NCBI GenBank assembly: GCA_913057175.1
Contig: CAJXNP010000011.1
Span: 186,001-250,000, forward strand
From: an uncultured Cytophagales bacterium
GTDB taxonomy: Bacteria > Bacteroidota > Bacteroidia > Cytophagales > Cyclobacteriaceae
Length of the DNA: 64,000 nt
Direction of reading: 5' to 3'
This document shows, one piece after another, positions 1-64,000 of this stretch (position 1 is the stretch's first letter; each line of letters begins with the position of its first letter). Made by a program: the position numbers and the translations under genes. The notes under the pieces were generated by a model. It made no database searches. It was not told the origin of the DNA and was given only the letters and a program-made list of their open reading frames with translations.

Positions 1-50
1 GTGAAAAACTGGAGTCTCTGGACCTGGAGTACCCACCCTTAAAAGAATAA
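1..50 (+). CDS. 3' end of an unidentified upstream gene (partial)
   Basis: The first bases contain an open frame (codons from base 3) that ends EYPPLKE and stops at TAA 48-50, only 7 bases before the next start codon. The charged, proline-containing tail looks like a real protein C-terminus, and the tight spacing suggests an operon with the phosphoesterase that follows. Only 15 codons are visible, so the product cannot be named. Confidence 0.45.
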   Translation, partial: EKLESLDLEYPPLKE

Positions 51-57
51 AAACTTT

Positions 58-660
58 ATGAAATTATTGCTATTCAGCGATCTGCACATCAATAAAAGAT
101 TAGCATCAGAACTTGTCGAAAAGTCCAAAGATGTTGACGTCATTATAGGAGCAGGTGATTTTGCGACCGTTCACAGGGGATTGCCGGAAATGGTTGGGAT
201 TTTGAAAGAGATCGATAAACCTTCCATTGTTGTGCCGGGAAACGGCGAAACATTTGAAGAATTGAAAACGGGATTCAAGGAGTGGAAAAGTTGTGTTGTT
301 CTTCATGGAAACGGAGTGAACGTTCAAGGATTGGAATTTTATGGAATTGGAGGCGGGATTCCTGTCACGCCATTCGGTTCCTGGAGCTATGACTTCACGG
401 AAAATGAAGCAAAAGACTTGTTAAAAAATTGTCCTGAAAATGCCGTTCTGGTCAGTCATTCCCCACCAAAAGGAATTTTGGATCAATCATCTTCCGGCCA
501 AAGCCTGGGCAGTACTACGGTTCGTGAATGGATCGATAAAAAAAGACCGAAACTTGTGGTTTGCGGGCATATCCATGAAAGTGCTGGTAATCAAAAGCGG
601 GTAGGTCAAACGCTCGTTGTCAATGCCGGGCCACATGGAATGATAGTTGAAATAGACTAA
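58..660 (+). CDS. Calcineurin-like metallophosphoesterase
   Basis: A 200-residue single-domain phosphoesterase. The family's metal-binding motifs appear in order: SDLH (7-10), GAGD (31-34), GNGE (61-64), H134 in HSPP, and GHIHE (170-174). These bind a dinuclear metal centre that hydrolyses phosphoester bonds. The usual GNH(D/E) motif here reads GNGE, so the histidine that normally assists catalysis is glycine; several small bacterial family members also vary at this position. No signal peptide is visible, so a cytoplasmic location is expected. It begins 7 bases after the preceding partial gene and is probably co-transcribed with it. The substrate cannot be told from the sequence. Confidence 0.85.
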   Translation: MKLLLFSDLHINKRLASELVEKSKDVDVIIGAGDFATVHRGLPEMVGILKEIDKPSIVVPGNGETFEELKTGFKEWKSCVVLHGNGVNVQGLEFYGIGGGIPVTPFGSWSYDFTENEAKDLLKNCPENAVLVSHSPPKGILDQSSSGQSLGSTTVREWIDKKRPKLVVCGHIHESAGNQKRVGQTLVVNAGPHGMIVEID

Positions 661-803
661 ATAGCTGTAAATCAACAGATACATTAATAAAATTGAACCC
701 TTATAAACAGAATCAACCGCTCAAAGAGTCTTTTCTGTTTTTTCTACTTATTAATGATAATATTCATTGTGTATTCGATTTAAAAATTTAACACCCAGGT
801 ATT

Positions 804-1889
804 ATGAAAAAATTCTATTTACTATCAACACTTATCTGTGCAGCATTATTTATAGCTGCCGAAAGCTTTGCTCAAAACATTACCACACCTCGAACGCCTA
901 GTCCGGCTGCGAAAGTTGTTCAGACCATTGGCATTTCAACCGTGACTGTAAAATATTCACGCCCATCCGTCCGTGACCGGGAGGTTTGGGGAGTTTTGGT
1001 TCCTTACGGTTGGAACAAAGAAGGTTTTGGTTCGGGAAATGATGCGCCCTGGAGGTCGGGCGCCAATGAAAACACGGTGATCAAATTCAGTGATGAGGCG
1101 ACGATCCAGGGTAAAAAAGTCCCTGCAGGTGTTTATGGACTATTTTTCGTGATTAATGAAGATAACACTGGCGAAGTTATCATATCAAAAGATCATCATG
1201 CATGGGGAAACTACTGGTATGATCCGGCAAATGATGTCATGCGGGCTGATATTCAGCTTCGTGAAATCCCCATGACTGAAATGCTTACTTATGATTTTAT
1301 CAATGCCGATAAAAACTCCGCAGAGTTGGTGCTAAACTGGGAGAAAAAGCAATTCCCCGTAAAGATTGAATTTGCTGTTGATGAAATCGTAATGGCCAAT
1401 GCAAAAGATGAATTAAAAGGCGTAACAGGATTTAGCTGGCAGGGATACGCCAGTGCGGCAAATTATTCACTTCAAAATAACATTAACCTGGAACAGGGAC
1501 TGGTATGGGCAGATCAGGCAGTTGCAATGAACCAAAATTTTAATACCCTTAATGTAAAAGCCGGTATTCTCACTGCTATGGGTAAAACGGAAGAGGCCGA
1601 TAAAATAATAGCAGAAGCTCTGCCAAATGCTACAGAAGGAGAACTCAATATTTATGGCTATCAATTGCTTGGACAGCAGAAATTTGACAAAGCGATAGAA
1701 ATATTTGAAATGAATACTAAAAAACATCCGGAAAGCGCCAATGCCTGGGATAGCCTTGGAGAAGCTTATGCCTTGAAAGGAGATAAAAAGAATGCCATTA
1801 AAAACTTCAAGAAATCACTATCGATGGATCCTCCTGCGAATGTCAGGGCAAATTCAGAGAAATACTTGAAGCAGTTGGGAGAGATGTAG
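804..1889 (+). CDS. Secreted DUF2911 protein with C-terminal TPR repeats
   Basis: A 361-residue protein with a clear signal peptide (residues 1-23, ending SFAQ). Residues about 27-195 match the DUF2911 pattern: the R-P-x-x-R-x-x-W-G start, the APWRSGANE segment, and the KVPAGVYGLFF strand. The C-terminal part (about 280-361) contains tetratricopeptide repeats such as AWDSLGEAYALKGDKKNAI. DUF2911 proteins are common in Bacteroidota and have no established biochemical role; TPR repeats suggest a protein-binding function in the periplasm. A strong terminator follows directly, so it is probably a single-gene transcript. Confidence 0.85.
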   Translation: MKKFYLLSTLICAALFIAAESFAQNITTPRTPSPAAKVVQTIGISTVTVKYSRPSVRDREVWGVLVPYGWNKEGFGSGNDAPWRSGANENTVIKFSDEATIQGKKVPAGVYGLFFVINEDNTGEVIISKDHHAWGNYWYDPANDVMRADIQLREIPMTEMLTYDFINADKNSAELVLNWEKKQFPVKIEFAVDEIVMANAKDELKGVTGFSWQGYASAANYSLQNNINLEQGLVWADQAVAMNQNFNTLNVKAGILTAMGKTEEADKIIAEALPNATEGELNIYGYQLLGQQKFDKAIEIFEMNTKKHPESANAWDSLGEAYALKGDKKNAIKNFKKSLSMDPPANVRANSEKYLKQLGEM

Positions 1890-1914
1890 CGTCATCAATA
1901 AATAAAAGATTCAG

Positions 1915-1951
1915 AGTCCGACCCAATTAACAATTTAGGTCGGACTTTTTA
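1915..1951 (+). terminator. Rho-independent terminator after the DUF2911 gene
   Basis: Arms AGTCCGACC (1915-1923) and GGTCGGACT (1938-1946) pair perfectly around a 14-base loop and are followed by a T run. It lies between two convergent genes and serves the plus-strand gene best. Confidence 0.85.
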
Positions 1952-1993
1952 TTTGGTTGATCTGGTGGATGCACTTTTCCAACTATAAAAGAG

Positions 1994-2446
1994 CTAATTG
2001 CCAAAATTGTAATTGACATTGATAAAGTCTTCAATCAGTCTTATGCTATGATCCGGATTGACCATGGACACCCTGAGCTGATCAACATTTACCGGACCAT
2101 CGCCACCATCTTGTACGGAAATCCCCACCTGCCTTGTTGCGGAGCCACTGTAAACCTTGGAACTGGAATACAAAAAACCTGGTGATGTATCTCCTTCTGT
2201 GTAGGGTTGAACCCACATGCGAGCGCCTTCGGAATGAGTAATATTATACTCAAAGGTAATGACCACAAATTCTTCAAACTCAAGTGAAGCCGGAGAAACA
2301 GGATCAATCTCTATTATTTGAATGGAGTTTCCTTCATCATCTGAAAAAACAGTCGGCCCTCCATCATCATCGTCTTTGCATTGATAAAATGCAATTGTCA
2401 GAAACAGCAATGCAGTATACAGCATCAATTTTTTCATAATTTTCAT
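1994..2446 (-). CDS. Small lipoprotein of unknown function
   Basis: A 150-residue protein with a lipoprotein signal: a hydrophobic segment followed by the lipobox-like AFYQC, then an acidic stretch (KDDDDGG). In Bacteroidota an acidic run after the cysteine is often associated with surface export. The start could be the first ATG or the one three codons later (2437), which gives a more typical MKK signal start. The mature part looks like a small beta-sandwich, with alternating hydrophobic strands such as EEFVVITFEYNI. I recognise no named family. It sits downstream of the hybrid two-component gene on the same strand, 168 bases away from the next gene end. Confidence 0.7.
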   Translation of the reverse strand: MKIMKKLMLYTALLFLTIAFYQCKDDDDGGPTVFSDDEGNSIQIIEIDPVSPASLEFEEFVVITFEYNITHSEGARMWVQPYTEGDTSPGFLYSSSKVYSGSATRQVGISVQDGGDGPVNVDQLRVSMVNPDHSIRLIEDFINVNYNFGN

Positions 2447-2614
2447 GGTTGTCTTGTTTAGTTATTGATTAGTGATCGGAAGAACCTTTAGTCACCTGTC
2501 CTTTCTCACATTTTTATTGGTTAAGTTCCTGAAAATGAATGAAATCTTCTTGAACTGCTGTATCAATTAATAGCACTATTGTAACATTGGATTTCCTTAA
2601 CCTATGTGGAACTC

Positions 2615-5614
2615 CTAATCTTCCGATGTAGTATTGATGGTATGAGGACTTGCCAGGAATTTTTTTGGTGATACGCCAAATTGTTTTCTGAAGCTTCTGG
2701 TGAAATAGGATAGATTATTGAAACCGACCATGTAGCAAACTTCGGAAATATTCAGATTCTGATCCTGCAACAGCTGTGCTGCCCGTTTTAATCTTTGATT
2801 GCGAATAAACTCGCTTGCAGAACAATCCGTCAATGCCTTTAACTTGCGATGCAATTGCATACGGCTGTACCCCATCTCTTTTTGGAAAATCTCCATGGAA
2901 AAATCTGAATCATCCAGGTATTGATCAACTACCTCAATAGCCTTTTTGACAAAGGTCTCGTCTTTCGGCGTAACGGTAATTTCTTTTGGTTCGAGATAAA
3001 TGGATTGACTATATTTTTTATGTAGGTTTTTTCTTTGTGTAATTAAATTTTGAACCCTGGTCGCTAATTCCCTTCCGTCAAACGGTTTGGTTAAATAATC
3101 GTCCGCGCCTGTTTCCAGACCCTCCAGCTTACTTTCCATGTCTGCCTTTGCTGTTAACATCACAAGTGGAATATGACTGGTAAGCTCATTTTTCCGCACC
3201 TCATGACATAATTCAATTCCATCAGATTCAGGCATCATTAAATCAGTAACAATCAATTCGGGTACAAAATCAATCGCTTTCTCCAATCCTTCCCTGCCAT
3301 TGTGGGCTTTCACTATCTGATACTTATCAGAGAGCTGCCTGCAGATATAATTTAGCATATCGGGATCATCTTCTACAACCAAAATAATTTCTGAGTGAGA
3401 ACTATCGCGGCTAAATACTTCTTCAGGAATTTCAAGATCCGTTTCAACATGGCTCTTTTCAAATATTCCTGATTCCCCATGTTTTGCTACTTCGTCATCT
3501 TTATAATATTTTCTTGCAATGGGTAATCGCACTCTGAATTTTGTTCCTTCTCCTACCCTGCTTTTCACGTCTATATTTCCATAATGGAGTTCTACCAACT
3601 CTTTGACAAGCGCTAAGCCAATACCCGTTCCCTTCAAGGTTTTAACACCAGCATTTTCGACCTGGAAGAACCTATCAAAAATTTTATCGACCTGATCTTT
3701 GGGGATCCCCGATCCACTGTCTTCAATTGACATATTTAAATGATCATTTTCAAACCGAGCTGTAAGGGAAATTTTTCCTCCTGACGTTGTATATTTAAAA
3801 GCATTTGACAAAAGGTTGTAAACGATTTTTTCAATTTTCTCAGGGTCAAACCATGCTTCAATTTTTTTCCTGGACAAATTGTTTTCAAATGAAATTCCCT
3901 TCTGATCTGCCAATGATGAAAACGAAGCAGCAATCACTCTTAAATGTTCATTAATATCAGTCTTCTCAACATGCAACCTAAGGCTTTTTGCATCCATCTT
4001 GGAAAGATCAAGTAGCTGATTGATAAGGTTTAGCAATCGATGTGCGTTTCGCTGGATAATATGTAGGTCTTGCTCTTCCGTTTGGGCCGGTTGTTTTTCC
4101 AGCTTTTCCTCGACCAGTCCAAGAATCAATGTTAAAGGAGTTCGAAACTCATGAGATATATTTGCAAAAAACCTGGTTTTTAACTCATCAAGCTCCCTTA
4201 GCTTTTTATTAGAATGGAGCTTGATCCGATAAAGTCGAAGGATCAGGATTCCCAACAACAAAATCAGGGCAACTATTCCAATTAGATAATTCCTTTCATT
4301 TTCCCGCTTGGTCAATTGCAATTCATTAATTTCATTTTGAGCCTGCAGGTTCTCAATTTCTCTTTGCTTTTGTTCATTTTGAAAACGGGCTTCCATTTCC
4401 TGGGCACTCTTATTTTTTTCCTCGTTCAGAAGGCTATCCTTGATTTCAACATGTTTCAAAAAACTGTCATAGGCTTTCTTATAATCTCCTATTGCCGCAT
4501 AATTTTTTGCCAGGTCGGCTTCAGCATTTCTTACGATTGCAGGATTATCTATTAATTCGCCAATTTGCTTTGATCGCAAAGAGTTTTTGATTGCATCATC
4601 GTATCTTTTCTGTAAATAATACACATCGGCCATTCGGGTAATGTTATTGGCAATGCCCGATGAATCCTGGATCTGTTCACAGTATTTCAGCGATTTGCTG
4701 TAGTTATCCAATGCCAGTTTAAAATCTCCCTTCTCCAGGTAAACAGTGCCCATAAGCCTGAAAACCTGAGCGATTTCATGCGCATCTCCTTGTTTTTGGT
4801 AAGATGCTAGCGCCTTTTCATAATATTCAATTGACTGATCATATTGCTTCAAATATTTATAATTCAATCCCAGGTTCCTGTCCAGCCAAGAGATAATGAA
4901 CACATCATTGTATTTCTCGGCAATGGCTCTGCATTCTGTGTAATAACTAATGGCTTTGTCAAAATACCCAAGGGTTGTCTGGATCAATCCAATATTCCCC
5001 AGTGAGATGGCGTAGTCTCTTTCATTTTCAATCTCCTTATAAATATTGGATGCCAGGATGTAACTCTCCAAGGCACTGGTGTAATCCCCTTCTTCATTAA
5101 AAATATTACCCAGATTGTTGTAAGAGCTGGCAACTCCTTTTCGATCTCCAACTTCCTCACAAAAGCTCAGGTTTTCATTGTGATATCGCCGGGCGGTTTG
5201 ATAATCGGCTTTCCGCCAGTAGGTATTTCCAATCCCCTGAAGGGATTCGGATACTGCCGCATTATATCCGATATCCCTTGCCAAATTCAGACTTATAAAG
5301 TACTGTTCGATTGCAAGATCGTATTTTCCCTGGACCCGGTTTAGGTATGCCAGATTGTTATAACTATCAATTTTCCATTTTTTGTCAGATAAGCTTTCTG
5401 ATAATTCCACAACCTCCTGAATATGTTTGAAAGAAAGCTCCGGTTGTTCGTAAAAATAGAAATTATACAAATCCGTCAGGACCTTAACCCTGGTAGTATC
5501 ATGCCTGGCATTTTTCAATTCCCGTTGTAGCTCATCGGAGTTTGGAGGATTTTGTGAATAGCCAATAGCATAAACAGAAACATAAAACATTCCTAAAAAA
5601 AATAGTCGCCTCAT
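2615..5614 (-). CDS. TPR-containing hybrid two-component regulator (histidine kinase, receiver, AraC)
   Basis: A 999-residue one-protein two-component system. In order: signal peptide (1-21), about nine TPR repeats (40-390) predicted to be periplasmic, a coiled coil (395-440), one membrane segment (443-463), HisKA with phosphoacceptor H488 (SHEFRTP), an ATPase domain (G-box KGTGIGLAL, 661-669), a receiver with acidic pair D749/D750, phosphoacceptor D791 and K843, and an AraC-type DNA-binding domain (890-990). It would sense a periplasmic cue and control transcription through a single polypeptide. Most Bacteroidota hybrids of this kind sense sugars with beta-propellers; the TPR sensor suggests a peptide or protein signal. 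It is a lone gene, so its targets are unclear, and the small lipoprotein downstream is only a guess. Confidence 0.93.
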   Translation of the reverse strand: MRRLFFLGMFYVSVYAIGYSQNPPNSDELQRELKNARHDTTRVKVLTDLYNFYFYEQPELSFKHIQEVVELSESLSDKKWKIDSYNNLAYLNRVQGKYDLAIEQYFISLNLARDIGYNAAVSESLQGIGNTYWRKADYQTARRYHNENLSFCEEVGDRKGVASSYNNLGNIFNEEGDYTSALESYILASNIYKEIENERDYAISLGNIGLIQTTLGYFDKAISYYTECRAIAEKYNDVFIISWLDRNLGLNYKYLKQYDQSIEYYEKALASYQKQGDAHEIAQVFRLMGTVYLEKGDFKLALDNYSKSLKYCEQIQDSSGIANNITRMADVYYLQKRYDDAIKNSLRSKQIGELIDNPAIVRNAEADLAKNYAAIGDYKKAYDSFLKHVEIKDSLLNEEKNKSAQEMEARFQNEQKQREIENLQAQNEINELQLTKRENERNYLIGIVALILLLGILILRLYRIKLHSNKKLRELDELKTRFFANISHEFRTPLTLILGLVEEKLEKQPAQTEEQDLHIIQRNAHRLLNLINQLLDLSKMDAKSLRLHVEKTDINEHLRVIAASFSSLADQKGISFENNLSRKKIEAWFDPEKIEKIVYNLLSNAFKYTTSGGKISLTARFENDHLNMSIEDSGSGIPKDQVDKIFDRFFQVENAGVKTLKGTGIGLALVKELVELHYGNIDVKSRVGEGTKFRVRLPIARKYYKDDEVAKHGESGIFEKSHVETDLEIPEEVFSRDSSHSEIILVVEDDPDMLNYICRQLSDKYQIVKAHNGREGLEKAIDFVPELIVTDLMMPESDGIELCHEVRKNELTSHIPLVMLTAKADMESKLEGLETGADDYLTKPFDGRELATRVQNLITQRKNLHKKYSQSIYLEPKEITVTPKDETFVKKAIEVVDQYLDDSDFSMEIFQKEMGYSRMQLHRKLKALTDCSASEFIRNQRLKRAAQLLQDQNLNISEVCYMVGFNNLSYFTRSFRKQFGVSPKKFLASPHTINTTSED

Positions 5615-5881
5615 TTCATAGTTGGAAAGTAGTTATACTAAAAATACAAAATCAAAAGGGCAATTGACAGTTTGAATTCACTGATTTCATGTTATTTACA
5701 TATTTGGTCATTTGACCTTCATCCACATTTCATGTACTAAGCTGAAAGATCAAACCACAACAATAATTTGTTAATACATTTTTCATAACAAAATGAATCT
5801 TTTTTTATTCATGTAAGTATATTATCTCGAATAAATTAAACTATTTCCATCATTTACTTAAAATTGTTGCGAATTTAAAAA

Positions 5882-6364
5882 ATGAAAAAAATGAATAATC
5901 ATATAGATATAATACCGATATTATCTGAAAGAAAGAGAATTGCGCTGGTAGCGCATGACTTTAAAAAGAAGGATCTGATCGAATGGGCCAAGTTTAATCG
6001 AGAAACGCTGGCTCAACACAATATCGTTGCAACGGGGACAACCGGAATGCTACTTGAAAATGAATTGCAGGTTCCCATAACCAAGTTAAAAAGCGGGCCT
6101 TTGGGGGGAGACCAACAAATCGGAGCCAGAATTTCAGAGGGAGTTATTGATTTCCTGATCTTTTTTTGGGATCCAATGGAACAGCAACCCCATGATCCGG
6201 ATGTGAAAGCATTACTCAGGATCGCCATGGTATGGAATATCCCCGTAGCTTGCAACAGGACAACCGCCGACTTTCTGGTTTCATCCCCACTGATGACTAC
6301 TTCATACAGTAAAGTTGAACCCAATTACGAACATTACGAAAAAAGAAACATTTCAGGCAATTAG
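5882..6364 (+). CDS. mgsA: Methylglyoxal synthase
   Basis: A 160-residue cytoplasmic enzyme converting dihydroxyacetone phosphate to methylglyoxal and phosphate, a bypass of lower glycolysis. The family motifs are all present, offset by six residues from the E. coli enzyme: H25-D26, the phosphate-binding TGTTG (51-55), SGPLGGDQQIGA with the catalytic aspartate D77, and FFWDPMEQQPHDPD with H104 and D107. The length is typical. It is transcribed alone: divergent from the hybrid regulator with a 267-base AT-rich gap, and closed by a terminator at 6399-6421. Two glyoxalase-fold genes are not adjacent, although a VOC protein lies 1.5 kb away. Confidence 0.96.
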   Translation: MKKMNNHIDIIPILSERKRIALVAHDFKKKDLIEWAKFNRETLAQHNIVATGTTGMLLENELQVPITKLKSGPLGGDQQIGARISEGVIDFLIFFWDPMEQQPHDPDVKALLRIAMVWNIPVACNRTTADFLVSSPLMTTSYSKVEPNYEHYEKRNISGN

Positions 6365-6398
6365 GTCAATTGCTTTTTACATAGTAAAATCCACAAAG

Positions 6399-6421
6399 GC
6401 GGGTCGAGAACCCGCTTTTTT
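6399..6421 (+). terminator. Rho-independent terminator of mgsA
   Basis: A GCGGGT / ACCCGC stem (6399-6404 with 6410-6415) is followed by six T residues, 35 bases after the mgsA stop codon. Confidence 0.85.
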
Positions 6422-6550
6422 GTTTTCAGTGCTCGTTATTTCTATCATTTGTCGCTTTCCATCCATCAAAAATCAATTGCAGTTTTCTAAATCAACATAT
6501 TCATTTGTAAGTTGCATTACTAATCTGATTCACCACTAAAGCTGAGTACT

Positions 6551-7045
6551 ATGAAATTATTTATGTTGATGACAAGCGCCTTCATTCTTATGGCAAATTC
6601 AATCTATGATTTCAAAATGAATGCCCTTGATGGAGCACCAATTGATTTCAATAAATATGAAGGCAAAACATTACTGATCGTCAATGTTGCCTCAAAATGC
6701 GGATATACCCCACAATATGGGGATCTTCAAAAACTCCATGAAAATTTTGGAGACAAAGTGACTATTCTGGGTTTTCCCGCAAATAATTTCGGAGGACAGG
6801 AGCCAGGCTCAAACGAAGAGATAGCTGAATTTTGTCAGAAAAATTATGGGGTAGGTTTCCAAATGTTTGAAAAAATCTCTGTTAAAGGAGATGATCAAAG
6901 TCCGCTCTACGCCTGGCTAAAGGAAAAAACAGGTGAGGAACCAACATGGAATTTCTGCAAATACCTGGTAAAACCTGATGGAACCGTGAAGTTTTATCCA
7001 TCCAAAGTAAAACCAATGGATGATGAAATTCTAAAGGAGTTGTAA
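6551..7045 (+). CDS. Glutathione peroxidase family protein (secreted, cysteine type)
   Basis: A 164-residue thiol peroxidase that reduces hydrogen peroxide or lipid peroxides. The catalytic tetrad of the family is visible: peroxidatic C50 in ASKCGYTPQY, Q83 in NNFGGQEPG, and W133-N134 in PTWNF. A second cysteine, C95 in AEFCQKNYG, is at the position used as resolving cysteine by thioredoxin-dependent members, so thioredoxin rather than glutathione is the likely reductant. The N-terminus (MKLFMLMTSAFILMANS) looks like a signal peptide, placing the enzyme in the periplasm. It is a single gene converging on the lipoprotein gene at 7076. Confidence 0.93.
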   Translation: MKLFMLMTSAFILMANSIYDFKMNALDGAPIDFNKYEGKTLLIVNVASKCGYTPQYGDLQKLHENFGDKVTILGFPANNFGGQEPGSNEEIAEFCQKNYGVGFQMFEKISVKGDDQSPLYAWLKEKTGEEPTWNFCKYLVKPDGTVKFYPSKVKPMDDEILKEL

Positions 7046-7075
7046 ACAATAATCCTTTGATTGATAAACTATTAA

Positions 7076-7801
7076 TCAGTTATTGTAAACCTCAAACCCA
7101 CTTATCACAATCTGATGATTTCCCTCAATTAGGGGATTCCTGCCATTATTATACAGACTAATGGTATGCCATCCCTTACTGAGCTTTTCATCTATCATGA
7201 GGAAATTCTCTTTTTTCCTGGAATATTGATCAATGGCTTTTACCTGGTTCTGATCAATTCTGGCGAGAATTTCACCATTATTCTCTCCTCTCTCACCAAA
7301 TGCCTTTACCCCATTTCCAAAAAAGGTAAGGGAAATGCTACCGGAGTTTTCCAGTATTGCCTGCTCATTGATTTTCCAGTCCCCGTGATAAACAAATTTA
7401 TCTTTCTCATCAACTCCAACCTTCGTCACAGTATTCTCCCATGTGCTTTTATCCAAAAAACCGACATTTACCGTATCTTCAAAATCATCGAGTTTCACCA
7501 ATTTTCCCCATACTAATTCTACACCATTTTCATGACTTAATAGGTGCTCCTTGAAACAGGATGAATAGATCCATGGATATTGTTTTCCTGTGGCACATTG
7601 GCCGTAAAAACCTAAGATCTGATCCCGGTTGTAATTGTAATCAAAATAAGAACATGTGAGCTGATAATTTTGAAGTAGATAAGCTTGCTTGGTAAGCCAT
7701 AGCTTTGGTCTTGGGTCATCATATTCAGGCTGCTTTTTCTTGTCCTTGCAAGTGGATAAACTTGTCAGGATAATCAAAATAGTGCCAAACAAAAATTTCA
7801 T
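7076..7801 (-). CDS. Lipoprotein with C-terminal beta-sandwich domain
   Basis: The chosen start (7801) gives MKFLFGTILIILTSLSTC, a lipoprotein signal with C18; an upstream ATG at 7819 would add six residues and weaken the signal. The middle part has several aromatic residues. The C-terminal 120 residues follow a pattern seen in carbohydrate-binding-type beta-sandwich modules: a YHGDWKI start, the SLTFFGNGVKAFGERG segment, GEILARID, and a final SKGWHTISLYNNGRNP strand. It is therefore probably a surface or periplasmic binding lipoprotein, but the ligand is unknown and the domain assignment rests on pattern only. Confidence 0.65.
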   Translation of the reverse strand: MKFLFGTILIILTSLSTCKDKKKQPEYDDPRPKLWLTKQAYLLQNYQLTCSYFDYNYNRDQILGFYGQCATGKQYPWIYSSCFKEHLLSHENGVELVWGKLVKLDDFEDTVNVGFLDKSTWENTVTKVGVDEKDKFVYHGDWKINEQAILENSGSISLTFFGNGVKAFGERGENNGEILARIDQNQVKAIDQYSRKKENFLMIDEKLSKGWHTISLYNNGRNPLIEGNHQIVISGFEVYNN

Positions 7802-7860
7802 TCGTGCTCCGGTTAGCATAGTAAATTAAGGACACGTAACGATTCGACCAATGCAATTAA

Positions 7861-7900
7861 TTTAATAAAAATAATGCTTCGGATAATGGTTGAAGCATTA
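7861..7900 (-). terminator. Terminator of the DUF1080-VOC operon
   Basis: On the minus strand, TAATGCTTC and GAAGCATTA (7892-7900 and 7872-7880) form a 9-bp stem followed by TTTTTATT. It lies just after the stop codon of the VOC gene. Confidence 0.8.
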
Positions 7901-7905
7901 CTTTT

Positions 7906-8448
7906 CTATTTATCATTATAAGACTCCAACAGTTCAACCATTACTCCAAGGGAATTTAAGCCATCGAAATAAGCATATTCTCCTCCATCCCAACCACCTT
8001 TTTGTGCAACCGGAAAACCTTTCTGATCATAAAGCTCCATATACTTTTCGCCCAATTCACTTACCTGGAAGGCTATATGATGTACTCCCTCACCTTTTGT
8101 CTCCAGGAATTCCAGCCAGTGACTTTTTTCATTTCCAATGGGTTCAATCAATTCTATCTGCATGTTATCAAGTTTCATAAACGCCAATTTAGCTTTTGCA
8201 TCAGATAGCTGACCTCGATAATGCGTAGGATTATCGTGATGTCCTTCAGCAAGGATGACATTTGGCTTTTCATTAAGATCCAACAACTTCACCCAGTATT
8301 CCAGTGATTGATCCATGTTTTCAACCACTATCCCAATGTGTAACAAGTTTTTATTTGGCACCAGCGCATCGTTTGAATCAAATGAATTATCACTCTTAAT
8401 ATTCAATAGAAATAAGGATGCAAGAAAGACTGCTGAAATTTTGAACAT
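7906..8448 (-). CDS. VOC (glyoxalase-fold) family protein, exported
   Basis: A 180-residue vicinal-oxygen-chelate protein. Two beta-alpha-beta-beta-beta modules are visible, with candidate metal ligands at the four canonical places: H37 (LLHIGIVV), a glutamate in QIELIEP, H122 or H123 (GVHHIAF) and E173 (VELLE). The pattern resembles methylmalonyl-CoA epimerase and lactoylglutathione lyase relatives. An N-terminal hydrophobic segment (MFKISAVFLASLFLL) suggests export, which is unusual for those enzymes and argues for a different substrate. The start lies 7 bases after the stop codon of the DUF1080 gene, so the two form an operon and may act on the same substrate, plausibly a modified sugar. 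Confidence 0.82.
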   Translation of the reverse strand: MFKISAVFLASLFLLNIKSDNSFDSNDALVPNKNLLHIGIVVENMDQSLEYWVKLLDLNEKPNVILAEGHHDNPTHYRGQLSDAKAKLAFMKLDNMQIELIEPIGNEKSHWLEFLETKGEGVHHIAFQVSELGEKYMELYDQKGFPVAQKGGWDGGEYAYFDGLNSLGVMVELLESYNDK

Positions 8449-8455
8449 GTAAATG

Positions 8456-9298
8456 CTATTTATATTCTTCAGATAAATCGAGAATTTCTATTTTCCGAAA
8501 CTCTACCGGATGACTTTCAGCCTGTAAAGCAATGTAACCTTCTTTTAGAGGCGTTCCATTCATTTCTGTCACCCAGGTCTTGTCTTCCACCCAACCGGTT
8601 TCATCTTCTAATTCCCACCCTCCAATTTGTGGATGCCGGTAAGTAAGAACCGTATCTCCCTCCACAATATGATGGACAATTGAGTCTCCTAAAACAACTG
8701 CTTCTACTGAGACCCACTCATCGTTTCGATAATGTTTGGAATCGGAGTACCACATGTGGTTGGTGTATAATTCTCCATCCTTTTCAACATGGGTTCCTGG
8801 AGTTGCCAGGTTTCCGGTCGTTCGGTCTTCGGCATCGTAAGCTGATAAAAACTGCATTTCGATGGATATGGGAAAATTCTGATTCTCTTCCATGCTTTCC
8901 GGTGATTGGGAATGAAGCATTACTCCGCTATTCAGTCTCGCCCATGTCTGACCACCTGGAGTCTGCTCGCCAACCGTTCTGTATTCCATTCTCAACCGAT
9001 AGTGCGAATAAGGCTTCTCATAAAATAAATGACCAAACTCTGTTTTAAATGTGTCATACTCATCATAGCTCGCTTTCAGTATTCCATTTTCTACCCGAAA
9101 GGTATTTTTATAGTTTTTTCCTAATTCGTAACCGGATATTTTTGGAGTCCAGCCGGTCAGGTCTTTTCCATTGAAAAGCTCGACCCATTCTTCTTCTACT
9201 TCAATTGTTTCGGGATTTTCCGCAATTTCCCTTTTTGGGGATGTACAAAAGGCGAGGAACACAATAGCTCCACATAGCAGGTAATTTATTGATTTCAT
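8456..9298 (-). CDS. DUF1080 (3-keto-disaccharide hydrolase family) lipoprotein
   Basis: The start at 9298 gives MKSINYLLCGAIVFLAFC, a lipoprotein signal (C18) and a 280-residue product; longer in-frame starts up to 9487 run through repeat-like DNA and lack signal character. The mature protein matches DUF1080: the WVELFNGKDLTGW opening, the F-x-V-x-x-G-x-L strand, the LNSGVMLHSQ strand, and the final RKIEILDL. Members have a concanavalin-like fold; some hydrolyse 3-keto-glycosides made by sugar oxidoreductases. No oxidoreductase partner is visible nearby. The VOC gene follows 7 bases downstream. Confidence 0.88.
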   Translation of the reverse strand: MKSINYLLCGAIVFLAFCTSPKREIAENPETIEVEEEWVELFNGKDLTGWTPKISGYELGKNYKNTFRVENGILKASYDEYDTFKTEFGHLFYEKPYSHYRLRMEYRTVGEQTPGGQTWARLNSGVMLHSQSPESMEENQNFPISIEMQFLSAYDAEDRTTGNLATPGTHVEKDGELYTNHMWYSDSKHYRNDEWVSVEAVVLGDSIVHHIVEGDTVLTYRHPQIGGWELEDETGWVEDKTWVTEMNGTPLKEGYIALQAESHPVEFRKIEILDLSEEYK

Positions 9299-9376
9299 GA
9301 TTTTTATTGATTTTAATGAAAGGTAATTCTTAACCAACCAAGGTACAGATTCTTCGGAACCCCACAAAATTTTGTT

Positions 9377-9432
9377 GATATGGTGATATGCTGATTTGAC
9401 GATTTGACGATTTGCTGATATGCTGATTGTGG
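9377..9432. repeat. Octamer tandem repeat
   Basis: Seven consecutive 8-base units run from 9377: GATATGGT, GATATGCT, GATTTGAC, GATTTGAC, GATTTGCT, GATATGCT and a decayed GATTGTGG. It lies just upstream of the DUF1080 gene. The function is unknown; it looks like a slippage-prone microsatellite. Confidence 0.8.
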
Positions 9433-9488
9433 GAATGAATAATATTTTAACAAGCCCATTACAAAATTGACCAATGACCAGTAACAAT

Positions 9489-9524
9489 TAACCCAATCAA
9501 CCAATCAACTCAATAACAAAATCA
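9489..9524. repeat. 36-bp direct repeat, copy 1
   Basis: A 36-base segment beginning TAACCCAATCAACCAATC is repeated exactly at 9630-9665. Both copies are preceded by loosely similar ATGACCAGTAAC-like words. It is AC-rich and of low complexity, between the malic enzyme gene end and the DUF1080 gene. Confidence 0.85.
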
Positions 9525-9629
9525 CAGGGAACAGAGAATGCCAGTGAAAAAACGATTGTTGAAAAGTGACAAAGTATCTCTCAAAATTGATCAATGGCTA
9601 ATGACCAATAACCAGTGTCCAGCAACAAG

Positions 9630-9665
9630 TAACCCAATCAACCAATCAACTCAATAACAAAATCA
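9630..9665. repeat. 36-bp direct repeat, copy 2
   Basis: Identical to 9489-9524, 141 bases apart in start position. The upstream flank (about 9600-9629) carries further AATGACCAATAACCAG-type words, suggesting an eroded minisatellite. Confidence 0.85.
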
Positions 9666-9716
9666 ACAATTTACTTTTTACTTCCACCACCGAATACCGT
9701 TCGCCGATCACATTCC

Positions 9717-12002
9717 CTAACCTTTACTCACCACCCTCTTTCCTTTCTGCGCCTCCAATACAGCAATAGTTACCATATTCACAATTTCCCGGACAGAGCA
9801 ACCAAGTTGTAAGATATGAACAGGCTTATTCAATCCGAGGAGAATAGGCCCGATGGCCTCAGCATCACCCATCTCCTGAATGAGCTTGTAAGCAATATTT
9901 CCAGAAGCCAGGTCAGGAAAGATGAGCGTGTTGGCTTTTTTGCCAATTAATGTGGAAAAAGGAAAGTGCTCTTCCAGCAGGTCTTCATTCAAAGCGAAAT
10001 TTGCCTGCAAATCGCCATCTACAACAAAATTTGGGTGATCCCTGTGAAGAATACTAACAGCATCGCGAACCTTGTTCGGCAGGTCACCTTCCACCGATCC
10101 GAAATTGGAATATGACAAAAGGGCAATTTTCGGCACAACATTATATTGTTTTACCGCCTTCGCGACCAATACCGTTATATCAACCAATTCCTGAGCTGTC
10201 GGATTTACGTTGATTGTCGTATCCGCAAAAAAGAACGGGCCTTGTTTGGTCAGCATCAGGTACATTCCCGCAACTTTGCTAACCCCTTTCTGAACTCCAA
10301 TGATCTGAAGGGCCGGACGAATGGCATCAGAGTATTTCCTGGTAATCCCTGAAATCATGGCATCCGCTTTTCCGGTTTCTACCATCATGGCCCCAAAGTG
10401 GTTCCGTTCATGCATGACTTTGCGGGATTCATACAACGTATATCCTCTCCTTTTTCGCTTTTCAAATAATTTATTTGCATAATCATGCCGAATTTCCTGC
10501 ATATCCTTGTTTCGTGGATCAATGATCTCTACATCCTCCAGTTCAAGATTATATTCGTCTACCAGTCGCTGGATGCGACTCACATCACCCAGCAAAATTG
10601 GCTCGGCAATTCCTTCATCCCGAACGACCTGGGCAGCTTTTAATATCTTATAATTGTCAGCTTCCACAAACACTACCCGTTTTGGATTCTGCTTCGCTTT
10701 TTCCGTAATAGACCGTATCAACTCATGATCCAGACCTAACCGATTGATCAGATCATGGGTATATTTTTCCCAATCTGTTATTTTATTCTTGGCCACTCCC
10801 GAATCTATGGCTGCTTTGGCGACAGCCGGAGAAACTGCATAGATCAACCGTGGGTCATTGGGTTTGGGAATAATATAATCCTTTCCGAATGTCAGGTTTT
10901 TCGATCCATAAGCAAGATTCACGATATCGGGAACCGGTTCCTTGGCAAGTTCAGCAATCGCGTAGACGGCTGCCAATTTCATTTCCTCATTTATCTTGGT
11001 GGATCGCACATCCAACGCGCCTCTGAATATATAAGGGAAACCCAGGACATTATTTACCTGGTTGGGATGGTCGCTTCTGCCAGTGGCCATGATGATGTCC
11101 TTCCTGGCTGCCATCGCATCTTTGTAGGAAATCTCAGGATCGGGATTTGCAAGTGCAAATACGATCGGATTATCTGCCATGCTTTTCACCATGGCCTTGC
11201 TGATCACGTTTCCCTTTGACAATCCAACAAACACATCCACTCCCTTCATCGCATCCTCCAAGGTTTTAATATTGGTCTTTGCAGCAAAAAACTGTTTATA
11301 ATCCACCAGGTCTGGTCTATCAGTTGAAATAACCCCTTTGCTATCCAGAATAAGCACATTCTCTTTTTTTACCCCCATGGCCAGGTACAAATGTGCACAG
11401 GAAATAGCCGAAGCTCCGGCACCATTAATCACCATTTTTACTTTCGAAATATCCTTCCCGGCTATCTCACAGGCGTTGATCAGGGCAGCAGCAGAAATGA
11501 TGGCTGTACCATGCTGATCATCGTGCATGACTGGGATATCCAATTCAGCTTTGAGCCGCCGCTCAATCTCAAAGCACTCCGGGGCTTTGATATCCTCAAG
11601 ATTAATCCCTCCGAAAGTAGGTGAAATAGCCTTAACGGTGCTAATAAACTGATTGACATCACTGGCATCCACCTCGATATCAAAAACATCAATATCCGCA
11701 TAGATCTTGAAAAGCATTCCCTTTCCTTCCATCACGGGCTTTGAAGCCAGCGGACCGATATCTCCCAATCCCAAAACGGCGGTTCCATTTGAAATTACTG
11801 CGACAAGATTGCCCTTGGCGGTGTATTTATAGGCGTTTTCACTTTGCTTTTCAATCTCCAGACAGGGCAATGCGACCCCCGGCGAATAGGCTAATGATAG
11901 GTCACGTTGTGTGCTATGCGGTTTGGTAGGTACAACCTCGATTTTTCCGGGCTTGCCATGTGAATGATAATTTAAGGCCTCCTCCTTTTGATGCTTTGCC
12001 AT
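9717..12002 (-). CDS. maeB: NADP-dependent malic enzyme fused to a phosphotransacetylase domain
   Basis: A 761-residue fusion of the MaeB type. Residues 1-430 are malic enzyme: the [12 protein letters not shown] segment with the catalytic tyrosine, the [12 protein letters not shown] loop, metal-binding [19 protein letters not shown], and the Rossmann segment [11 protein letters not shown]. Residues 435-761 match phosphate acetyltransferase ([47 protein letters not shown]). It decarboxylates malate to pyruvate with NADP; in characterised MaeB proteins the PTA-like domain is regulatory, binding acetyl-CoA, rather than catalytic. The length is as expected for the family. It is a single gene with a 510-base non-coding stretch upstream of its start. 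Confidence 0.96.
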
Positions 12003-12513
12003 TTGTTTTAGTCAGTTTCAGTGGAAGCATCGAATATCTCGGTTCAAAAGTTTATTTGCAACTTGAAAGGGAAATGAATTGAGGGAAATTGGGAATAGCA
12101 GGCGATTTAAAAAAGGATATTGGATGAAAACAGGTCAGAGGTTTGATAAATGTGGGTGAGTTGAGTTTGTTGCTTAATTTAGTTTCATTACAACGGTAAT
12201 GTATAAATGCAGTAGCGGATTAAAAATCGTTGCTTTTTAAAATCGGAAAGATATTGGATAAAAAACATAAACGGTTCAAGTTTGCACCTGAAACGCTATT
12301 TCATTTATGTAAATGTTGTTTGCTGGATTTGTATCGATTTGTCGGTGTGTCAGCTTTAAAAATTTCAAGATAATTTCTTAAAAAAGTAAGCTATTTAAGA
12401 TTTTCTCCAAAAACTTCCTTCTAAGGAGCTGCCACGGTGGTATGATCAGCTTCTTTTGTTACATCACATTCACGATAGTTTGCCTGTCCGATGTTTTCCT
12501 GAATTTGTTCCAA
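12003..12513. other. Non-coding stretch upstream of maeB
   Basis: About 510 bases with no convincing intact gene. The part near 12003-12060 should hold the maeB promoter, though I see no clear TAnnTTTG box. The far end (12421-12513) contains a short coding-like relic described separately. The rest is AT-rich without recognisable structure. Confidence 0.6.
12421..12513 (-). pseudogene. Possible relic of a short-chain dehydrogenase
   Basis: Immediately after the stop codon of the 12514 gene, the same reading frame continues for 30 codons containing ANYRECDVTKEADHTTV before a TAG. The word CDVTKEAD, after an A/N-Y/I stretch, resembles the third strand of short-chain dehydrogenases (xxCDVTKxxD). 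No start, Rossmann glycine motif or YxxxK can be seen nearby, so if real it is only a remnant. Chance read-through is an alternative. Confidence 0.25.
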
Positions 12514-13266
12514 TTAGGATTTAGAAATGACACCCTTACCAAAAGAATATGTCAGGATTAAGTTCCATAAAAAGTCTTTTCCAGGAATGCTGCTTGAGAT
12601 CTTCTTGTTCATTACGGAAGAAAGTGACAAAGGGAAATTACTTTTAGAAAGCTTGAATGCTGACGCCACATAATACCCTTCACCAAAGTCAAAAGAAGAG
12701 AGATAAAAAACTTGCGGAGATATCTCAAACTCAATCGATCTGGATAATTTGATGTTACTGAAATGGGCGGTAAGCGCTAAAAAGTGCTGGAGTTCATTCG
12801 TGCCAATGTCGTAGCCCTTCGCAATCATATATTGCATTCCGACCATGATCTTGTCAGAAATTTCATACATAGGGACCAGTTCCCAAACTAAATAGCGTTC
12901 TGTTTTGATGACTTCATTGTTTGCTGAATCCAGCATCATCACAAAGTTCAGACCCAGATGCCCACTGGCACGCAGCTTAAACTTGTCTTCCTCGATCAAT
13001 TGATACCGCAACCAGTACACCTGATACCAGGGTCGACCTTCTTCCAGGGAAAAGGTTAATTCCGGTTCAAAGCTAAACCGTCCTTTTTCCAATGAAAGAT
13101 TAAAGATGGCCGCAGGCTGTTCCAGCGAAAAATTGGGAATGAATGAAATACCGTTATTGGTAATGCCAGCTTTGCCGGCGATTTGCGTTGTATTGCTTTC
13201 CTCTGATTGTGAACAAACATTTAAAGCATAAAAAAGGATACAAATTAGGAGGACGGTATTTTTCAT
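12514..13266 (-). CDS. Putative outer membrane beta-barrel protein
   Basis: A 250-residue protein with a signal peptide (MKNTVLLICILFYALNVCSQS). The mature part is a run of amphipathic strands with alternating aromatic residues and short turns (for example WYQVYWLRYQL, YVASAFKLS, and a final LWNLILTYSFGKG), the pattern of a small outer-membrane beta-barrel. I recognise no named family. It lies downstream of the alpha/beta hydrolase gene (71-base gap) on the same strand. Its function cannot be assigned. Confidence 0.6.
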   Translation of the reverse strand: MKNTVLLICILFYALNVCSQSEESNTTQIAGKAGITNNGISFIPNFSLEQPAAIFNLSLEKGRFSFEPELTFSLEEGRPWYQVYWLRYQLIEEDKFKLRASGHLGLNFVMMLDSANNEVIKTERYLVWELVPMYEISDKIMVGMQYMIAKGYDIGTNELQHFLALTAHFSNIKLSRSIEFEISPQVFYLSSFDFGEGYYVASAFKLSKSNFPLSLSSVMNKKISSSIPGKDFLWNLILTYSFGKGVISKS

Positions 13267-13337
13267 GACGGAAATATAATTTTTGGATTCAGCCCAATGA
13301 ATTAAATAAACAGTGCGATGCTGGTCATCATTAAGAT

Positions 13338-14396
13338 CTAATTCGATAGCACAACGCTTGCCCTCAGACTTTCTTTAAAGAATCTTTCCAGTTTGTCGAA
13401 AGGGATTTTATCCATTTGGTCATACAAATCGGTATGAACCCCACCTGGAATAATCATCAATTCCTTGGGTTCGGCTGCTGCATTGTATGCATCTTCACTA
13501 AAGTATTTAGAGTGGGCATTTTCTCCTGCGATTAAAAGCATCGGTCTCGGTGATATTTCCCGGATGTAGGTGAGGATTGGCATATTCATAAAAGACAAAG
13601 AGTTTGTCGCTGTCCAGGCACCATTGGAATTTAATGAACGTTCATGAAAACCTCTTTTAGTCTTATAGTAATCATAATATTCTTTCACAAATTGGGGCGA
13701 TTCATCGCTGGTCTGTCCCAATCCATTTTCAGGATATTTGGGTGTTCCGTTCTGTGCATCTTCCCAACGTTGCAAGCTCATTTTTTCTAACATTTTAGTG
13801 CGCTGCTCAGGTGTCGTAGAGCCGAAATATCCCTCAGCGTTCACCCGTGACATATCATACATACTGGTAGTGGCCACCGCTTTCACACGTTTATCAACCG
13901 CGGTAGCGTTTAGGGCAAAACCGCCAAAACCACAAATTCCGATAATGCCGAGTTTAGTTCGGTCAACTTTTTCGTGAAGGCCAAGGAAGTCAATAGCAGC
14001 ACTGAAATCTTCGGTATTGATGTCAGGTGATGCTACATTACGGGGTTCGCCACCACTTTCTCCCGTGTAAGATGGGTCAAATGCCAAGGCCACAAATCCA
14101 CGTTCTGCCATTTGATTTGCGTACAATCCCGAAGATTGTTCTTTTACCGCTCCAAAAGGCCCGCTGATAGCCAAAGCAGGTAAATTATTTCCACCGTTTT
14201 TAGGAAGATATAAATCGCCGGTAAGTTCAATTCCGTACCGGTTTTTGAAGGTTACTTTTTGACGAGTAACTTTATCACTTAACTGAAAAGTGTATTCATC
14301 TTTCTTTCTCATTTCTAAATTATTTTGGTCATTTTGACTTAATGCCTGTCCACCAATGAACAGGGCCATCATAATAATGCTTAACTTTTTCATCAC
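13338..14396 (-). CDS. Secreted alpha/beta hydrolase (YcjY-like)
   Basis: A 352-residue exported hydrolase (signal residues 1-20, ending ALSQ). The core fold is visible: strand ALAISGPFG with the oxyanion region, FDPSYTGESGG, the nucleophile elbow GICGFGG with C155 in place of the usual serine, and a late histidine in PGGVHTDLYDQ. Cysteine at the elbow is known from dienelactone-hydrolase-type enzymes, and the GIC motif is typical of this COG1073-like group. The substrate is unknown. The cupin lipoprotein and a carboxylesterase lie 28 and about 570 bases upstream on the same strand, so the three probably form an operon acting on an ester or lactone compound. Confidence 0.85.
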   Translation of the reverse strand: MMKKLSIIMMALFIGGQALSQNDQNNLEMRKKDEYTFQLSDKVTRQKVTFKNRYGIELTGDLYLPKNGGNNLPALAISGPFGAVKEQSSGLYANQMAERGFVALAFDPSYTGESGGEPRNVASPDINTEDFSAAIDFLGLHEKVDRTKLGIIGICGFGGFALNATAVDKRVKAVATTSMYDMSRVNAEGYFGSTTPEQRTKMLEKMSLQRWEDAQNGTPKYPENGLGQTSDESPQFVKEYYDYYKTKRGFHERSLNSNGAWTATNSLSFMNMPILTYIREISPRPMLLIAGENAHSKYFSEDAYNAAAEPKELMIIPGGVHTDLYDQMDKIPFDKLERFFKESLRASVVLSN

Positions 14397-14424
14397 TTTT
14401 TATTTTTAAAATACTGTTCATCGG

Positions 14425-14928
14425 TCACAGCTTCCTGCCAATCAACAATACCTTTTCTGTATTGGGAACAATATAAAGTTGTTGTAAACCTACCTCTGGA
14501 CTTGCGCCGTGCCAGTGCCTTACATTGGGTGGGCATTTAACTACATCTCCTCTTTTGATCGTTTCGATAGGTTGTCCTTCAATTTGATGATAGCCCACTC
14601 CGTCTGTTATAATCAATATCTGACCGGCAGGGTGAGAGTGCCAATTACTCCTTGCGCCGGGTTCAAAATATACATTGCCCACTGCTGTGGTAAAAACGGA
14701 ATCAACATCAACCAATCCAATATTGTAGGAGTTTCCCGTAAAATAATCTGCTGAACCTTTTTCTCCTTTCGGAAAAATAGCTTCCAATTCATTTTTGTCT
14801 GTTTTCATAATTTCTTGTTTTTTTTCTGTGTTTGAATTGCAAGCCGTTATCAGAAACAGACTTCCTGTAAGTATTGCAATCATTTTGATGCCCTTGTACA
14901 TATCTGTTAATTTATTATTCCAATTCAA
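14425..14928 (-). CDS. Cupin-domain lipoprotein
   Basis: The protein has a lipoprotein signal (MIAILTGSLFLITAC) whose best start is an internal ATG at 14883 or 14901; the longest frame starts at 14928. The mature part is a single small cupin: first motif SNWHSHPAGQILII with two histidines and a glutamine as metal ligands, and second motif PPNVRHWHGASPE with a further histidine. Close relatives are annotated as quercetin-dioxygenase-like or carboxymuconolactone-associated cupins. It sits between two esterase-type genes with 28 and 36-base gaps, and is likely co-expressed with them in the periplasm. Confidence 0.85.
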   Translation of the reverse strand: MNWNNKLTDMYKGIKMIAILTGSLFLITACNSNTEKKQEIMKTDKNELEAIFPKGEKGSADYFTGNSYNIGLVDVDSVFTTAVGNVYFEPGARSNWHSHPAGQILIITDGVGYHQIEGQPIETIKRGDVVKCPPNVRHWHGASPEVGLQQLYIVPNTEKVLLIGRKL

Positions 14929-14964
14929 TGGTTTAATTTTATCTGGAACACCACCTACATCTGC

Positions 14965-16572
14965 TTATTTCCTTCCTTCTGCGGCTTTACCTACAGCATC
15001 CAATTGTTCTTTCATTGGGTCGGGGCCGGAATAAATACTACCGTCAGGAAGAAAATCGAGAATTAAATCGGTCGATTTTGAATATTTAGGCCAGGTTTTC
15101 AATCCATCACTATTGGGATTGCCGGTTTTTGCGAAATTCGTCCAGTACGACAGCATCATATTCGCTACGTTCTGATCTTCAGCTGTTACGTCTGTTCCAT
15201 AACGGGATTCAAGCGTGTTAAACAAAAAATGTACTTCTGCAAAATGAGGGGTTCCGTATTGCCAGCGGTCTTTCATCGATTCTTTTATATAGGAAAAACG
15301 GTAATGGTAAACCGGTAAATCCTGGGCAGCAAACATAGAAGCCACAAAACGGGCAGGTTCAATCATAAACCATGCTGAGCCTGATTTGTAGGCAAGTTCG
15401 TCAACATTCATTTTATTGTCGGGATTAAAAGCACGTAAAACGTCCTGTTGGTATGGAGCAAACCGGGCAACAGCCAATTCCATGGTTGTCCCAACACCAT
15501 CAATCCGGCCTGCGACAATTGGCCCGGGCAAATCACCTCGGGTCGCTCCGGTCATTAATGGCACTTTATTGAAAGTTCCTTCCGTATAAGATTTATATTC
15601 CTGTTGAGTTAACACCTTGCCGTCAATCATTGGCCCACCCCATCTTACGTTTGTTACGTCGGGTTTCTCTGGTAAGCCTTCTGAAAAATCAATAAACTCT
15701 TCTGCTGGTAAAGCCCGAAGTAGGTTTAGTGCATTTTCGTTATTTCCTTCAATCCCTTTTGCTTTGGCAAAAGCTAATCCAAAAGATTCGGCGGAAGGAC
15801 GTCCAGGTTGGTCTTCACTGATCATACGCCCAGTCTGCACCCCGGTTGGGCCGCTTGATTGAGAAATTGCTTTATGAAAAAGACCGGCAGCCATTGGTGA
15901 TTGAAGCATGGCTTCTACAGAACCGCCACCTGCCGATTCTCCAAAATTTGTTACATTGTTCGGATCTCCGCCAAAAGCTGAAATATTTTCCTTTATCCAT
16001 TTTAAGGCAGCTATTTGATCCATTAGTCCGTAGTTTCCTTTTGGCTCGTCAGGAAATTCTTTTGAAAGTGCAGGATGGGCAAAGAAACCGAAGCGTCCAA
16101 CCCTGTAATTAAAACTTACAAAAACAATATCCTTGCTGGCAAGTGCATGTCCATTGTATTCAGGAAATGAACTGCCACCACCCAACCAAGCACCGCCATA
16201 TATCCATACCATTACCGGAAGCGGTTTTTCCGAAACTTTATCAGGCCGCCATACATTCAGGTACAGGCAATCTTCCGATGGAGCATTCATTCTGGCATTT
16301 GAACCGGGACGTATAGACTGCATACAGTTTGTGCCAAACTCATATGCAAATCTTATCCCAGACCATGATTCAGGAGCTTGTGGGGCACGCCAACGTAAGT
16401 CTCCTACCGGTGGTTTTGCAAATGGAATTCCTAGAAAAGAAGCAATACCTTTTGTTGTTTGCCCCCTTAAAGTACCCTGTTTAATTTTTACAGTATCGTC
16501 TGCATTTGCAGTTAAAGAAAGCAGAACAATTGCAATGCTAACAACTATCTTAAGTTTGCTCTTTATTTTCAT
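14965..16572 (-). CDS. Type B carboxylesterase, secreted
   Basis: A 535-residue esterase with a signal peptide ending TANA. It has the complete type B pattern: the GIPFAKPPVGDLRW start, the EDCLYLNVWRP cysteine segment, oxyanion hole YGGAW (125-129), nucleophile S213 in GESAGG, and a late histidine in GTPHFAEVHFLF. It hydrolyses carboxylic esters in the periplasm or outside the cell; the substrate is not predictable. The gene is the first of a probable three-gene run with the cupin and alpha/beta hydrolase genes. Its upstream flank holds a truncated acetyltransferase relic. Confidence 0.92.
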   Translation of the reverse strand: MKIKSKLKIVVSIAIVLLSLTANADDTVKIKQGTLRGQTTKGIASFLGIPFAKPPVGDLRWRAPQAPESWSGIRFAYEFGTNCMQSIRPGSNARMNAPSEDCLYLNVWRPDKVSEKPLPVMVWIYGGAWLGGGSSFPEYNGHALASKDIVFVSFNYRVGRFGFFAHPALSKEFPDEPKGNYGLMDQIAALKWIKENISAFGGDPNNVTNFGESAGGGSVEAMLQSPMAAGLFHKAISQSSGPTGVQTGRMISEDQPGRPSAESFGLAFAKAKGIEGNNENALNLLRALPAEEFIDFSEGLPEKPDVTNVRWGGPMIDGKVLTQQEYKSYTEGTFNKVPLMTGATRGDLPGPIVAGRIDGVGTTMELAVARFAPYQQDVLRAFNPDNKMNVDELAYKSGSAWFMIEPARFVASMFAAQDLPVYHYRFSYIKESMKDRWQYGTPHFAEVHFLFNTLESRYGTDVTAEDQNVANMMLSYWTNFAKTGNPNSDGLKTWPKYSKSTDLILDFLPDGSIYSGPDPMKEQLDAVGKAAEGRK

Positions 16573-16588
16573 TTTTTAATGCTTATCT

Positions 16589-16682
16589 CTAATTCAACTT
16601 CTTAATTACTTTGGCTGGAATTCCTCCTACAATTGTATTGTCAGGAACATCATTATAAACGACCGATCCTGCCGCGACCATC
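16589..16682 (-). pseudogene. 3' relic of a sugar O-acetyltransferase gene
   Basis: The minus strand encodes [18 protein letters not shown] then [11 protein letters not shown] and a stop, homologous to the last 29 residues of the intact acetyltransferase at 17250. The first part (16640-16680) is almost base-identical to the intact gene, while the last 45 bases are clearly diverged. Homology ends abruptly at about 16682 and there is no upstream coding part. This is a leftover of a second copy, probably from recombination between two related genes. Confidence 0.85.
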
Positions 16683-16781
16683 TACAATGTTGTTTTTTTG
16701 AATTATTTGCTTAGAATATCCTTTTAAAGGTCAAATACTAGCCGTCTTTTGTGATGAGAACATGGGCTACAACAAGCCAAA

Positions 16782-17237
16782 CTACTTTACTTCGGTGGCA
16801 TGCCAGAGCATCATTTTCCAGGTATCCTGCTCTTTAACCCACAATTCAGTAAATTCTACACGTATATCAATCTTCGTCCCTGAAGCATCTACCAAAATGC
16901 GACATATACCTGACACAACACCTGTACCGCCATGAACCCTAACTGTAATATCTTCTTCGTCAGTAATGGCTTGGTACTGTAGCCTGCGTGTTTCCAATGC
17001 TTCAATGAATTGTACTCTACTCTCCATAACCGCATTAGCGTGAGTGAACGTAAGGTCTTCAGTCATCATTGAAGCAACTGCATCAGCGTCGCCACTGAGT
17101 GTGGCAAGCCTCCGTTTCTCATGAGCAGCTAATACTTCTTGCTCAGCGTCATTTTTATTTTCCATAGTTGACTTTTTTTCATCGCAACCTGTAAGAAATA
17201 CATAAGCTGCAACAAGGATTATGAAATGAATTTTCAT
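16782..17237 (-). CDS. SnoaL/DUF4440-like lipoprotein
   Basis: A 151-residue protein with lipobox FLTGC (C18) and a cone-shaped NTF2-like domain in the mature part: an opening helix (EQEVLAAHEKRRLATLSGDADAV), the MMTEDLTFTHANAV strand, and a C-terminal FTELWVKEQDTWKMMLWHAT strand. This is the DUF4440/SnoaL-like arrangement. Such proteins bind small hydrophobic molecules or act as isomerases; no catalytic role can be assigned. It starts 12 bases after the acetyltransferase stop codon, so the two are an operon. Confidence 0.85.
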   Translation of the reverse strand: MKIHFIILVAAYVFLTGCDEKKSTMENKNDAEQEVLAAHEKRRLATLSGDADAVASMMTEDLTFTHANAVMESRVQFIEALETRRLQYQAITDEEDITVRVHGGTGVVSGICRILVDASGTKIDIRVEFTELWVKEQDTWKMMLWHATEVK

Positions 17238-17249
17238 AGTTTATTTATT

Positions 17250-17810
17250 CTAAATGGTTTTGATAATTTTTGCTGGGGTACCTCCAACAATGGTGTTGTC
17301 AGGAACATCATTGGAAACGACCGATCCTGCCGCGACCACCGAGTTTTCTCCAATCGTGACCCCTTGTAAAATGGTGGCATTGGCGCCAATCCAGGCGTTT
17401 CTTTTGATATGAATCGGCTTGGGTATAAGCGAATGCCTTTCTTCGGGTGAAATGGGATGTGCTTCACTAAGCAAGCTGACTTTCGGTGCTATCAGAACAT
17501 TGTCTTCGATGGTGATCCCGCCTAAATCGAGGAACACACAATTGAAATTTATAAATACGTTCTTCCCGATCTGCGTATGTTTTCCATAATTGATATACAA
17601 GGGAGTAAACACAGCTACACTTTCGTCAATTTCCGAAGCAGTTATCTGACTCAACAGATCCCTGATTGCAGTGGGGTCGGATGAATTGTTCATCTGCACC
17701 AACAATTTTTTTGTGACATACGAAGCCTCACGCATTTTAAAAGCTTGTGGATCGTCGGGCGGAATGGTTTCGCCTTTCCTTAACCTGTCGAAAATATCTG
17801 TTGATTCCAT
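17250..17810 (-). CDS. Sugar O-acetyltransferase (maltose/galactoside type)
   Basis: A 186-residue left-handed beta-helix acetyltransferase that moves an acetyl group from acetyl-CoA to a sugar hydroxyl. The N-terminal helical cap (MREASYVTKKLL region) and the hexapeptide repeats (NVFINFNCVFLD, GGITIEDNVLIAPKV, AWIGANATILQGVTIGENSVV) are complete, with catalytic H118 in LSEAHPI equivalent to H115 of LacA. It is transcribed away from the AraC regulator that starts 115 bases upstream, with shared operator-like repeats between them. A truncated second copy lies downstream at 16589. Confidence 0.93.
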   Translation of the reverse strand: MESTDIFDRLRKGETIPPDDPQAFKMREASYVTKKLLVQMNNSSDPTAIRDLLSQITASEIDESVAVFTPLYINYGKHTQIGKNVFINFNCVFLDLGGITIEDNVLIAPKVSLLSEAHPISPEERHSLIPKPIHIKRNAWIGANATILQGVTIGENSVVAAGSVVSNDVPDNTIVGGTPAKIIKTI

Positions 17811-17862
17811 CTTTGGAAAAATTTATATAACAAAGGTAAGTATCCTTTATGTTCCTTTTGTT

Positions 17863-17906
17863 ACACGTATTTCGTGAATAATGTCACATATCACGTATAT
17901 TTACGA
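17863..17906. promoter_or_regulatory. Candidate AraC operator repeats
   Basis: Two related words, ACACGTATTTCGTGA (17863-17877) and TCACGTATATTTACGA (17891-17906), lie 28 bases apart in the gap between the acetyltransferase and the AraC gene. CACGTAT is common to both, and the first also forms the inverted repeat CACG-N5-CGTG. Spaced direct repeats of this size suit an AraC-family dimer. Confidence 0.4.
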
Positions 17907-17924
17907 AAAAGCAATAGCACTAAA

Positions 17925-18749
17925 ATGGATAGAGAAAAGGAAAGTGTGATCTTGATTGAATCAACGGGAAATGTGCATTTTCCTGTCGACTTTTTACACC
18001 AATATCATACACACATCTACTGTCACAAGGGAAATATGGCATTTGTTTTTAACAATAGGCCTTATGCATGCAAAGCAGGGGAATTTGTCTTTTGGTTTGC
18101 AGAAAGCAAGCTGGCAGATTTAACATATTCAAAAAATTTTAAATCAACCGTATTATTAGTAGAAAAGGAGTTTCTGTTTGATAATATTCCCGACCAGAGC
18201 AGAGGCATTGATGCCACCTTACATTCTAAAGAATACCCAGTATTGCATTTAGGCGATAAAAGAGACAGACACCGGATCCTGTCAAATTTTCAACTTCTGT
18301 ACGATAAATCGCAACAGAAAGAGCACCTCTTTTATTATGAAGTGCTGAAATTACAAATGCGATTATTTCTTTTGGACATGTGGCACACTTTCGCCAATGA
18401 GATTGAACATAGAAAACGATCTGTGCAGAGTGGAACGCTTTATGAGCGTTTCGTGCAAATGGTCCATGAGCATTGCAAGAAAGAACGGGAAGTTCGGTTT
18501 TATGCACAGCAATTGCACATTACCCCCAAGTATCTGAATTATATTTGCAAGACTACTTCCGGTATTACCGCATCGGAATGGATCCAACGGTATGTCCGAG
18601 AACGCCTGGAGCTTCTGCTCCAAAACACACAATTAAACATTGCTGAAATAGCCGATACCATGGGTTTTTCCAGCCGGTCATTTTTCACTCGTTATGTAAA
18701 AAAAGTTTTAGGGATCACTCCGAGTGAATACCGGAATCGGTTGAGGTAA
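17925..18749 (+). CDS. AraC family transcriptional regulator
   Basis: A regulator of about 274 residues. The N-terminal part has a cupin-like sensing domain (HFPVDFLHQYHTHIYCHKGN) and the last 100 residues hold the two helix-turn-helix motifs (HITPKYLNYICKTTSG; LNIAEIADTMGFSSRSFFTRYVKKVLGITPSEYR). I prefer ATG 17925 to the GTG at 17874, because the longer start would run through the operator-like repeats. It is divergent from the acetyltransferase-SnoaL operon and probably controls it, and perhaps the secreted hydrolases further along; the inducer is unknown. Confidence 0.9.
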   Translation: MDREKESVILIESTGNVHFPVDFLHQYHTHIYCHKGNMAFVFNNRPYACKAGEFVFWFAESKLADLTYSKNFKSTVLLVEKEFLFDNIPDQSRGIDATLHSKEYPVLHLGDKRDRHRILSNFQLLYDKSQQKEHLFYYEVLKLQMRLFLLDMWHTFANEIEHRKRSVQSGTLYERFVQMVHEHCKKEREVRFYAQQLHITPKYLNYICKTTSGITASEWIQRYVRERLELLLQNTQLNIAEIADTMGFSSRSFFTRYVKKVLGITPSEYRNRLR

Positions 18750-18823
18750 AAGGGTAAGGGCTTGTGATCTCACTCTTTGCTCTTGGTCTGGTTTTTGGTT
18801 GTCATTAGTTTTTTCGTAATATA

Positions 18824-18976
18824 TCAATTTGTGGTTGGTTTATTTGAGGTTATCTTCCTTTTCTGCAGCTCCAGGTAGTAGGAAATGGCATCATCGATTA
18901 AATAAGCCACATCATCTCCGGGATTATGGAGTGTCATTTTCATTTTTTTGGCTTTATAGCCTTCAACACTAAGCAT
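18824..18976 (-). CDS. Doubtful 50-residue open frame
   Basis: A 50-codon frame (MLSVEGYKAKKMKMTLH... PTTN) in the 410-base gap before the tmRNA terminator. It has a plausible composition (helical, charged) with an in-frame stop shortly upstream of the ATG. I recognise no family; it may be a small protein or the last piece of a lost gene. The rest of the gap (18977-19121) shows no coding character apart from the palindrome at 19052. Confidence 0.25.
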   Translation of the reverse strand: MLSVEGYKAKKMKMTLHNPGDDVAYLIDDAISYYLELQKRKITSNKPTTN

Positions 18977-19051
18977 AGCGACTAAACCCGCTTAAGGTTT
19001 TGATGCCACAAATCGTCAGGTGCCTTGCTGTAACCTGCGAAGTGCATCTTG

Positions 19052-19075
19052 GTGGTTTGTCGGGGGACAAACCAC
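19052..19075. repeat. Perfect 10-bp palindrome with GGGG loop
   Basis: GTGGTTTGTC (19052-19061) and GACAAACCAC (19066-19075) are perfect inverted repeats around GGGG. There is no T run on either side, so it is not an obvious terminator; it could be a dispersed palindromic element. Confidence 0.6.
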
Positions 19076-19121
19076 GGCATGAGGAGCAAATTATGGTCAC
19101 AGATCAAAATAACTCAGGACA

Positions 19122-19156
19122 TAAAAAAGCCCTCCTTCGCTGAAGCTCCCGAGGGC
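19122..19156 (-). terminator. Terminator of the tmRNA gene
   Basis: On the minus strand a GCCCTCGGGAG...GGAGGGC hairpin is followed by six T residues, a few bases beyond the 3' end of the tmRNA. Confidence 0.85.
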
Positions 19157-19160
19157 GTTG

Positions 19161-19565
19161 TGGAGCTGGCGGGAGTCGAACCCGCGTCCAGATAGGGAAT
19201 CATCGTATTTTCTACATGCTTAGTTGCCAGTTGGATCTCGATGGAAAGCTGGCAGGCAACCGCCGACTAACCACCAAAGCTATCTTTAAGTTTCGCCCTC
19301 AGCCAATAGCAAACATTGGACTAGTCCTGCACATTCGACACCCCAAAAACCGGTCCGGCAGAACAAAAACCGGTGGGATGTGGCCCGGGAATCTCGCTGG
19401 AGACTCAACCGATTAAGCCTTATCTTCGCTTTATGCTAAAGATTAGGCAGCCATGGCGTAATTAGATTCGCCAATTATAGTTCGAGTGAATTGATCAAGT
19501 GTGTACACTCTCCACCCTGCATGCAAATACGCTAACCGCACCTACTGTCAAATCCAGTCAGCCCC
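19161..19565 (-). ncRNA. ssrA: Transfer-messenger RNA (tmRNA)
   Basis: A one-piece tmRNA of about 405 nt that rescues stalled ribosomes and tags their products for proteolysis. The 5' end GGGGCUG pairs with CAGCUCC at the 3' end, closing the tRNA-like acceptor, and the T-arm segment GGTTCGACTCCCGCC precedes it. The internal reading frame (about 19447-19476) encodes GESNYAMAA then TAA, close to the GEESYAMAA tag known from Cytophaga. CCA is not encoded after the discriminator A. A TAnnTTTG promoter box lies upstream and a terminator downstream. Confidence 0.95.
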
Positions 19566-19588
19566 ATAAGTCAAATAACGTTAACCCA

Positions 19589-19596
19589 CAAAGATA
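19589..19596 (-). promoter_or_regulatory. Promoter -7 box of ssrA
   Basis: On the minus strand TATCTTTG matches the Bacteroidota -7 consensus TAnnTTTG. It lies 23 bases before the mature tmRNA 5' end, leaving a short leader to be removed by RNase P. The rest of the 322-base gap to the patatin start (19597-19887) shows no gene. Confidence 0.6.
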
Positions 19597-19887
19597 AAAC
19601 GAAATACGATAGGGATGAAGTTCTGTTGCAACAGATTGAAGTTATTGTTCCAATGAGAGGTTATTGAAAGAAGAAATTAATGAAACCTTTATTGCTTTTA
19701 ATTAATCTCACCTTTTATTAAATGAACATATTTGAATTCAGGTATAATATCGGGTATTTCGCCCGTAAATCACTTAATTTAGAGAAATGGGTTACCTATT
19801 GGTGGATTTTAATCTAATAATTGAGATTAATTCCATAAGGAAATCGATTTTACTACTGATCAAATTACAAACCTAAACCAATGAATA

Positions 19888-20922
19888 ATGGCGAATAAAA
19901 AAATTTGTATCCTTTCCATTGATGGTGGTGGGATACGCGGGATTTTACCTGGAACAGTTTTAACAATACTGGAAGAAAAACTTCAGAAAAAATCAGGTGA
20001 TAAAAAAACAAAAATAGCTGATTGGTTTGACCTGCTCGCCGGTACCAGCACAGGTGGAATCCTTACCTGTGCCTATATAACTCCCGATAAAAGCGGAAAA
20101 CCAAAATTCACTGCCAAAGAAGCGGTAAACTTATATCTCGACAGGGGGGATGAAATTTTTGATGTTACGTTCAAACAAAAGTTGTTGAGCCTTGGTGGTA
20201 TTTCAGATGAAAAATATAACGCAAAAGAGCTGGAAGAAGCTTTGGAAGATAACTTTGGTGAAACAAAACTAAGTGAACTCTTAAAACCTTGCTTGATTAC
20301 CTCGTATGACATCCGCAACAGGAATGCTTTTTTCTTTCGTCAGCATCGGGCAAAAACCGATGAGAACCATAACTTTCTCGTCAGAGATGTAGCTCGAGCT
20401 ACCTCTGCAGCGCCAACCTATTTCGAAACAGCCAGAATTAAAAACCTGAACAACACACCCTACCCTTTGATAGACGGAGGTGTTTTTGCGAATAATCCTA
20501 CTATGTGTTCGTATTCGGAAGCCAGGGGCATGGACTTTAAAAATAAAGTAAAAAATCCAACGGCTAAGGACATGTTGATCATCTCAATAGGGACTGGTGG
20601 AATTGAAAAACCTTACTATTACAAGGAAGCGAAAGACTGGGGAATGATCGCCTGGATCAAACCGATCATTGATATCATGATGGCTGGAAATGCCGAAACG
20701 GTGGACTATCACCTGCGACAAATTTTTGACACCCTATCCACAAAGGACAAACAGGATTATTATCGTCTGGAGCCTACATTAGGTAAAGCAAGTTCGGAGA
20801 TGGATGATGCTTCAAAAGGAAATCTGGACGCTCTTTACCAGGCAGGATTGGATTTTGCAACCAGGATGGATGTTGACAAAAAACTGGATGAAATTGTAGA
20901 TAAACTAATTGCCAACAATTAA
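19888..20922 (+). CDS. Patatin-like phospholipase
   Basis: A 344-residue serine lipase of the patatin family, hydrolysing acyl esters of phospholipids. It has the full catalytic set: oxyanion loop DGGGIRG (12-18), nucleophile elbow GTSTGG with S54, and D196 in the DGG motif (YPLIDGGVFANNP). No signal peptide or membrane segment is visible, so it is cytoplasmic. The size and layout resemble CapV, the phospholipase effector of CBASS phage defence, but no cyclic-nucleotide synthase or other defence gene is adjacent. It ends 60 bases before dnaX; a housekeeping lipid role is equally possible. Confidence 0.92.
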   Translation: MANKKICILSIDGGGIRGILPGTVLTILEEKLQKKSGDKKTKIADWFDLLAGTSTGGILTCAYITPDKSGKPKFTAKEAVNLYLDRGDEIFDVTFKQKLLSLGGISDEKYNAKELEEALEDNFGETKLSELLKPCLITSYDIRNRNAFFFRQHRAKTDENHNFLVRDVARATSAAPTYFETARIKNLNNTPYPLIDGGVFANNPTMCSYSEARGMDFKNKVKNPTAKDMLIISIGTGGIEKPYYYKEAKDWGMIAWIKPIIDIMMAGNAETVDYHLRQIFDTLSTKDKQDYYRLEPTLGKASSEMDDASKGNLDALYQAGLDFATRMDVDKKLDEIVDKLIANN

Positions 20923-20982
20923 TATAACCCTTGCCGGAACTTTGTTTTCCAAAATCCAAAATAGTTTCTTTTCTTTGCAGAC

Positions 20983-22095
20983 ATGGGTAGTTTTGTAGTA
21001 TCGGCAAGAAAATATCGACCAAAGGGTTTTGAAGAGGTTGTTGGGCAGAGGCATATCACCACTACCCTGCAAAATGCCATTGAAAATGAACAACTTGCAC
21101 AGGCTCTTCTATTTTGTGGTCCCCGGGGTGTTGGAAAAACTACCTGTGCGCGGATCGTCGCCAAGATGATCAATGGATTTGATAAGGAATCTACGGAAAA
21201 TGCCAACCCTCTCAATATTTACGAACTCGATGCTGCCTCCAATAACTCCGTCGAAGATATCCGGAATTTAATTGACCAGGTACGGTACCCTCCGCAGTTT
21301 GGAAAGTACAAGGTGTACATCATTGATGAGGTTCATATGCTTTCCAATCAGGCATTTAATGCCTTTTTGAAAACACTGGAGGAACCACCTTCGTATGCCA
21401 TTTTTATCCTTGCAACGACAGAAAAGCACAAGGTAATTCCAACTATCCTTTCCAGATGCCAGATCTTTGATTTCAACAGGATCCAAAATGACGATATTGC
21501 TGATCACCTGAAGCTGATTGCCGAGAAAGAAGGGATTGAAGCAGAGGAAGAAGCTTTGCACCTCATCTCACAAAAATCAGATGGCGCATTACGAGACGCA
21601 CTTTCCCTATTCGATTTAATTGTTACCTATTCGCATGGAAATGTGTTGACGTACAAAACGGTTATTGACAACCTGCACATTCTTGATTATGACTATTACT
21701 TTTCCGTAACTGATAAATTACTGGAAGGGAAGCATGGCGAGGTTTTATTGATTTTCGATGAAATATTGAAGAAAGGGTTTGATGGTCACAATTTTATCAA
21801 CGGCCTTAATGAGCACTTCAGAAACTTACTGGTTTGTAAGGATGTAGCCACTATCCAGCTACTTCAATTATCCGAAAATGTTAAAAATAAATACCTGGAA
21901 CAATCAAAATCTGCCTCACAATCCTTTTTACTTTCAGCTTTGAATATCGGAAATCAATGCGATCTTCAATACAAGGCCAGCAAAAATCAACGGCTTCTGG
22001 TAGAACTGGCGCTGGTTAAAATGTCCCACCTTACCGATGCTATCAAATTTGCAGATGGATTCTCTCCTGAATCATTAAAAAAAAAAGTTCTATAG
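20983..22095 (+). CDS. dnaX: DNA polymerase III subunit gamma (zero-frame dnaX product)
   Basis: The clamp-loader ATPase, 370 residues in the zero frame. Walker A is GPRGVGKT (46-53), Walker B IIDEVH (113-118), and the SRC motif (157-159) senses the neighbouring subunit's ATP. Domains I-III are complete. The usual four-cysteine zinc module between Walker A and the AASNNSVEDIRNL segment is absent, replaced by a short GFDKESTENANPLN stretch. The frame ends SLKKKVL-stop directly after a run of ten A residues; the missing tau C-terminus continues in the -1 frame (22086-22658). It loads the sliding clamp onto DNA during replication. Confidence 0.95.
   Translation: MGSFVVSARKYRPKGFEEVVGQRHITTTLQNAIENEQLAQALLFCGPRGVGKTTCARIVAKMINGFDKESTENANPLNIYELDAASNNSVEDIRNLIDQVRYPPQFGKYKVYIIDEVHMLSNQAFNAFLKTLEEPPSYAIFILATTEKHKVIPTILSRCQIFDFNRIQNDDIADHLKLIAEKEGIEAEEEALHLISQKSDGALRDALSLFDLIVTYSHGNVLTYKTVIDNLHILDYDYYFSVTDKLLEGKHGEVLLIFDEILKKGFDGHNFINGLNEHFRNLLVCKDVATIQLLQLSENVKNKYLEQSKSASQSFLLSALNIGNQCDLQYKASKNQRLLVELALVKMSHLTDAIKFADGFSPESLKKKVL
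22077..22086 (+). promoter_or_regulatory. A10 slippage site in dnaX
   Basis: Ten A residues span codons TTA AAA AAA AAA, then GTT CTA TAG ends the zero frame nine bases later. A -1 shift (or an RNA with one extra A) enters the frame that continues for 190 codons. This parallels the known dnaX slippage sites of E. coli (A6G) and Thermus (A9). A homopolymer read error is the alternative. Confidence 0.7.
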
Positions 22096-22658
22096 CCAGT
22101 GATGAAAATTCGCCTAACGGCAATACCACATCCAATGGTGACCCCACTTCATTAACAGAAAAATTTGCCCAACAAAAAGTCAAAAACATCAAAAAGACTC
22201 CTGTTGTGCCAAAACTTGATGATATTAAAAAACAAATCACCCAGGTTGAGCAAAAGGAAACTACGGAAAGCAAAGTTGTTGAAGAGCTGAGAGATCCATT
22301 CGATCTGAATACCTTTAAAAAAGTCTGGGATGAATTTGCCGGTGATATTAAAAGTCAGGGAAGGGATTTCGACTATAATTCGCTGATAGGAGATCTGGAA
22401 TTATTGAGTGAAGAAAAGGTGCGGTTGACGATTGCAAACAAATTCCAAAAAGTTGCTCTGGAAAACCTCAAGCAGGATTTGTTAGGTCATTTGAGGTCAA
22501 AATTGAAAAACAGTTTCATAGAACTTGAAGTGGAAATCAGAAAGATTGAAGAAGGGGAAATGCGCTATACCAACAGGGAAAAATTTGATTACCTGGCAAA
22601 AAAATACCCTAAACTAATTGATTTGAAGGACCGGTTGGACCTCGATCCTGATTACTAA
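22086..22658 (+). CDS. dnaX: Tau-specific C-terminal part of DnaX (-1 frame)
   Basis: An open frame of 190 codons with no start of its own near the junction, beginning SIASDENSPNGN at the A10 tract. It has a low-complexity linker rich in N, S, T and K, then a folded helical/strand domain (PFDLNTFKKVWDEFA ... YLAKKYPKLIDLKDRLDLD) typical of the C-terminal domain of tau in Bacteroidota, which contacts the polymerase core. Together with the zero frame it gives a protein of about 558 residues, the normal length. A separate GTG start at 22206 could be proposed but would split the domain from its linker. Confidence 0.8.
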   Translation, partial: SSIASDENSPNGNTTSNGDPTSLTEKFAQQKVKNIKKTPVVPKLDDIKKQITQVEQKETTESKVVEELRDPFDLNTFKKVWDEFAGDIKSQGRDFDYNSLIGDLELLSEEKVRLTIANKFQKVALENLKQDLLGHLRSKLKNSFIELEVEIRKIEEGEMRYTNREKFDYLAKKYPKLIDLKDRLDLDPDY

Positions 22659-22664
22659 CGGAAA

Positions 22665-23072
22665 TTAAACCAAAGCTTTTATTTCCTCTAACGCAACCTC
22701 AGTGAGGGGCTTCGTGATGAATTTGATCACATTTTCGTTGTTGACAATCTTATCAATATCACGCTTGTTGTCAGAGCTGGACAAAATGATCACCTTGCAT
22801 TTTTCCTTTACAATCTCACTAAACTTCTCAAACTCATAAAGAAAAACAAATCCATCAACGATTGGCATATTGATGTCGAGAAAGATAATGTCAGGAAGCT
22901 TTTCGGGGTTTTCCTTGTTTTCTTCCAAATACTCCAACGCACCTTTTCCCGAATTTTTGATTTCTACATTTTTTGCAAAATTGGTGATTTCTATAATTCG
23001 CCGACTAATGAAGTTGTCAGTATCATTATCATCAACTAACATCACTAAATCTATAACACTATTTTCCGACAT
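22665..23072 (-). CDS. Single-domain response regulator
   Basis: A 135-residue CheY-like receiver with no output domain. The acidic pair D14-D15 (LVDDND), phosphoacceptor D66 (FLDINMP), the switch serines in ILSSSD and K121 (ITKP) are all present, so it should be phosphorylated by a histidine kinase. Proteins of this type in Bacteroidota often have a longer beta4-alpha4 region as here. No kinase is adjacent: it converges on dnaX (6-base gap) and its upstream neighbour is a cell-wall operon. Its partner is unknown. Confidence 0.9.
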   Translation of the reverse strand: MSENSVIDLVMLVDDNDTDNFISRRIIEITNFAKNVEIKNSGKGALEYLEENKENPEKLPDIIFLDINMPIVDGFVFLYEFEKFSEIVKEKCKVIILSSSDNKRDIDKIVNNENVIKFITKPLTEVALEEIKALV

Positions 23073-23208
23073 TTTGGGCTGATTATCTTTCGTACTAGTT
23101 GGTAAAAGTAATTAAAAATTAAGCTTTTATAATAAAATACAAAAACTCTTAAATCAAATTTTTTGTATCGGGGGAACAATATGCTTAAAATGATCAAAAT
23201 AAGAAATT

Positions 23209-25203
23209 TTATTTTAAAAATATTTTAAGCTCTTCGTCCTGTTTGATCACAAAATCCTCCATATTATTCCATTCCATGATTTCCTTAATAGTTACCTGGT
23301 ATTTTTTTGCTATTCCATAGAGGGTATCCTTATCCGAAACTTTATGAATGATGATTTGCTGATCCAATCTCGCCTGCAACTGAGAATTGGTCATAGCTGG
23401 ATCCTGAATGGTAGAATTTCCTTCATAAATTGGTAATTTAATCACTAAATTCTGACCCACACTCAATACCTGATTAATGGTCAGATCATTCCACTTCAGC
23501 AAATCCACAATATCCACCCCATACGTTTTTGAAATACTGAAATAGGTATCTCCTTTCTGCACCAGGTGATTCTTGATTCTGTATTCTATATTTTCATTAG
23601 ACTTCTCCTCTTCGTTCTCAAATGATTGATTTGCCAGGACCTGTTTCCTGTTCATTCGATCATTTTCAGAATCTCCAAACACTTCTATGTGATTGGTTTT
23701 ATCAGATTCTGAAATTTCAGGTGAATCCTGATCCATCCATTCGATCTGGTTTTCTTTTGATTTTTTGTCAATTTCTTTCTCAACAACAACTGTATGAACA
23801 TTTGGTGTCTCTGCTTTTTTCTTCTCTGCAATGGGTTGCTCCTGAAGCTGATATTGTTTCACACTTCGGTACTCAGGTGGAATGCTGCCTGGCCGAATAT
23901 ATCTTAACCACAATACAAGTCCTGGTTTTGCCTGACTTTCATGCTCCAGCCGGTTTTTCGACATTAATTTCTTCAGCTTAATGCCATACTTTTGAGATAC
24001 GTCCCAAAGAGTTTGACCGGGTTTTAATGTGTGATAATGAGTCCTGGCTTTGTTTCTTTTCTTTTGAAAATAATAAGCCGTTCCGACAGTGGTTTTATCG
24101 TAGGAAGTCAAATCATTCACATTGAGAAATTTGTCTAAAGAAATTCCTCCCTTAACGGCCATACGGTCGAAATTATCTCCTGATTTAGCAATCACTCCCT
24201 TTTTGCCATTGACTTTAACGATTTCACTTCCCGAATACTTGATAGCCGGAAACATATCGTCTTCGGTATAGAAGGTTTTGACATTTGAGTGAGCAGTAGC
24301 TGTCGAAAAAATGGAGTTAGGAGCTTTTTCCTCTTTTTTCTCTAGCTTTTCTTCTGAAACAACTACTTCAGATTTGTTTTGAGCAATAAGATCTTTCCTT
24401 TCAAATCCGATAGGGACAATTACCGTATAATTTTTATCTGTCGGAATTTTATTCTTTTTATAGCACTTGTTGTACTCTGCAAGAAGATCATAATCAACAT
24501 CAAATTCCCTGGAGATATCTTTCAAATCCTTGCCTTCACCATCTGTATATTCGAATAAAAAGAATGGCAGATTGTTAGTTTTCCTCAATTCATTTTCAAA
24601 AGCCACTTTATGAGCCAGAAATTTCTTCACATACCAGTGTGTGCTGGCAGTTATATCCATGTTTTTCTTTCCAAAGTCCTTCTCCTTCACATGTTTAGCG
24701 GCGCCACCCCTTCCAGTGTTATAAGCAAGCAGCGCATAAATCCAATTATCAAAATAGAAATTGTTTTTCTTCATATATCCAGCCGCAGCACGCGATGAAG
24801 CGACAATATTCAGGCGCTCGTCAACCATATTATCAATTCTCAGGCCCATTTCAAGACCGGTTTCTTTTTTGAATTGCCAGAATCCAACAGCGTTGGATGA
24901 AGAAACGGCATCTGACACGAGCGCGCTTTCCTGGATGACCAGGTATTTGAAATCATCAGGAAGTTTTTCTTCCTTAAAAACCCGCTCTATAATCGGAAAA
25001 TATGCATCGACTTTTTGAACTTTCTTCCGGAAATAGGTTTCACTTCTACGTAGATTATCAACATCTGTCTGTATTTGTCGTCTGGCGGCAGAATTAATAT
25101 GGAGCTTCATTCCGGCAAAATCCATCACTGCTGGAACTTCAGGCCCTTGTGAAAAAGCAGTAAAGGCACTCAAAAAAAACAACACTAAAAAGTAAACTCG
25201 CAT
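23209..25203 (-). CDS. LysM-containing lytic transglycosylase (MltD-like)
   Basis: A 664-residue exported cell-wall enzyme. After the signal peptide (1-19) comes an SLT domain (about 65-200) with catalytic E92 in VIQESAL, the GFWQFKKETGLEMGLRID segment and the ALLAYNTGRGG motif. Three LysM peptidoglycan-binding repeats follow: about 396-435, 546-592 and 618-664, with low-complexity linkers between them. It cleaves glycan strands of peptidoglycan to anhydro-sugars. It is the third gene of a tight operon: its start is one base from the end of the O-methyltransferase gene. Confidence 0.93.
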   Translation of the reverse strand: MRVYFLVLFFLSAFTAFSQGPEVPAVMDFAGMKLHINSAARRQIQTDVDNLRRSETYFRKKVQKVDAYFPIIERVFKEEKLPDDFKYLVIQESALVSDAVSSSNAVGFWQFKKETGLEMGLRIDNMVDERLNIVASSRAAAGYMKKNNFYFDNWIYALLAYNTGRGGAAKHVKEKDFGKKNMDITASTHWYVKKFLAHKVAFENELRKTNNLPFFLFEYTDGEGKDLKDISREFDVDYDLLAEYNKCYKKNKIPTDKNYTVIVPIGFERKDLIAQNKSEVVVSEEKLEKKEEKAPNSIFSTATAHSNVKTFYTEDDMFPAIKYSGSEIVKVNGKKGVIAKSGDNFDRMAVKGGISLDKFLNVNDLTSYDKTTVGTAYYFQKKRNKARTHYHTLKPGQTLWDVSQKYGIKLKKLMSKNRLEHESQAKPGLVLWLRYIRPGSIPPEYRSVKQYQLQEQPIAEKKKAETPNVHTVVVEKEIDKKSKENQIEWMDQDSPEISESDKTNHIEVFGDSENDRMNRKQVLANQSFENEEEKSNENIEYRIKNHLVQKGDTYFSISKTYGVDIVDLLKWNDLTINQVLSVGQNLVIKLPIYEGNSTIQDPAMTNSQLQARLDQQIIIHKVSDKDTLYGIAKKYQVTIKEIMEWNNMEDFVIKQDEELKIFLK

Positions 25204-25204
25204 T

Positions 25205-25849
25205 CTATTTTTTTCTTATTAAAAACAATCCATCACGAATAGAAACTAAAACGTTTTCGACCCTGCTATCTTGTTGTACATAATTATTAAATTCAATGAT
25301 GGCTTTTGTATCCTTATCAATTTTTGAACCATTTTCAGCCAATATCTTCCCACTCCATAAAACATTGTCAGCCAAAACATAAGAGTTGGGTTTTAGATTT
25401 TCCATAACCATTTGATAATAGTTCAGGTAATTTTCCTTGTCTGCATCAATGAAAACCAGGTCAAAATCTTTGTCAAGACCCGGAATAATTTCAAGCGCAT
25501 TTCCGACGTGTTGAATGATTTTATTTCCAAATCCCGATTCATGGAATCTACTCTTATTCTTTTCAATCAGTTCCTCATTGATATCGATCGTATGCAGCTC
25601 TCCTCCTTCATGCAACCCCTCCGCCAGGCAAATCGCCGAATACCCTGTATAGGTTCCGATTTCCAATATGCATTTGGGAGAGATCATTTTAGAGATCATG
25701 GAAAGAAACCGGCCCTGAACGTGTCCGGAAAGCATTCTTGGCATCAATTCATAAAGGTGTGTTTCACGATTGATTTTTTGCAATAAGTCACTTTCGCCGG
25801 TTGTGTGGTGATCAATGTATTTTTCTATATCGGGATGAATAATATCCAT
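25205..25849 (-). CDS. O-methyltransferase, class I SAM-dependent
   Basis: A 214-residue methyltransferase of the caffeoyl-CoA/catechol O-methyltransferase type. Motif I is ILEIGTYTGYSAICLAEGL, followed by acidic residue D in TIDINEE and the metal-binding FIDADKENYLNYY; DNVLWSGKI completes the set. It transfers a methyl group from SAM to a hydroxyl in the presence of a divalent metal; the acceptor is not known. Its ends abut those of its neighbours (25203/25205 and 25849/25850), so it is translated with the M16 peptidase and transglycosylase genes. Confidence 0.93.
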   Translation of the reverse strand: MDIIHPDIEKYIDHHTTGESDLLQKINRETHLYELMPRMLSGHVQGRFLSMISKMISPKCILEIGTYTGYSAICLAEGLHEGGELHTIDINEELIEKNKSRFHESGFGNKIIQHVGNALEIIPGLDKDFDLVFIDADKENYLNYYQMVMENLKPNSYVLADNVLWSGKILAENGSKIDKDTKAIIEFNNYVQQDSRVENVLVSIRDGLFLIRKK

Positions 25850-27091
25850 TTATTCAGTTGCAGTTGGTTTATAATAAATAAAACTTAGCTGATTTTCATC
25901 AAACATTTCGCTTGCTGTCTGATGTACCTCTTCAGAAGTGATATTCCTGATTTTTTGCAGAATTTCCTGAAAAGTATCTATTTTTTCCAAATCCAGAAGG
26001 CTTTTACCCATAGCAAGCATCAGACTAGTGTTATTTTCTTCTGCTAAAGCAATCTGACCAATGAATTGCTCCTTTGCCTTATGAATTTGAATTTCTGACA
26101 ATTTTTTCGATCGGAATTTATCCATTTCCTTCAGCACCAAACCCACACATCTTGATAAGTGTTTTTGGTCGGTGGCAAAAAATATGGAAAACAAGCCTGT
26201 GTCGGTAAATGAGCTAAAATTGGCATCGATAGAATAGACAAATCCAAACTTCTCTCTCACTGCGAGGTTTAACTTTGAGTTCATTCCTGGTCCGCCTAAC
26301 ATATTTGTCAGCAGGATAAAAGGAAGTTTCTTCCCATGCTTCAAATCATAAGCAGTCCTTCCAATGCCACAATGTGATTGCAGAATGGATCTTCTGGATA
26401 TCCTGGTTTGAGGTAAGTATCCGGAAAAAGACTTTCTTTGGTTCAATCCTTTGAATTCCGGGATATCTAGTATAAACCGTTCACAAATTTTAATGACTTT
26501 TGACAATGGCAAGCTCGTTACAACAGAGAATACGATCTTGCTGGTATTCAGATTTTGTTTAAGAAACCGGCGAAAGTCAATTCGTCCAAATCCCGAAATG
26601 CTTTCTTTTGTACCTAATATATTATTCCCAAGAGAATGATTAGAAAATACCAGGTCATCCAGGTCGTCCTGGATGGAGTCCTCCGGATTATCCAGATACA
26701 TGGCCATTTCTTCCAAAATGACATTTTTTTCTCTCTCAATCTGATTTTCAGGAAAAATGGAATCAAAGGTTATGTCTGTCAAAAGATCAATAGCCTTATC
26801 CAAATGACTGTCTAAAACAGAAGCATAAAAGCAAATTTTTTCCTTTGTCGTATAAGCGTTTAACTCACCGCCTACTGAATCCAATCTATTCAGAATGTGA
26901 AAAGCCTTTCGCTTTTTTGTTCCTTTAAAAACCATGTGCTCCCAAAAATGGGCGAGCCCGAGCTGATGGGGATTTTCATCGCGAGACCCAATGTCCAAAA
27001 CATAACCACAATGCGTGATCTTTGTACTGAAAACTTGTTTATAAACCAACCTGATGCCATTGGGAAAGGTATGTATTTCGTGGTCTTGCAT
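25850..27091 (-). CDS. M16 family zinc peptidase
   Basis: A 413-residue inverzincin. The inverted zinc motif HFWEH (H48, E51, H52) and the third ligand E128, 76 residues on in VILEEMAMY, are intact, so it should be an active protease. The C-terminal half is the non-catalytic M16C domain (GGPGMNSKLNLAVREKFGFVYSI). No signal peptide is seen. Homologous single-chain peptidases (PqqL/YmxG-like) act as homodimers or with a non-catalytic partner. It is the first gene of the M16/O-methyltransferase/transglycosylase operon and divergent from the M24 peptidase. Confidence 0.93.
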   Translation of the reverse strand: MQDHEIHTFPNGIRLVYKQVFSTKITHCGYVLDIGSRDENPHQLGLAHFWEHMVFKGTKKRKAFHILNRLDSVGGELNAYTTKEKICFYASVLDSHLDKAIDLLTDITFDSIFPENQIEREKNVILEEMAMYLDNPEDSIQDDLDDLVFSNHSLGNNILGTKESISGFGRIDFRRFLKQNLNTSKIVFSVVTSLPLSKVIKICERFILDIPEFKGLNQRKSFSGYLPQTRISRRSILQSHCGIGRTAYDLKHGKKLPFILLTNMLGGPGMNSKLNLAVREKFGFVYSIDANFSSFTDTGLFSIFFATDQKHLSRCVGLVLKEMDKFRSKKLSEIQIHKAKEQFIGQIALAEENNTSLMLAMGKSLLDLEKIDTFQEILQKIRNITSEEVHQTASEMFDENQLSFIYYKPTATE

Positions 27092-27237
27092 TCCGTAAAA
27101 ATTCTTTCAAAATTAAGCCTAATTAAGCTATATAACAAAACACTCAATATTGAATAAAATTGCAGCATCGGGCTTTTGATTTGTCAACTATTACAAAAAA
27201 CTAATAACTTGACACCTCTTAAAATTGACATATATTT

Positions 27238-28533
27238 ATGAAATACGCTCCAATAGACTCTCAACTTTTCATCCAAAACAGAAAAAACCTTGCTAAATCC
27301 CTTAAGCCGGGTTCCATTGCCATTTTTCATTCCAATGACATTATGCCCACTTCTGCAGATGGAACTATGACGTTCATCCAACAAACAGATATCTTTTACC
27401 TGACAGGCATCGATCAGGAGGAATCGATTTTAATTATGGCCCCAGACCATCCTGATGAAAAGTTCAGGGAAATTTTGTTCGTCCGTGAAACCAATGAAGA
27501 AATCGCCATTTGGGAAGGGAAAAAATTTACCAAAGAAGAAGCCACTGAAATTTCAGGGATCGAAAATGTTATTTGGAATTCAGAGTTTTATAAGGTGCTG
27601 GATTCATTGGTAGCTCATTCGGAGTTCATTTATTTGAATATCAATGAACATCTCCGGGCAACAAAAGAAGTACAAACCAGAAATGACCGTTTTGCTAAGT
27701 GGTGCTTAAAAAAATATCCTATTCATCGTTACGAGCGCCTTGCCCCCATCATGCATGAGCTTCGGGCCATAAAATCGGAAATTGAAATTGACCTTATAAA
27801 AAAGGCATGCGATATAACGGAGAAAGGATTCAGGAGAATACTAAAATTTATCAAGCCAGGTGTGAAAGAATATGAAATAGAGGCGGAACTGATCCATGAA
27901 TTTATCAATAACCGATCAAGAGGATTTGCCTACAGCCCGATCATTGCTTCTGGTTTTAGCTCATGTGTTCTGCATTATGTCGAAAATAATAAAGAATGCA
28001 AAGACGGAGATATTCTGTTATTGGATATTGGTGCAGAATATTCAAACTACAACAGTGATTTGACCAGAAGCGTTCCGGTTAACGGTCAATATTCCAAACG
28101 TCAAAAGGAAGTATACCAGGCTGTCCTGAATGTACATCGCGCAGCAATCGACATGCTGGTTCCTGGTAATGTGATTCCGGAATACCACAAAGAAGTTGGA
28201 AAAGTAATGGAGGGTGAGTTATTAAAATTAGGGCTTATTAATAAAACCGACATCAAAAATCAGGATCCTTCAAGTCCGGCTTATAAAAAGTATTTTATGC
28301 ATGGTACTTCTCACCACTTAGGCCTTGATGTCCATGATTATGGGAATATTTACAGGAAATTTGAACCGGGAATGGTGTTCACAGTTGAACCGGGAATTTA
28401 TATTCGTGAAGAAAGTCTTGGTATTAGAATAGAAAATGATGTAGTAATAAAGGAAAACGGTGTGGAAGACTTAATGAAAAATATTCCGATTGAGATGGAA
28501 GAAATAGAGGAAATTATGAACTCTGGAAGTTAA
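27238..28533 (+). CDS. pepP: Xaa-Pro aminopeptidase (M24B)
   Basis: A 431-residue aminopeptidase P that removes N-terminal residues preceding proline. The N-terminal AMP_N domain (TFIQQTDIFYLTGIDQEESIL) is followed by the pita-bread domain with the metal ligands in LLDIGAEYSNYNSDLTRS, HGTSHHLGLDVHD, VEPGIYI and IRIENDVVI. The length is normal. It is a single gene divergent from the M16 peptidase, 146 bases apart, and ends at a bidirectional terminator (28581-28613). Confidence 0.94.
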   Translation: MKYAPIDSQLFIQNRKNLAKSLKPGSIAIFHSNDIMPTSADGTMTFIQQTDIFYLTGIDQEESILIMAPDHPDEKFREILFVRETNEEIAIWEGKKFTKEEATEISGIENVIWNSEFYKVLDSLVAHSEFIYLNINEHLRATKEVQTRNDRFAKWCLKKYPIHRYERLAPIMHELRAIKSEIEIDLIKKACDITEKGFRRILKFIKPGVKEYEIEAELIHEFINNRSRGFAYSPIIASGFSSCVLHYVENNKECKDGDILLLDIGAEYSNYNSDLTRSVPVNGQYSKRQKEVYQAVLNVHRAAIDMLVPGNVIPEYHKEVGKVMEGELLKLGLINKTDIKNQDPSSPAYKKYFMHGTSHHLGLDVHDYGNIYRKFEPGMVFTVEPGIYIREESLGIRIENDVVIKENGVEDLMKNIPIEMEEIEEIMNSGS

Positions 28534-28580
28534 AAACCGCTCAGAGGTAATGTATTTCACCAAAATTGAGAAATAAAAAA

Positions 28581-28613
28581 GCCTCAAAAACCGCTTTTAA
28601 CTACTTTTGAGGC
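28581..28613. terminator. Bidirectional terminator between pepP and the TerB-like gene
   Basis: GCCTCAAAA (28581-28589) pairs with TTTTGAGGC (28605-28613). The plus side is followed by TATTAAAATCCCTTTT and the minus side by a T run, so it can serve both convergent genes. Confidence 0.8.
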
Positions 28614-28632
28614 TATTAAAATCCCTTTTAAA

Positions 28633-29025
28633 TTAATTTAAATATCTTAAAGCTTTTTGTCTCAACATCTCCCGATCAGCAGTAATTTTAGGGTCACTGT
28701 AGATGTTTTTTGATAGTTCAGAAACGACTTGCTTTTTGTAGCCTAATTTTTGTGCGATGTCTTCGCAAAAGTTTATCTCAGATTTAAATACCTGCCCATC
28801 CACTTTCATCAACTGGATAACCATATATAAATATTCAAATCTTTCCTCATCCGTCAACGTTGCAAGCTCACCAATGGGTTGAGGTTGACGAAGTAGCTCT
28901 TTTATATCCTCATCATTGTATCCGTTTGCATGTGCAATAGATTCGATCAACTTGAGTTCCTTACCAGCAAGGTTACTATCTATTGTTGCCAGCTGAATGA
29001 GGATATTCAATTGTTTCTTCTGCAT
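28633..29025 (-). CDS. TerB-like helical protein
   Basis: A 130-residue all-helical protein without signal peptide. Two blocks, IDSNLAGKELKLIESIAHANGYNDEDI and VDGQVFKSEINFCEDIAQKLGYKKQVV, match the paired helical pattern of TerB-like proteins (D-G-x-x-x-x-x-E). TerB-like domains bind metal ions or membranes in tellurite resistance and stress complexes; no other ter gene is nearby, so a generic stress role is the safest reading. It sits alone, converging on pepP. Confidence 0.8.
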   Translation of the reverse strand: MQKKQLNILIQLATIDSNLAGKELKLIESIAHANGYNDEDIKELLRQPQPIGELATLTDEERFEYLYMVIQLMKVDGQVFKSEINFCEDIAQKLGYKKQVVSELSKNIYSDPKITADREMLRQKALRYLN

Positions 29026-29179
29026 TTGTCTAAATATTTCTGTTTAAAAAGTAAACTGTTGTACAGTAAATCAAATTTAAAAATAAAATTAATTAGTAGG
29101 TTAACACCGGTTTTATTCACACTGGTGAGTCATGTAATATCCTTTATCTTTTTATCAAAGAAGGAGACAAGGTTTCGAA

Positions 29180-29941
29180 TTATTCGACTTGAAATGAAAA
29201 TTCATTGCGTGATATTAATTCTCCCGCTTCATTGTAGGCAACTTCCGTATATTCAAGAAATCCCTGTTTGCTGATTTTTACCACTGTCGTGCACCTGGTG
29301 CCATATCCGGGGATTCTGATATACATGGAAGAAAGTTGCTTTTCCAATTCGAACGGTACCCCGGTATCGGGTAATTCTTCATCTGCTGCCAATTCTTTAT
29401 CGCTTATCATATTGATCAGACTACTCTCATTCAGTGAATTGTTACGCATGGCATCTTTCAACCTACTTTTTACTTTTTTAACTTTTGGCCAGGGAGTATC
29501 CAGCAAGGCATTTGACAAACCATGAATCCCATCTTCAATTTCGGTAATCACTTTGCTAACATTCGAATAATGAATCACCCGATGCTTATCCGCCAAAAGC
29601 AAATTGAATCCATTGTATTCGGCTGCTTTAATCTTAATTTTTTCCAGGTATTCTATAATACTCAAATCGCTTTCCAGGAAATCTCGCGTTAGCATTCCCC
29701 TGGATGGGGCGCCTTTCTTTAGGTTTTTTAAATCGCGATAATTTGTAATAGCTGCTAATTTTCCTTTTTTATTCACTCCCATCCATGTGCCATCAGCCTC
29801 TAAATCTTTACCAGCTATAATTCCTGAATCAACCCATTCATGAGCCGGTTGAGTGGGTCGTTTAAAAAATTCGTCCCGATTGGCAACAAAAACCAATCTA
29901 TACTTTTCATGAGTATTTAATCCAAAAACAACCAGACACAT
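29180..29941 (-). CDS. NRDE family protein (TANGO2-like)
   Basis: A 253-residue protein beginning MCLVVFG and containing the family signature VANRDEFFKRPT at residues 20-31, followed by the AGKDLEADGTWMGVNKKGKLAAITNYR segment that defines the NRDE/TANGO2 family. The conserved Cys2 at the extreme N-terminus resembles an Ntn-hydrolase nucleophile. Bacterial members have no settled function. It is a single gene; an imperfect hairpin lies near 29105. Confidence 0.88.
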   Translation of the reverse strand: MCLVVFGLNTHEKYRLVFVANRDEFFKRPTQPAHEWVDSGIIAGKDLEADGTWMGVNKKGKLAAITNYRDLKNLKKGAPSRGMLTRDFLESDLSIIEYLEKIKIKAAEYNGFNLLLADKHRVIHYSNVSKVITEIEDGIHGLSNALLDTPWPKVKKVKSRLKDAMRNNSLNESSLINMISDKELAADEELPDTGVPFELEKQLSSMYIRIPGYGTRCTTVVKISKQGFLEYTEVAYNEAGELISRNEFSFQVE

Positions 29942-30104
29942 CGTAAATAGAATTTTTAGAATTATAGGAAAGAAGGCAAATCAGTACCATTATGTACCTT
30001 AGTAAATTTTGGACTTTAACCTGCCATTCTCTTTCTTCAGGCTTGATTATATATTAATTTCACGTTTTTTACCAACCAACTATCAATAAACACAATCAAA
30101 TATG

Positions 30105-30112
30105 TATTTTTG
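30105..30112 (+). promoter_or_regulatory. Promoter -7 box of the serine/fucose operon
   Basis: TATTTTTG matches the Bacteroidota TAnnTTTG consensus, 49 bases before the start of the phosphatase-PGDH fusion. No good -33 TTG is seen. Confidence 0.5.
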
Positions 30113-30161
30113 CAAGCTAATTCAAGACGGCAAGCAAAATAATTGATTATTTCCACTCTAA

Positions 30162-32054
30162 ATGAAAAACAACAAATATTTTATCATTGATTTCGACAGT
30201 ACTTTTACCCAGGTAGAGACTCTGGATATACTGGCAGAAATTTGCTTAAAAAACGATCCGAAAAGGGAGGAAAAAGCCAAAATTATCGCTCAGATCACTG
30301 ACGAAGGAATGGAAGGGAAAATTTCATTCAGAGAATCTCTCGAAAAAAGAGTTGAACTTTTGAAGGCTAGCAAAGAGGATATTAAGGAGACAATTGTAAA
30401 TATGGCAGAAAAAGTCTCTAAATCATTTATAAGAAATAAAGAATTTCTCACATCAAATTCGAAAAATATTTACATCATTTCAAATGGGTTTAAAGAGATT
30501 ATCGAACCTATTGTTGCAGAGTATGGCATTCACAAACAAAACATATTTGCCAATTCATTTCTCTTTGACAATGAAGGAGTTATTTGTGGTTTTGATAAAG
30601 AAAACATCCTTTCACAGAATAACGGAAAGGTAAACAAACTAAAAGAGTTAAATCTGATCGGGGATGTGTATGTCATTGGAGATGGCTACAATGATTATGA
30701 AATTAAAGCAGCCGGACTAGCTAATAAATTTTACGCATTTACAGAAAATATTGAGCGTGAAAGCGTTACAAAAAAGGCAGATCACGTCGCTCCTTCTTTG
30801 GATGAATTTCTTTATCACAATAAAATAAAAGGCTCTATTTCCTATCCAAAAAACAGGATAAATGTCTTGCTCCTGGAAAATGTCCATCCTAAAGCTGTTC
30901 AGTTTTTAAAGGAAGAGGGTTATAATGTTGAAGTTTACCCAGCAGGACTTGATGAAGAAGAACTTAGTAAAAAGATCAAAAACGTTTCGATACTGGGAAT
31001 TAGGTCAAAAACCCAGGTCACAAAAAAGGTTCTTAAAAAAGCAAATCGATTAATTGCAGTAGGTGCGTTCTGTATTGGAACCAACCAGATTGATCTTGAG
31101 GAATGTACACGAAGAGGAATCATTGTTTTCAACGCCCCTTTTAGTAATACCCGATCCGTTGTTGAGCTGGCAATATCGGAGATCATATTACTCAATCGTA
31201 ATTTACCAGACAAGATTACATTCATGCATCAGGGCAAATGGGACAAATCTGCCAAAAAGAGTTTTGAAGTTCGGGGCAAAAAGCTCGGAATAATTGGTTA
31301 CGGAAATATTGGCGCCCAGCTTTCTATCCTCGCCGAAGCATTAGGGATGGAAGTTTATTATTATGATGTTGTTGAAAAACTTGCTTTGGGAAATACCAAG
31401 AAATGTGAGACACTCGAAGAATTGCTTTCCATATCTGATTTCATCACTTTACATGTCGATGGAAGAAAAGAAAATGCCAACTATATTGGTGAAAAGGAAT
31501 TTGAATTAATGAAAGATGGGGTCATCTTTCTAAATCTAAGCAGGGGACACGTTGTTGATATAAAAGCGCTGAAGAATGCCGTTCTGTCAGGAAAAGTTGG
31601 TGGCGTTGGAATTGATGTCTTCCCAGAAGAACCGAAAAGCAACCAGGAGGAATTTATTTCCGAATTGAGAGGATTGCCCAATACAATCATGACACCCCAT
31701 ATAGGTGGAAGTACATCAGAGGCCCAGGAAAACATAGGAACATTTGTTCCAAACAGGATTATTGACTACATCAATACGGGAACAACGACGAATAATGTAA
31801 ACTTCCCGGAAATTCAGATGCCAAAACTTGAAAATGCACACAGGCTTATTCATATTCACCATAATGTTCCGGGAGTTTTGGCGCAGATAAACAATGTCAT
31901 AGCCAAACACAACCTGAATATCATTGGTCAGTATTTAAAGACCAATGAATTGATAGGTTATATGATCCTGGTAGTTGATAAGGAATATGACAATGAAGTG
32001 ATCAACGAATTAAAAAATATAGAAAACACCATACGATTTAGAGTATTATACTAA
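30162..32054 (+). CDS. serA: Phosphoserine phosphatase-like / phosphoglycerate dehydrogenase fusion
   Basis: A 630-residue fusion of two serine-pathway enzymes. Residues 1-215 are a HAD phosphatase of SerB type: DFDST with D10/D12, S107 (IISNG), K156, and GDGYND with D174 and D178. Residues 231-541 are a D-3-phosphoglycerate dehydrogenase: [11 protein letters not shown] (377-387), R460 (LSRGHVVD), E489 and H513 ([12 protein letters not shown]). Residues 555-630 form an ACT domain, the usual serine-sensing unit. It could carry out the first and last steps of serine synthesis; no serC is adjacent. It is followed after 5 bases by gmd, an unusual partner. Confidence 0.93.
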
Positions 32055-32059
32055 CCACG

Positions 32060-33172
32060 ATGAAAAAAGCATTAATAACAGGTATTACAGGACAGGATGG
32101 AGCATACCTTTCTGAGTTTTTACTTAAAAAGGGGTATGAAGTACATGGCATAAAAAGAAGAAGCTCTCTATTCAATACGGACAGAATTGACCATTTATAT
32201 CAGGATCCGCATGAAGCGAATATAAAATTTAAGCTTCATTATGGCGACCTTTCCGATTCAGCCAATATCATCAGGATCATCCAGGAAGTTCAACCGGATG
32301 AGATCTATAATTTAGGAGCAATGTCCCATGTAAAAGTGAGTTTTGATACTCCGGAATATACCGCCAATGTAGACGGAATAGGAACATTGAGAATATTGGA
32401 GGCCGTAAGATTATTGGGCTTAACAGAAAAAACAAGAATATACCAAGCATCCACATCCGAGCTTTACGGATTGGTCCAGGAAGTCCCTCAAAGTGAAAAG
32501 ACTCCGTTTTATCCAAGATCTCCCTATGCCGTTGCTAAACTTTACGGCTATTGGATAACGGTCAACTACCGCGAAGCTTACAACATGTACGCATGTAACG
32601 GAATATTATTCAACCATGAATCACCAATCAGGGGAGAAACTTTTGTAACCAGAAAGATTACGAGAGCTACAGCTCGAATTGCTTTGGGACTTCAAGATAC
32701 TTTATACCTGGGAAATCTTGATGCAAAAAGAGATTGGGGACATGCGAAAGATTACGTCGAAGCCATGTGGCTGATCCTGCAGCAAAAGGAAGCTGAAGAT
32801 TTCGTTATTGCTACCGGTATAACCACTAAAGTACGTGATTTTGTTAAATTATCTTTTGAGGAAGTAGGGATAGAACTTGAATTTGAAGGAAAAAATGAAA
32901 ATGAAATTGGCAAGGTGAAATCATGTTCCAATTCTGATTATCAAATACCTATAGGACAGGTTGTTGTAAAAGTAGACCCAAAATACTATCGCCCTACTGA
33001 AGTTGATTTACTTATTGGAGATTCATCAAAAGCCAAAGAGAAGATTGGGTGGGAAATAAAATATGATTTAAATGCTTTAGTGAAAGATATGGTGAGTTCA
33101 GATCTTGAATTGTTCAAGAGAGACCAATTCTTAATTAAAGGTGGACATAAAGTATTTAATTACCACGAATAA
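32060..33172 (+). CDS. gmd: GDP-mannose 4,6-dehydratase
   Basis: A 370-residue short-chain-type dehydratase converting GDP-mannose to GDP-4-dehydro-6-deoxymannose, the entry to GDP-L-fucose and related deoxysugars. The NADP-binding [10 protein letters not shown] (8-17), the STSELYG segment and the [15 protein letters not shown] motif with the YxxxK pair are present, as is the substrate loop [16 protein letters not shown]. The length is typical. It lies between the serA fusion (5-base gap) and fcl (2-base gap), so all three share one transcript. The product goes to capsule or surface glycan. Confidence 0.96.
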
Positions 33173-33174
33173 GA

Positions 33175-34119
33175 ATGAATAAAAATTCAAAAATATACAT
33201 TGCCGGCCACAGAGGAATGGTCGGCTCTGCCATATTGAGAAAGCTCGCAAAAGAAGGTTATACTAATCTCCTGCTAAGAACATCGTCTGAGCTGGACTTA
33301 CGGGATCAGATAGCTGTAGCTGATTTTTTTTCATATGAAAAGCCAGAATATGTTTTTCTGGCTGCGGCAAAAGTTGGTGGGATTGTAGCCAACAACACCT
33401 ATAAAGCAGATTTCATTTATGAAAATATCATGATCCAGTCCAATGTCATTCACAATAGTTATCTGAGTGGTGTCAAAAAACTCATGTTTCTGGGTAGCTC
33501 ATGTATTTATCCCAAAATGGCTCCTCAACCTTTAAAGGAAGAATACTTATTGACTGGATTGTTGGAATCCACCAATGAACCTTATGCAATAGCAAAAATA
33601 GCTGGTATTAAAATGTGTGATGCATATAGGGATCAATACGGATGTAATTTCATATCGGTCATGCCCACAAATTTGTACGGACCAAATGACAATTACGACT
33701 TAAAAAACTCGCATGTCCTTCCGGCGTTGATCCGTAAATTTCACGAAGCTAAAATAAATGGAAAAAGTGAAGTTGAAATTTGGGGAACAGGTTCTCCAAA
33801 AAGAGAATTTCTCCATGCTGATGACCTGGCAGACACCTGTTATTTTCTGATGAATAACTACAATGAACCTGGCCTAATTAACATCGGAACGGGTGAAGAC
33901 ATTTCAATCAAAGACCTGGCATTGATGGTCAAAGAAATTATTGGCTTCGAAGGTGAGCTGACTTTCGACACCACAAAGCCAGATGGAACCCCAAGAAAAC
34001 TTATGGATGTATCCAAACTCCATGCAATGGGATTCCAACATAAAATTTCGCTAAAAGAGGGAATTAAATCTGTTTACCAGGAGTTTTCTGAAAGATTTGA
34101 AGTTAAAAAGCCCATCTGA
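33175..34119 (+). CDS. fcl: GDP-L-fucose synthase
   Basis: A 314-residue epimerase/reductase that turns GDP-4-dehydro-6-deoxymannose into GDP-L-fucose with NADPH. Motifs: GHRGMVGSA (12-20), the GSSCIYP segment carrying the catalytic serine and cysteine, and YAIAKIAG with the YxxxK pair. It starts 2 bases after gmd ends, as expected for sequential steps. Its stop codon lies inside the stem of the operon's terminator. Confidence 0.96.
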
Positions 34120-34145
34120 TTTCCTCTTCAGATGGGCTTTTTTTT
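34107..34145 (+). terminator. Terminator of the serA-gmd-fcl operon
   Basis: AAAGCCCATCTGA (34107-34119) pairs perfectly with TCAGATGGGCTTT (34128-34140), followed by T residues. The fcl stop codon is part of the stem. Confidence 0.92.
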
Positions 34146-34154
34146 ATAAAATAA

Positions 34155-34352
34155 ACCCAAGTGCCAGGTGGGTTATTTCAAACCCTATTTAAGTCAGGAT
34201 TTGAGCCGCCCTGATATCTCAATCTTCCACTGTTAACCACATTCAACGATGTGGCCCCGATAAATCGAGGTGAGGCCTGATTTCGTACACCGGCTTGCTC
34301 GGTATTGATAAAATGTTAGGTTTGAACACTCTCAAACCTGACACTAATGGGT
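34155..34352 (+). ncRNA. ssrS: Candidate 6S RNA
   Basis: A 198-base segment between fcl and a kinase gene folds like a 6S RNA rod. ACCCA-AGTG-c-CAGG (34155-34168) pairs with CCTG-a-CACT-aa-TGGGT (34337-34352), closing the structure. Then comes a large asymmetric bubble, with a possible small hairpin AGGTTTGA/TCAAACCT on its 3' side. The apical arm begins TCAGG/CCTGA (34194/34276) and ends in CCACAT-tcaacg-ATGTGG (34237-34254). A T-rich stretch follows the closing stem on the plus strand. The length (about 200) matches 6S RNA, which binds and inhibits RNA polymerase. Strand and identity are inferred from structure; no sequence comparison was possible. The remaining bases to 34550 show no gene. 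Confidence 0.5.
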
Positions 34353-34550
34353 ATTTTTTCTTACGATTAAGCACAAATTTAGTTAGTAAATTTTTTCTGT
34401 GAAAGGCAAGACCCATTAAATTGCCTGATCATTGAATAAAAGTAACATATTACTAGAAATCGTCTTTTTTATTTCTTAATAAATTGTTAAAATAATAAAT
34501 TCATTTCGGATAATTAACCTGACATTCCTCTCTACTCATACAACACTTAC

Positions 34551-35894
34551 ATGGACAAATGGGAAAAAGAAAAATATAAAAACCGCATTTTACTTTCATT
34601 TGATCATAAGGAAGAGCTCCGCTTTATGTCATCGGCTAAAAAAGGTGATGCACTGTTATATAGAGCGGTAACGATTATCACCATAGTTTTTACCATAGTT
34701 TTTATTTTCATCGATTACTTTAGGATTGATGAAGGTTTCCTGAATGTATTTTTTCAAAGATCCAGTATTGCAATCGCTTTTACAATCGCATATTTATATG
34801 TTACCTATGGAAAATACTCTCCTTTTACACTTCAGAAAATAATTGTTCTTACTATCTCCTTTCTTGCATTTTGTTGCTTTGCTCTTGACTATACAACATC
34901 AATGCCCGACTTTTTCCTTTCTAATACCACAGTTACAATTGGTTTTTTTGGTATAACTATAAGTGGACTGAGATTTAAAAATGGTCTAGTATTGGAAGTT
35001 GTTTTGTTTTGTGCATTTCTTTATTACACTTATTTTCTTTCTCCCAATAGCTTTCACCAATCCCAGATACCAAATATCTTCACAAATCTATCATTGGGAA
35101 TATTAATTGGGTATACACTGGAAAGGGTCAGGAGAACAGCATTCCAGAGAAGTGAAAAAATCCTAAGTCAGAATTCAGTTATCCGTTCAAAAAACAACAA
35201 CCTCAACGACCTTATTAATTCGAAAAATAAACTTATTTCAGTTCTTTCTCACGATCTGAGAAGTCCAATCAACTCTCTTAAATCCCTTATTGATATGTCT
35301 GCCTCCGGAGATATATCAAGAGAAGAATTTGAGACCTATGTAAAACAAATATCATCCAGACTTGAGCTAACGGAAAACCTGATTGAAAATCTTTTACTTT
35401 GGGCCAAATCCCAGGTTTCAGAAGTTAACATCACTCCTTACCCATTCCTACTTCAGGAAGTTATAAAAAATAATATTGCGTTTTTTATGGAAAATGCAAC
35501 AAAAAAGGGAATCAACATTGAACTCCTCAGTAGTGACAAAGATCTTATTGTTAATGCCCATCAGGATTCGATAAATATGGTAGTAAGGAACCTTCTTTCC
35601 AATGCGATAAAGTTTACTTCAGAAGGAGGAAAGGTGACCATCAGGCTTAACGAAAATGGAAAGTTTGTCGAATTTCAAATTTCAGATACAGGTGTAGGTA
35701 TCCCGCAACAAAACCTTAACAAAATTTTCGAGTATGATAATTTTACCACACTAGGCACAAAAAATGAAAAAGGCACAGGGCTCGGTTTGGCAATTTGTAA
35801 AGATTTTATTGAAAAAAACAATGGAAAGCTGATGGTGGAATCCAAACCTGATGAAGGCTCAACTTTTAGCTTTAAACTTCCCTTACACAAATAA
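34551..35894 (+). CDS. Membrane histidine kinase
   Basis: A 447-residue sensor kinase. The first 200 residues hold about six hydrophobic segments (40-56, 71-84, 96-112, 124-138, 147-161, 178-190) with no large extracellular loop, so the signal is probably sensed in or near the membrane. HisKA has phosphoacceptor H234 in LSHDLRSPI; the ATPase domain shows the N box (NLLSNAIKF), SDTGVGI and KGTGLGLAI. There is no receiver. It ends one base before the convergent rubredoxin fusion gene of the nitrate cluster. Its response regulator is not in this neighbourhood. Confidence 0.9.
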   Translation: MDKWEKEKYKNRILLSFDHKEELRFMSSAKKGDALLYRAVTIITIVFTIVFIFIDYFRIDEGFLNVFFQRSSIAIAFTIAYLYVTYGKYSPFTLQKIIVLTISFLAFCCFALDYTTSMPDFFLSNTTVTIGFFGITISGLRFKNGLVLEVVLFCAFLYYTYFLSPNSFHQSQIPNIFTNLSLGILIGYTLERVRRTAFQRSEKILSQNSVIRSKNNNLNDLINSKNKLISVLSHDLRSPINSLKSLIDMSASGDISREEFETYVKQISSRLELTENLIENLLLWAKSQVSEVNITPYPFLLQEVIKNNIAFFMENATKKGINIELLSSDKDLIVNAHQDSINMVVRNLLSNAIKFTSEGGKVTIRLNENGKFVEFQISDTGVGIPQQNLNKIFEYDNFTTLGTKNEKGTGLGLAICKDFIEKNNGKLMVESKPDEGSTFSFKLPLHK

Positions 35895-37382
35895 TCAATA
35901 TTCAATTACAGGTCGGAAATATTCCTTTCCTGATTCACAAACATGACACCTGTAATGATCAGGCAATTTTTCAAAAGGCGTTCCAGGTGAAATATTTGCC
36001 ACAGGATCTCCAAATTTTTTGTCATAAATAGTCAGGCAATTTGTGCATTGATAGCTTAAACTTTCAAGATTGATGTTTTTCTTTTTACCTTTTCCGGTAA
36101 TTATATCCTTTTCCGGATTGAGCTGTCGGAAATATATCTTACTCAATTCAATCAAAAGAGTAGGGATAATTTCTTTTTTCACACCCTGAGCATAGGTGAA
36201 ATATTCTGAATTATTGGCATTAAAATCCTTGGCATAAAGGATATTATAAATACTCTCACTTCCACTACTTAGCTCCAGGTTTTTCTCAATGACAACCGAA
36301 GTAAATAGAAGCATTTCCTTAGCAATCTTGACCGTAAATGTCAGCCCATGAGTACTGATATCCTGTTGGTCTAATTCCCTTACCAAAAATCGCTTCAAAT
36401 CCAGTGCTTCCTTATCCAGCACCGGTAGATGCCAGTTTAATTCAAGTGAAGAATGTCGCATGTTGATCCCGAACTTACCCATCAGCTTGTCCCACCGGAT
36501 CCTGTCTGACATTTTAATCCCTTTGATAATGAATGATTTCCAGGGTGTGATACTGATCTTACCGATCATTGTATCCTGGCAAAGTCGAGAAGCGGCGCTA
36601 AGAAAATCTATGGCAAATTCATTATTTCGCCAATAGAGACCTAACCAATAAAGATTATTGGGCATGGCATTCAAACCTTCATAATAGGGAAAAAAAGACT
36701 CCGGATATTTCAGTTTTTCTTCTACTTTCTTTGAGTTGATCCGGATGCTATTTTGGAGTTTTATATATATCTCTTCAACTGTAAGAAATGGGTTTTTCAA
36801 CAAAACCTCTTCAATAGCTTTGGATACCTTTGAAATGTCCTGCCCGTAAATAAGCTTGGGCCAGGCTTCCACACTGTTGTTTTTTGAACCGTTTCGAATA
36901 TATAGATACCAATACTTATCCTCTTTGGAAGCCACAAAATTTAATTCTCCTGTAAATAAAGGTACCAGGCTCTGAGCAGGGTCGACAATATTAATCTTCA
37001 GCTTTGGACGATAATCGAAAGAATCAATGATGTAATAATACGTATCTTCCTTTACCCAACTTGTGGTATCCATGATATTCACCGCTGCATAAGAACTCAC
37101 AATGTTTTGATAAACATTCTCCTCGCTTATCTCATAATCGATCTTCAATTTATCAAAGGACTCTTCGACGATCTTTTTGTCAATATCATTAATCGGAAAC
37201 ATGATATCCTGCCTGGAGCCAAATAGCACATATTTATTTCCACACATTTCTGATATTTCCATAATACCGAGAAGATCAGAAGGTGATAAAATTCCTCCAT
37301 ATACAAATACCCTTAATAGATCTTTCTTCTTAGTTTCCATTGGCTCTTTTAAACTTACCGGATATGTTTCAATTAGGTTCAT
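35895..37382 (-). CDS. Nitrite/sulfite-reductase-like protein fused to rubredoxin
   Basis: A 495-residue protein. Residues 20-435 have the two-half layout of sulfite/nitrite reductases: GSRQDIMF (55-62) resembles the first ferredoxin-like half, NIVSSYAAVNIMDT (93-106) the segment that normally carries the cluster, and KISITPWKSFIIKGI (275-289) the second half. The cysteines that bind siroheme/Fe4S4 are missing; outside the rubredoxin only C47 and C268 occur. Residues 443-490 are a rubredoxin with C446, C449, C479 and C482, binding one iron. It overlaps the nitrate reductase start codon by 4 bases and is translated with it. It may be an electron-transfer or scaffold partner rather than a nitrite reductase. 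The family reading of the N-terminal part is my inference. Confidence 0.75.
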   Translation of the reverse strand: MNLIETYPVSLKEPMETKKKDLLRVFVYGGILSPSDLLGIMEISEMCGNKYVLFGSRQDIMFPINDIDKKIVEESFDKLKIDYEISEENVYQNIVSSYAAVNIMDTTSWVKEDTYYYIIDSFDYRPKLKINIVDPAQSLVPLFTGELNFVASKEDKYWYLYIRNGSKNNSVEAWPKLIYGQDISKVSKAIEEVLLKNPFLTVEEIYIKLQNSIRINSKKVEEKLKYPESFFPYYEGLNAMPNNLYWLGLYWRNNEFAIDFLSAASRLCQDTMIGKISITPWKSFIIKGIKMSDRIRWDKLMGKFGINMRHSSLELNWHLPVLDKEALDLKRFLVRELDQQDISTHGLTFTVKIAKEMLLFTSVVIEKNLELSSGSESIYNILYAKDFNANNSEYFTYAQGVKKEIIPTLLIELSKIYFRQLNPEKDIITGKGKKKNINLESLSYQCTNCLTIYDKKFGDPVANISPGTPFEKLPDHYRCHVCESGKEYFRPVIEY

Positions 37383-40300
37383 ACCTCTATCAGTTTTTTT
37401 CGATTGAGTATTTCCTGAACTTCCGGTTTACAACTTCCACACCCCAGACCAGCTCCTGATGCTTTGCAAAGTTCCTGAAAATTATCACATCCGCCATCAA
37501 TTATCTTTTCCAAATTGCCACTGCCGACATTATTGCAAGAGCATACCAATTTGCCTATCACAGGTTCGCTCTTTTGTCCGGATCTTAGCAGCTGCATTCT
37601 TTTCTCGGATAGTTCGAGTTTACTTTCGATCATGCTCTTAAACTCGGCAAATTCAGCTTTGTCTCCTATCAAGATCGCCCCAACCAACTTATCATCTTTG
37701 ATGATACATTTTTTATAGTAGCGTACGGATTTGTCAATGAATAGAATTTCATCGTATCCTTCTCCTTCAGTAGGTATCTCGGGAATACCAATTGAGCAAA
37801 GGTCAAGGTCTGAAAATTTCAGGATATTCATCGGAATGGAGCCTTCGTAGATGTTGGATAGGTCACCATTTATATACCTGGCAGCAATATCAGCTTGCTG
37901 TTCGGCAGCTGCTGTGATACCATTTAACTTTCCCTGATGTTCTGCGATTTCCCCCATGGCAAAAATATCAGGGTCGCTTGTTTGCAGATTATCGTTGACT
38001 AGCAAGCCCCGTCCGCAATCCAAACCGGCTTCCGTTGCAATTTCAATATTAGGTCGGGTGCCTATTGCATAGACCACAGCATCCACCTGCAGCGTCTGGC
38101 CACTTTTCAATTTTGCCAGGATACCATCCTCTTTTTCGATTTTGCTGAGGGACTCTACCTGGTTATTCATGTATAACTGTATGTCTTTCTCCTCTACAAA
38201 TTCTCTCAGCATTTCTCCAGCCAATGGATCCAATTGCCTTTCCATCAACCTTGAAGAAAGCTGAACGATGGAAATCTGGATATCAATTTCTTTAAGGGCG
38301 GCGGCAAGCTCGAGACCGAGCAAGCCACCCCCTATTATGAGCACATGACCTTTCGGTCGTAGAAAAATTTTTAAGTCATCAGCGTTCTTTCTGTTCCTCA
38401 TGGTAAAGACACCTGGCATATCAACCGGTGAATCTTTGGGAACAAACGCCCGGCTGCCGGTAGCCAGAATGAGCTTATCGTAGCTATGTTTTTGACCATA
38501 TGAATCGGTGACAGTTTTGCTATTTGTGTCCAGAGCAACGATAGCGTTTTCCTGGTGAAGAAAAACATCAAGCTTTTCGAATTCATTTTCTTTGAATTTG
38601 AGAAGCTTTTCCCATGGCAATTGTTCATTCACATACTCTGGCAATAAAACCCGGTTGTAGAACGGGTGTTTTTCATTGGAGAACACATGGATCTCATCCT
38701 TCCGATTGATTTCCCGATAGGTATTGATAAAGCGGTAAGCAGCCGCTCCGGCGCCTACAATCACGATCTTTTCGTGGTGCTTCTTATACTTCGTTACTTC
38801 AACAGCTGAAAATTTGAAATCGGGCTCCTTGGAAACCGGATCATAAAGGCTACTGGTGATGTTATTCGCCCTGGCATAATCATGCCCGGCCAGTTTGCCC
38901 CAATGCATAGGAAGAAAAACCACTCCTTTCTTAATGTTTTCGGTAAGAGTAGCTGTAACTTTTACTTCACCCCGGGAATTATAGATCATGACGATATCTC
39001 CATTAAAAATCCCTCTTTCTTTCGCATCATCGGGATGTATTTCGAGAAACGGATTGGATATATGTTGCTTTAATTTGTTGACCTTTCCGGTTTTTGTCAT
39101 CGTATGCCACTGATCCCGTATCCTTCCTGTGGTGAGGATTAATGGATGTTCAGGATTTGTTTCTTCTGATGTATTCTCAGGCTGATTAAGTGGATATAGC
39201 TTCGCCTTTTTGTTGGACGTATAGAATTTCCCATCTGCAAAAAGCCGATCTGTTCCTTTTGATTGATTGGATGTGACCGGCCATTGAAACGACCCTTCTT
39301 TTTTCAGACGGTCATAAGAAAGTCCGCTAATATCAATATTGGTATTTTTAGTCAGCTGACAGTGTTCTTCGTAAACCTCATCCATTGACGAAAAGTCAAA
39401 CCCTTCATAGCCCAACTCCTTTCCAAATCTCATGATGATCTCACTGTCCGGAAACGCCTCACCTGGTGCATCAATAACTTTATTCAGATACGTTATTCGC
39501 CTTTCTGAATTTGTCATGGTTCCTTCCTTCTCCATATGGCCAGCAGCCGGCAAAACAAGGTCGGCATACTCTATCGCGAGATTTTTGCTGGATATGTCCT
39601 GAACAACTACAAACTTGGCCTTTTTCAAGGCCGCTTCTGCTTTCCTCGCGTCAGGCAAGCTTACCAATGGATTTGTACATGCAATCCAGATGGCTTTTAG
39701 CTTTCCTTCTTCCAATGCTTCAAACATTTGGGTGGCTGTCAAACCTGGTTTTTCAGGAACGGAGGGTACACCCCAAAATTCTGCCACTTCTTTTCTGTGA
39801 CTTTCGTCACTAAGGTTCCGGTGAGATGATAGCAAAGTTGCCATTCCACCTACTTCCCTACCTCCCATGGCATTTGGCTGACCAGTTAAAGAAAACGGGC
39901 CAGAACCAGGTTTACCAATATGGCCCGTTATCAAATTAAGACTGATCAATGCAATATTTTTATTTACTCCGATGCTGCTTTGGTTCAATCCCATAGCCCA
40001 CATAGTGATGAATCCCTTGGCATCAGCTATGCATTTTGCAACCAGTTTAATTTCTTCTTCTGCTACTCCACATTTTACTGCAGCAACTGACAAGCTGGTT
40101 TTCAGTACGGATTGTTTATATTCATCAAATCCATCAACATTTTTCTTGATAAATTCGATGTTGATATCTCCATTTTTTATTAATAGTCCCGCAATGGCAT
40201 GATAGAGATAGACATCTGATCCCGGGTTGATCTGAAGGTGAATATCGGATGATCCGGCAGTTTGGGTCTTCCTCGGATCAACCGTAATGATCTTGACGTT

Positions 40301-40894
40301 AGGGTTGTTTTGTTTGTGGGCTTCAATTCTTCTGAAAAGAATAGGGTGGCACCATGCAGGATTAGCGCCTGATATAAAGAATACATCTGCATGCTCAATA
40401 TCTTCATAGGAAATAGGAACAGCATCTTCACCCAATGTCTTAGCATAGCCGGCAACAGCAGAGCTCATGCATAACCGGGAATTGGTATCGATATTATTCG
40501 TTCCAATGAATCCCTTAGCCAATTTGTTGAACAGGTAATATTCCTCCGTGAGACATTGACCGGAAACATAAAACCCTACAGAATCTGGTCCATGAATTTT
40601 AACAATGGATTTGAATACGGCCGCAGCTCTTTTCAATGCTACATCCCAGCTTACGTCTTCCAATGGATGGTTTTTACTCCACCGCATTTGTGGATAAAGT
40701 AATCGGTCTGTTGTATCCTGAACGGCATAATGGAGGTTCATACCTTTTGAACACAACATACCCTTATTGACAGGATGATCCTTGTCACCCTCAACAAATA
40801 TCCTTCCTTTACGGTCTTTGTGAACCACAATCCCGCAACCAACTCCACAGTATGAACATGTGGATTTATAAGTTTCTGTTTTACCAATAATCAT
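37379..40894 (-). CDS. nasA: Assimilatory nitrate reductase fused to a NirB-like FAD module and BFD-type Fe-S domain
   Basis: A 1171-residue fusion. Residues 1-690 are a molybdenum bis-MGD nitrate reductase: C13, C16, C20 and C48 bind the Fe4S4 cluster and C142 (NSRLCMSSA) is the likely molybdenum ligand; the molydopterin-binding domain is at about 580-690. Residues 705-1080 are a NAD(P)H-FAD reductase like the N-terminus of NirB (IVIVGAGAAAYRF; second Rossmann HVLIIGGGLLGLELA). Residues 1114-1165 are a BFD-type [2Fe-2S] domain (VCSCNN ... GCGSCKPEV). It would carry electrons from NAD(P)H to nitrate in one chain in the cytoplasm. A hairpin terminator lies upstream, after narK. Confidence 0.93.
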   Translation of the reverse strand: MIIGKTETYKSTCSYCGVGCGIVVHKDRKGRIFVEGDKDHPVNKGMLCSKGMNLHYAVQDTTDRLLYPQMRWSKNHPLEDVSWDVALKRAAAVFKSIVKIHGPDSVGFYVSGQCLTEEYYLFNKLAKGFIGTNNIDTNSRLCMSSAVAGYAKTLGEDAVPISYEDIEHADVFFISGANPAWCHPILFRRIEAHKQNNPNVKIITVDPRKTQTAGSSDIHLQINPGSDVYLYHAIAGLLIKNGDINIEFIKKNVDGFDEYKQSVLKTSLSVAAVKCGVAEEEIKLVAKCIADAKGFITMWAMGLNQSSIGVNKNIALISLNLITGHIGKPGSGPFSLTGQPNAMGGREVGGMATLLSSHRNLSDESHRKEVAEFWGVPSVPEKPGLTATQMFEALEEGKLKAIWIACTNPLVSLPDARKAEAALKKAKFVVVQDISSKNLAIEYADLVLPAAGHMEKEGTMTNSERRITYLNKVIDAPGEAFPDSEIIMRFGKELGYEGFDFSSMDEVYEEHCQLTKNTNIDISGLSYDRLKKEGSFQWPVTSNQSKGTDRLFADGKFYTSNKKAKLYPLNQPENTSEETNPEHPLILTTGRIRDQWHTMTKTGKVNKLKQHISNPFLEIHPDDAKERGIFNGDIVMIYNSRGEVKVTATLTENIKKGVVFLPMHWGKLAGHDYARANNITSSLYDPVSKEPDFKFSAVEVTKYKKHHEKIVIVGAGAAAYRFINTYREINRKDEIHVFSNEKHPFYNRVLLPEYVNEQLPWEKLLKFKENEFEKLDVFLHQENAIVALDTNSKTVTDSYGQKHSYDKLILATGSRAFVPKDSPVDMPGVFTMRNRKNADDLKIFLRPKGHVLIIGGGLLGLELAAALKEIDIQISIVQLSSRLMERQLDPLAGEMLREFVEEKDIQLYMNNQVESLSKIEKEDGILAKLKSGQTLQVDAVVYAIGTRPNIEIATEAGLDCGRGLLVNDNLQTSDPDIFAMGEIAEHQGKLNGITAAAEQQADIAARYINGDLSNIYEGSIPMNILKFSDLDLCSIGIPEIPTEGEGYDEILFIDKSVRYYKKCIIKDDKLVGAILIGDKAEFAEFKSMIESKLELSEKRMQLLRSGQKSEPVIGKLVCSCNNVGSGNLEKIIDGGCDNFQELCKASGAGLGCGSCKPEVQEILNRKKLIEV

Positions 40895-40916
40895 GTGCTC
40901 AATATTATTTAGTAAG

Positions 40917-40952
40917 AAAAAACCAAACCGGAGAGATCATTTAACTCTCCGG
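40917..40952 (-). terminator. Hairpin between the transporter and nitrate reductase genes
   Basis: On the minus strand CCGGAGAG and CTCTCCGG (40945-40952 and 40928-40935) form an 8-bp stem, followed by a TTTGG-TTTTTT tract. It lies 23 bases after the transporter stop codon and 33 before nasA, so it can reduce or regulate read-through. Confidence 0.8.
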
Positions 40953-40975
40953 ATTTGTTAAACCACTTATTGGTT

Positions 40976-42334
40976 TTATTTGGATATAGGAACAACCGCA
41001 GGTTGTGTCGTTAAATTCGCTTCCAACGAAGCATCCATTTCTTTTTTGGTTTCTTTTTCATCTGCCTCAGAAAATTTGATCGCAAATGCTACAAATGAAA
41101 TACCTACTACTACCCATCCAAGTATAAACAAGGCCTGAGGATAAGTAAGTGTATCACTTTTCATTAAAAATCCTGCCGCAACAGCTCCGGCATTGCCACC
41201 AGCACCAACTATTCCGGAGATCGACCCAATTGCTTTTTTGTTAACAAATGGAACGACTGAAAAAGTTGCTCCTTCAGACATCTGGACACTCAAACTAAAC
41301 AAGATCATTGTGAAGATTGCCAGAGGCAGGACGGACATTTGAGAAAATACGATCAGCATAATGCCTTCTAACAGGAGGATTACAAAAAGGAAATAAACTC
41401 TACCTTTCAGGCCAAACTTAATTCCAAACCGGTCACCAAACATTCCACCCAATGAGCGTGCAAATATATTCATCAATCCGAAGAGACCGGCGATTAAACC
41501 GGCCGTTTTCAGATCGAGATGAAAATAATCAATGTAATAGATCGCTGCGATGTTGTTGATCGTCAACTCAACTCCAAAGCATGCTGCGTAGATCAGAAAT
41601 AACCCCCAGACACGATAGTCCTTAACTGCTACTAAAAAGGATTTTTTACTTTCCTTTTTCTTCATCTGATAGTCGGGATTATTTTTTCTAAGGTCTTTAA
41701 TATTTCCTTCAGGAGTATCCTGGGTAAATTTGTAGTAAATAATTCCCATAATAAATAGGGCAATTCCCGGAACTACCATGGCCCATCTCCATGCAGAAGC
41801 ATTGACGAAGCCCAGACCTACAAATGCGGCAAAGATCAAAGGCATTATCATTTGCGTTACGCCACCGCCCATATTTCCCCAACCTGCGGTAGTAGCATTT
41901 GCCGTTCCAACGACGTTGGGAGCAAACATTACAGAGGTGTGGTACTGCGTGATGACAAAAGAAGCGCCAATCACCCCAATCGCTAATCTAAACAACAGAA
42001 ATGATTCATAGCTGTTGGAAAGACCTATCATCATGACGGGGAGAGATCCCAATATGAGTAAGCCGGTATAGGCAATCCTCGGGCCGATCCTGTCACACAA
42101 CCATCCGATCAGCAGACGTGCTAAAACAGTAATAGCCACAGAGGCAATGATTGTATTTCCGATTTCAGCCTTCGTCAGTCCCAATTCATCCCGGACTACC
42201 GCCATCAGTGGGGCTATTCCAAACCATCCAAAGAAACACAGAAAAAATGCAAACCAGGTGATATGGAAGGTCCTCATATGAGGCGCTTTTAAACTCAGTA
42301 AATTGATTTTTGTTGCTTTTGTAATTTTACCCAT
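40976..42334 (-). CDS. narK: Nitrate/nitrite transporter (MFS, NarK/NasA type)
   Basis: A 452-residue major-facilitator transporter with 12 hydrophobic segments. The family's nitrate signature GWGNMGGGVTQ is at 151-161, and R116 in LFRLAIG corresponds to the substrate-binding arginine of NarK. The MFS loop motif after helix 2 is GWLCDRIGPR. It brings nitrate into the cell and may export nitrite. The gene is first in the nitrate operon, with a TAnnTTTG promoter box and ACGTA repeats just upstream. Confidence 0.95.
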   Translation of the reverse strand: MGKITKATKINLLSLKAPHMRTFHITWFAFFLCFFGWFGIAPLMAVVRDELGLTKAEIGNTIIASVAITVLARLLIGWLCDRIGPRIAYTGLLILGSLPVMMIGLSNSYESFLLFRLAIGVIGASFVITQYHTSVMFAPNVVGTANATTAGWGNMGGGVTQMIMPLIFAAFVGLGFVNASAWRWAMVVPGIALFIMGIIYYKFTQDTPEGNIKDLRKNNPDYQMKKKESKKSFLVAVKDYRVWGLFLIYAACFGVELTINNIAAIYYIDYFHLDLKTAGLIAGLFGLMNIFARSLGGMFGDRFGIKFGLKGRVYFLFVILLLEGIMLIVFSQMSVLPLAIFTMILFSLSVQMSEGATFSVVPFVNKKAIGSISGIVGAGGNAGAVAAGFLMKSDTLTYPQALFILGWVVVGISFVAFAIKFSEADEKETKKEMDASLEANLTTQPAVVPISK

Positions 42335-42359
42335 AATACTTAGTGTTGTAAATAAAAGT

Positions 42360-42430
42360 ACGTAGCAAAATTACGTATATATTTTTATATTACTAAGTAT
42401 TAATTCGTATTTTTTACGTAATTATACGTA
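42360..42430 (-). promoter_or_regulatory. Nitrate operon promoter with ACGTA repeats
   Basis: The minus strand holds TAATTTTG (42366-42373), a match to TAnnTTTG, 32 bases before the narK start codon. ACGTA words occur at 42360, 42372, 42416 and 42426, plus a TTCGTAT variant near 42403. The first two flank the -7 box and the last two are ten bases apart, one helical turn. This looks like a regulator-binding cluster. The rest of the 405-base gap to the kinase gene (42431-42739) shows nothing clear. Confidence 0.5.
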
Positions 42431-42739
42431 TTTTAGTATAAGTGATTGAGATTGAAGGAGTTATTTAAATCAATTTTTAAGTATTTGTAATTCAGGCCAA
42501 CTTTAAAATATAAATTCTCCATTTCTTTTGTTAGCGTCAGCATTTTTCTCAGGCACTTAGTTCGAACAACAACCACCTGCACTATTGAAGGGTTTTCAAT
42601 AAATAATTATGATCCATAAGCCAGGTATTGACGCTTAAATACCTAATACCTAATGGATTAATTTGAAACTTTTATCTTGCTTTTGGATTATTTTGATAAT
42701 TTTATCGTTTATAAACACGCACTATTTTTTTAACCAGGA

Positions 42740-44785
42740 ATGTGGACGGGAAGATGTTTTTATTCTTATAGGAAAATATTATTTATTTTTTTCCTCCTTA
42801 TCACCTGTTTTGCCAGTATCGGGCAATCAGGGGTACTGGATTTGCGAGACACTTCGCTAGAAGAGGATATGGTCCTCTTGCAAAAATCCTGGCAATTTCA
42901 TGTTCATCATTTTTTAAAACCTGATCAAACAGACACTGCACATTGGGAAAATGTAGACTTGCCACAACGATGGGATCGAATGTCCTGGAAAGACAACAAG
43001 ATACCTCAATTTGGCATCATGACTTACAAGCTGGTTGTCTTGCTGCCTAATGATCACCCTCCACTTGGTATCAAGCTTTATGAATCTCTTTCTGCCCATA
43101 AACTATTTGTTAATGGTGAATTGCTGGACGAAAATGGAAAGATCTCAAAACAAAAAGAAAGCGAACAACCTTCTTACAATAATCAAATTATACCCATTCC
43201 AAAAAAATTATCCTCCAAAGACACTTTACAGATCATATTGCATGTTTCTAATTGGAATTATGTTTATGGAGGAATAAAGAGCAACGTTTATTTAGGTGAC
43301 CTGAAATATTTGGAAGAAAATAAGGAAAAAAAGATTGCCGTAAGCGGACTATTATTAGGGGCTATATTTTTGCTGGGTATTTCACAATTCATCCTTTTTG
43401 CATTCAGAAGGGAAAGCTACTACTACCTCTGTCTGACATTGGTCTCATTCACGCTTTTCTTACGCTTAGCTTCCGTAGATGAAATGATTATCAAGATCCT
43501 TCTTCCAAACCTAAACCATCATACTTTGCTGGATATCAGGTGGATTACTACCTATCTGGCACTTCCTGCCACATTACTTTTCATTTATACATTTTATACA
43601 AAATATACCAAAAAATGGATCCTGGTATTCAGCTGGGTTTTTGCTATGATCCATGTAATAGCTGTTTTCATAGTTCCATATACATCGAAGATCTACCTGG
43701 CATATCATTTTCATATTTTCATGGTTTTAGGAGCAATTTATATTGTGTACGTGTGCGTTGTTGCTGCCAGAAAAAAAGAACTTGGCGCCCGAACACTTAT
43801 CGTAGGATTACTAATAACTATACCGCTAATGGTCGTCGATATCCTATATGCACAATTACTTTCTCCTATTGGAAATGTTATCGGATGGGGTATCATATTC
43901 TTTTTTCTGGCACTATTTACCGTAACAGCCAAACGGTTTTCCCTGGCATTGAGAAATGAAGAAAAACTGACGGCTGAATTATCAAATGTCAACAAAAACC
44001 TTGAAGAAATTGTTGAAGTGCGCACCCGCCATATTGAAGAAAAGAATGTGTTGATTGAGGAGCAAAAAGAAGTTTTACAAAACCAACATGATAGTTTAAA
44101 GCTTTTATTGAAAGATCAGGAAACGCTAATGGCGATGATCGCTCATGACCTGAAAGCCCCTCTAAATCGCGCCGCCGGTTTAGCGGAAGTCCTTTCATTA
44201 TCAGGAGAATTGTCAGATGACCAGCTTGCTTTGAACAAAAAGATCATAGAGGTCGCCCATTCCGGCAGCAAACTAATTGAACAACTCACAATGCTTCAAA
44301 AATATGAGCAAAGCGAGGACAATCTCAAGATGGAAAAATGTGAAATTGACAAGCTATTATCAGACCAGTTGGAAGGCTATGAAAAATCAGCTACAGACAA
44401 AAAGATCAAGTTAATCTCCAATTTAAACGGCCCAATCGTCTTTAAAACCAATAAGGATGCACTATCCCGAATATTGGACAATCTCATTTCCAATGCCATT
44501 AAGTTCAGTCCGCCATATGGAACGATCAAAATAGACACATCATTATCCGAAAAAGAGTTGGTAATAAAGATTACCGACGAAGGACCCGGATTTACTCACG
44601 AAGATAAGGAAAAGCTTTTCGGTAAATTCCAACGGCTGTCTGCCCAGCCTACCGGTGGTGAAAGCTCAACGGGGTTAGGACTGAGCATTATTAAAATCCT
44701 TGTCGATAAACTGGAAGGTAAGATCAAATTAAAAAGCAAACCTGGCCAGGGCGCGACTTTTATCCTTCACTTTCCCATTAAATAG
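42740..44785 (+). CDS. 7TM-DISM sensor histidine kinase
   Basis: A 681-residue kinase. A signal segment is followed by an exported beta-sandwich domain (about 30-190: GVLDLRDTSLEED, WQFHVHHFL, LFVNGELLDENGK), then seven membrane helices of the 7TMR-DISM type (about 200-400), a coiled coil (410-460), HisKA with phosphoacceptor H469 (IAHDLKAPL) and a full ATPase domain (STGLGLSI). The exported domain resembles the sugar-binding 7TMR-DISMED1 fold, so a carbohydrate or related ligand is possible. It is divergent from the nitrate operon and has no adjacent response regulator. The start is uncertain within a few codons. Confidence 0.9.
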   Translation: MWTGRCFYSYRKILFIFFLLITCFASIGQSGVLDLRDTSLEEDMVLLQKSWQFHVHHFLKPDQTDTAHWENVDLPQRWDRMSWKDNKIPQFGIMTYKLVVLLPNDHPPLGIKLYESLSAHKLFVNGELLDENGKISKQKESEQPSYNNQIIPIPKKLSSKDTLQIILHVSNWNYVYGGIKSNVYLGDLKYLEENKEKKIAVSGLLLGAIFLLGISQFILFAFRRESYYYLCLTLVSFTLFLRLASVDEMIIKILLPNLNHHTLLDIRWITTYLALPATLLFIYTFYTKYTKKWILVFSWVFAMIHVIAVFIVPYTSKIYLAYHFHIFMVLGAIYIVYVCVVAARKKELGARTLIVGLLITIPLMVVDILYAQLLSPIGNVIGWGIIFFFLALFTVTAKRFSLALRNEEKLTAELSNVNKNLEEIVEVRTRHIEEKNVLIEEQKEVLQNQHDSLKLLLKDQETLMAMIAHDLKAPLNRAAGLAEVLSLSGELSDDQLALNKKIIEVAHSGSKLIEQLTMLQKYEQSEDNLKMEKCEIDKLLSDQLEGYEKSATDKKIKLISNLNGPIVFKTNKDALSRILDNLISNAIKFSPPYGTIKIDTSLSEKELVIKITDEGPGFTHEDKEKLFGKFQRLSAQPTGGESSTGLGLSIIKILVDKLEGKIKLKSKPGQGATFILHFPIK

Positions 44786-44864
44786 AAATTTCTTTCCAAC
44801 TATGGAAAGGATAAGCCGTAGGCTTTAATAATCATTTTGTCAAACAAAAATCCTATCACATTAA

Positions 44865-45512
44865 ATGGAAGTAAAATCTGTGAATCTTTCGTCGCCTAGA
44901 ATTGTACATTGGAAAGGAAAAGAAGTGGAAACCGGCATATACAAGTATCCTGTTCAAGAAAGCATTCAGCTTGGAACATTCGGAGTTGCTAAGGATCATG
45001 TAGCCGATCTCAAAGTGCATGGCGGCATCGACAAATCATGTTATTTCTATTCTGCAGATCATTATGAATACTGGAAATCATTGTACCCCGATCTTGATTG
45101 GAATTGGGGAATGCTTGGTGAAAATATTACGGTAGAAGGACTGGAAGAAAGTAAAATACATATTGGGGATGTGTATGAAATTGGCGAAGCACATATTCAG
45201 ATTTCTCAACCACGACAGCCATGTTTCAAGCTAGGTATTAAATTCGGTACACAGAAAATCCTGAGAGATTTTATAAACAAAGGTTGGCCGGGCTGCTATG
45301 CAAGAGTGATAAAGGAAGGAAAAGTGGAGGTTGGGGACAAAATGTCATTGATCATCCGTTCAAAAAGTAGCCAGTCTGTTCAGGATATTTTCAAGATGCT
45401 TTATTCAGATGATTTTGAAAGAATAAAAATAGAGAATGCTGTGCATGATGGAAATCTTGCTCAAAGTGTCAGGCAGCAACTTTTGCCAAAACTGGAAAGA
45501 TCAGCCAGGTAA
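44865..45512 (+). CDS. MOSC domain protein (YiiM-like)
   Basis: A 215-residue MOSC protein. The core shows the KVHGGIDKSCYFYSADHYEYW segment, GENITVEGL, and the conserved cysteine C120 in SQPRQPCFKLG; the C-terminal third is a helical 3-alpha extension. MOSC proteins carry or reduce molybdenum-cofactor-dependent substrates; YiiM-like members use Moco to reduce N-hydroxylated compounds. Its place beside a molybdenum-dependent nitrate reductase cluster fits. It overlaps the convergent hydrolase gene by 12 bases. Confidence 0.9.
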   Translation: MEVKSVNLSSPRIVHWKGKEVETGIYKYPVQESIQLGTFGVAKDHVADLKVHGGIDKSCYFYSADHYEYWKSLYPDLDWNWGMLGENITVEGLEESKIHIGDVYEIGEAHIQISQPRQPCFKLGIKFGTQKILRDFINKGWPGCYARVIKEGKVEVGDKMSLIIRSKSSQSVQDIFKMLYSDDFERIKIENAVHDGNLAQSVRQQLLPKLERSAR

Positions 45513-46475
45513 CTTAATGAATTTTAGTATTCGTTTAAAATAAAATTTGATTGTCCTTTTCGGTTCAGGGGTAATCAGATGATTCAATATCCGTGAAAAT
45601 TTTCTCGCACGAAGGTATCCAAATGATTTATGGGGATTGCTTTTCCCCCTAATAACATAGTTATTTTCAACTAAAACATCTTTTGCCTGGATTCCGAGGG
45701 CGTTAGGATGATAATCATCTCTCAATGACTTGTCAAAGGCGATGTTATCATTTGGATCAGCAAAGTTGTACCAACGATGATGAATACCGGGTGGGGCTTT
45801 CAGTTTTTTATCCCCGGATAACTTAAACTTTTCGTTGCCAGCTATTTTACTGATGATAAATGGAAGACCGAGCGGGGAGCCAATCGTGATAAATGTATGG
45901 ATCTTGAATTCCGGTATGGAATAGGCTAAAACATCATACGCAACAATAGACCCCATTGAGTGTGCCAGCAGAATGATTTCTTTGTCCTGGTGTTTCAATA
46001 AAGTATTAATCAATCTTCTTTTGATCGTATCTCTTGCTAAACATAACTCACTCCTTTCGTCATGACAATCATTGTTAAAATATATTTCAACCTCTCTGAA
46101 ATACCTGCTTATCACCAGGTTGGAAAAAAAGGAATAATTAGAAGAAAGATCTTCATTCAAAAAATACCGGTCCAGTTTGATTTCAAGGTATCGTAAAACC
46201 TTTTGCCTGATTTGACTTTTTTTTCGTATAAAATTTTTATCAAAGGGAACATATTTGTCATTTAAATAGTAAGGATCTCTAGGGTCAGTAACTGATAGAT
46301 CCAGGGGTTTATCATTGAGGATATCCGCCCAGTACACTAATTCGAATTCCGGTAGTTCCTGGTCGGAATGAATGTTCGCCAGCCCTTCCATCATGGACAT
46401 GCGCCACCAGTTTTCTAGCAATTGTTTTTCAGGCTTGTTGCCTAACCCATGTATGCCAATGATTATCCTGGACAT
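45501..46475 (-). CDS. Alpha/beta hydrolase (PGAP1-like esterase)
   Basis: A 324-residue cytoplasmic hydrolase. It starts with the oxyanion strand IIIGIHGLGNKP (4-15), has the nucleophile S173 in LLAHSMGSIVAYD, and a late histidine candidate in NPHKSFGYL. The long insert between residues 60 and 150 is charged and helical. The fold matches lipase-like hydrolases whose substrates are unknown. Its stop region overlaps the end of the MOSC gene by 12 bases on the opposite strand. Confidence 0.82.
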   Translation of the reverse strand: MSRIIIGIHGLGNKPEKQLLENWWRMSMMEGLANIHSDQELPEFELVYWADILNDKPLDLSVTDPRDPYYLNDKYVPFDKNFIRKKSQIRQKVLRYLEIKLDRYFLNEDLSSNYSFFSNLVISRYFREVEIYFNNDCHDERSELCLARDTIKRRLINTLLKHQDKEIILLAHSMGSIVAYDVLAYSIPEFKIHTFITIGSPLGLPFIISKIAGNEKFKLSGDKKLKAPPGIHHRWYNFADPNDNIAFDKSLRDDYHPNALGIQAKDVLVENNYVIRGKSNPHKSFGYLRARKFSRILNHLITPEPKRTIKFYFKRILKFIKLPG

Positions 46476-46601
46476 AAAAAATCTGTTCTTTCAAAAAAAC
46501 CATCAACCTCTAGCTTGATAATTTGACAAATCAAATTAGTGGATGAGAAGCCACATTCAAAACCATTCCATGGCAATCTTACAACTTTTCATACAAGTAA
46601 T

Positions 46602-46633
46602 AAAAAAACAGCCCGGGTACCAGACCGGGCTGT
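46602..46633 (-). terminator. Terminator of the repeat lipoprotein gene
   Basis: On the minus strand a 9-bp stem, ACAGCCCGG with CCGGGCTGT (46625-46633 and 46608-46616), is followed by seven T residues. Confidence 0.9.
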
Positions 46634-46718
46634 CAAGATTTAAAAAACTAATTCGGATAAAAAGTATCTATTCTGCTTCTTCAGTATAGTTGTTGACAAT
46701 TGGTTCAATCAAATGTTG

Positions 46719-48260
46719 TCAAGGTTCCGCTACAAACCAAACATTTCCTACACCCTCACCAGTAGTTAACCCCCTGGCCCCATCAGCTGCATAATAATAC
46801 AAAGGTTGGCCTTGATAAGTGAATTGCATGTCATCATCAGACCTCGTTATAGAAGAAAAATCTTCAGTTGAAATAGTTGAAGGCAAATTCACCTCACTAT
46901 CAAGGTAAAACACAGGCCAATTATCCACACATGATCCTGTACAATTACTTACATCTTCTGTGTCATTCGTGAAAATATACAAGGTATTTCCTTCAGCATC
47001 GACGAAATATTTCACAGCACCTTCCCCTTCATTCACTTCCTGATTGGCAATCATCACGGTATAATCGGGCTTGGCCACATACCAGATTTCACCTATGCCT
47101 TCTCCTCCTGTTTCTCCTGCTGCTGCATCAGCAGCGAAGTAATAAAGCGGCCAGCCCTTGTAGGTAGTTTGTATATTTTCCCCCTCGCCTGTTATTCCAA
47201 AATCACCTGCATCGAGGGAAGATTCTTCCGACAATACAATTTCTTCGACATAAAACCTTGGCCAGTTGTCCAGGCAAGTACCAGAACAATTGCTTTCACC
47301 ATTTGGATCGTTTGAAAAGAAATACAATGTCATACCCTCTGCATCAGTCAGAATATTGCCTAAGGTTTCATTTTCCGCCACCCCAATCGTCGGTTCGGAC
47401 GGTTCCTCTCCTTCAGGCGCCGGATCTGTGCTGGTATTGACAACCGGCCATACACCGGGAGTCGGCACACTAACTCCTTTATTTTCTCCACGATTTTCAT
47501 CCCCAATGAAATAATACAAAGGCCAGCCTTTGTAAGTCAGCTGGCTTTCACCAAATACATCGATGGTTCCGAAATCATCTGCATTAATCGTGCTGGGCAA
47601 GGAACTAATATCGGTATGAAAGATCGGCCAGGTGGCATTATTGCTAAAATCTTCTTCCGTATAGTTATTTTGATCTTGTGTGTCATTTATAAAAGCATAA
47701 AGTGTCCTTCCAAAGGAATCCACAAAATACTGTGTTTCGCCATCGCCAGGCTCATAATCACCTGTATAATTCACACCATCGTTTCCGACCAATTGTGCAT
47801 TGGCCAGCATGATGGAATAATCGGGTTTGCCAACGAACCAGACATTTCCAACTCCTTCACCATTTGTCTGTCCGGCAGCGTTATCACTTGCATAGTAATA
47901 AAGCGGCCAGCCTTTGTAGGTGGTCTGCATGTCACCATCTCCTCGTGTAATGGTGCCAAAATCAGCCTCATCTAATCCGGTGCCGGCGTCAATGGACGAG
48001 ACATGAAAAGCTGGCCAGGTTGAAAGACAGGAACCTTCACAAGCGCTTTCCCCGCTCACATCACGTGTAAAGAAATATAAGGTGAAACCATCCCCATCCA
48101 CCAGGATTCCGTCGTCAAGCTGAACATTAGGTCCATCGCCATTTCCACCCGGATCCGGATCTTCATCATCATTGTCACATCCTGAAAACTGGAACAACAT
48201 AAGGGCTGTCATCATAAGAACAGCCAAGAATTGAATATTTTTCTTAATTGAGATTGTCAT
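46719..48260 (-). CDS. Four-repeat secreted lipoprotein (PF03640-like)
   Basis: A 513-residue protein with lipobox-type FQFSGC and an acidic, glycine-rich spacer (DNDDEDPDPGGNGDG). Four repeats of about 100-110 residues follow, each with an LYxFxxD strand, a WPxF segment and TYKGWPLYYFxxD. Repeats 1, 3 and 4 carry a C-x-x-x-C pair just before WPxF (CEGSC, CSGTC, CTGSC); repeat 2 lacks it. This is the secreted repeat of COG4315 lipoproteins, whose role is unknown; the paired cysteines suggest disulphides. It has its own terminator. The start is the ATG at 48260 or one of several codons downstream. Confidence 0.88.
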   Translation of the reverse strand: MTISIKKNIQFLAVLMMTALMLFQFSGCDNDDEDPDPGGNGDGPNVQLDDGILVDGDGFTLYFFTRDVSGESACEGSCLSTWPAFHVSSIDAGTGLDEADFGTITRGDGDMQTTYKGWPLYYYASDNAAGQTNGEGVGNVWFVGKPDYSIMLANAQLVGNDGVNYTGDYEPGDGETQYFVDSFGRTLYAFINDTQDQNNYTEEDFSNNATWPIFHTDISSLPSTINADDFGTIDVFGESQLTYKGWPLYYFIGDENRGENKGVSVPTPGVWPVVNTSTDPAPEGEEPSEPTIGVAENETLGNILTDAEGMTLYFFSNDPNGESNCSGTCLDNWPRFYVEEIVLSEESSLDAGDFGITGEGENIQTTYKGWPLYYFAADAAAGETGGEGIGEIWYVAKPDYTVMIANQEVNEGEGAVKYFVDAEGNTLYIFTNDTEDVSNCTGSCVDNWPVFYLDSEVNLPSTISTEDFSSITRSDDDMQFTYQGQPLYYYAADGARGLTTGEGVGNVWFVAEP

Positions 48261-48563
48261 AGTATAATTTTTTTGGTAGTACTTCTAGAATTGATCGCGA
48301 TTCATTAGCCCATACAATTCAGGTAAGATGATGGTTGCCTGAGTCAACTGACTCATTCAGAAAAATTTTCGGACAGAAAAAACATTTATTGAAAGGAATT
48401 TAGTATATCGGTGATCCTGATTTTAAAAGGCTTTTAATTGAGTATTTCAAATCACATCTTTACAGCAATCAAAAATTTATCAATTATTCAGTGAGCTTAA
48501 AAAAATTTATGAAATTGAAAAATGTTGTTTATATTCAATTCATAAATTGATATTTTTTCAATA

Positions 48564-49172
48564 ATGTTTAAAAGTCCGAAAAGGGAAATTCAATGCAAAA
48601 ATTCAGAGGACCTTTTAGTTTGGCGGGCATTTAAGGATGAAGATGATAAGGAAGCTTTTGAATTGATCTATCAAAGCAATGTCAGACATCTTTACAACTA
48701 TGGCATGAAAATCTTTCATGATACAGATGTTGTGGAGGACTGCATACAAGAGCTTTTCATCAATATCTGGGACCAGCGTAAAAACCTCATTGAAACCAAT
48801 AATATCCAGTTCTACCTAATCAAAGCCTTGAGATGGAAGATCATAAGATTTGTTGATGCGCACAATAAGAAGCTAAAAAATATCTCCGAAAGTTTTTCTC
48901 ACACAGAACTTGAGGTAGTTCATCCTTACGAAGAACTTCTTGTCAATGAACAAATTGATCTCGAAAAGAAGGAAAAGCTCAGAGCCGCACTAAACAGCTT
49001 ACCTAACAGACAAAAGGAAGTCATTCATCTCATCTTTTATAAAAAATACAGCTATGAAGAAGCTTCACAAATCATGTCAATGAACCTGAGATCTGTTTAT
49101 ACGCTGGCCTGGAAAGCTATTTCAAACCTTAGAAAAGTAATTTTACTTTTTATCCCCGTCAGCTTGTTTTAG
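48564..49172 (+). CDS. ECF-type RNA polymerase sigma factor
   Basis: A 202-residue sigma-70 family factor of the ECF class. Region 2 (DKEAFELIYQSNVRHLYNYGMKIFHD ... DCIQELFINIW) and region 4 (LNSLPNRQKEVIHLIFYKKYSYEEASQIMSMN ... AWKAISNLRK) are present with no N-terminal extension. It directs polymerase to the genes of the adjacent utilization locus when released from its anti-sigma factor. The FecR-type anti-sigma gene starts 202 bases downstream and the SusC gene has the STN domain needed for such signalling. Confidence 0.93.
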   Translation: MFKSPKREIQCKNSEDLLVWRAFKDEDDKEAFELIYQSNVRHLYNYGMKIFHDTDVVEDCIQELFINIWDQRKNLIETNNIQFYLIKALRWKIIRFVDAHNKKLKNISESFSHTELEVVHPYEELLVNEQIDLEKKEKLRAALNSLPNRQKEVIHLIFYKKYSYEEASQIMSMNLRSVYTLAWKAISNLRKVILLFIPVSLF

Positions 49173-49374
49173 CGCATTCTATCGGTAAACTTCAAGGCGC
49201 TTACAACTTAGCACGAGTTTTTATTTAAAAATAATTCAACATTCACAACAATTTATTGAAAAACAATCAATATTTGATAGTAATTATTAATCCAAATGTA
49301 AAATTCAAAATTTTTCTTCCAAACAAAGGATAACTTCCATCGATGTATGTAATTATATCATAGCAGCGATAAAT

Positions 49375-50490
49375 ATGAGTTACAAAGATTACAGCACGGA
49401 AGATTTTGTTCTGGATAAGAATTTCCGGAACTGGGTACTGAGAAAGGATGCCAAATCAAACGACTATTGGGCTGACTGGATTGCCAAGAATCCGGGTAGC
49501 CTCCATAAAATCAAAGATGCCCGGGAGATCATTTTGAAAATGGGAGACATCAAGCATACCATTTCAGAGGAAAAAGTGATCAAAATATGGGAGGATGTTA
49601 GCCAGCACATTGAAATTGCCAAAACAAGTAAAGAAAGTGAAGCCAAGCTTATTTCTATTAGTCCGGAGGCGGTCATTTATTCTTCGGAAAAAGAACTGAA
49701 TTCTTCCCAATCAACAATTTTCAATTCCCGGTGGAAACTAGCAGCCATCATAGTTATCGCCCTTGGCTTATCCCTTCTTTTCATTCAAAGGAATATTCCT
49801 GAGAAACTAACGGAGATTGAAGAAACTCTCGTCATCAAATCCAATCCCCTGGGCCAAAAATCCACAGTTTACCTGAACGATGGTTCAGAAGTGGTGCTCA
49901 ATTCCGGTAGTACTTTGAAATACAATCCGGATTTTGGCGACCATGAGAGAGAAATATTTCTGGAAGGTGAAGCTTACTTTAAAGTGGCCCATGACAAGAT
50001 GCATCCGTTTGTTGTGCGCTCCGGCAGTATTGAAACCACAGCGCTGGGTACTGAATTTAATGTAAGGGCTTACCGGAATGATGACGTTTCAGTCGCCCTG
50101 ACAAAAGGCAAAGTAAGTGTAGTGGAGAAAACACAGGGGCAGGTAAAAAATGACAGCATTATCCTAAATCAGGGAGAAGGAATAAAATACAAAGACAATG
50201 AGGTTTTGACGAAATTTCAATTTGATGAAAAGGAATACATCAGCTGGGTGGATGGTGTGCTTTATTTTGATGAAGCAGGTGAAAGAGAAGTGATTGACAA
50301 GCTGGAAAACTGGTATGGAGTCAATATTGAAATTATAGATCAATCACCCAAAAAATGGGGATATACCGGTGAATTTGAAAGAAAAAGCCTGGAGACCGTA
50401 TTGCAAACGATGAGCTTTGCGATGGGCTTTTCATATAACATTGAGGGTAAAAACATTCACATAAAATTTAATACAAATACTTATGAATAG
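49375..50490 (+). CDS. FecR-type anti-sigma factor
   Basis: A 371-residue membrane protein. The cytoplasmic N-terminal part (1-115) should hold the sigma factor; one membrane segment (AAIIVIALGLSLLF, about 123-137) follows. The periplasmic part has the FecR domain (about 160-255: LNDGSEVVLNSGSTLKYNPDF, GEAYFKVAHD, TEFNVRAY) and the DUF4974 C-terminal domain (about 295-365: LYFDEAGEREVIDKLENWYGV). It receives the signal from the STN domain of SusC and releases the sigma factor. A hairpin follows it. Confidence 0.94.
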   Translation: MSYKDYSTEDFVLDKNFRNWVLRKDAKSNDYWADWIAKNPGSLHKIKDAREIILKMGDIKHTISEEKVIKIWEDVSQHIEIAKTSKESEAKLISISPEAVIYSSEKELNSSQSTIFNSRWKLAAIIVIALGLSLLFIQRNIPEKLTEIEETLVIKSNPLGQKSTVYLNDGSEVVLNSGSTLKYNPDFGDHEREIFLEGEAYFKVAHDKMHPFVVRSGSIETTALGTEFNVRAYRNDDVSVALTKGKVSVVEKTQGQVKNDSIILNQGEGIKYKDNEVLTKFQFDEKEYISWVDGVLYFDEAGEREVIDKLENWYGVNIEIIDQSPKKWGYTGEFERKSLETVLQTMSFAMGFSYNIEGKNIHIKFNTNTYE

Positions 50491-50503
50491 CTCCTGAAAA
50501 AAG

Positions 50504-50536
50504 AAAGGCAATACTACCGGAAGTAATATTGCCTTT
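50504..50536 (+). terminator. Hairpin between fecR and susC
   Basis: AAAGGCAATA (50504-50513) pairs with TATTGCCTTT (50527-50536), followed by GACC-AAGTTTTTT. It separates the regulator genes from the receptor gene and could terminate or reduce transcription into susC. Confidence 0.7.
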
Positions 50537-50623
50537 GACCAAGTTTTTTAATGCTTTGTTGACCCAAATGCGTCCAACATTTATCCAGCAAAGCACATGT
50601 TAAACTCTAATCGTAACAAATTT

Positions 50624-53600
50624 ATGAAAAAATTTTTACACCCATTACTTATGTTCACAAAGCATACCATATATGGGATTATCATTCAATCGATATTGTC
50701 AACGACACTTTTGGCAATTGACGGAAAAGCACAATTAGTCCAAAATATCAAAGAAGTAAACCTGACGGTCGAGCTGAAAGACGCCGACATGAAGGAGGTC
50801 TTTGAGACGTTGGAAAATGAAACCAACTATATTTTTAACTACAATCTTTATGACCTTGACCCAAATATTAAGATAAGCGGTAAGTACAAAGATGAGCCGC
50901 TTTACAATATTCTGGTCGATATCTCAAAAAAAGCTGATGTAAAATTTAAACAATTCAACAACAATATTTCTGTACGCCCCTATGAACGAGGATCAAAAGG
51001 AAAAAACGTCATTGAGGTCGTACTCCAAAATCGAACAGTTTCAGGTAAAGTCACATCCAGTGAAAATCATGAAGGTATTCCGGGCGTTAATGTCCTTCTG
51101 AAGGGCACTTCTCAGGGAACGGTAACGGATATAAACGGAGAATTCAATATAGATGTCCCATCACCGGAATCAATATTGGTGTTTAGCTCCATTGGCTTCG
51201 TTCCCGAGGAAATCGTTGTCGGAACACAATCGGTCGTCAATCTGGAAATGACAACGGACGTCACAGCATTGGAAGAAGTTGTTGTTGTAGGATACGGCAC
51301 GCAATCCAAAGTAGATGTAACAGGTTCCGTCGTGACGATGGATGGGGATGAAATTGTTAAAAGCAAAACCCCAAATGTCATTAATTCCCTGACCGGCCAA
51401 CTTGCTGGTGTAGTTATCAATAACCGAACCGGCGAGCCAGGTCGAGATGATCCCAGCATTTATATCCGTGGAAGAAGTACTATCGGGGATGCTTCACCAT
51501 TATTTATCATTGATGGTGTACAACGACCAGATCTGGGAAGGCTAAACCCCAATGACATTGAGAACATCTCCGTCTTAAAAGACGCATCTGCAGCTATTTA
51601 CGGAGCAAGAGCGGCTAACGGTGTGATCCTCGTCACCACAAAAAGAGGGAAACAAGGAAAGCCTATTTTCGATTTTTCTTACAACCAGGGGTTTTCTCAA
51701 CCTACCAGAAATCCCAAAATGGCTGATTCCTATACCTGGGCAAGGGTCTCCAATGAAATAAATCCCGGAACTTATTCAGATGATGATCTCCAAAAATTTC
51801 AGGAAGGTACCGAACCTGGTTTTACCACAACGGATTGGTATGATGAGATGACCAGAAGTTCTACGCCTCAGCATCAGTTGAATTTATCTGCTTCAGGTGG
51901 CAATGAGTCCGTCAACTACTATGTTTCATTAGGGCAATTGACTCAGGATGGCCATTTCAATCACGGTTCTACCAAAATAAAAAGGTACAATTTCCGATCA
52001 AACCTGGATGTACATGTCAACGAATACGTTACAGTTGGTCTTGACCTTTCAGGCCGGCAGGATAACAGACATTACCCCGGAAATCCTGATACACGAGGCA
52101 TATATAGCCATATTTATTTGTATCATCCTTACTGGACACTTTTCTGGCCTGGTACCGAATTCAAACGACCATTACGCGATAATGAAAACCTCATCAACTG
52201 GGTGAGCGATGACGGAGGCTATCAGGATGAGTTATACAGGGCGCTGGAGTCAAAATTGCATTTTGATGTAGATATTCCCTGGGTTAGCGGTTTGTCCATA
52301 CGTGGCACAGCCAATTATGACGTAGGTTATAATCACATCAAGACCTGGACGCTTCCAACGTATGTCTATTACCGTGATGAAGATACCGGTGAATACTATG
52401 AAGGAAGATCCGGAGTAAGAGCTGACCTGGCTCAGCTGGCGGAAGAGTTTAATCAGCGAGCTACTACAACTCTAAACTTTCGGATCGATTACGAAAAAAG
52501 TATCGGTAAGAGCAACATTGGAGCAATGGTTGGTTACGAGCAACTGGAATATGACTTCAATTATATTTCTGCCGGAAGGTCTGACTATCCATCTACCGTT
52601 CTACCTCAGATATTTGCTGGTAGCAGTGATAAAACGAAGCAAACAAATGATGGATCTGCATCAAAAACTTCCCGCCAGAATTATTTTGGCCGAATCAATT
52701 ATGACTATGATCAAAGATACCTGGCTCAATTTATCTTCAGGTATGATGGCTCACCAAATTTTCCTAAAGATAAAAGATGGGGATTTTTCCCAGGTGTTTC
52801 ACTGGGATGGAGAATTTCTGAAGAATCATTTATGGAAAATGCCAATGCAATTGACAATTTGAAAATCCGCGGTTCTTATGGTGAAATGGGAAATGACTCC
52901 ATTCCCGAATTCCAGTACTTGACATCTTACGAATACAATCCTGACTACAATTATGTAATCGGCGGTAATGATGTGATAGGAATGGTACAAAGTGGTACTC
53001 CCAACCCCAATATTACCTGGGAAGTGGCAAAAATGACCAACATTGGCTTTGAATTATCCTTGTGGGAAGGTAGTCTGGCAATGGAATTCGACTATTTCAA
53101 AACAAAAAGATCAAACATTTTGGTACAACGGAGTGCAATTGTCCCGGATTATACCGGTTTGCTTTTACCAGATGAGAATATCGGAGAGGTACAAAACAAA
53201 GGCTTTGAACTTCAGCTAATGCACCGTAAAAACCTGAACAATCTTAGCTATACCATAGGTGGAAATATTTCTTATGCGAAAAATGAAGTCATTTTTGCAG
53301 ACGAACCACCCGCTGCAGAAGAATATCAGCTTGCCGCAGGAAAGCCTATCGGCGCCGGATTGTACTACAATGCTTTAGGCATATTCAGCAATCAGGAAGA
53401 AGTGGATTCCTACCCTACCTTGCCCGGAGCGCAACCAGGAGATATTAAGTATGAGGATGTTAATAATGACGGAATTCTCAACAGCAGAGACCAGATCCGG
53501 GTCGATAGAACTGCTACTCCACAAATCGTTTATGCCATCAATGGATCCATCAACTATGCGAATTTTGACCTGACGGTTTTATTCCAGGGTCAGGAAAACG

Positions 53601-54004
53601 CTGTCGCCAATTTTGACGAGACGGATAATTACTTCCCGGTTTTAAATGTCGGTCTGGGTAATTTCCTTCAATGGCGCGCAGATGGTCGATGGACACCCGA
53701 AAACACAAATGCCTCACAGCCGAGAGCTGACGGAGTGAACAGTAACAACAATACGCAGCCAAGTACTCATTGGACAGTTAACGCTGGCTTTTTACGCCTC
53801 AAGAATGTTGAGCTTGGATATACATTCCCGATTGAACTTTCCAAAAAAGTGGGAATGGAATATTTAAGACTCTATGTAAATGGAAACAATCTGTTCATGA
53901 TTTATGACCACATGAAGGATTTGGGCTTTGATCCTGAAACTTCAGACTACTGGTTTTATCCGCAACAGCGTACGTTCAATTTTGGTGTCAACCTATCATT
54001 TTAA
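50624..54004 (+). CDS. susC: SusC/RagA-type TonB-dependent receptor with STN domain
   Basis: An outer membrane importer of about 1126 residues that takes up oligosaccharide with SusD. After the signal (to GKAQ) come an STN signalling domain (about 45-120), a carboxypeptidase-like beta-sandwich (about 140-205: VSGKVTSS ... GTVTDINGEF), a TonB-box-like EEVVVVGYGTQ, the plug (SPLFIIDGVQRPDLGRLNPNDIENISVLKDASAAIYGARAANGVILVTTKRG region) and the barrel ending FNFGVNLSF. The STN domain matches the sigma/FecR pair upstream. The start at 50624 is preferred for its signal; an ATG nine codons earlier (50597) is possible. Confidence 0.95.
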   Translation: MKKFLHPLLMFTKHTIYGIIIQSILSTTLLAIDGKAQLVQNIKEVNLTVELKDADMKEVFETLENETNYIFNYNLYDLDPNIKISGKYKDEPLYNILVDISKKADVKFKQFNNNISVRPYERGSKGKNVIEVVLQNRTVSGKVTSSENHEGIPGVNVLLKGTSQGTVTDINGEFNIDVPSPESILVFSSIGFVPEEIVVGTQSVVNLEMTTDVTALEEVVVVGYGTQSKVDVTGSVVTMDGDEIVKSKTPNVINSLTGQLAGVVINNRTGEPGRDDPSIYIRGRSTIGDASPLFIIDGVQRPDLGRLNPNDIENISVLKDASAAIYGARAANGVILVTTKRGKQGKPIFDFSYNQGFSQPTRNPKMADSYTWARVSNEINPGTYSDDDLQKFQEGTEPGFTTTDWYDEMTRSSTPQHQLNLSASGGNESVNYYVSLGQLTQDGHFNHGSTKIKRYNFRSNLDVHVNEYVTVGLDLSGRQDNRHYPGNPDTRGIYSHIYLYHPYWTLFWPGTEFKRPLRDNENLINWVSDDGGYQDELYRALESKLHFDVDIPWVSGLSIRGTANYDVGYNHIKTWTLPTYVYYRDEDTGEYYEGRSGVRADLAQLAEEFNQRATTTLNFRIDYEKSIGKSNIGAMVGYEQLEYDFNYISAGRSDYPSTVLPQIFAGSSDKTKQTNDGSASKTSRQNYFGRINYDYDQRYLAQFIFRYDGSPNFPKDKRWGFFPGVSLGWRISEESFMENANAIDNLKIRGSYGEMGNDSIPEFQYLTSYEYNPDYNYVIGGNDVIGMVQSGTPNPNITWEVAKMTNIGFELSLWEGSLAMEFDYFKTKRSNILVQRSAIVPDYTGLLLPDENIGEVQNKGFELQLMHRKNLNNLSYTIGGNISYAKNEVIFADEPPAAEEYQLAAGKPIGAGLYYNALGIFSNQEEVDSYPTLPGAQPGDIKYEDVNNDGILNSRDQIRVDRTATPQIVYAINGSINYANFDLTVLFQGQENAVANFDETDNYFPVLNVGLGNFLQWRADGRWTPENTNASQPRADGVNSNNNTQPSTHWTVNAGFLRLKNVELGYTFPIELSKKVGMEYLRLYVNGNNLFMIYDHMKDLGFDPETSDYWFYPQQRTFNFGVNLSF

Positions 54005-54016
54005 AGTTTATCGATC

Positions 54017-55642
54017 ATGAAAAAATTAATCATAATACTTATAGGGGTAACTTTTCTGAGCGCTTGTAGCGATGTTTTGGATATAACCCCACAGGACAGA
54101 ATATCTGACCAGGATGTGTGGAATGATGCAAGTCTCATTCGCTTGTATTTGAATGGCACCTATGCAGCTGCCTTCCCTCAAGGATTGTATCGAAACACTC
54201 AAATTGGTCATGCGACCGACGAGTTACATAGCATAAAAGGGTCTGTTTATTACTACTTGATTACAAGAGGTGAACTGACTCCTGACAATGTTACCACTCT
54301 CAATGATTACATGAATAATTGGAAACCTGCCTATGAGACCATCAGGGATGTAAATATTTTCTTTGAAGAGATGGAAACCTCTCAAATCGATGATGATGCA
54401 AAAACACAAATGAGTGCTGAAATGAAGTTTATACGTGCTTTTTTATACGCACAACTGATCTGGAGATATGGTGGAGTACCGATCATTGATTATGTATTTG
54501 AACTGAATGACGAATACTCCGTAGAGCGCAATACTTACGATGAATGTGTTTCCTTTATCATCAGTGAGTTGGATGGCATAATTGGCGTCCTTCCGGATAT
54601 TCAAACTGGTGGGAATCTGGGGCTTGCCTCTTCAGATGCTGCAAGAGCGCTTAAATCAAGGGTCCTTCTTTACGCAGCCAGTCCGTTGAATAATCCGTCG
54701 AATGACATGACCAAATGGCAAGCTGCTGCTGATGCTGCTGAAGCATTGATCAATACGAACTACAGCTTGCTGGACAACTACCAGGCTATTTTCCTTGAAG
54801 ATAATGAAGAGATCATCTTTGCCAGATATTTTTCTCAGGCAAATTCCTACGAACTGCATTTCCAGGTTGGGCGCAACGGCGATAATGGATGGGGATCAGA
54901 TTCTCCTACTCAAAACCTTGTGAATGATTTTGAGATGGATAACGGGGAGTACCCATTTCTGGAAGATGGCTCAGTAAACCCTGATTCAGGTTACGACCCC
55001 AACAATCCATATGAAAACAGGGATCCGAGGTTATATGCAACGATTCTCCATGATGGTGCCATGTGGATGGGACGTGAAACCGAAACTTTCATGGGGGGAA
55101 TGGATTCTGGTCAGGGCCCTATAGCTGCATGGAATGCTTCGCAATCAGGATATTATACCAAGAAATTTGTTCCGGAAGATATACCTCCTACAGGTAGCAC
55201 CGTCCTTCCGACTTCTCCATGGATTATGTTCCGGTATGGGGAAATTTTGTTGAATTATGCTGAGGCTAAATTCATGCTGGGTGACGAAGCAACTGCACGT
55301 GATTACATCAACATGGTTCGAAGCAGAACAGGTGTGGAAATGCCTGATGTTACCGAATCAGGAGAAGAATTGCTGGAAAGAATTCAGCACGAACGAAGAA
55401 TAGAGCTGGTATTTGAAGGCCACCGATACTTTGATGTAAGAAGATGGGAAATTGCTGATGAAACCGAAACGAACAACATCATGGGTGTGACCATTGAAAA
55501 ACTTGGAGATGACACCAAGACTTATGCTTCAAAACTCTTGATTGAACGCAGTTGGGATGACCGACTGATCCTGTTACCAATTCCAAGGGCAGAAGTCGAC
55601 AGAAGTCAGGGAGGATTGGTTCAAAACCCAGGCTATAACTGA
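54017..55642 (+). CDS. susD: SusD/RagB-type surface lipoprotein
   Basis: A 541-residue lipoprotein (lipobox FLSAC, C17) that caps the SusC channel and binds glycan. The N-terminal helical segment (SDVLDITPQDRISDQDVWND) and the helical TPR-like core (EMKFIRAFLYAQLIWRYGGVPI; ALKSRVLLYAASPLNN) are typical, and the C-terminal part has ILLNYAEAKFMLGDEATARDYINMVRSRTGV and RRIELVFEGHRYFDVRRW. It begins 12 bases after susC ends. The bound glycan is not predictable. Confidence 0.95.
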   Translation: MKKLIIILIGVTFLSACSDVLDITPQDRISDQDVWNDASLIRLYLNGTYAAAFPQGLYRNTQIGHATDELHSIKGSVYYYLITRGELTPDNVTTLNDYMNNWKPAYETIRDVNIFFEEMETSQIDDDAKTQMSAEMKFIRAFLYAQLIWRYGGVPIIDYVFELNDEYSVERNTYDECVSFIISELDGIIGVLPDIQTGGNLGLASSDAARALKSRVLLYAASPLNNPSNDMTKWQAAADAAEALINTNYSLLDNYQAIFLEDNEEIIFARYFSQANSYELHFQVGRNGDNGWGSDSPTQNLVNDFEMDNGEYPFLEDGSVNPDSGYDPNNPYENRDPRLYATILHDGAMWMGRETETFMGGMDSGQGPIAAWNASQSGYYTKKFVPEDIPPTGSTVLPTSPWIMFRYGEILLNYAEAKFMLGDEATARDYINMVRSRTGVEMPDVTESGEELLERIQHERRIELVFEGHRYFDVRRWEIADETETNNIMGVTIEKLGDDTKTYASKLLIERSWDDRLILLPIPRAEVDRSQGGLVQNPGYN

Positions 55643-55719
55643 TTTAAATTTTGAATTGGAAATGATATAATCCGCGAGGAAATTCCAACTTACATTACCT
55701 GACAAATTAGCAACGGAAA

Positions 55720-55754
55720 AATAGGACCGGAACTTTACCTCCCCCGGTCCTATT
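55720..55754 (+). terminator. Hairpin after susD
   Basis: AATAGGACCGG (55720-55730) and CCGGTCCTATT (55744-55754) form a perfect 11-bp stem. No long T run follows. It may cap the susCD transcript or act as a stabilising or attenuating element before the hydrolase genes. Confidence 0.6.
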
Positions 55755-55911
55755 ATCCACTGCTATCTAATTTTCCAACAGGATTTATGACCAATATGAT
55801 CTTTTCTTTCCTATAGAATTTTGTTAAAACAAAGCCCAGAAATCCGATTGTTGAATTGGTATTGGCTTTACTCAAATTTTAAAGTTGAACACCCCCGTAA
55901 TTTTTATTTGA

Positions 55912-57543
55912 ATGAAATATTTTCTAATTACTTCCCTTTTCTGTATCACCATCCTCTCACCACACAACTTGTTTTCTCAAAATTTGACATCACAGACCGG
56001 TTCATGGGGTGATCAGGGAAATGGCACCTACATCAATCCGGTATTGAATGCCGACTACTCCGACCCTGATATAGTTCGGGTAGGTGATGATTTTTACATG
56101 GTTTGTTCGGAATTCCATTTCATGGGCATGCCTGTCCTTCATTCGAAGGATCTCGTCAACTGGACCATTATTTCCCAAGTCTACAAAGAATTTAAATTCG
56201 CACCCGAATTTGACACCAATGAAAGATATGCAGGAGGAAGTTGGGCCCCAGCCATCCGATATCACGACAATAAATTCTGGGTTTATTTCTGTACCCCCGA
56301 TGAAGGTCTTTTCATGTCAACAGCTGAAAAGGCCGAAGGGCCGTGGGCTCCCTTGCATCAAGTAGCCGATACTGCAGGTTGGGAAGACCCATGTCCATTT
56401 TGGGATGATGATGGACAAGCTTATCTGGGAAGAAGCAAGGTGGGAGCTGGTCCCATCATCATCCATAAGATGAGTAGCGATGGAAAGGAATTATTGGATG
56501 ACGGATTCACGGTCTATACCGGTCCTGTAGCTGAAGGCACTAAAATCCATAAACTGAACGACTATTACTATTTAAGCATTCCTGAAGGAGGTGTGGCACA
56601 GGGATGGCAAACCGTAGTGCGTTCAAAAAATATCTTTGGCCCCTATGAAAAAAAGGTTGTCCTTGAAACCGGAAGTACTAAAATAAACGGACCGCATCAG
56701 GGGTCATTGATCGAACTTCCTAATGGTGATTGGTGGTTTATGCACTTCCAAAGCGATTTTACCATCGGAAGAGTCGTCCATCTTCAACCCATGTTCTGGA
56801 AAGATGATTGGCCTGAAATAGGAGTCGACATTGATCGGAACGGAATTGGAGAACCGGTTTATACATGGAAAAAACCCGATGTAGGGGAAGTATATCCAAT
56901 TACAGCTCCACAGACGTCAGATGAATTCAGCGAATCTGAACCAGGCCTTCAATGGGCCTGGAACCACAACCCTGTAAATGAAGCATGGTCTCTGACAGAG
57001 AAATCCGGCTTTCTTAGTTTGACTTCTCTTCCCGCGTCAACCATTAAAGAAGCGAGAAATACTCTTACCCAAAAGATAATGGGAAGCGACGGAGAAGCCA
57101 CAACATTGTTGATAACAAATGAGATGACTGATGGTCAGAAGGCAGGACTTTGCCTTATCGGCAGACAATACAATCAGATTGGAATAGTGAATGATAACGG
57201 TAAATTATCCGTATTTACAGACATTGAAGGGAAAGTCACCAAAAAACGGATCAAAGCCTCCAGGATCTATCTACAAGTCAAAATTGTAAAGCCTGAAATC
57301 GAATTGCGCGAGCCTTCAGAAAATGAAAGAAGGCGTTTTCCATCCATTCAACCCTCCCACCAGTTTTACTATAGCACAAACAACAAAGACTTTGTGCCGC
57401 TAGGCGAAAAGTTCACTGCCACATTTGGAAATTGGAAAGGACCAAAGATCGGTCTCTATAGTTACCATGAGAATGGAAATGGTGGAACTGCTTTATTTGA
57501 TTGGTTTCGCTATATCTATGATGGACCCAAGTACTCACATTAA
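55912..57543 (+). CDS. Glycoside hydrolase family 43 enzyme
   Basis: A 543-residue exported enzyme (signal ends SQ at about 22). The five-bladed propeller shows the family residues: general base D51 in NADYSDPDIV, pKa-modulator D159 in GWEDPCPFWDDDG, and acid E208 in GPVAEGTKIHK. The C-terminal 220 residues (from about 330: FSESEPGLQWAWNHNP) form the beta-sandwich found in beta-xylosidase/arabinofuranosidase members. It probably removes xylose or arabinose units from the glycan imported by SusC/SusD; exact specificity is not clear. It precedes the unassigned hydrolase by 57 bases. Confidence 0.9.
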   Translation: MKYFLITSLFCITILSPHNLFSQNLTSQTGSWGDQGNGTYINPVLNADYSDPDIVRVGDDFYMVCSEFHFMGMPVLHSKDLVNWTIISQVYKEFKFAPEFDTNERYAGGSWAPAIRYHDNKFWVYFCTPDEGLFMSTAEKAEGPWAPLHQVADTAGWEDPCPFWDDDGQAYLGRSKVGAGPIIIHKMSSDGKELLDDGFTVYTGPVAEGTKIHKLNDYYYLSIPEGGVAQGWQTVVRSKNIFGPYEKKVVLETGSTKINGPHQGSLIELPNGDWWFMHFQSDFTIGRVVHLQPMFWKDDWPEIGVDIDRNGIGEPVYTWKKPDVGEVYPITAPQTSDEFSESEPGLQWAWNHNPVNEAWSLTEKSGFLSLTSLPASTIKEARNTLTQKIMGSDGEATTLLITNEMTDGQKAGLCLIGRQYNQIGIVNDNGKLSVFTDIEGKVTKKRIKASRIYLQVKIVKPEIELREPSENERRRFPSIQPSHQFYYSTNNKDFVPLGEKFTATFGNWKGPKIGLYSYHENGNGGTALFDWFRYIYDGPKYSH

Positions 57544-57600
57544 AAAATTAACTCCTTTTAAAAATTGAAATGTATTTCACGAATCAACAAATCTTTTAAA

Positions 57601-59907
57601 ATGAAAAGTCAATCAATAGTTATTCCCACCTTATTGCTGATACTCTACGCCAATACAGGTATTTCTCAATCGCAATATCCCGTTCTAAAAAACAGGTCCG
57701 ATAGTGACGAAATTATTAATCAATTATCGGAAGAATATATGCCCGTAATGGGTGTCTGGAACATGCGCGAAAATGAACTTGAACCGGAAGAATACAAAAA
57801 GACGCTTGATCGGGCGAGTGAGGACTCTCCTTTTAACCTGTTGATCCCTTTTCTTCGGTTTTCCGACAAGGAAGTAGTAGATGATGTTGTATACAATGCC
57901 GTAAAAGGAGCGGCTGAATACGCAGTAGAAAAAAACCTGGCTTTGGTTCCTGACCTTGATGTCCGGTTGGCAAGACGAGCTTTCCAACAAAAATACCCTG
58001 AAGAGCTTCAGGAAATGTTGAGGATACGCGAGGTAAGCCTTTCCCAATCTGAAAATGTAGAAACCTCGATCATCACGATCAAGAATCACAGTGATCACTA
58101 TACCGGTGGAGATATTCCAAAATACTATTCTTTGCAAAGCTCACTTCTACGGGTTTACGCCTATTCTGCAGATTCCATTGGTATCGACCCGGAATCACTT
58201 GAAGAGATTACCGATATTTGCAAAATCATTTATTCCTCGGAGGATTCGGTCCGGGTCAGTATTCCTCCATTAGAAGGTGGAAAAACCCATGCAAGCGTAA
58301 TGCTATCCTTTACCATCTTTTACCCGGATATATTTGCCCCTCACTTAATGGAATTTCAAAGAAACATCATCGAACAATATGCTAATGTCCCACTTGCCGG
58401 AGCTTGCAAAGATGAATGGGGGTTCCCTCCCTACTTTCCCCGATACGCAGGTGAAAACACTTACGACTTTTGGTATTCCAGACACAGGGCAGAAAAGTAT
58501 GCAGAAAGAACAAATGGAAGGGAATTGCTAAAAGATTGTTTGTTGATGGCCAGGAATTTCAAGGGAAAAGAAATGGAGCGACAGGTAGCGATCAATCACT
58601 TCCGGGAAATGTCCCTGCAAAGGAATGTAGAATTGGAGAATGATTTTTATGATGGTGTCAAGGATGTCTTTGGACCGGATGCAGCTGTGACCGTACATCC
58701 GACCTGGTGGCCATATCCTGATCAGAATGAAATGAAAAAGAACGGACTTGATTGGTGGGCGGCAAAACGAGATTGGGCGCAAACTGATGAGATTGTACCC
58801 TTCGGCGCGAGAACAGCAATGAGTAAAAAATGGGGAAGTTCCATCTGGTATCATATGTACTATACCAATTTTCTCTCCACACAAGTCTGGAGCTCTGTAT
58901 TGGCTGGAGGCAGAATCAATTATCTATCGTTTCAGCGACTATATGATCCGGAGGTCATGCGAGCGGAAAACAGGATCAGACTTTTAAATCCGATCAGCCA
59001 ATCACCTATGGATTGTCCGGTTGCTGTAATTTTTGGTCACCATGCCGCAATGAACTGGACCAGCCCTCATTTTGATGACGTTGGAATGGACCTGCAAAAC
59101 CTTTTGTGGAATTCCGGTTATCCGGCTGACCTGATCCCTTCAAGTGAGATTGACAATGGAAGCCTTAAACTGGATAATGAAGGACGGATCACATATGGGG
59201 ATCAAAAATATGCCGCAATTGTGCTTTACCACCCTGAATTTGACAAGAAATCTACTTCCGATTTCTTTCTAAAAGCGGCCAATAGCAAAACTGCCATGTT
59301 TAGGGTTGGGGATTGGACGAAAGATTTTTATGGTCAAACCATTGATGCCAATCAATCATTACCTGAAACCATGATCCTCAAAAATGATTACCGGGATGCT
59401 TATCTGAAAATTCTCGAAATACTAAAAGACCAAAACATTTCTCCTGTTACACCCGCAACGGAAGATCTGGACAGCCGGTATTTTACCCTCCGGGATTTCA
59501 ATAAAGTCTCAAAATTCCCACCTACAACTGGATTCAGCAGGCTCATTGATGGTACGGTTATTCACATAGCAGGCACGAATGATATCAGTGGAGACCCTAT
59601 TCAAAAAGAGTTTGAAGTAAACGGAAACAATGTTAAAATCGATGCCATGGGTGTAGCTGCTGTAAGACTAGATGATGATGGAAACCTCGAAGCATTAGCA
59701 GCAGGGAGCCTGAAATCATTTCAATCTGAAAAATTTGAGCTCATCCTGGATAAACGGGTTGACCTTGCTTTGTGGAAAGGTAAGGATGGAAAATGGAAGG
59801 GTATCGTCCAGGGTTACGAAGGAGATATACCGAAAAAACTACTTTCTATTACAAAAAATTGGGAACGGATCAAGCTTCCTTCACCTCCTGAAAATTCAGA
59901 GAGATAA
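57601..59907 (+). CDS. Secreted putative glycoside hydrolase, GH42-like architecture, family not recognised
   Basis: The start at 57601 gives a signal peptide (MKSQSIVIPTLLLILYANTGISQSQ) and a 768-residue protein; a 12-codon longer frame exists. Residues 30-470 look like a TIM barrel, with PVMGVWNMRENELEPEE near the start and a DEWG segment (D271-E272) after strand PLAGACK that could hold an acid catalyst. Residues about 480-640 resemble the Rossmann-like trimerisation domain of beta-galactosidase families (PVAVIFGHHAAMNW; KYAAIVLYHPEF), and a small beta domain ends the chain. It is the second hydrolase of the utilization locus, 57 bases after the GH43 gene. I cannot match it to a named CAZy family. 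Confidence 0.75.
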   Translation: MKSQSIVIPTLLLILYANTGISQSQYPVLKNRSDSDEIINQLSEEYMPVMGVWNMRENELEPEEYKKTLDRASEDSPFNLLIPFLRFSDKEVVDDVVYNAVKGAAEYAVEKNLALVPDLDVRLARRAFQQKYPEELQEMLRIREVSLSQSENVETSIITIKNHSDHYTGGDIPKYYSLQSSLLRVYAYSADSIGIDPESLEEITDICKIIYSSEDSVRVSIPPLEGGKTHASVMLSFTIFYPDIFAPHLMEFQRNIIEQYANVPLAGACKDEWGFPPYFPRYAGENTYDFWYSRHRAEKYAERTNGRELLKDCLLMARNFKGKEMERQVAINHFREMSLQRNVELENDFYDGVKDVFGPDAAVTVHPTWWPYPDQNEMKKNGLDWWAAKRDWAQTDEIVPFGARTAMSKKWGSSIWYHMYYTNFLSTQVWSSVLAGGRINYLSFQRLYDPEVMRAENRIRLLNPISQSPMDCPVAVIFGHHAAMNWTSPHFDDVGMDLQNLLWNSGYPADLIPSSEIDNGSLKLDNEGRITYGDQKYAAIVLYHPEFDKKSTSDFFLKAANSKTAMFRVGDWTKDFYGQTIDANQSLPETMILKNDYRDAYLKILEILKDQNISPVTPATEDLDSRYFTLRDFNKVSKFPPTTGFSRLIDGTVIHIAGTNDISGDPIQKEFEVNGNNVKIDAMGVAAVRLDDDGNLEALAAGSLKSFQSEKFELILDKRVDLALWKGKDGKWKGIVQGYEGDIPKKLLSITKNWERIKLPSPPENSER

Positions 59908-59930
59908 ATGGGGGAGGTAATTCCAAAAGC

Positions 59931-59954
59931 AAAAAAAAACCGGGAGATCCCGGT
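59931..59954 (-). terminator. Terminator of the SpoIIAA-like gene
   Basis: ACCGGGA (59939-59945) and TCCCGGT (59948-59954) form a 7-bp stem with a 2-base loop; the minus side is followed by nine T residues. On the plus side a short GTTAAGGTTTTT follows, so it may also close the utilization locus. Confidence 0.8.
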
Positions 59955-59964
59955 GTTAAGGTTT

Positions 59965-60354
59965 TTATTGCTCTGAAAGCCAGGTTTCAGCGGCTTCGTA
60001 CGTATTGAATTTATGGATCAATTCGTTATTCGGCATGGCTTTCGTAGCTGATAATTCTGCAAATAAGTTCTCAGGGAATACCCAGGCAAACTTTTGCAAT
60101 CCCGCCTCTATCATATTGGGAAACCAATAATTCTGAGTCCATTCTGATGCTTTATTCCAGGGTCCTCTCACTTCCCTGTTGTCATTCAGTACTTTTCTGC
60201 AGTTCAGCCCCTTAAAAATTTCCAGAATTTTTTCTCCTGATTCGTAAATATCCTCTTCTCGCTGGAACCCGGTCCAACGCAAATACAAGTAATTGAGCTT
60301 TTCATTGTATTCGACTACAATATTTTTTCGCTCTAAAAGAATTGTTTTTACCAT
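59965..60354 (-). CDS. SpoIIAA-like (STAS-type) protein
   Basis: A 129-residue cytoplasmic protein. The beta-alpha arrangement (NIVVEYNEKLNYLYLRWTGFQREEDIYESGEKILEIF; KFAWVFPENLFAELSATKAM; a last helix EAAETWLSEQ) matches the SpoIIAA-like family of small STAS-fold proteins common in Bacteroidota. The conserved D-N-R segment KVLNDNREVRGPW is typical. The function is not known; membrane or lipid binding has been proposed for the fold. Confidence 0.78.
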   Translation of the reverse strand: MVKTILLERKNIVVEYNEKLNYLYLRWTGFQREEDIYESGEKILEIFKGLNCRKVLNDNREVRGPWNKASEWTQNYWFPNMIEAGLQKFAWVFPENLFAELSATKAMPNNELIHKFNTYEAAETWLSEQ

Positions 60355-60510
60355 AGCAATTGTAATTTTAGTTTTTAACCACTAAAAAATGTTATTTCTA
60401 TTAAAAAATTTAATTTTAGTCAAATATGACAACTAGATTGGTAGTTTTTTAAATTTTTTCGACAAAAACTATACATGTAGAAATAACGATTTAGTTTTAA
60501 TTATAAATTT

Positions 60511-60975
60511 TTATTTAGTTACTTTTTTCCAAACAATTTCAAAAACATTATATCCTTCCATGCTGGCAATTGGAGGTGTTGTGAGGTACAACAGATCATT
60601 TTCCAATCTCCCATATCTGATCTGAACCTGACCGATCCAATTGGGAAATAATGAACCAACAATAGTATGGGCAAGTTTCCCGGGAGCTTCTTCTACAAAT
60701 CGTCCGTAATACGAAAAAAAAGTAGAAAATGCCCTGGCCTTATCCTGTTCAGTCCCACCATCAAAGCTGTCGGTTTCAAAATTGGGTCGGTCCTCCTGAG
60801 CAATGTGAACGCTCATAAAACCTGATCTTTCGTAGATCAGGATTCCTTCTGGACTCTGCCCAAAATATTTCTCCTCCTTGTTCAATTGATCTTTGTAAAC
60901 AAACTTCATCAACTTCCATGTACCATAGATTTTGTTTCCTATGGATTCACATACTTCATTCATTTTTTTATCCAT
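60511..60975 (-). CDS. Lipocalin-like domain protein
   Basis: A protein of about 154 residues from ATG 60975; an upstream ATG at 60984 is possible. It shows a lipocalin-like barrel (PF13924 type): the GTWKLMKFVYKD opening, GILIYERSGFMSVHIAQEDRPNF, the SYYGRFVEEAPGKLAHTIVGSLFPNWIG segment and the LYLTTPPI end. Such proteins occur in natural-product gene clusters. Its start overlaps the polyketide synthase stop (ATGGATAA), so translation is coupled, and it probably acts on the same product. Confidence 0.85.
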   Translation of the reverse strand: MDKKMNEVCESIGNKIYGTWKLMKFVYKDQLNKEEKYFGQSPEGILIYERSGFMSVHIAQEDRPNFETDSFDGGTEQDKARAFSTFFSYYGRFVEEAPGKLAHTIVGSLFPNWIGQVQIRYGRLENDLLYLTTPPIASMEGYNVFEIVWKKVTK

Positions 60976-63900
60976 TTGGTACATTTACAGTTTCGTTCAG
61001 CAGCAGATTATTAACTAATCCGGTAACGAATGATACATCCTCCACTACGTATCTATGTCCACCAGGACGTTCAACAACCCTGTGCTGTGTAGATGTTTCA
61101 TTCTTCCAGGCTTTGACCTGTTCAATCGACACACCCGGATCATCTTCTCCTCTCAAAGAAACAATGGGAATGTGAAAAGGATCTTCGTGTGTGTAGTGAT
61201 AACTATCGAGTAATTTTAAGTCAGACCTCATGATACCCACATAGGATTGCCTTATTTCCTCATCGGTGATTTTCTCCTTGGCGAGATGTGGAAATCGCAT
61301 GATCAGTTCTTCCTCCGTTATGTTATTGGAAACTGACTCCCGATCATAAGAAAATAAGGCTGGTGTGGAAGAAGTAATGTTTAGTATGGGTAATGTTGAC
61401 CCTCGCCTGCGCAATTCTTTCATCACCTCAAATCCGATAGCCCCTCCCATTGAGTGTCCGAAAAACGCAAACGGTTTCCCATTTGTGTTTTTCTCTATTT
61501 GAGTTGTCAAATCCCGTATCAATAACTGCATATCTTCAACAGGCTTTTCCTTAATTCTATGACCTCGACCTGGGAGTTCCGCAATATTCAATTCTATTTC
61601 CTCAGAAATATGTCCTTTCCAATCCTGAAATAGTGAACTGCTTCCTCCCGCATCGTGAAAGCAATAAAGCTGAAACTTTGCATCTTTATTTCTGTCATCC
61701 GATACAAACCAGCTGGTTTCTTCTTTACCTTCTTCGACCGGATTTTCCACAATCGTTTTATAGAGAAATGTGGCAAACTGATGGATCGATGGATGCTTCC
61801 AGAAATTGTTTACGGCCAGTTTTACGCCGAGTCTTTTTTCCAATTGATTCCTCAATTGAATAGCCATAAGCGAATCAATACCAAGACTTTTAAAAGTCAT
61901 GGAATTATTAATGATGGAGGATGAAGCTTTGGTGATGCCCGCAACTTTTTCAATTATAATCTTCTCGAGATTTGGAATTGCTTCTTCCTTGTTCATTTCC
62001 AAAACCTCCAGCAATGAAGAATAGTAGCTGGTCTCCTCTTTTTCCTCTACCAACCTTGATAAATATTTGGTTTGTGCCAAAGAATTATAGTATTCTGCTG
62101 TTGTTTCCGGGTGCAGTTTTACTATTCCTATTTGTGCATTCGAAGCAGAATATATTTTTTCCAGGACAGCTACCCCTTCCTCAATGTTGAAAGGAACAAA
62201 CCCTTCCGCTTCGGCGTATTTCAACAGCTCTTCATCATCTGCCACCATTCCCACATTTTTGATCACACCCCAATTGATGGCCGTTGCCGGAAGTCCGATT
62301 TTTCGGCGATAATGTGCAAACTGATCAATAAACATATTGGCCGAAACGTAACTTCCCTGACCACTTAATCCGATTAAGGAAGATGCTGATGAGAACAAAA
62401 GAAAAGCATCCAAATCCAATTTTTGGCTAAGCAAATGCAGGTTCCAGGTTCCTTTCATTTTTGGTTCGAGAATGGATAAGAATTCCCGCTCTGTTAAATC
62501 GGCAATCTTATTCGCCTGAATGACACCAGCAGCGTGCACAATATTTTTGATTGGTGGCATTTCAGATCCGATCTTTTCAAACGCTGATTGAAGTTGATGA
62601 TAATCAGCTACATCTGCCTGGTAAATCTGAATATCAATATTTTGTTCCTTGAATTTGGAGATTTTAGTAACAATATCTTCCGAAGCTTTACCACTTCTGC
62701 TTAACAAGGCGAAGTGTTTTGCCCCCCTGTTGATCATCCATTCAATCAATGGAAAAGCCGCTCCCCTGAAGCCGGTAACCAAAATCGTGCTATCCGGATC
62801 AAATGTGACTCTATCGAGGTTGATGTTTGGCATCGTCTCCCGGATGAGTCGTGAAACGTAAGTCTTTTCTTCCCTCAATACAATTTCCGGTTCGGCCTTA
62901 TCATTGCTCATGATCAGATTGTACAGATTCGCTATTTCCATTGCGTCCGGAAAATAACTCATATCTACCCTTGTGCATTGATAGTTGGGCTGCTCATTGA
63001 ACAACACTTTTGCCAATCCCCAAAGCGGCGCCTGGGAAATATTCAGGTAGGGGCTTTTATTTTTAACCTGGATCAAGCCATTCGTAAGGACATACAATCC
63101 TGGAAGCTTATCAGAATGCTTTTCTGAAAGCGCTTTATGCAAATTCATCAGAAGCAAACTTCCTTCTTTCTGGATCCTATCCAGTTCACTGGAGTACAGA
63201 TTCGCATAATCAATATGGTCATTCAAAGAAGCTGCATGAATAATACCGTCTACGACGATGTTTCTATCCTGCAAATCATATAATAATTCTTTGAAACTTT
63301 CGGGATCACTGAAATCAACCAGGTATTGATTTTCATCAATTTTCATGTATTCTTCACCTGAACCGACTTTTAGCAAAGCCTGATTATTTCTCTCAAACAG
63401 TTCCCGTAATTTTTGCTCAACCCCCAGGTAGTCCTCAAAAATGATCCAGTTTTTAGCAGACGTTTTAATTTCTTTATCGATAATCTCCCGATCTTCCCAC
63501 TGGATCTTGTAAAGCCAATTTTCATTATTGGTTTCAGACAGCTTTTCATTGTCAATGATCACCGCTTCAAGCATATCCAGTTCGGCGACGAAATTTCCAC
63601 TCTCATCATAAATGGACAGGGACACTTGTCTTTTGGTGATCCCATTTGGCATTTCAATGGTGTTGAGAAGCTCAGCTTTCACCAGTATATCGTCATCTTT
63701 CTCCGGTTTATAATGCCATTTAAAACCCTTCAGCTGAGACAAGAAAGTGGTGACATTTTTTAGTCTGCCATTCAGGGTACTGATGGTAGAAAATATGGTT
63801 TGAAAACAGCTGTCCAGAATTGCGGGATGAATGAAGTACTTATGGTCATTCAGGGAGATGAGTGAATTCGGCACAACATGAGCAATGGCCTGTTTTTTAT

Positions 63901-64000
63901 TGATCCTAATCCAGTTGATCCCCTGGAACATGTTGCCATATTGGATGCCTATCCCGTCTGTCACCTGGTAAAATTCTTCCCGGTTGATGAGCTTGTCGTT
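60968..64000 (-). CDS. Type I polyketide synthase, C-terminal part (partial)
   Basis: The frame is open to the window edge. Numbered from the GTG at 63964 (not the true start), domains are: the C-terminal part of a dehydratase (1-140, D51 in HPAILDSC), a ketoreductase (structural half 150-385, catalytic half 391-570) with Y539 and N543 in YVSAN, an acyl carrier protein (665-740, S698 in LGIDSLM for the pantetheine arm) and a type I thioesterase (764-985, S838 in FGHSMGG, H970). The KR nucleotide motif reads TGFRGAAF instead of TGGxGxxG. It ends a polyketide assembly line and releases the chain. Upstream modules lie outside the window. Confidence 0.9.
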   Translation of the reverse strand, partial: NDKLINREEFYQVTDGIGIQYGNMFQGINWIRINKKQAIAHVVPNSLISLNDHKYFIHPAILDSCFQTIFSTISTLNGRLKNVTTFLSQLKGFKWHYKPEKDDDILVKAELLNTIEMPNGITKRQVSLSIYDESGNFVAELDMLEAVIIDNEKLSETNNENWLYKIQWEDREIIDKEIKTSAKNWIIFEDYLGVEQKLRELFERNNQALLKVGSGEEYMKIDENQYLVDFSDPESFKELLYDLQDRNIVVDGIIHAASLNDHIDYANLYSSELDRIQKEGSLLLMNLHKALSEKHSDKLPGLYVLTNGLIQVKNKSPYLNISQAPLWGLAKVLFNEQPNYQCTRVDMSYFPDAMEIANLYNLIMSNDKAEPEIVLREEKTYVSRLIRETMPNINLDRVTFDPDSTILVTGFRGAAFPLIEWMINRGAKHFALLSRSGKASEDIVTKISKFKEQNIDIQIYQADVADYHQLQSAFEKIGSEMPPIKNIVHAAGVIQANKIADLTEREFLSILEPKMKGTWNLHLLSQKLDLDAFLLFSSASSLIGLSGQGSYVSANMFIDQFAHYRRKIGLPATAINWGVIKNVGMVADDEELLKYAEAEGFVPFNIEEGVAVLEKIYSASNAQIGIVKLHPETTAEYYNSLAQTKYLSRLVEEKEETSYYSSLLEVLEMNKEEAIPNLEKIIIEKVAGITKASSSIINNSMTFKSLGIDSLMAIQLRNQLEKRLGVKLAVNNFWKHPSIHQFATFLYKTIVENPVEEGKEETSWFVSDDRNKDAKFQLYCFHDAGGSSSLFQDWKGHISEEIELNIAELPGRGHRIKEKPVEDMQLLIRDLTTQIEKNTNGKPFAFFGHSMGGAIGFEVMKELRRRGSTLPILNITSSTPALFSYDRESVSNNITEEELIMRFPHLAKEKITDEEIRQSYVGIMRSDLKLLDSYHYTHEDPFHIPIVSLRGEDDPGVSIEQVKAWKNETSTQHRVVERPGGHRYVVEDVSFVTGLVNNLLLNETVNVPNG

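Follow-up and report, generated by a model that had tools for sequence, protein, structure and literature searches.

In Bacteroidota and Balneolota, a nitrate reductase that carries its own flavin and iron-sulfur modules may form a nitrate-assimilation pair with a dedicated partner, here called RNP, whose body has the predicted fold of a sulfite/nitrite reductase stripped of cofactor ligands and whose terminal rubredoxin would act as a one-electron relay. We give this reading a probability of roughly 0.45. The pair recurs in many relatives, so RNP probably has a working role in nitrate assimilation and is not the broken half of another enzyme. The window analyzed is a stretch of 64,000 nucleotides from an uncultured Cytophagales bacterium, with both genes on its minus strand.

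The fused nitrate reductase and its locus

The first gene (37379..40894, 1171 aa) encodes what is, judging by its sequence, a Nas/Nap-type molybdenum nitrate reductase, presumably assimilatory, fused to an FAD module resembling that of NirB and to a BFD [2Fe-2S] domain. Pfam, NCBIfam, a phmmer search of the PDB and ligand motifs together give a 4Fe-4S and Mo-bisMGD domain at residues 1–704, an FAD/NAD(P)H module at 705–1108 and the BFD domain at 1109–1171. The Pfam domains (Molybdop_Fe4S4 7–58, Molybdopterin 64–491, Molydop_binding 585–694, then Pyr_redox_2 709–998, Rubredoxin_C 1021–1092 and Fer2_BFD 1116–1164) bear out the C-terminal fusion proposed in the initial annotation. The top PDB match is a periplasmic nitrate reductase (452 bits), and the ligand motifs comprise CxxCxxxC..C at 13–48, NSRLCM with Cys142 and the BFD cysteines at 1118–1155. 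NSRLCM, found in 115 of 116 fusions, holds what we take to be the Nas/Nap-type Cys-Met at the Mo site, in place of the Sec/Cys-His of formate dehydrogenase. The formate dehydrogenase alpha model TIGR01591 nevertheless outscores the Nas models on the fusion (590.1, cut-off 666.25), and the NCBIfam NasA model (NF041323) gives 489.5 against a cut-off of 1000. As in NasA/NasC systems such as Paracoccus NasBGC, a molybdenum enzyme with an N-terminal [4Fe-4S] center adjoins a NarK-type transporter and would receive NAD(P)H electrons through FAD and Fe-S; in those systems, however, the flavoprotein or the NasG ferredoxin is separate, whereas here the FAD and [2Fe-2S] units sit on the Mo subunit, and the NasC cut-off is not reached (NF047855, 520.7 against 1100).

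The C-terminal part shares FAD, Rubredoxin_C and BFD with NirB in the same order, but the siroheme domain of NirB is absent, and the match to the NirB model TIGR02374 stays below cut-off (339.7 against 578.35) and spans model positions 1–468 of 794. A tree of the FAD modules places ten NirB of the group with E. coli NirB and 18 nitrate-reductase-fused modules on the opposite side (SH-aLRT 93); it is read as an unrooted split only, because the outgroup NorW was truncated to 195 aa and its branch is very long. The fused module also contains PF18267, known from the C-terminus of rubredoxin-NAD+ reductases; as this domain is found in NirB too, it is no proof of a rubredoxin partner. The electron chain from NAD(P)H through FAD and [2Fe-2S] to Mo that had been suggested is plausible.

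Directly upstream on the same strand lies a NarK-family nitrate/nitrite MFS transporter (40976..42334; TIGR00886, 307.7 bits, slightly below the cut-off of 311.7), and 70 of 107 relatives show a NarK-like match within the sequence retrieved for each. Between narK and the fusion stands a hairpin with a T run, which was considered as an attenuator; only 2 of 79 fusions have a similar element upstream, compared with 14 of 811 control ORFs, and the window's genome has no ANTAR protein at E<=1, so we take it as an ordinary terminator. The stop of the fusion and the start of RNP overlap by four nucleotides, ATGA (37379..37382). Translational coupling of the two genes, part of the initial annotation, thus holds in the window but not generally: the gap is 30 nt or less in only 57 of 107 relatives. 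What is constant is the order: in 107/107 loci that hold both, RNP lies downstream of the fusion and shares its strand. One of these loci (L152) sits at a contig end and shows just the FAD/BFD tail of the fusion.

A predicted sulfite/nitrite reductase fold without its ligands

RNP (P0001; 35895..37382, minus strand, 495 aa) was analyzed with Pfam, AlphaFold, VIA-align, Foldseek, hhalign and residue mapping. It consists of a body of sulfite/nitrite-reductase fold without cofactor ligands (about residues 20–424), a low-confidence linker (429–439) and a rubredoxin (442–492), which agrees with the reductase-like body and rubredoxin first noted for this gene. Pfam finds the rubredoxin (PF00301) at residues 444–489 with 57.4 bits (cut-off 23) and two NIR_SIR_ferr half-domain stretches with 39.5 bits jointly (cut-off 24), the second weak on its own (16.4 bits). 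The siroheme domain PF01077 (NIR_SIR) gave no match in RNP or the fusion at E<=1, nor at their locus in a whole-genome search at E<=10.

The predicted model (pLDDT 88) indicates that the body has the sulfite/nitrite reductase fold along its full length. VIA-align superposes it on E. coli SiRHP (3aop) with Z 29.0 over 374 residues at 3.3 Å, on spinach NiR (2akj) with Z 25.5 and on NirA (1zj8) with Z 24.7. VIA-align and Foldseek place about residues 22–424 on SiRHP and NirA with their two-fold repeat, so the fold check that the initial annotation asked for on residues 20–435 favors its reductase-like reading of this body. Profile comparison agrees, hhalign giving 96.7 and 96.9% (E 3.4e-10 and 1.4e-10). 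Sequence identity to SiRHP is 15–16%. Sulfite/nitrite reductase entries head the structural match list; families missing from that list are not thereby excluded.

The ligands were followed by mapping residues to SiRHP over two RNP alignments, A1 (29 rows) and A2 (56 rows). The cysteines C434, C440, C479 and C483 of SiRHP, which we take to bind [4Fe-4S] and bridge the siroheme, are invariant in alignment A3. The columns of the first three hold no cysteine in any of the 29 A1 and 56 A2 rows, although the partner column of C434/C440 is not identical between the two alignments, and C483 falls in a gap; RNP relatives have Leu, Met or Val, other residues or gaps there. The stretch onto which the ligands map (RNP 310–385) is free of cysteine altogether in 21/29 A1 and 52/56 A2 rows, with cysteines elsewhere within it in 8/29 and 4/56 (four in L068). 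Of the basic residues that presumably bind substrate in SiRHP (R83, R153, K215 and K217), R153 is Arg in no row of either alignment and the set is thus never complete, while R83 (RNP Arg24) is kept in 56/56 A2 and 23/29 A1 rows, K217 in 46/56 and 26/29, and K215 in 33/56 and 14/29. Because the aligned relatives have neither the cluster cysteines nor Arg153, RNP should not be a siroheme reductase.

Other parts of the protein are well kept. Arg57 (SiRHP R117) and Asn93 (SiRHP N154) are invariant in A1 and A2, and the most conserved body segments among 20 rows thinned from A1, TPWKSFII, RHSSLELNWH and PLFTGELNF, occupy the expected position of the former active site. The rubredoxin has two CxxC pairs (C446, C449, C479 and C482), both present in 28/29 A1 and 56/56 A2 rows, and its model superposes on rubredoxin chains with Z about 10 and rmsd 0.7–1.9 Å. 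It is shortened and unseen by Pfam in two relatives (L066 and L069) and absent in a third (L070).

Distribution and rate covariation of RNP

Across a sample of 395 genomes of the phylum, the RNP query matched 122 at E<=0.001; the body was covered over about 400 residues or more in 29 of these, the window's own genome included, and among the matches listed the remaining genomes matched in the rubredoxin part. Such recurrence is well above chance. Two longer frames (G087 and G005) likewise match in that part only. A scan of named genomes returned no matches with the single RNP sequence and at least 589 confirmed RNP relatives with alignment A1, the best 80 of which were kept; Cyclobacterium, Echinicola and Algoriphagus are among their genera. 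With cut-offs of E<=1e-150 for NirB and E<=1e-200 for the fusion, the fusion is present in 33 sampled genomes and RNP is missing in 5 of them, so the internal chain of the fusion can apparently work without RNP. NirB occurs in the 28 of 395 genomes that hold both fusion and RNP and in no others of the sample; the five RNP-less fusion genomes have no NirB above cut-off and a NirA-like reductase beside the fusion. We rejected this perfect co-occurrence as a sign of a NirB function, as it is a single change on the fusion tree and the rate test points the opposite way.

That test compared distances of the RNP body, NasA, FAD/BFD, NirB and RpoB across 28 genomes. With RpoB and NirB removed, the RNP body follows the fusion (partial r 0.70 with NasA and 0.73 with FAD/BFD), and with RpoB, NasA and FAD/BFD removed its correlation with NirB is –0.32. 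Removing RpoB alone leaves 0.84 for NirB–NasA, 0.79 for RNP–NasA and 0.57 for NirB–RNP. Over 43 thinned loci, RNP and fusion correlate at 0.80 given NarK, and RNP and NarK at 0.15 given the fusion. RNP divergence thus follows that of the fusion more closely than that of NirB or NarK; in absolute terms, the RNP body changes at about twice the pace of NasA (mean distances 0.93 and 0.43). Adjacency of linked genes or joint transfer could give such covariation without contact.

Possible roles of RNP

A unifying model is that the fusion would be a self-sufficient NAD(P)H nitrate reductase, with electrons passing from NAD(P)H through FAD, the BFD [2Fe-2S] and the [4Fe-4S] cluster to Mo, and that RNP would be a repurposed sulfite/nitrite reductase that lost its siroheme and [4Fe-4S] ligands and has a rubredoxin at its end. 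We infer that RNP docks on the fused enzyme in the manner in which siroheme hemoproteins bind their flavin/Fe-S partners; its rubredoxin could then provide an additional one-electron relay that steadies electron flow to the Mo center, nitrite being reduced by a separate NirBD. More tentatively, RNP may exemplify a docking subunit in Bacteroidota and Balneolota in which a siroheme reductase fold emptied of siroheme and Fe-S has become, with its rubredoxin, a pseudo-enzyme electron carrier. Against the preferred reading count the five fusion genomes without RNP, the deviating rubredoxins of L066, L069 and L070, the fast divergence of RNP and the strength of the NirB–NasA covariation.

The main alternative, somewhat unlikely in our judgment, is that RNP is a maturation factor standing in for NarJ, which would hold the apo-enzyme for Fe-S and Mo cofactor loading and use the rubredoxin as an assembly element. 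NarJ itself is a helical chaperone unrelated to RNP, and the cyanobacterial proteins NarM and NirB, accessory to nitrate or nitrite reductases, would be further possible functional analogues. An enzyme fold without cofactors would suit a chaperone. One study reports that in Paracoccus active NasC needs NarJ and that the nas cluster itself has no such chaperone (PMC6618116), which makes NarJ a possible functional analogue of RNP as a nitrate reductase accessory protein; according to another, photosystem II accumulation requires a rubredoxin (PMC3772215). PF02613 (NarJ/TorD), which has no match in RNP at E<=1, exceeds its cut-off in 0/29 RNP-bearing genomes against 2/5 RNP-less fusion genomes, and the window's genome has a sub-threshold match only (20.3 bits, cut-off 22.2, internal stops). 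However, 3/5 RNP-less fusion genomes have no NarJ match either, so neither kind of dedicated chaperone is strictly required, and the near-constant rubredoxin cysteines suit electron transfer no less well.

It is distinctly less probable that RNP serves NirBD, whether by carrying or scaffolding siroheme or Fe-S or, as a coupler, by passing nitrite or electrons between the nitrate reductase and the nitrite reductase. The shared occurrence with NirB, the NirA-like reductase beside RNP-less fusions, the NirB rates that follow NasA and RNP once RpoB is removed, the partly kept basic residues of the SiRHP site and a cobA gene after RNP in Hymenobacter volaticus would all fit; but the co-occurrence is one event, the covariation of RNP with NirB disappears when the fusion is controlled for, and RNP invariably lies behind the fusion while nirBD of the window's genome is on another contig. 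If RNP were instead an active nitrite/sulfite reductase that binds siroheme through unusual ligands, this would match the full-length fold and the remaining basic residues, and a body CxxC (265, 268) is present in 28/29 A1 and 52/56 A2 rows. This motif maps to no ligand position and has Ser265 in the window RNP, whose body has two cysteines in total; together with the cysteine-free ligand columns, the missing PF01077 match and the genuine siroheme reductases elsewhere in this genome, this makes such an activity highly improbable. Least credible is the claim of the initial annotation that the two genes are redistributed halves of NirB: the two genes do contain FAD, BFD and reductase-like modules, but neither protein has the siroheme domain, the RNP body superposes on the full-length two-fold repeat of SiRHP/NirA where NirB has one NIR_SIR_ferr and one NIR_SIR, the fused FAD modules form a separate lineage, the lost cysteines and Arg153 mean that RNP is not expected to supply the catalytic half, and a complete 832-aa NirB (FAD, BFD and siroheme domain) with NirD is encoded elsewhere in the genome.

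Among known proteins, RNP thus resembles NirA/CysI sulfite and nitrite reductases over its whole predicted body, but has lost their siroheme and cluster ligands and gained a rubredoxin. Among the papers listed by open-access literature searches aimed at RNP, none could be recognized as an account of it, the one candidate, PMC4315400, treating nasA diversity only, and its relatives in databases carry the name 'rubredoxin'. If our preferred reading is correct, a common Bacteroidota nitrate-assimilation system has a third component hidden by that name, and RNP would be a clear example of a siroheme reductase turned cofactor-free partner; it would become testable why a nitrate reductase bearing FAD and [2Fe-2S] needs a further electron carrier or chaperone. 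A Caballeronia plasmid 'rubredoxin' matching RNP residues 367–489 was set aside, its gene being small, 139 codons including the stop, and standing in an unrelated context. Non-Bacteroidota plasmid matches to the fusion, among those listed, are split over two or three segments, and nirB is a separate gene wherever annotation exists.

The fused nitrate reductase and its neighbour

The two genes lie on the reverse strand where the initial annotation had placed them, the fusion at 37379-40894 (1171 aa) and RNP, a sulfite/nitrite-reductase-like body with a C-terminal rubredoxin, at 35895-37382 (495 aa), and they overlap by the sequence ATGA. Public annotation calls them 'nitrate reductase' and 'rubredoxin', and we found no recognisable description of RNP among the top-ranked open-access literature. 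Pfam orders the fusion as Molybdop_Fe4S4, Molybdopterin, Molydop_binding, Pyr_redox_2, Rubredoxin_C and Fer2_BFD. Its molybdenum half scores under the curated cut-offs of the NasC and Fdh-alpha models alike, with the Fdh-alpha score the higher. We favour nitrate reductase over Fdh as its probable identity because the motif NSRLCM, found in 115 of 116 fusions, includes a Cys-Met at the Mo site that we take to point to nitrate reductase, because the top PDB match is a periplasmic nitrate reductase, and because a NarK transporter gene lies upstream in the window. Built from known parts, the electron chain would be complete inside the fusion.

A reductase fold with lost cofactor sites

In RNP, Pfam recognised the rubredoxin and two NIR_SIR_ferr half-domain stretches, the second weak (16.4 bits); neither the Pfam search nor a whole-genome search matched NIR_SIR (PF01077) to it. 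An AlphaFold model was built from the window protein and 55 of the 80 named relatives (the best 80 of at least 589), with a mean pLDDT of 88.1 and a pTM of 0.79. In this predicted model, residues ~22-424 match the structures of E. coli SiRHP (3aop; Z 29.0, 3.3 Å, 374 residues, 16% identity), of tobacco and spinach nitrite reductase (Z ~25.5) and of NirA (Z 24.7), and residues ~441-494 superpose on rubredoxins (Z ~10). A Foldseek search had the same outcome, and profile-profile comparison with 16 sulfite/nitrite reductases gave 96.7-96.9% at E ~1e-10 over 395 columns. Since these three approaches agree, the reductase-like body proposed in the initial annotation stands against the alternative of an unrelated fold.

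The cofactor ligands are another matter. With E. coli CysI as the reference row, the columns of SiRHP C434, C440 and C479 hold leucine, methionine, valine, variable residues or a gap in RNP, that of C483 is a gap, and that of R153 holds residues such as Gln, Asn, Pro, Glu or His. A full-column recount found no Cys at the mapped cluster columns and no Arg at the R153 column in the 29 rows from sampled genomes or the 56 rows of the window protein and its named relatives; R83, R117, R153, N154, K215 and the four cysteines are invariant in the sulfite/nitrite reductase reference alignment. RNP residues 310-385, where the cluster cysteines map, lack cysteine entirely in 21/29 and 52/56 rows, and the remaining rows have scattered ones (four in L068). 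The R117 and N154 columns are invariant in both RNP alignments, R83 is Arg in 23/29 and 56/56 rows, and K217 is mostly retained. Given the functional roles that we presume for these SiRHP residues, the siroheme/cluster sites of RNP are, as read from sequence, gone. That RNP is an active siroheme reductase is contradicted by the missing cluster cysteines and Arg153 and the lack of PF01077. C268 is invariant in both RNP alignments, and C265 (28/29 and 52/56 rows) completes a CxxC at 265-268; the window protein has Ser265, hence SxxC. The best-conserved stretches in 20 thinned rows are TPWKSFII, RHSSLELNWH, PLFTGELNF and YWLGLYWRNN. From the alignment we infer that the first two lie near the former active site, and this side of the protein therefore looks constrained rather than decayed.

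Distribution, NirB and the probable nearer partner

The initial annotation read the pair as a split NirB, its parts redistributed over the two genes. This is contradicted by a complete NirB (one NIR_SIR_ferr, one NIR_SIR) with NirD on another contig of the same genome, by the fold and missing ligands of RNP, and by the FAD-module tree, in which a branch with SH-aLRT 93 separates the 18 fused modules from ten NirB rows (Bacteroidota, Balneolota) and E. coli NirB. A separate sulfite reductase lies on a further contig (C10, NirB being on C13).

In one sample of 395 genomes of the phylum, the RNP body occurs in 29, the fusion in 33 (E<=1e-200) and NirB in 28 (E<=1e-150), all three together in 28. 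The 29th RNP (G126), at a contig start, has no rubredoxin, and neither fusion nor NirB passed these cut-offs in its genome. On the fusion tree one change suffices for RNP presence, so the co-occurrence of RNP and NirB amounts to a single event. RNP was not found genome-wide in five fusion-bearing sampled genomes, and in all five (L154, L155, L156, L157, L158) a NirA-like reductase (PF01077) adjoins the fusion, which makes these an RNP-free alternative form of the nitrate operon. Among ORFs submitted to Pfam, a flavodoxin is its neighbour in three genomes (L154, L155 and L157), as is an FAD/NAD-binding flavoprotein in four (L154-L157), no ORF of either kind having been picked out at L158; these flavodoxin and flavoprotein genes have a common N-terminal motif like APFTPEQRAWLN.

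The full fusion lies upstream of RNP in 79 of the 80 named loci; at the 80th (L152), its FAD/BFD tail sits at a contig edge. Across 107 loci with both genes (27 from the sample plus these best 80 of at least 589 relatives), the two always share a strand, with a gap of <=30 nt in 57, 31-350 in 46 and larger in 4. Rubredoxin was recognised in 105; the other two have a shortened tail with the CxxC pairs kept. Four Bacteroidota plasmids carry a one-piece fusion with RNP, and in the other 36 of 40 plasmid rows (the best 40 of 813 records) the fusion match is split into two or three pieces.

Protein distances across 28 genomes, with RpoB removed, correlate for the RNP body at 0.79 with NasA, the molybdenum part of the fusion, 0.82 with FAD/BFD and 0.57 with NirB; RNP is not alone in covarying closely, since NasA and NirB reach 0.84. 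With NirB also removed, RNP retains 0.70 with NasA and 0.73 with FAD/BFD; RNP-NirB falls to -0.32 once RpoB, NasA and FAD/BFD are removed. At 43 loci, left after thinning out near-copies among the 61 that have just one NarK-like ORF (400-530 aa), RNP-fusion given NarK is 0.80 and RNP-NarK given the fusion 0.15. RNP diverges about twice as fast as NasA. These values suggest that the fused nitrate reductase is the closer partner of RNP, although joint transfer of two linked genes could look alike.

Possible roles and surroundings

We favour RNP as a subunit that would dock on the fused nitrate reductase, its rubredoxin serving as an electron relay. Our reasons are that the cysteines of the rubredoxin hardly vary and that the body is, we infer, of the kind that docks on a flavin/Fe-S donor. 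Nearly as good is a role in maturation of the nitrate reductase, because NarJ-family matches over the cut-off occur in 0/29 genomes with RNP vs 2/5 fusion genomes without it. Passages of PMC6618116 and PMC4724949 describe, for Paracoccus, a ferredoxin, NasG, thought to pass electrons to NasC and NasB, and maturation of NasC by NarJ; by analogy, RNP could act as a NasG-like carrier or a NarJ-like factor.

A 7TMR-DISM sensor histidine kinase identified by domain search (42740-44785, +), divergent from narK, is a possible regulator of the nitrate operon. Another histidine kinase (34551-35894, +) abuts the RNP stop base to base. A hairpin with a T run (40895-40975) separates narK from the nitrate reductase gene, its like occurs upstream of 2/79 relatives, and no ANTAR antiterminator was found in the window's genome. 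A MOSC-domain protein (44865-45512, +; domain search) is encoded close to the Mo nitrate reductase; this family is linked to molybdenum-cofactor chemistry. Also in the window are a secreted-looking protein (46719-48260, -) with four similar repeats, which two recurring motifs show to be spaced ~115-128 residues, and a tmRNA gene (19158-19565, -) with the tag GESNYAMAA.
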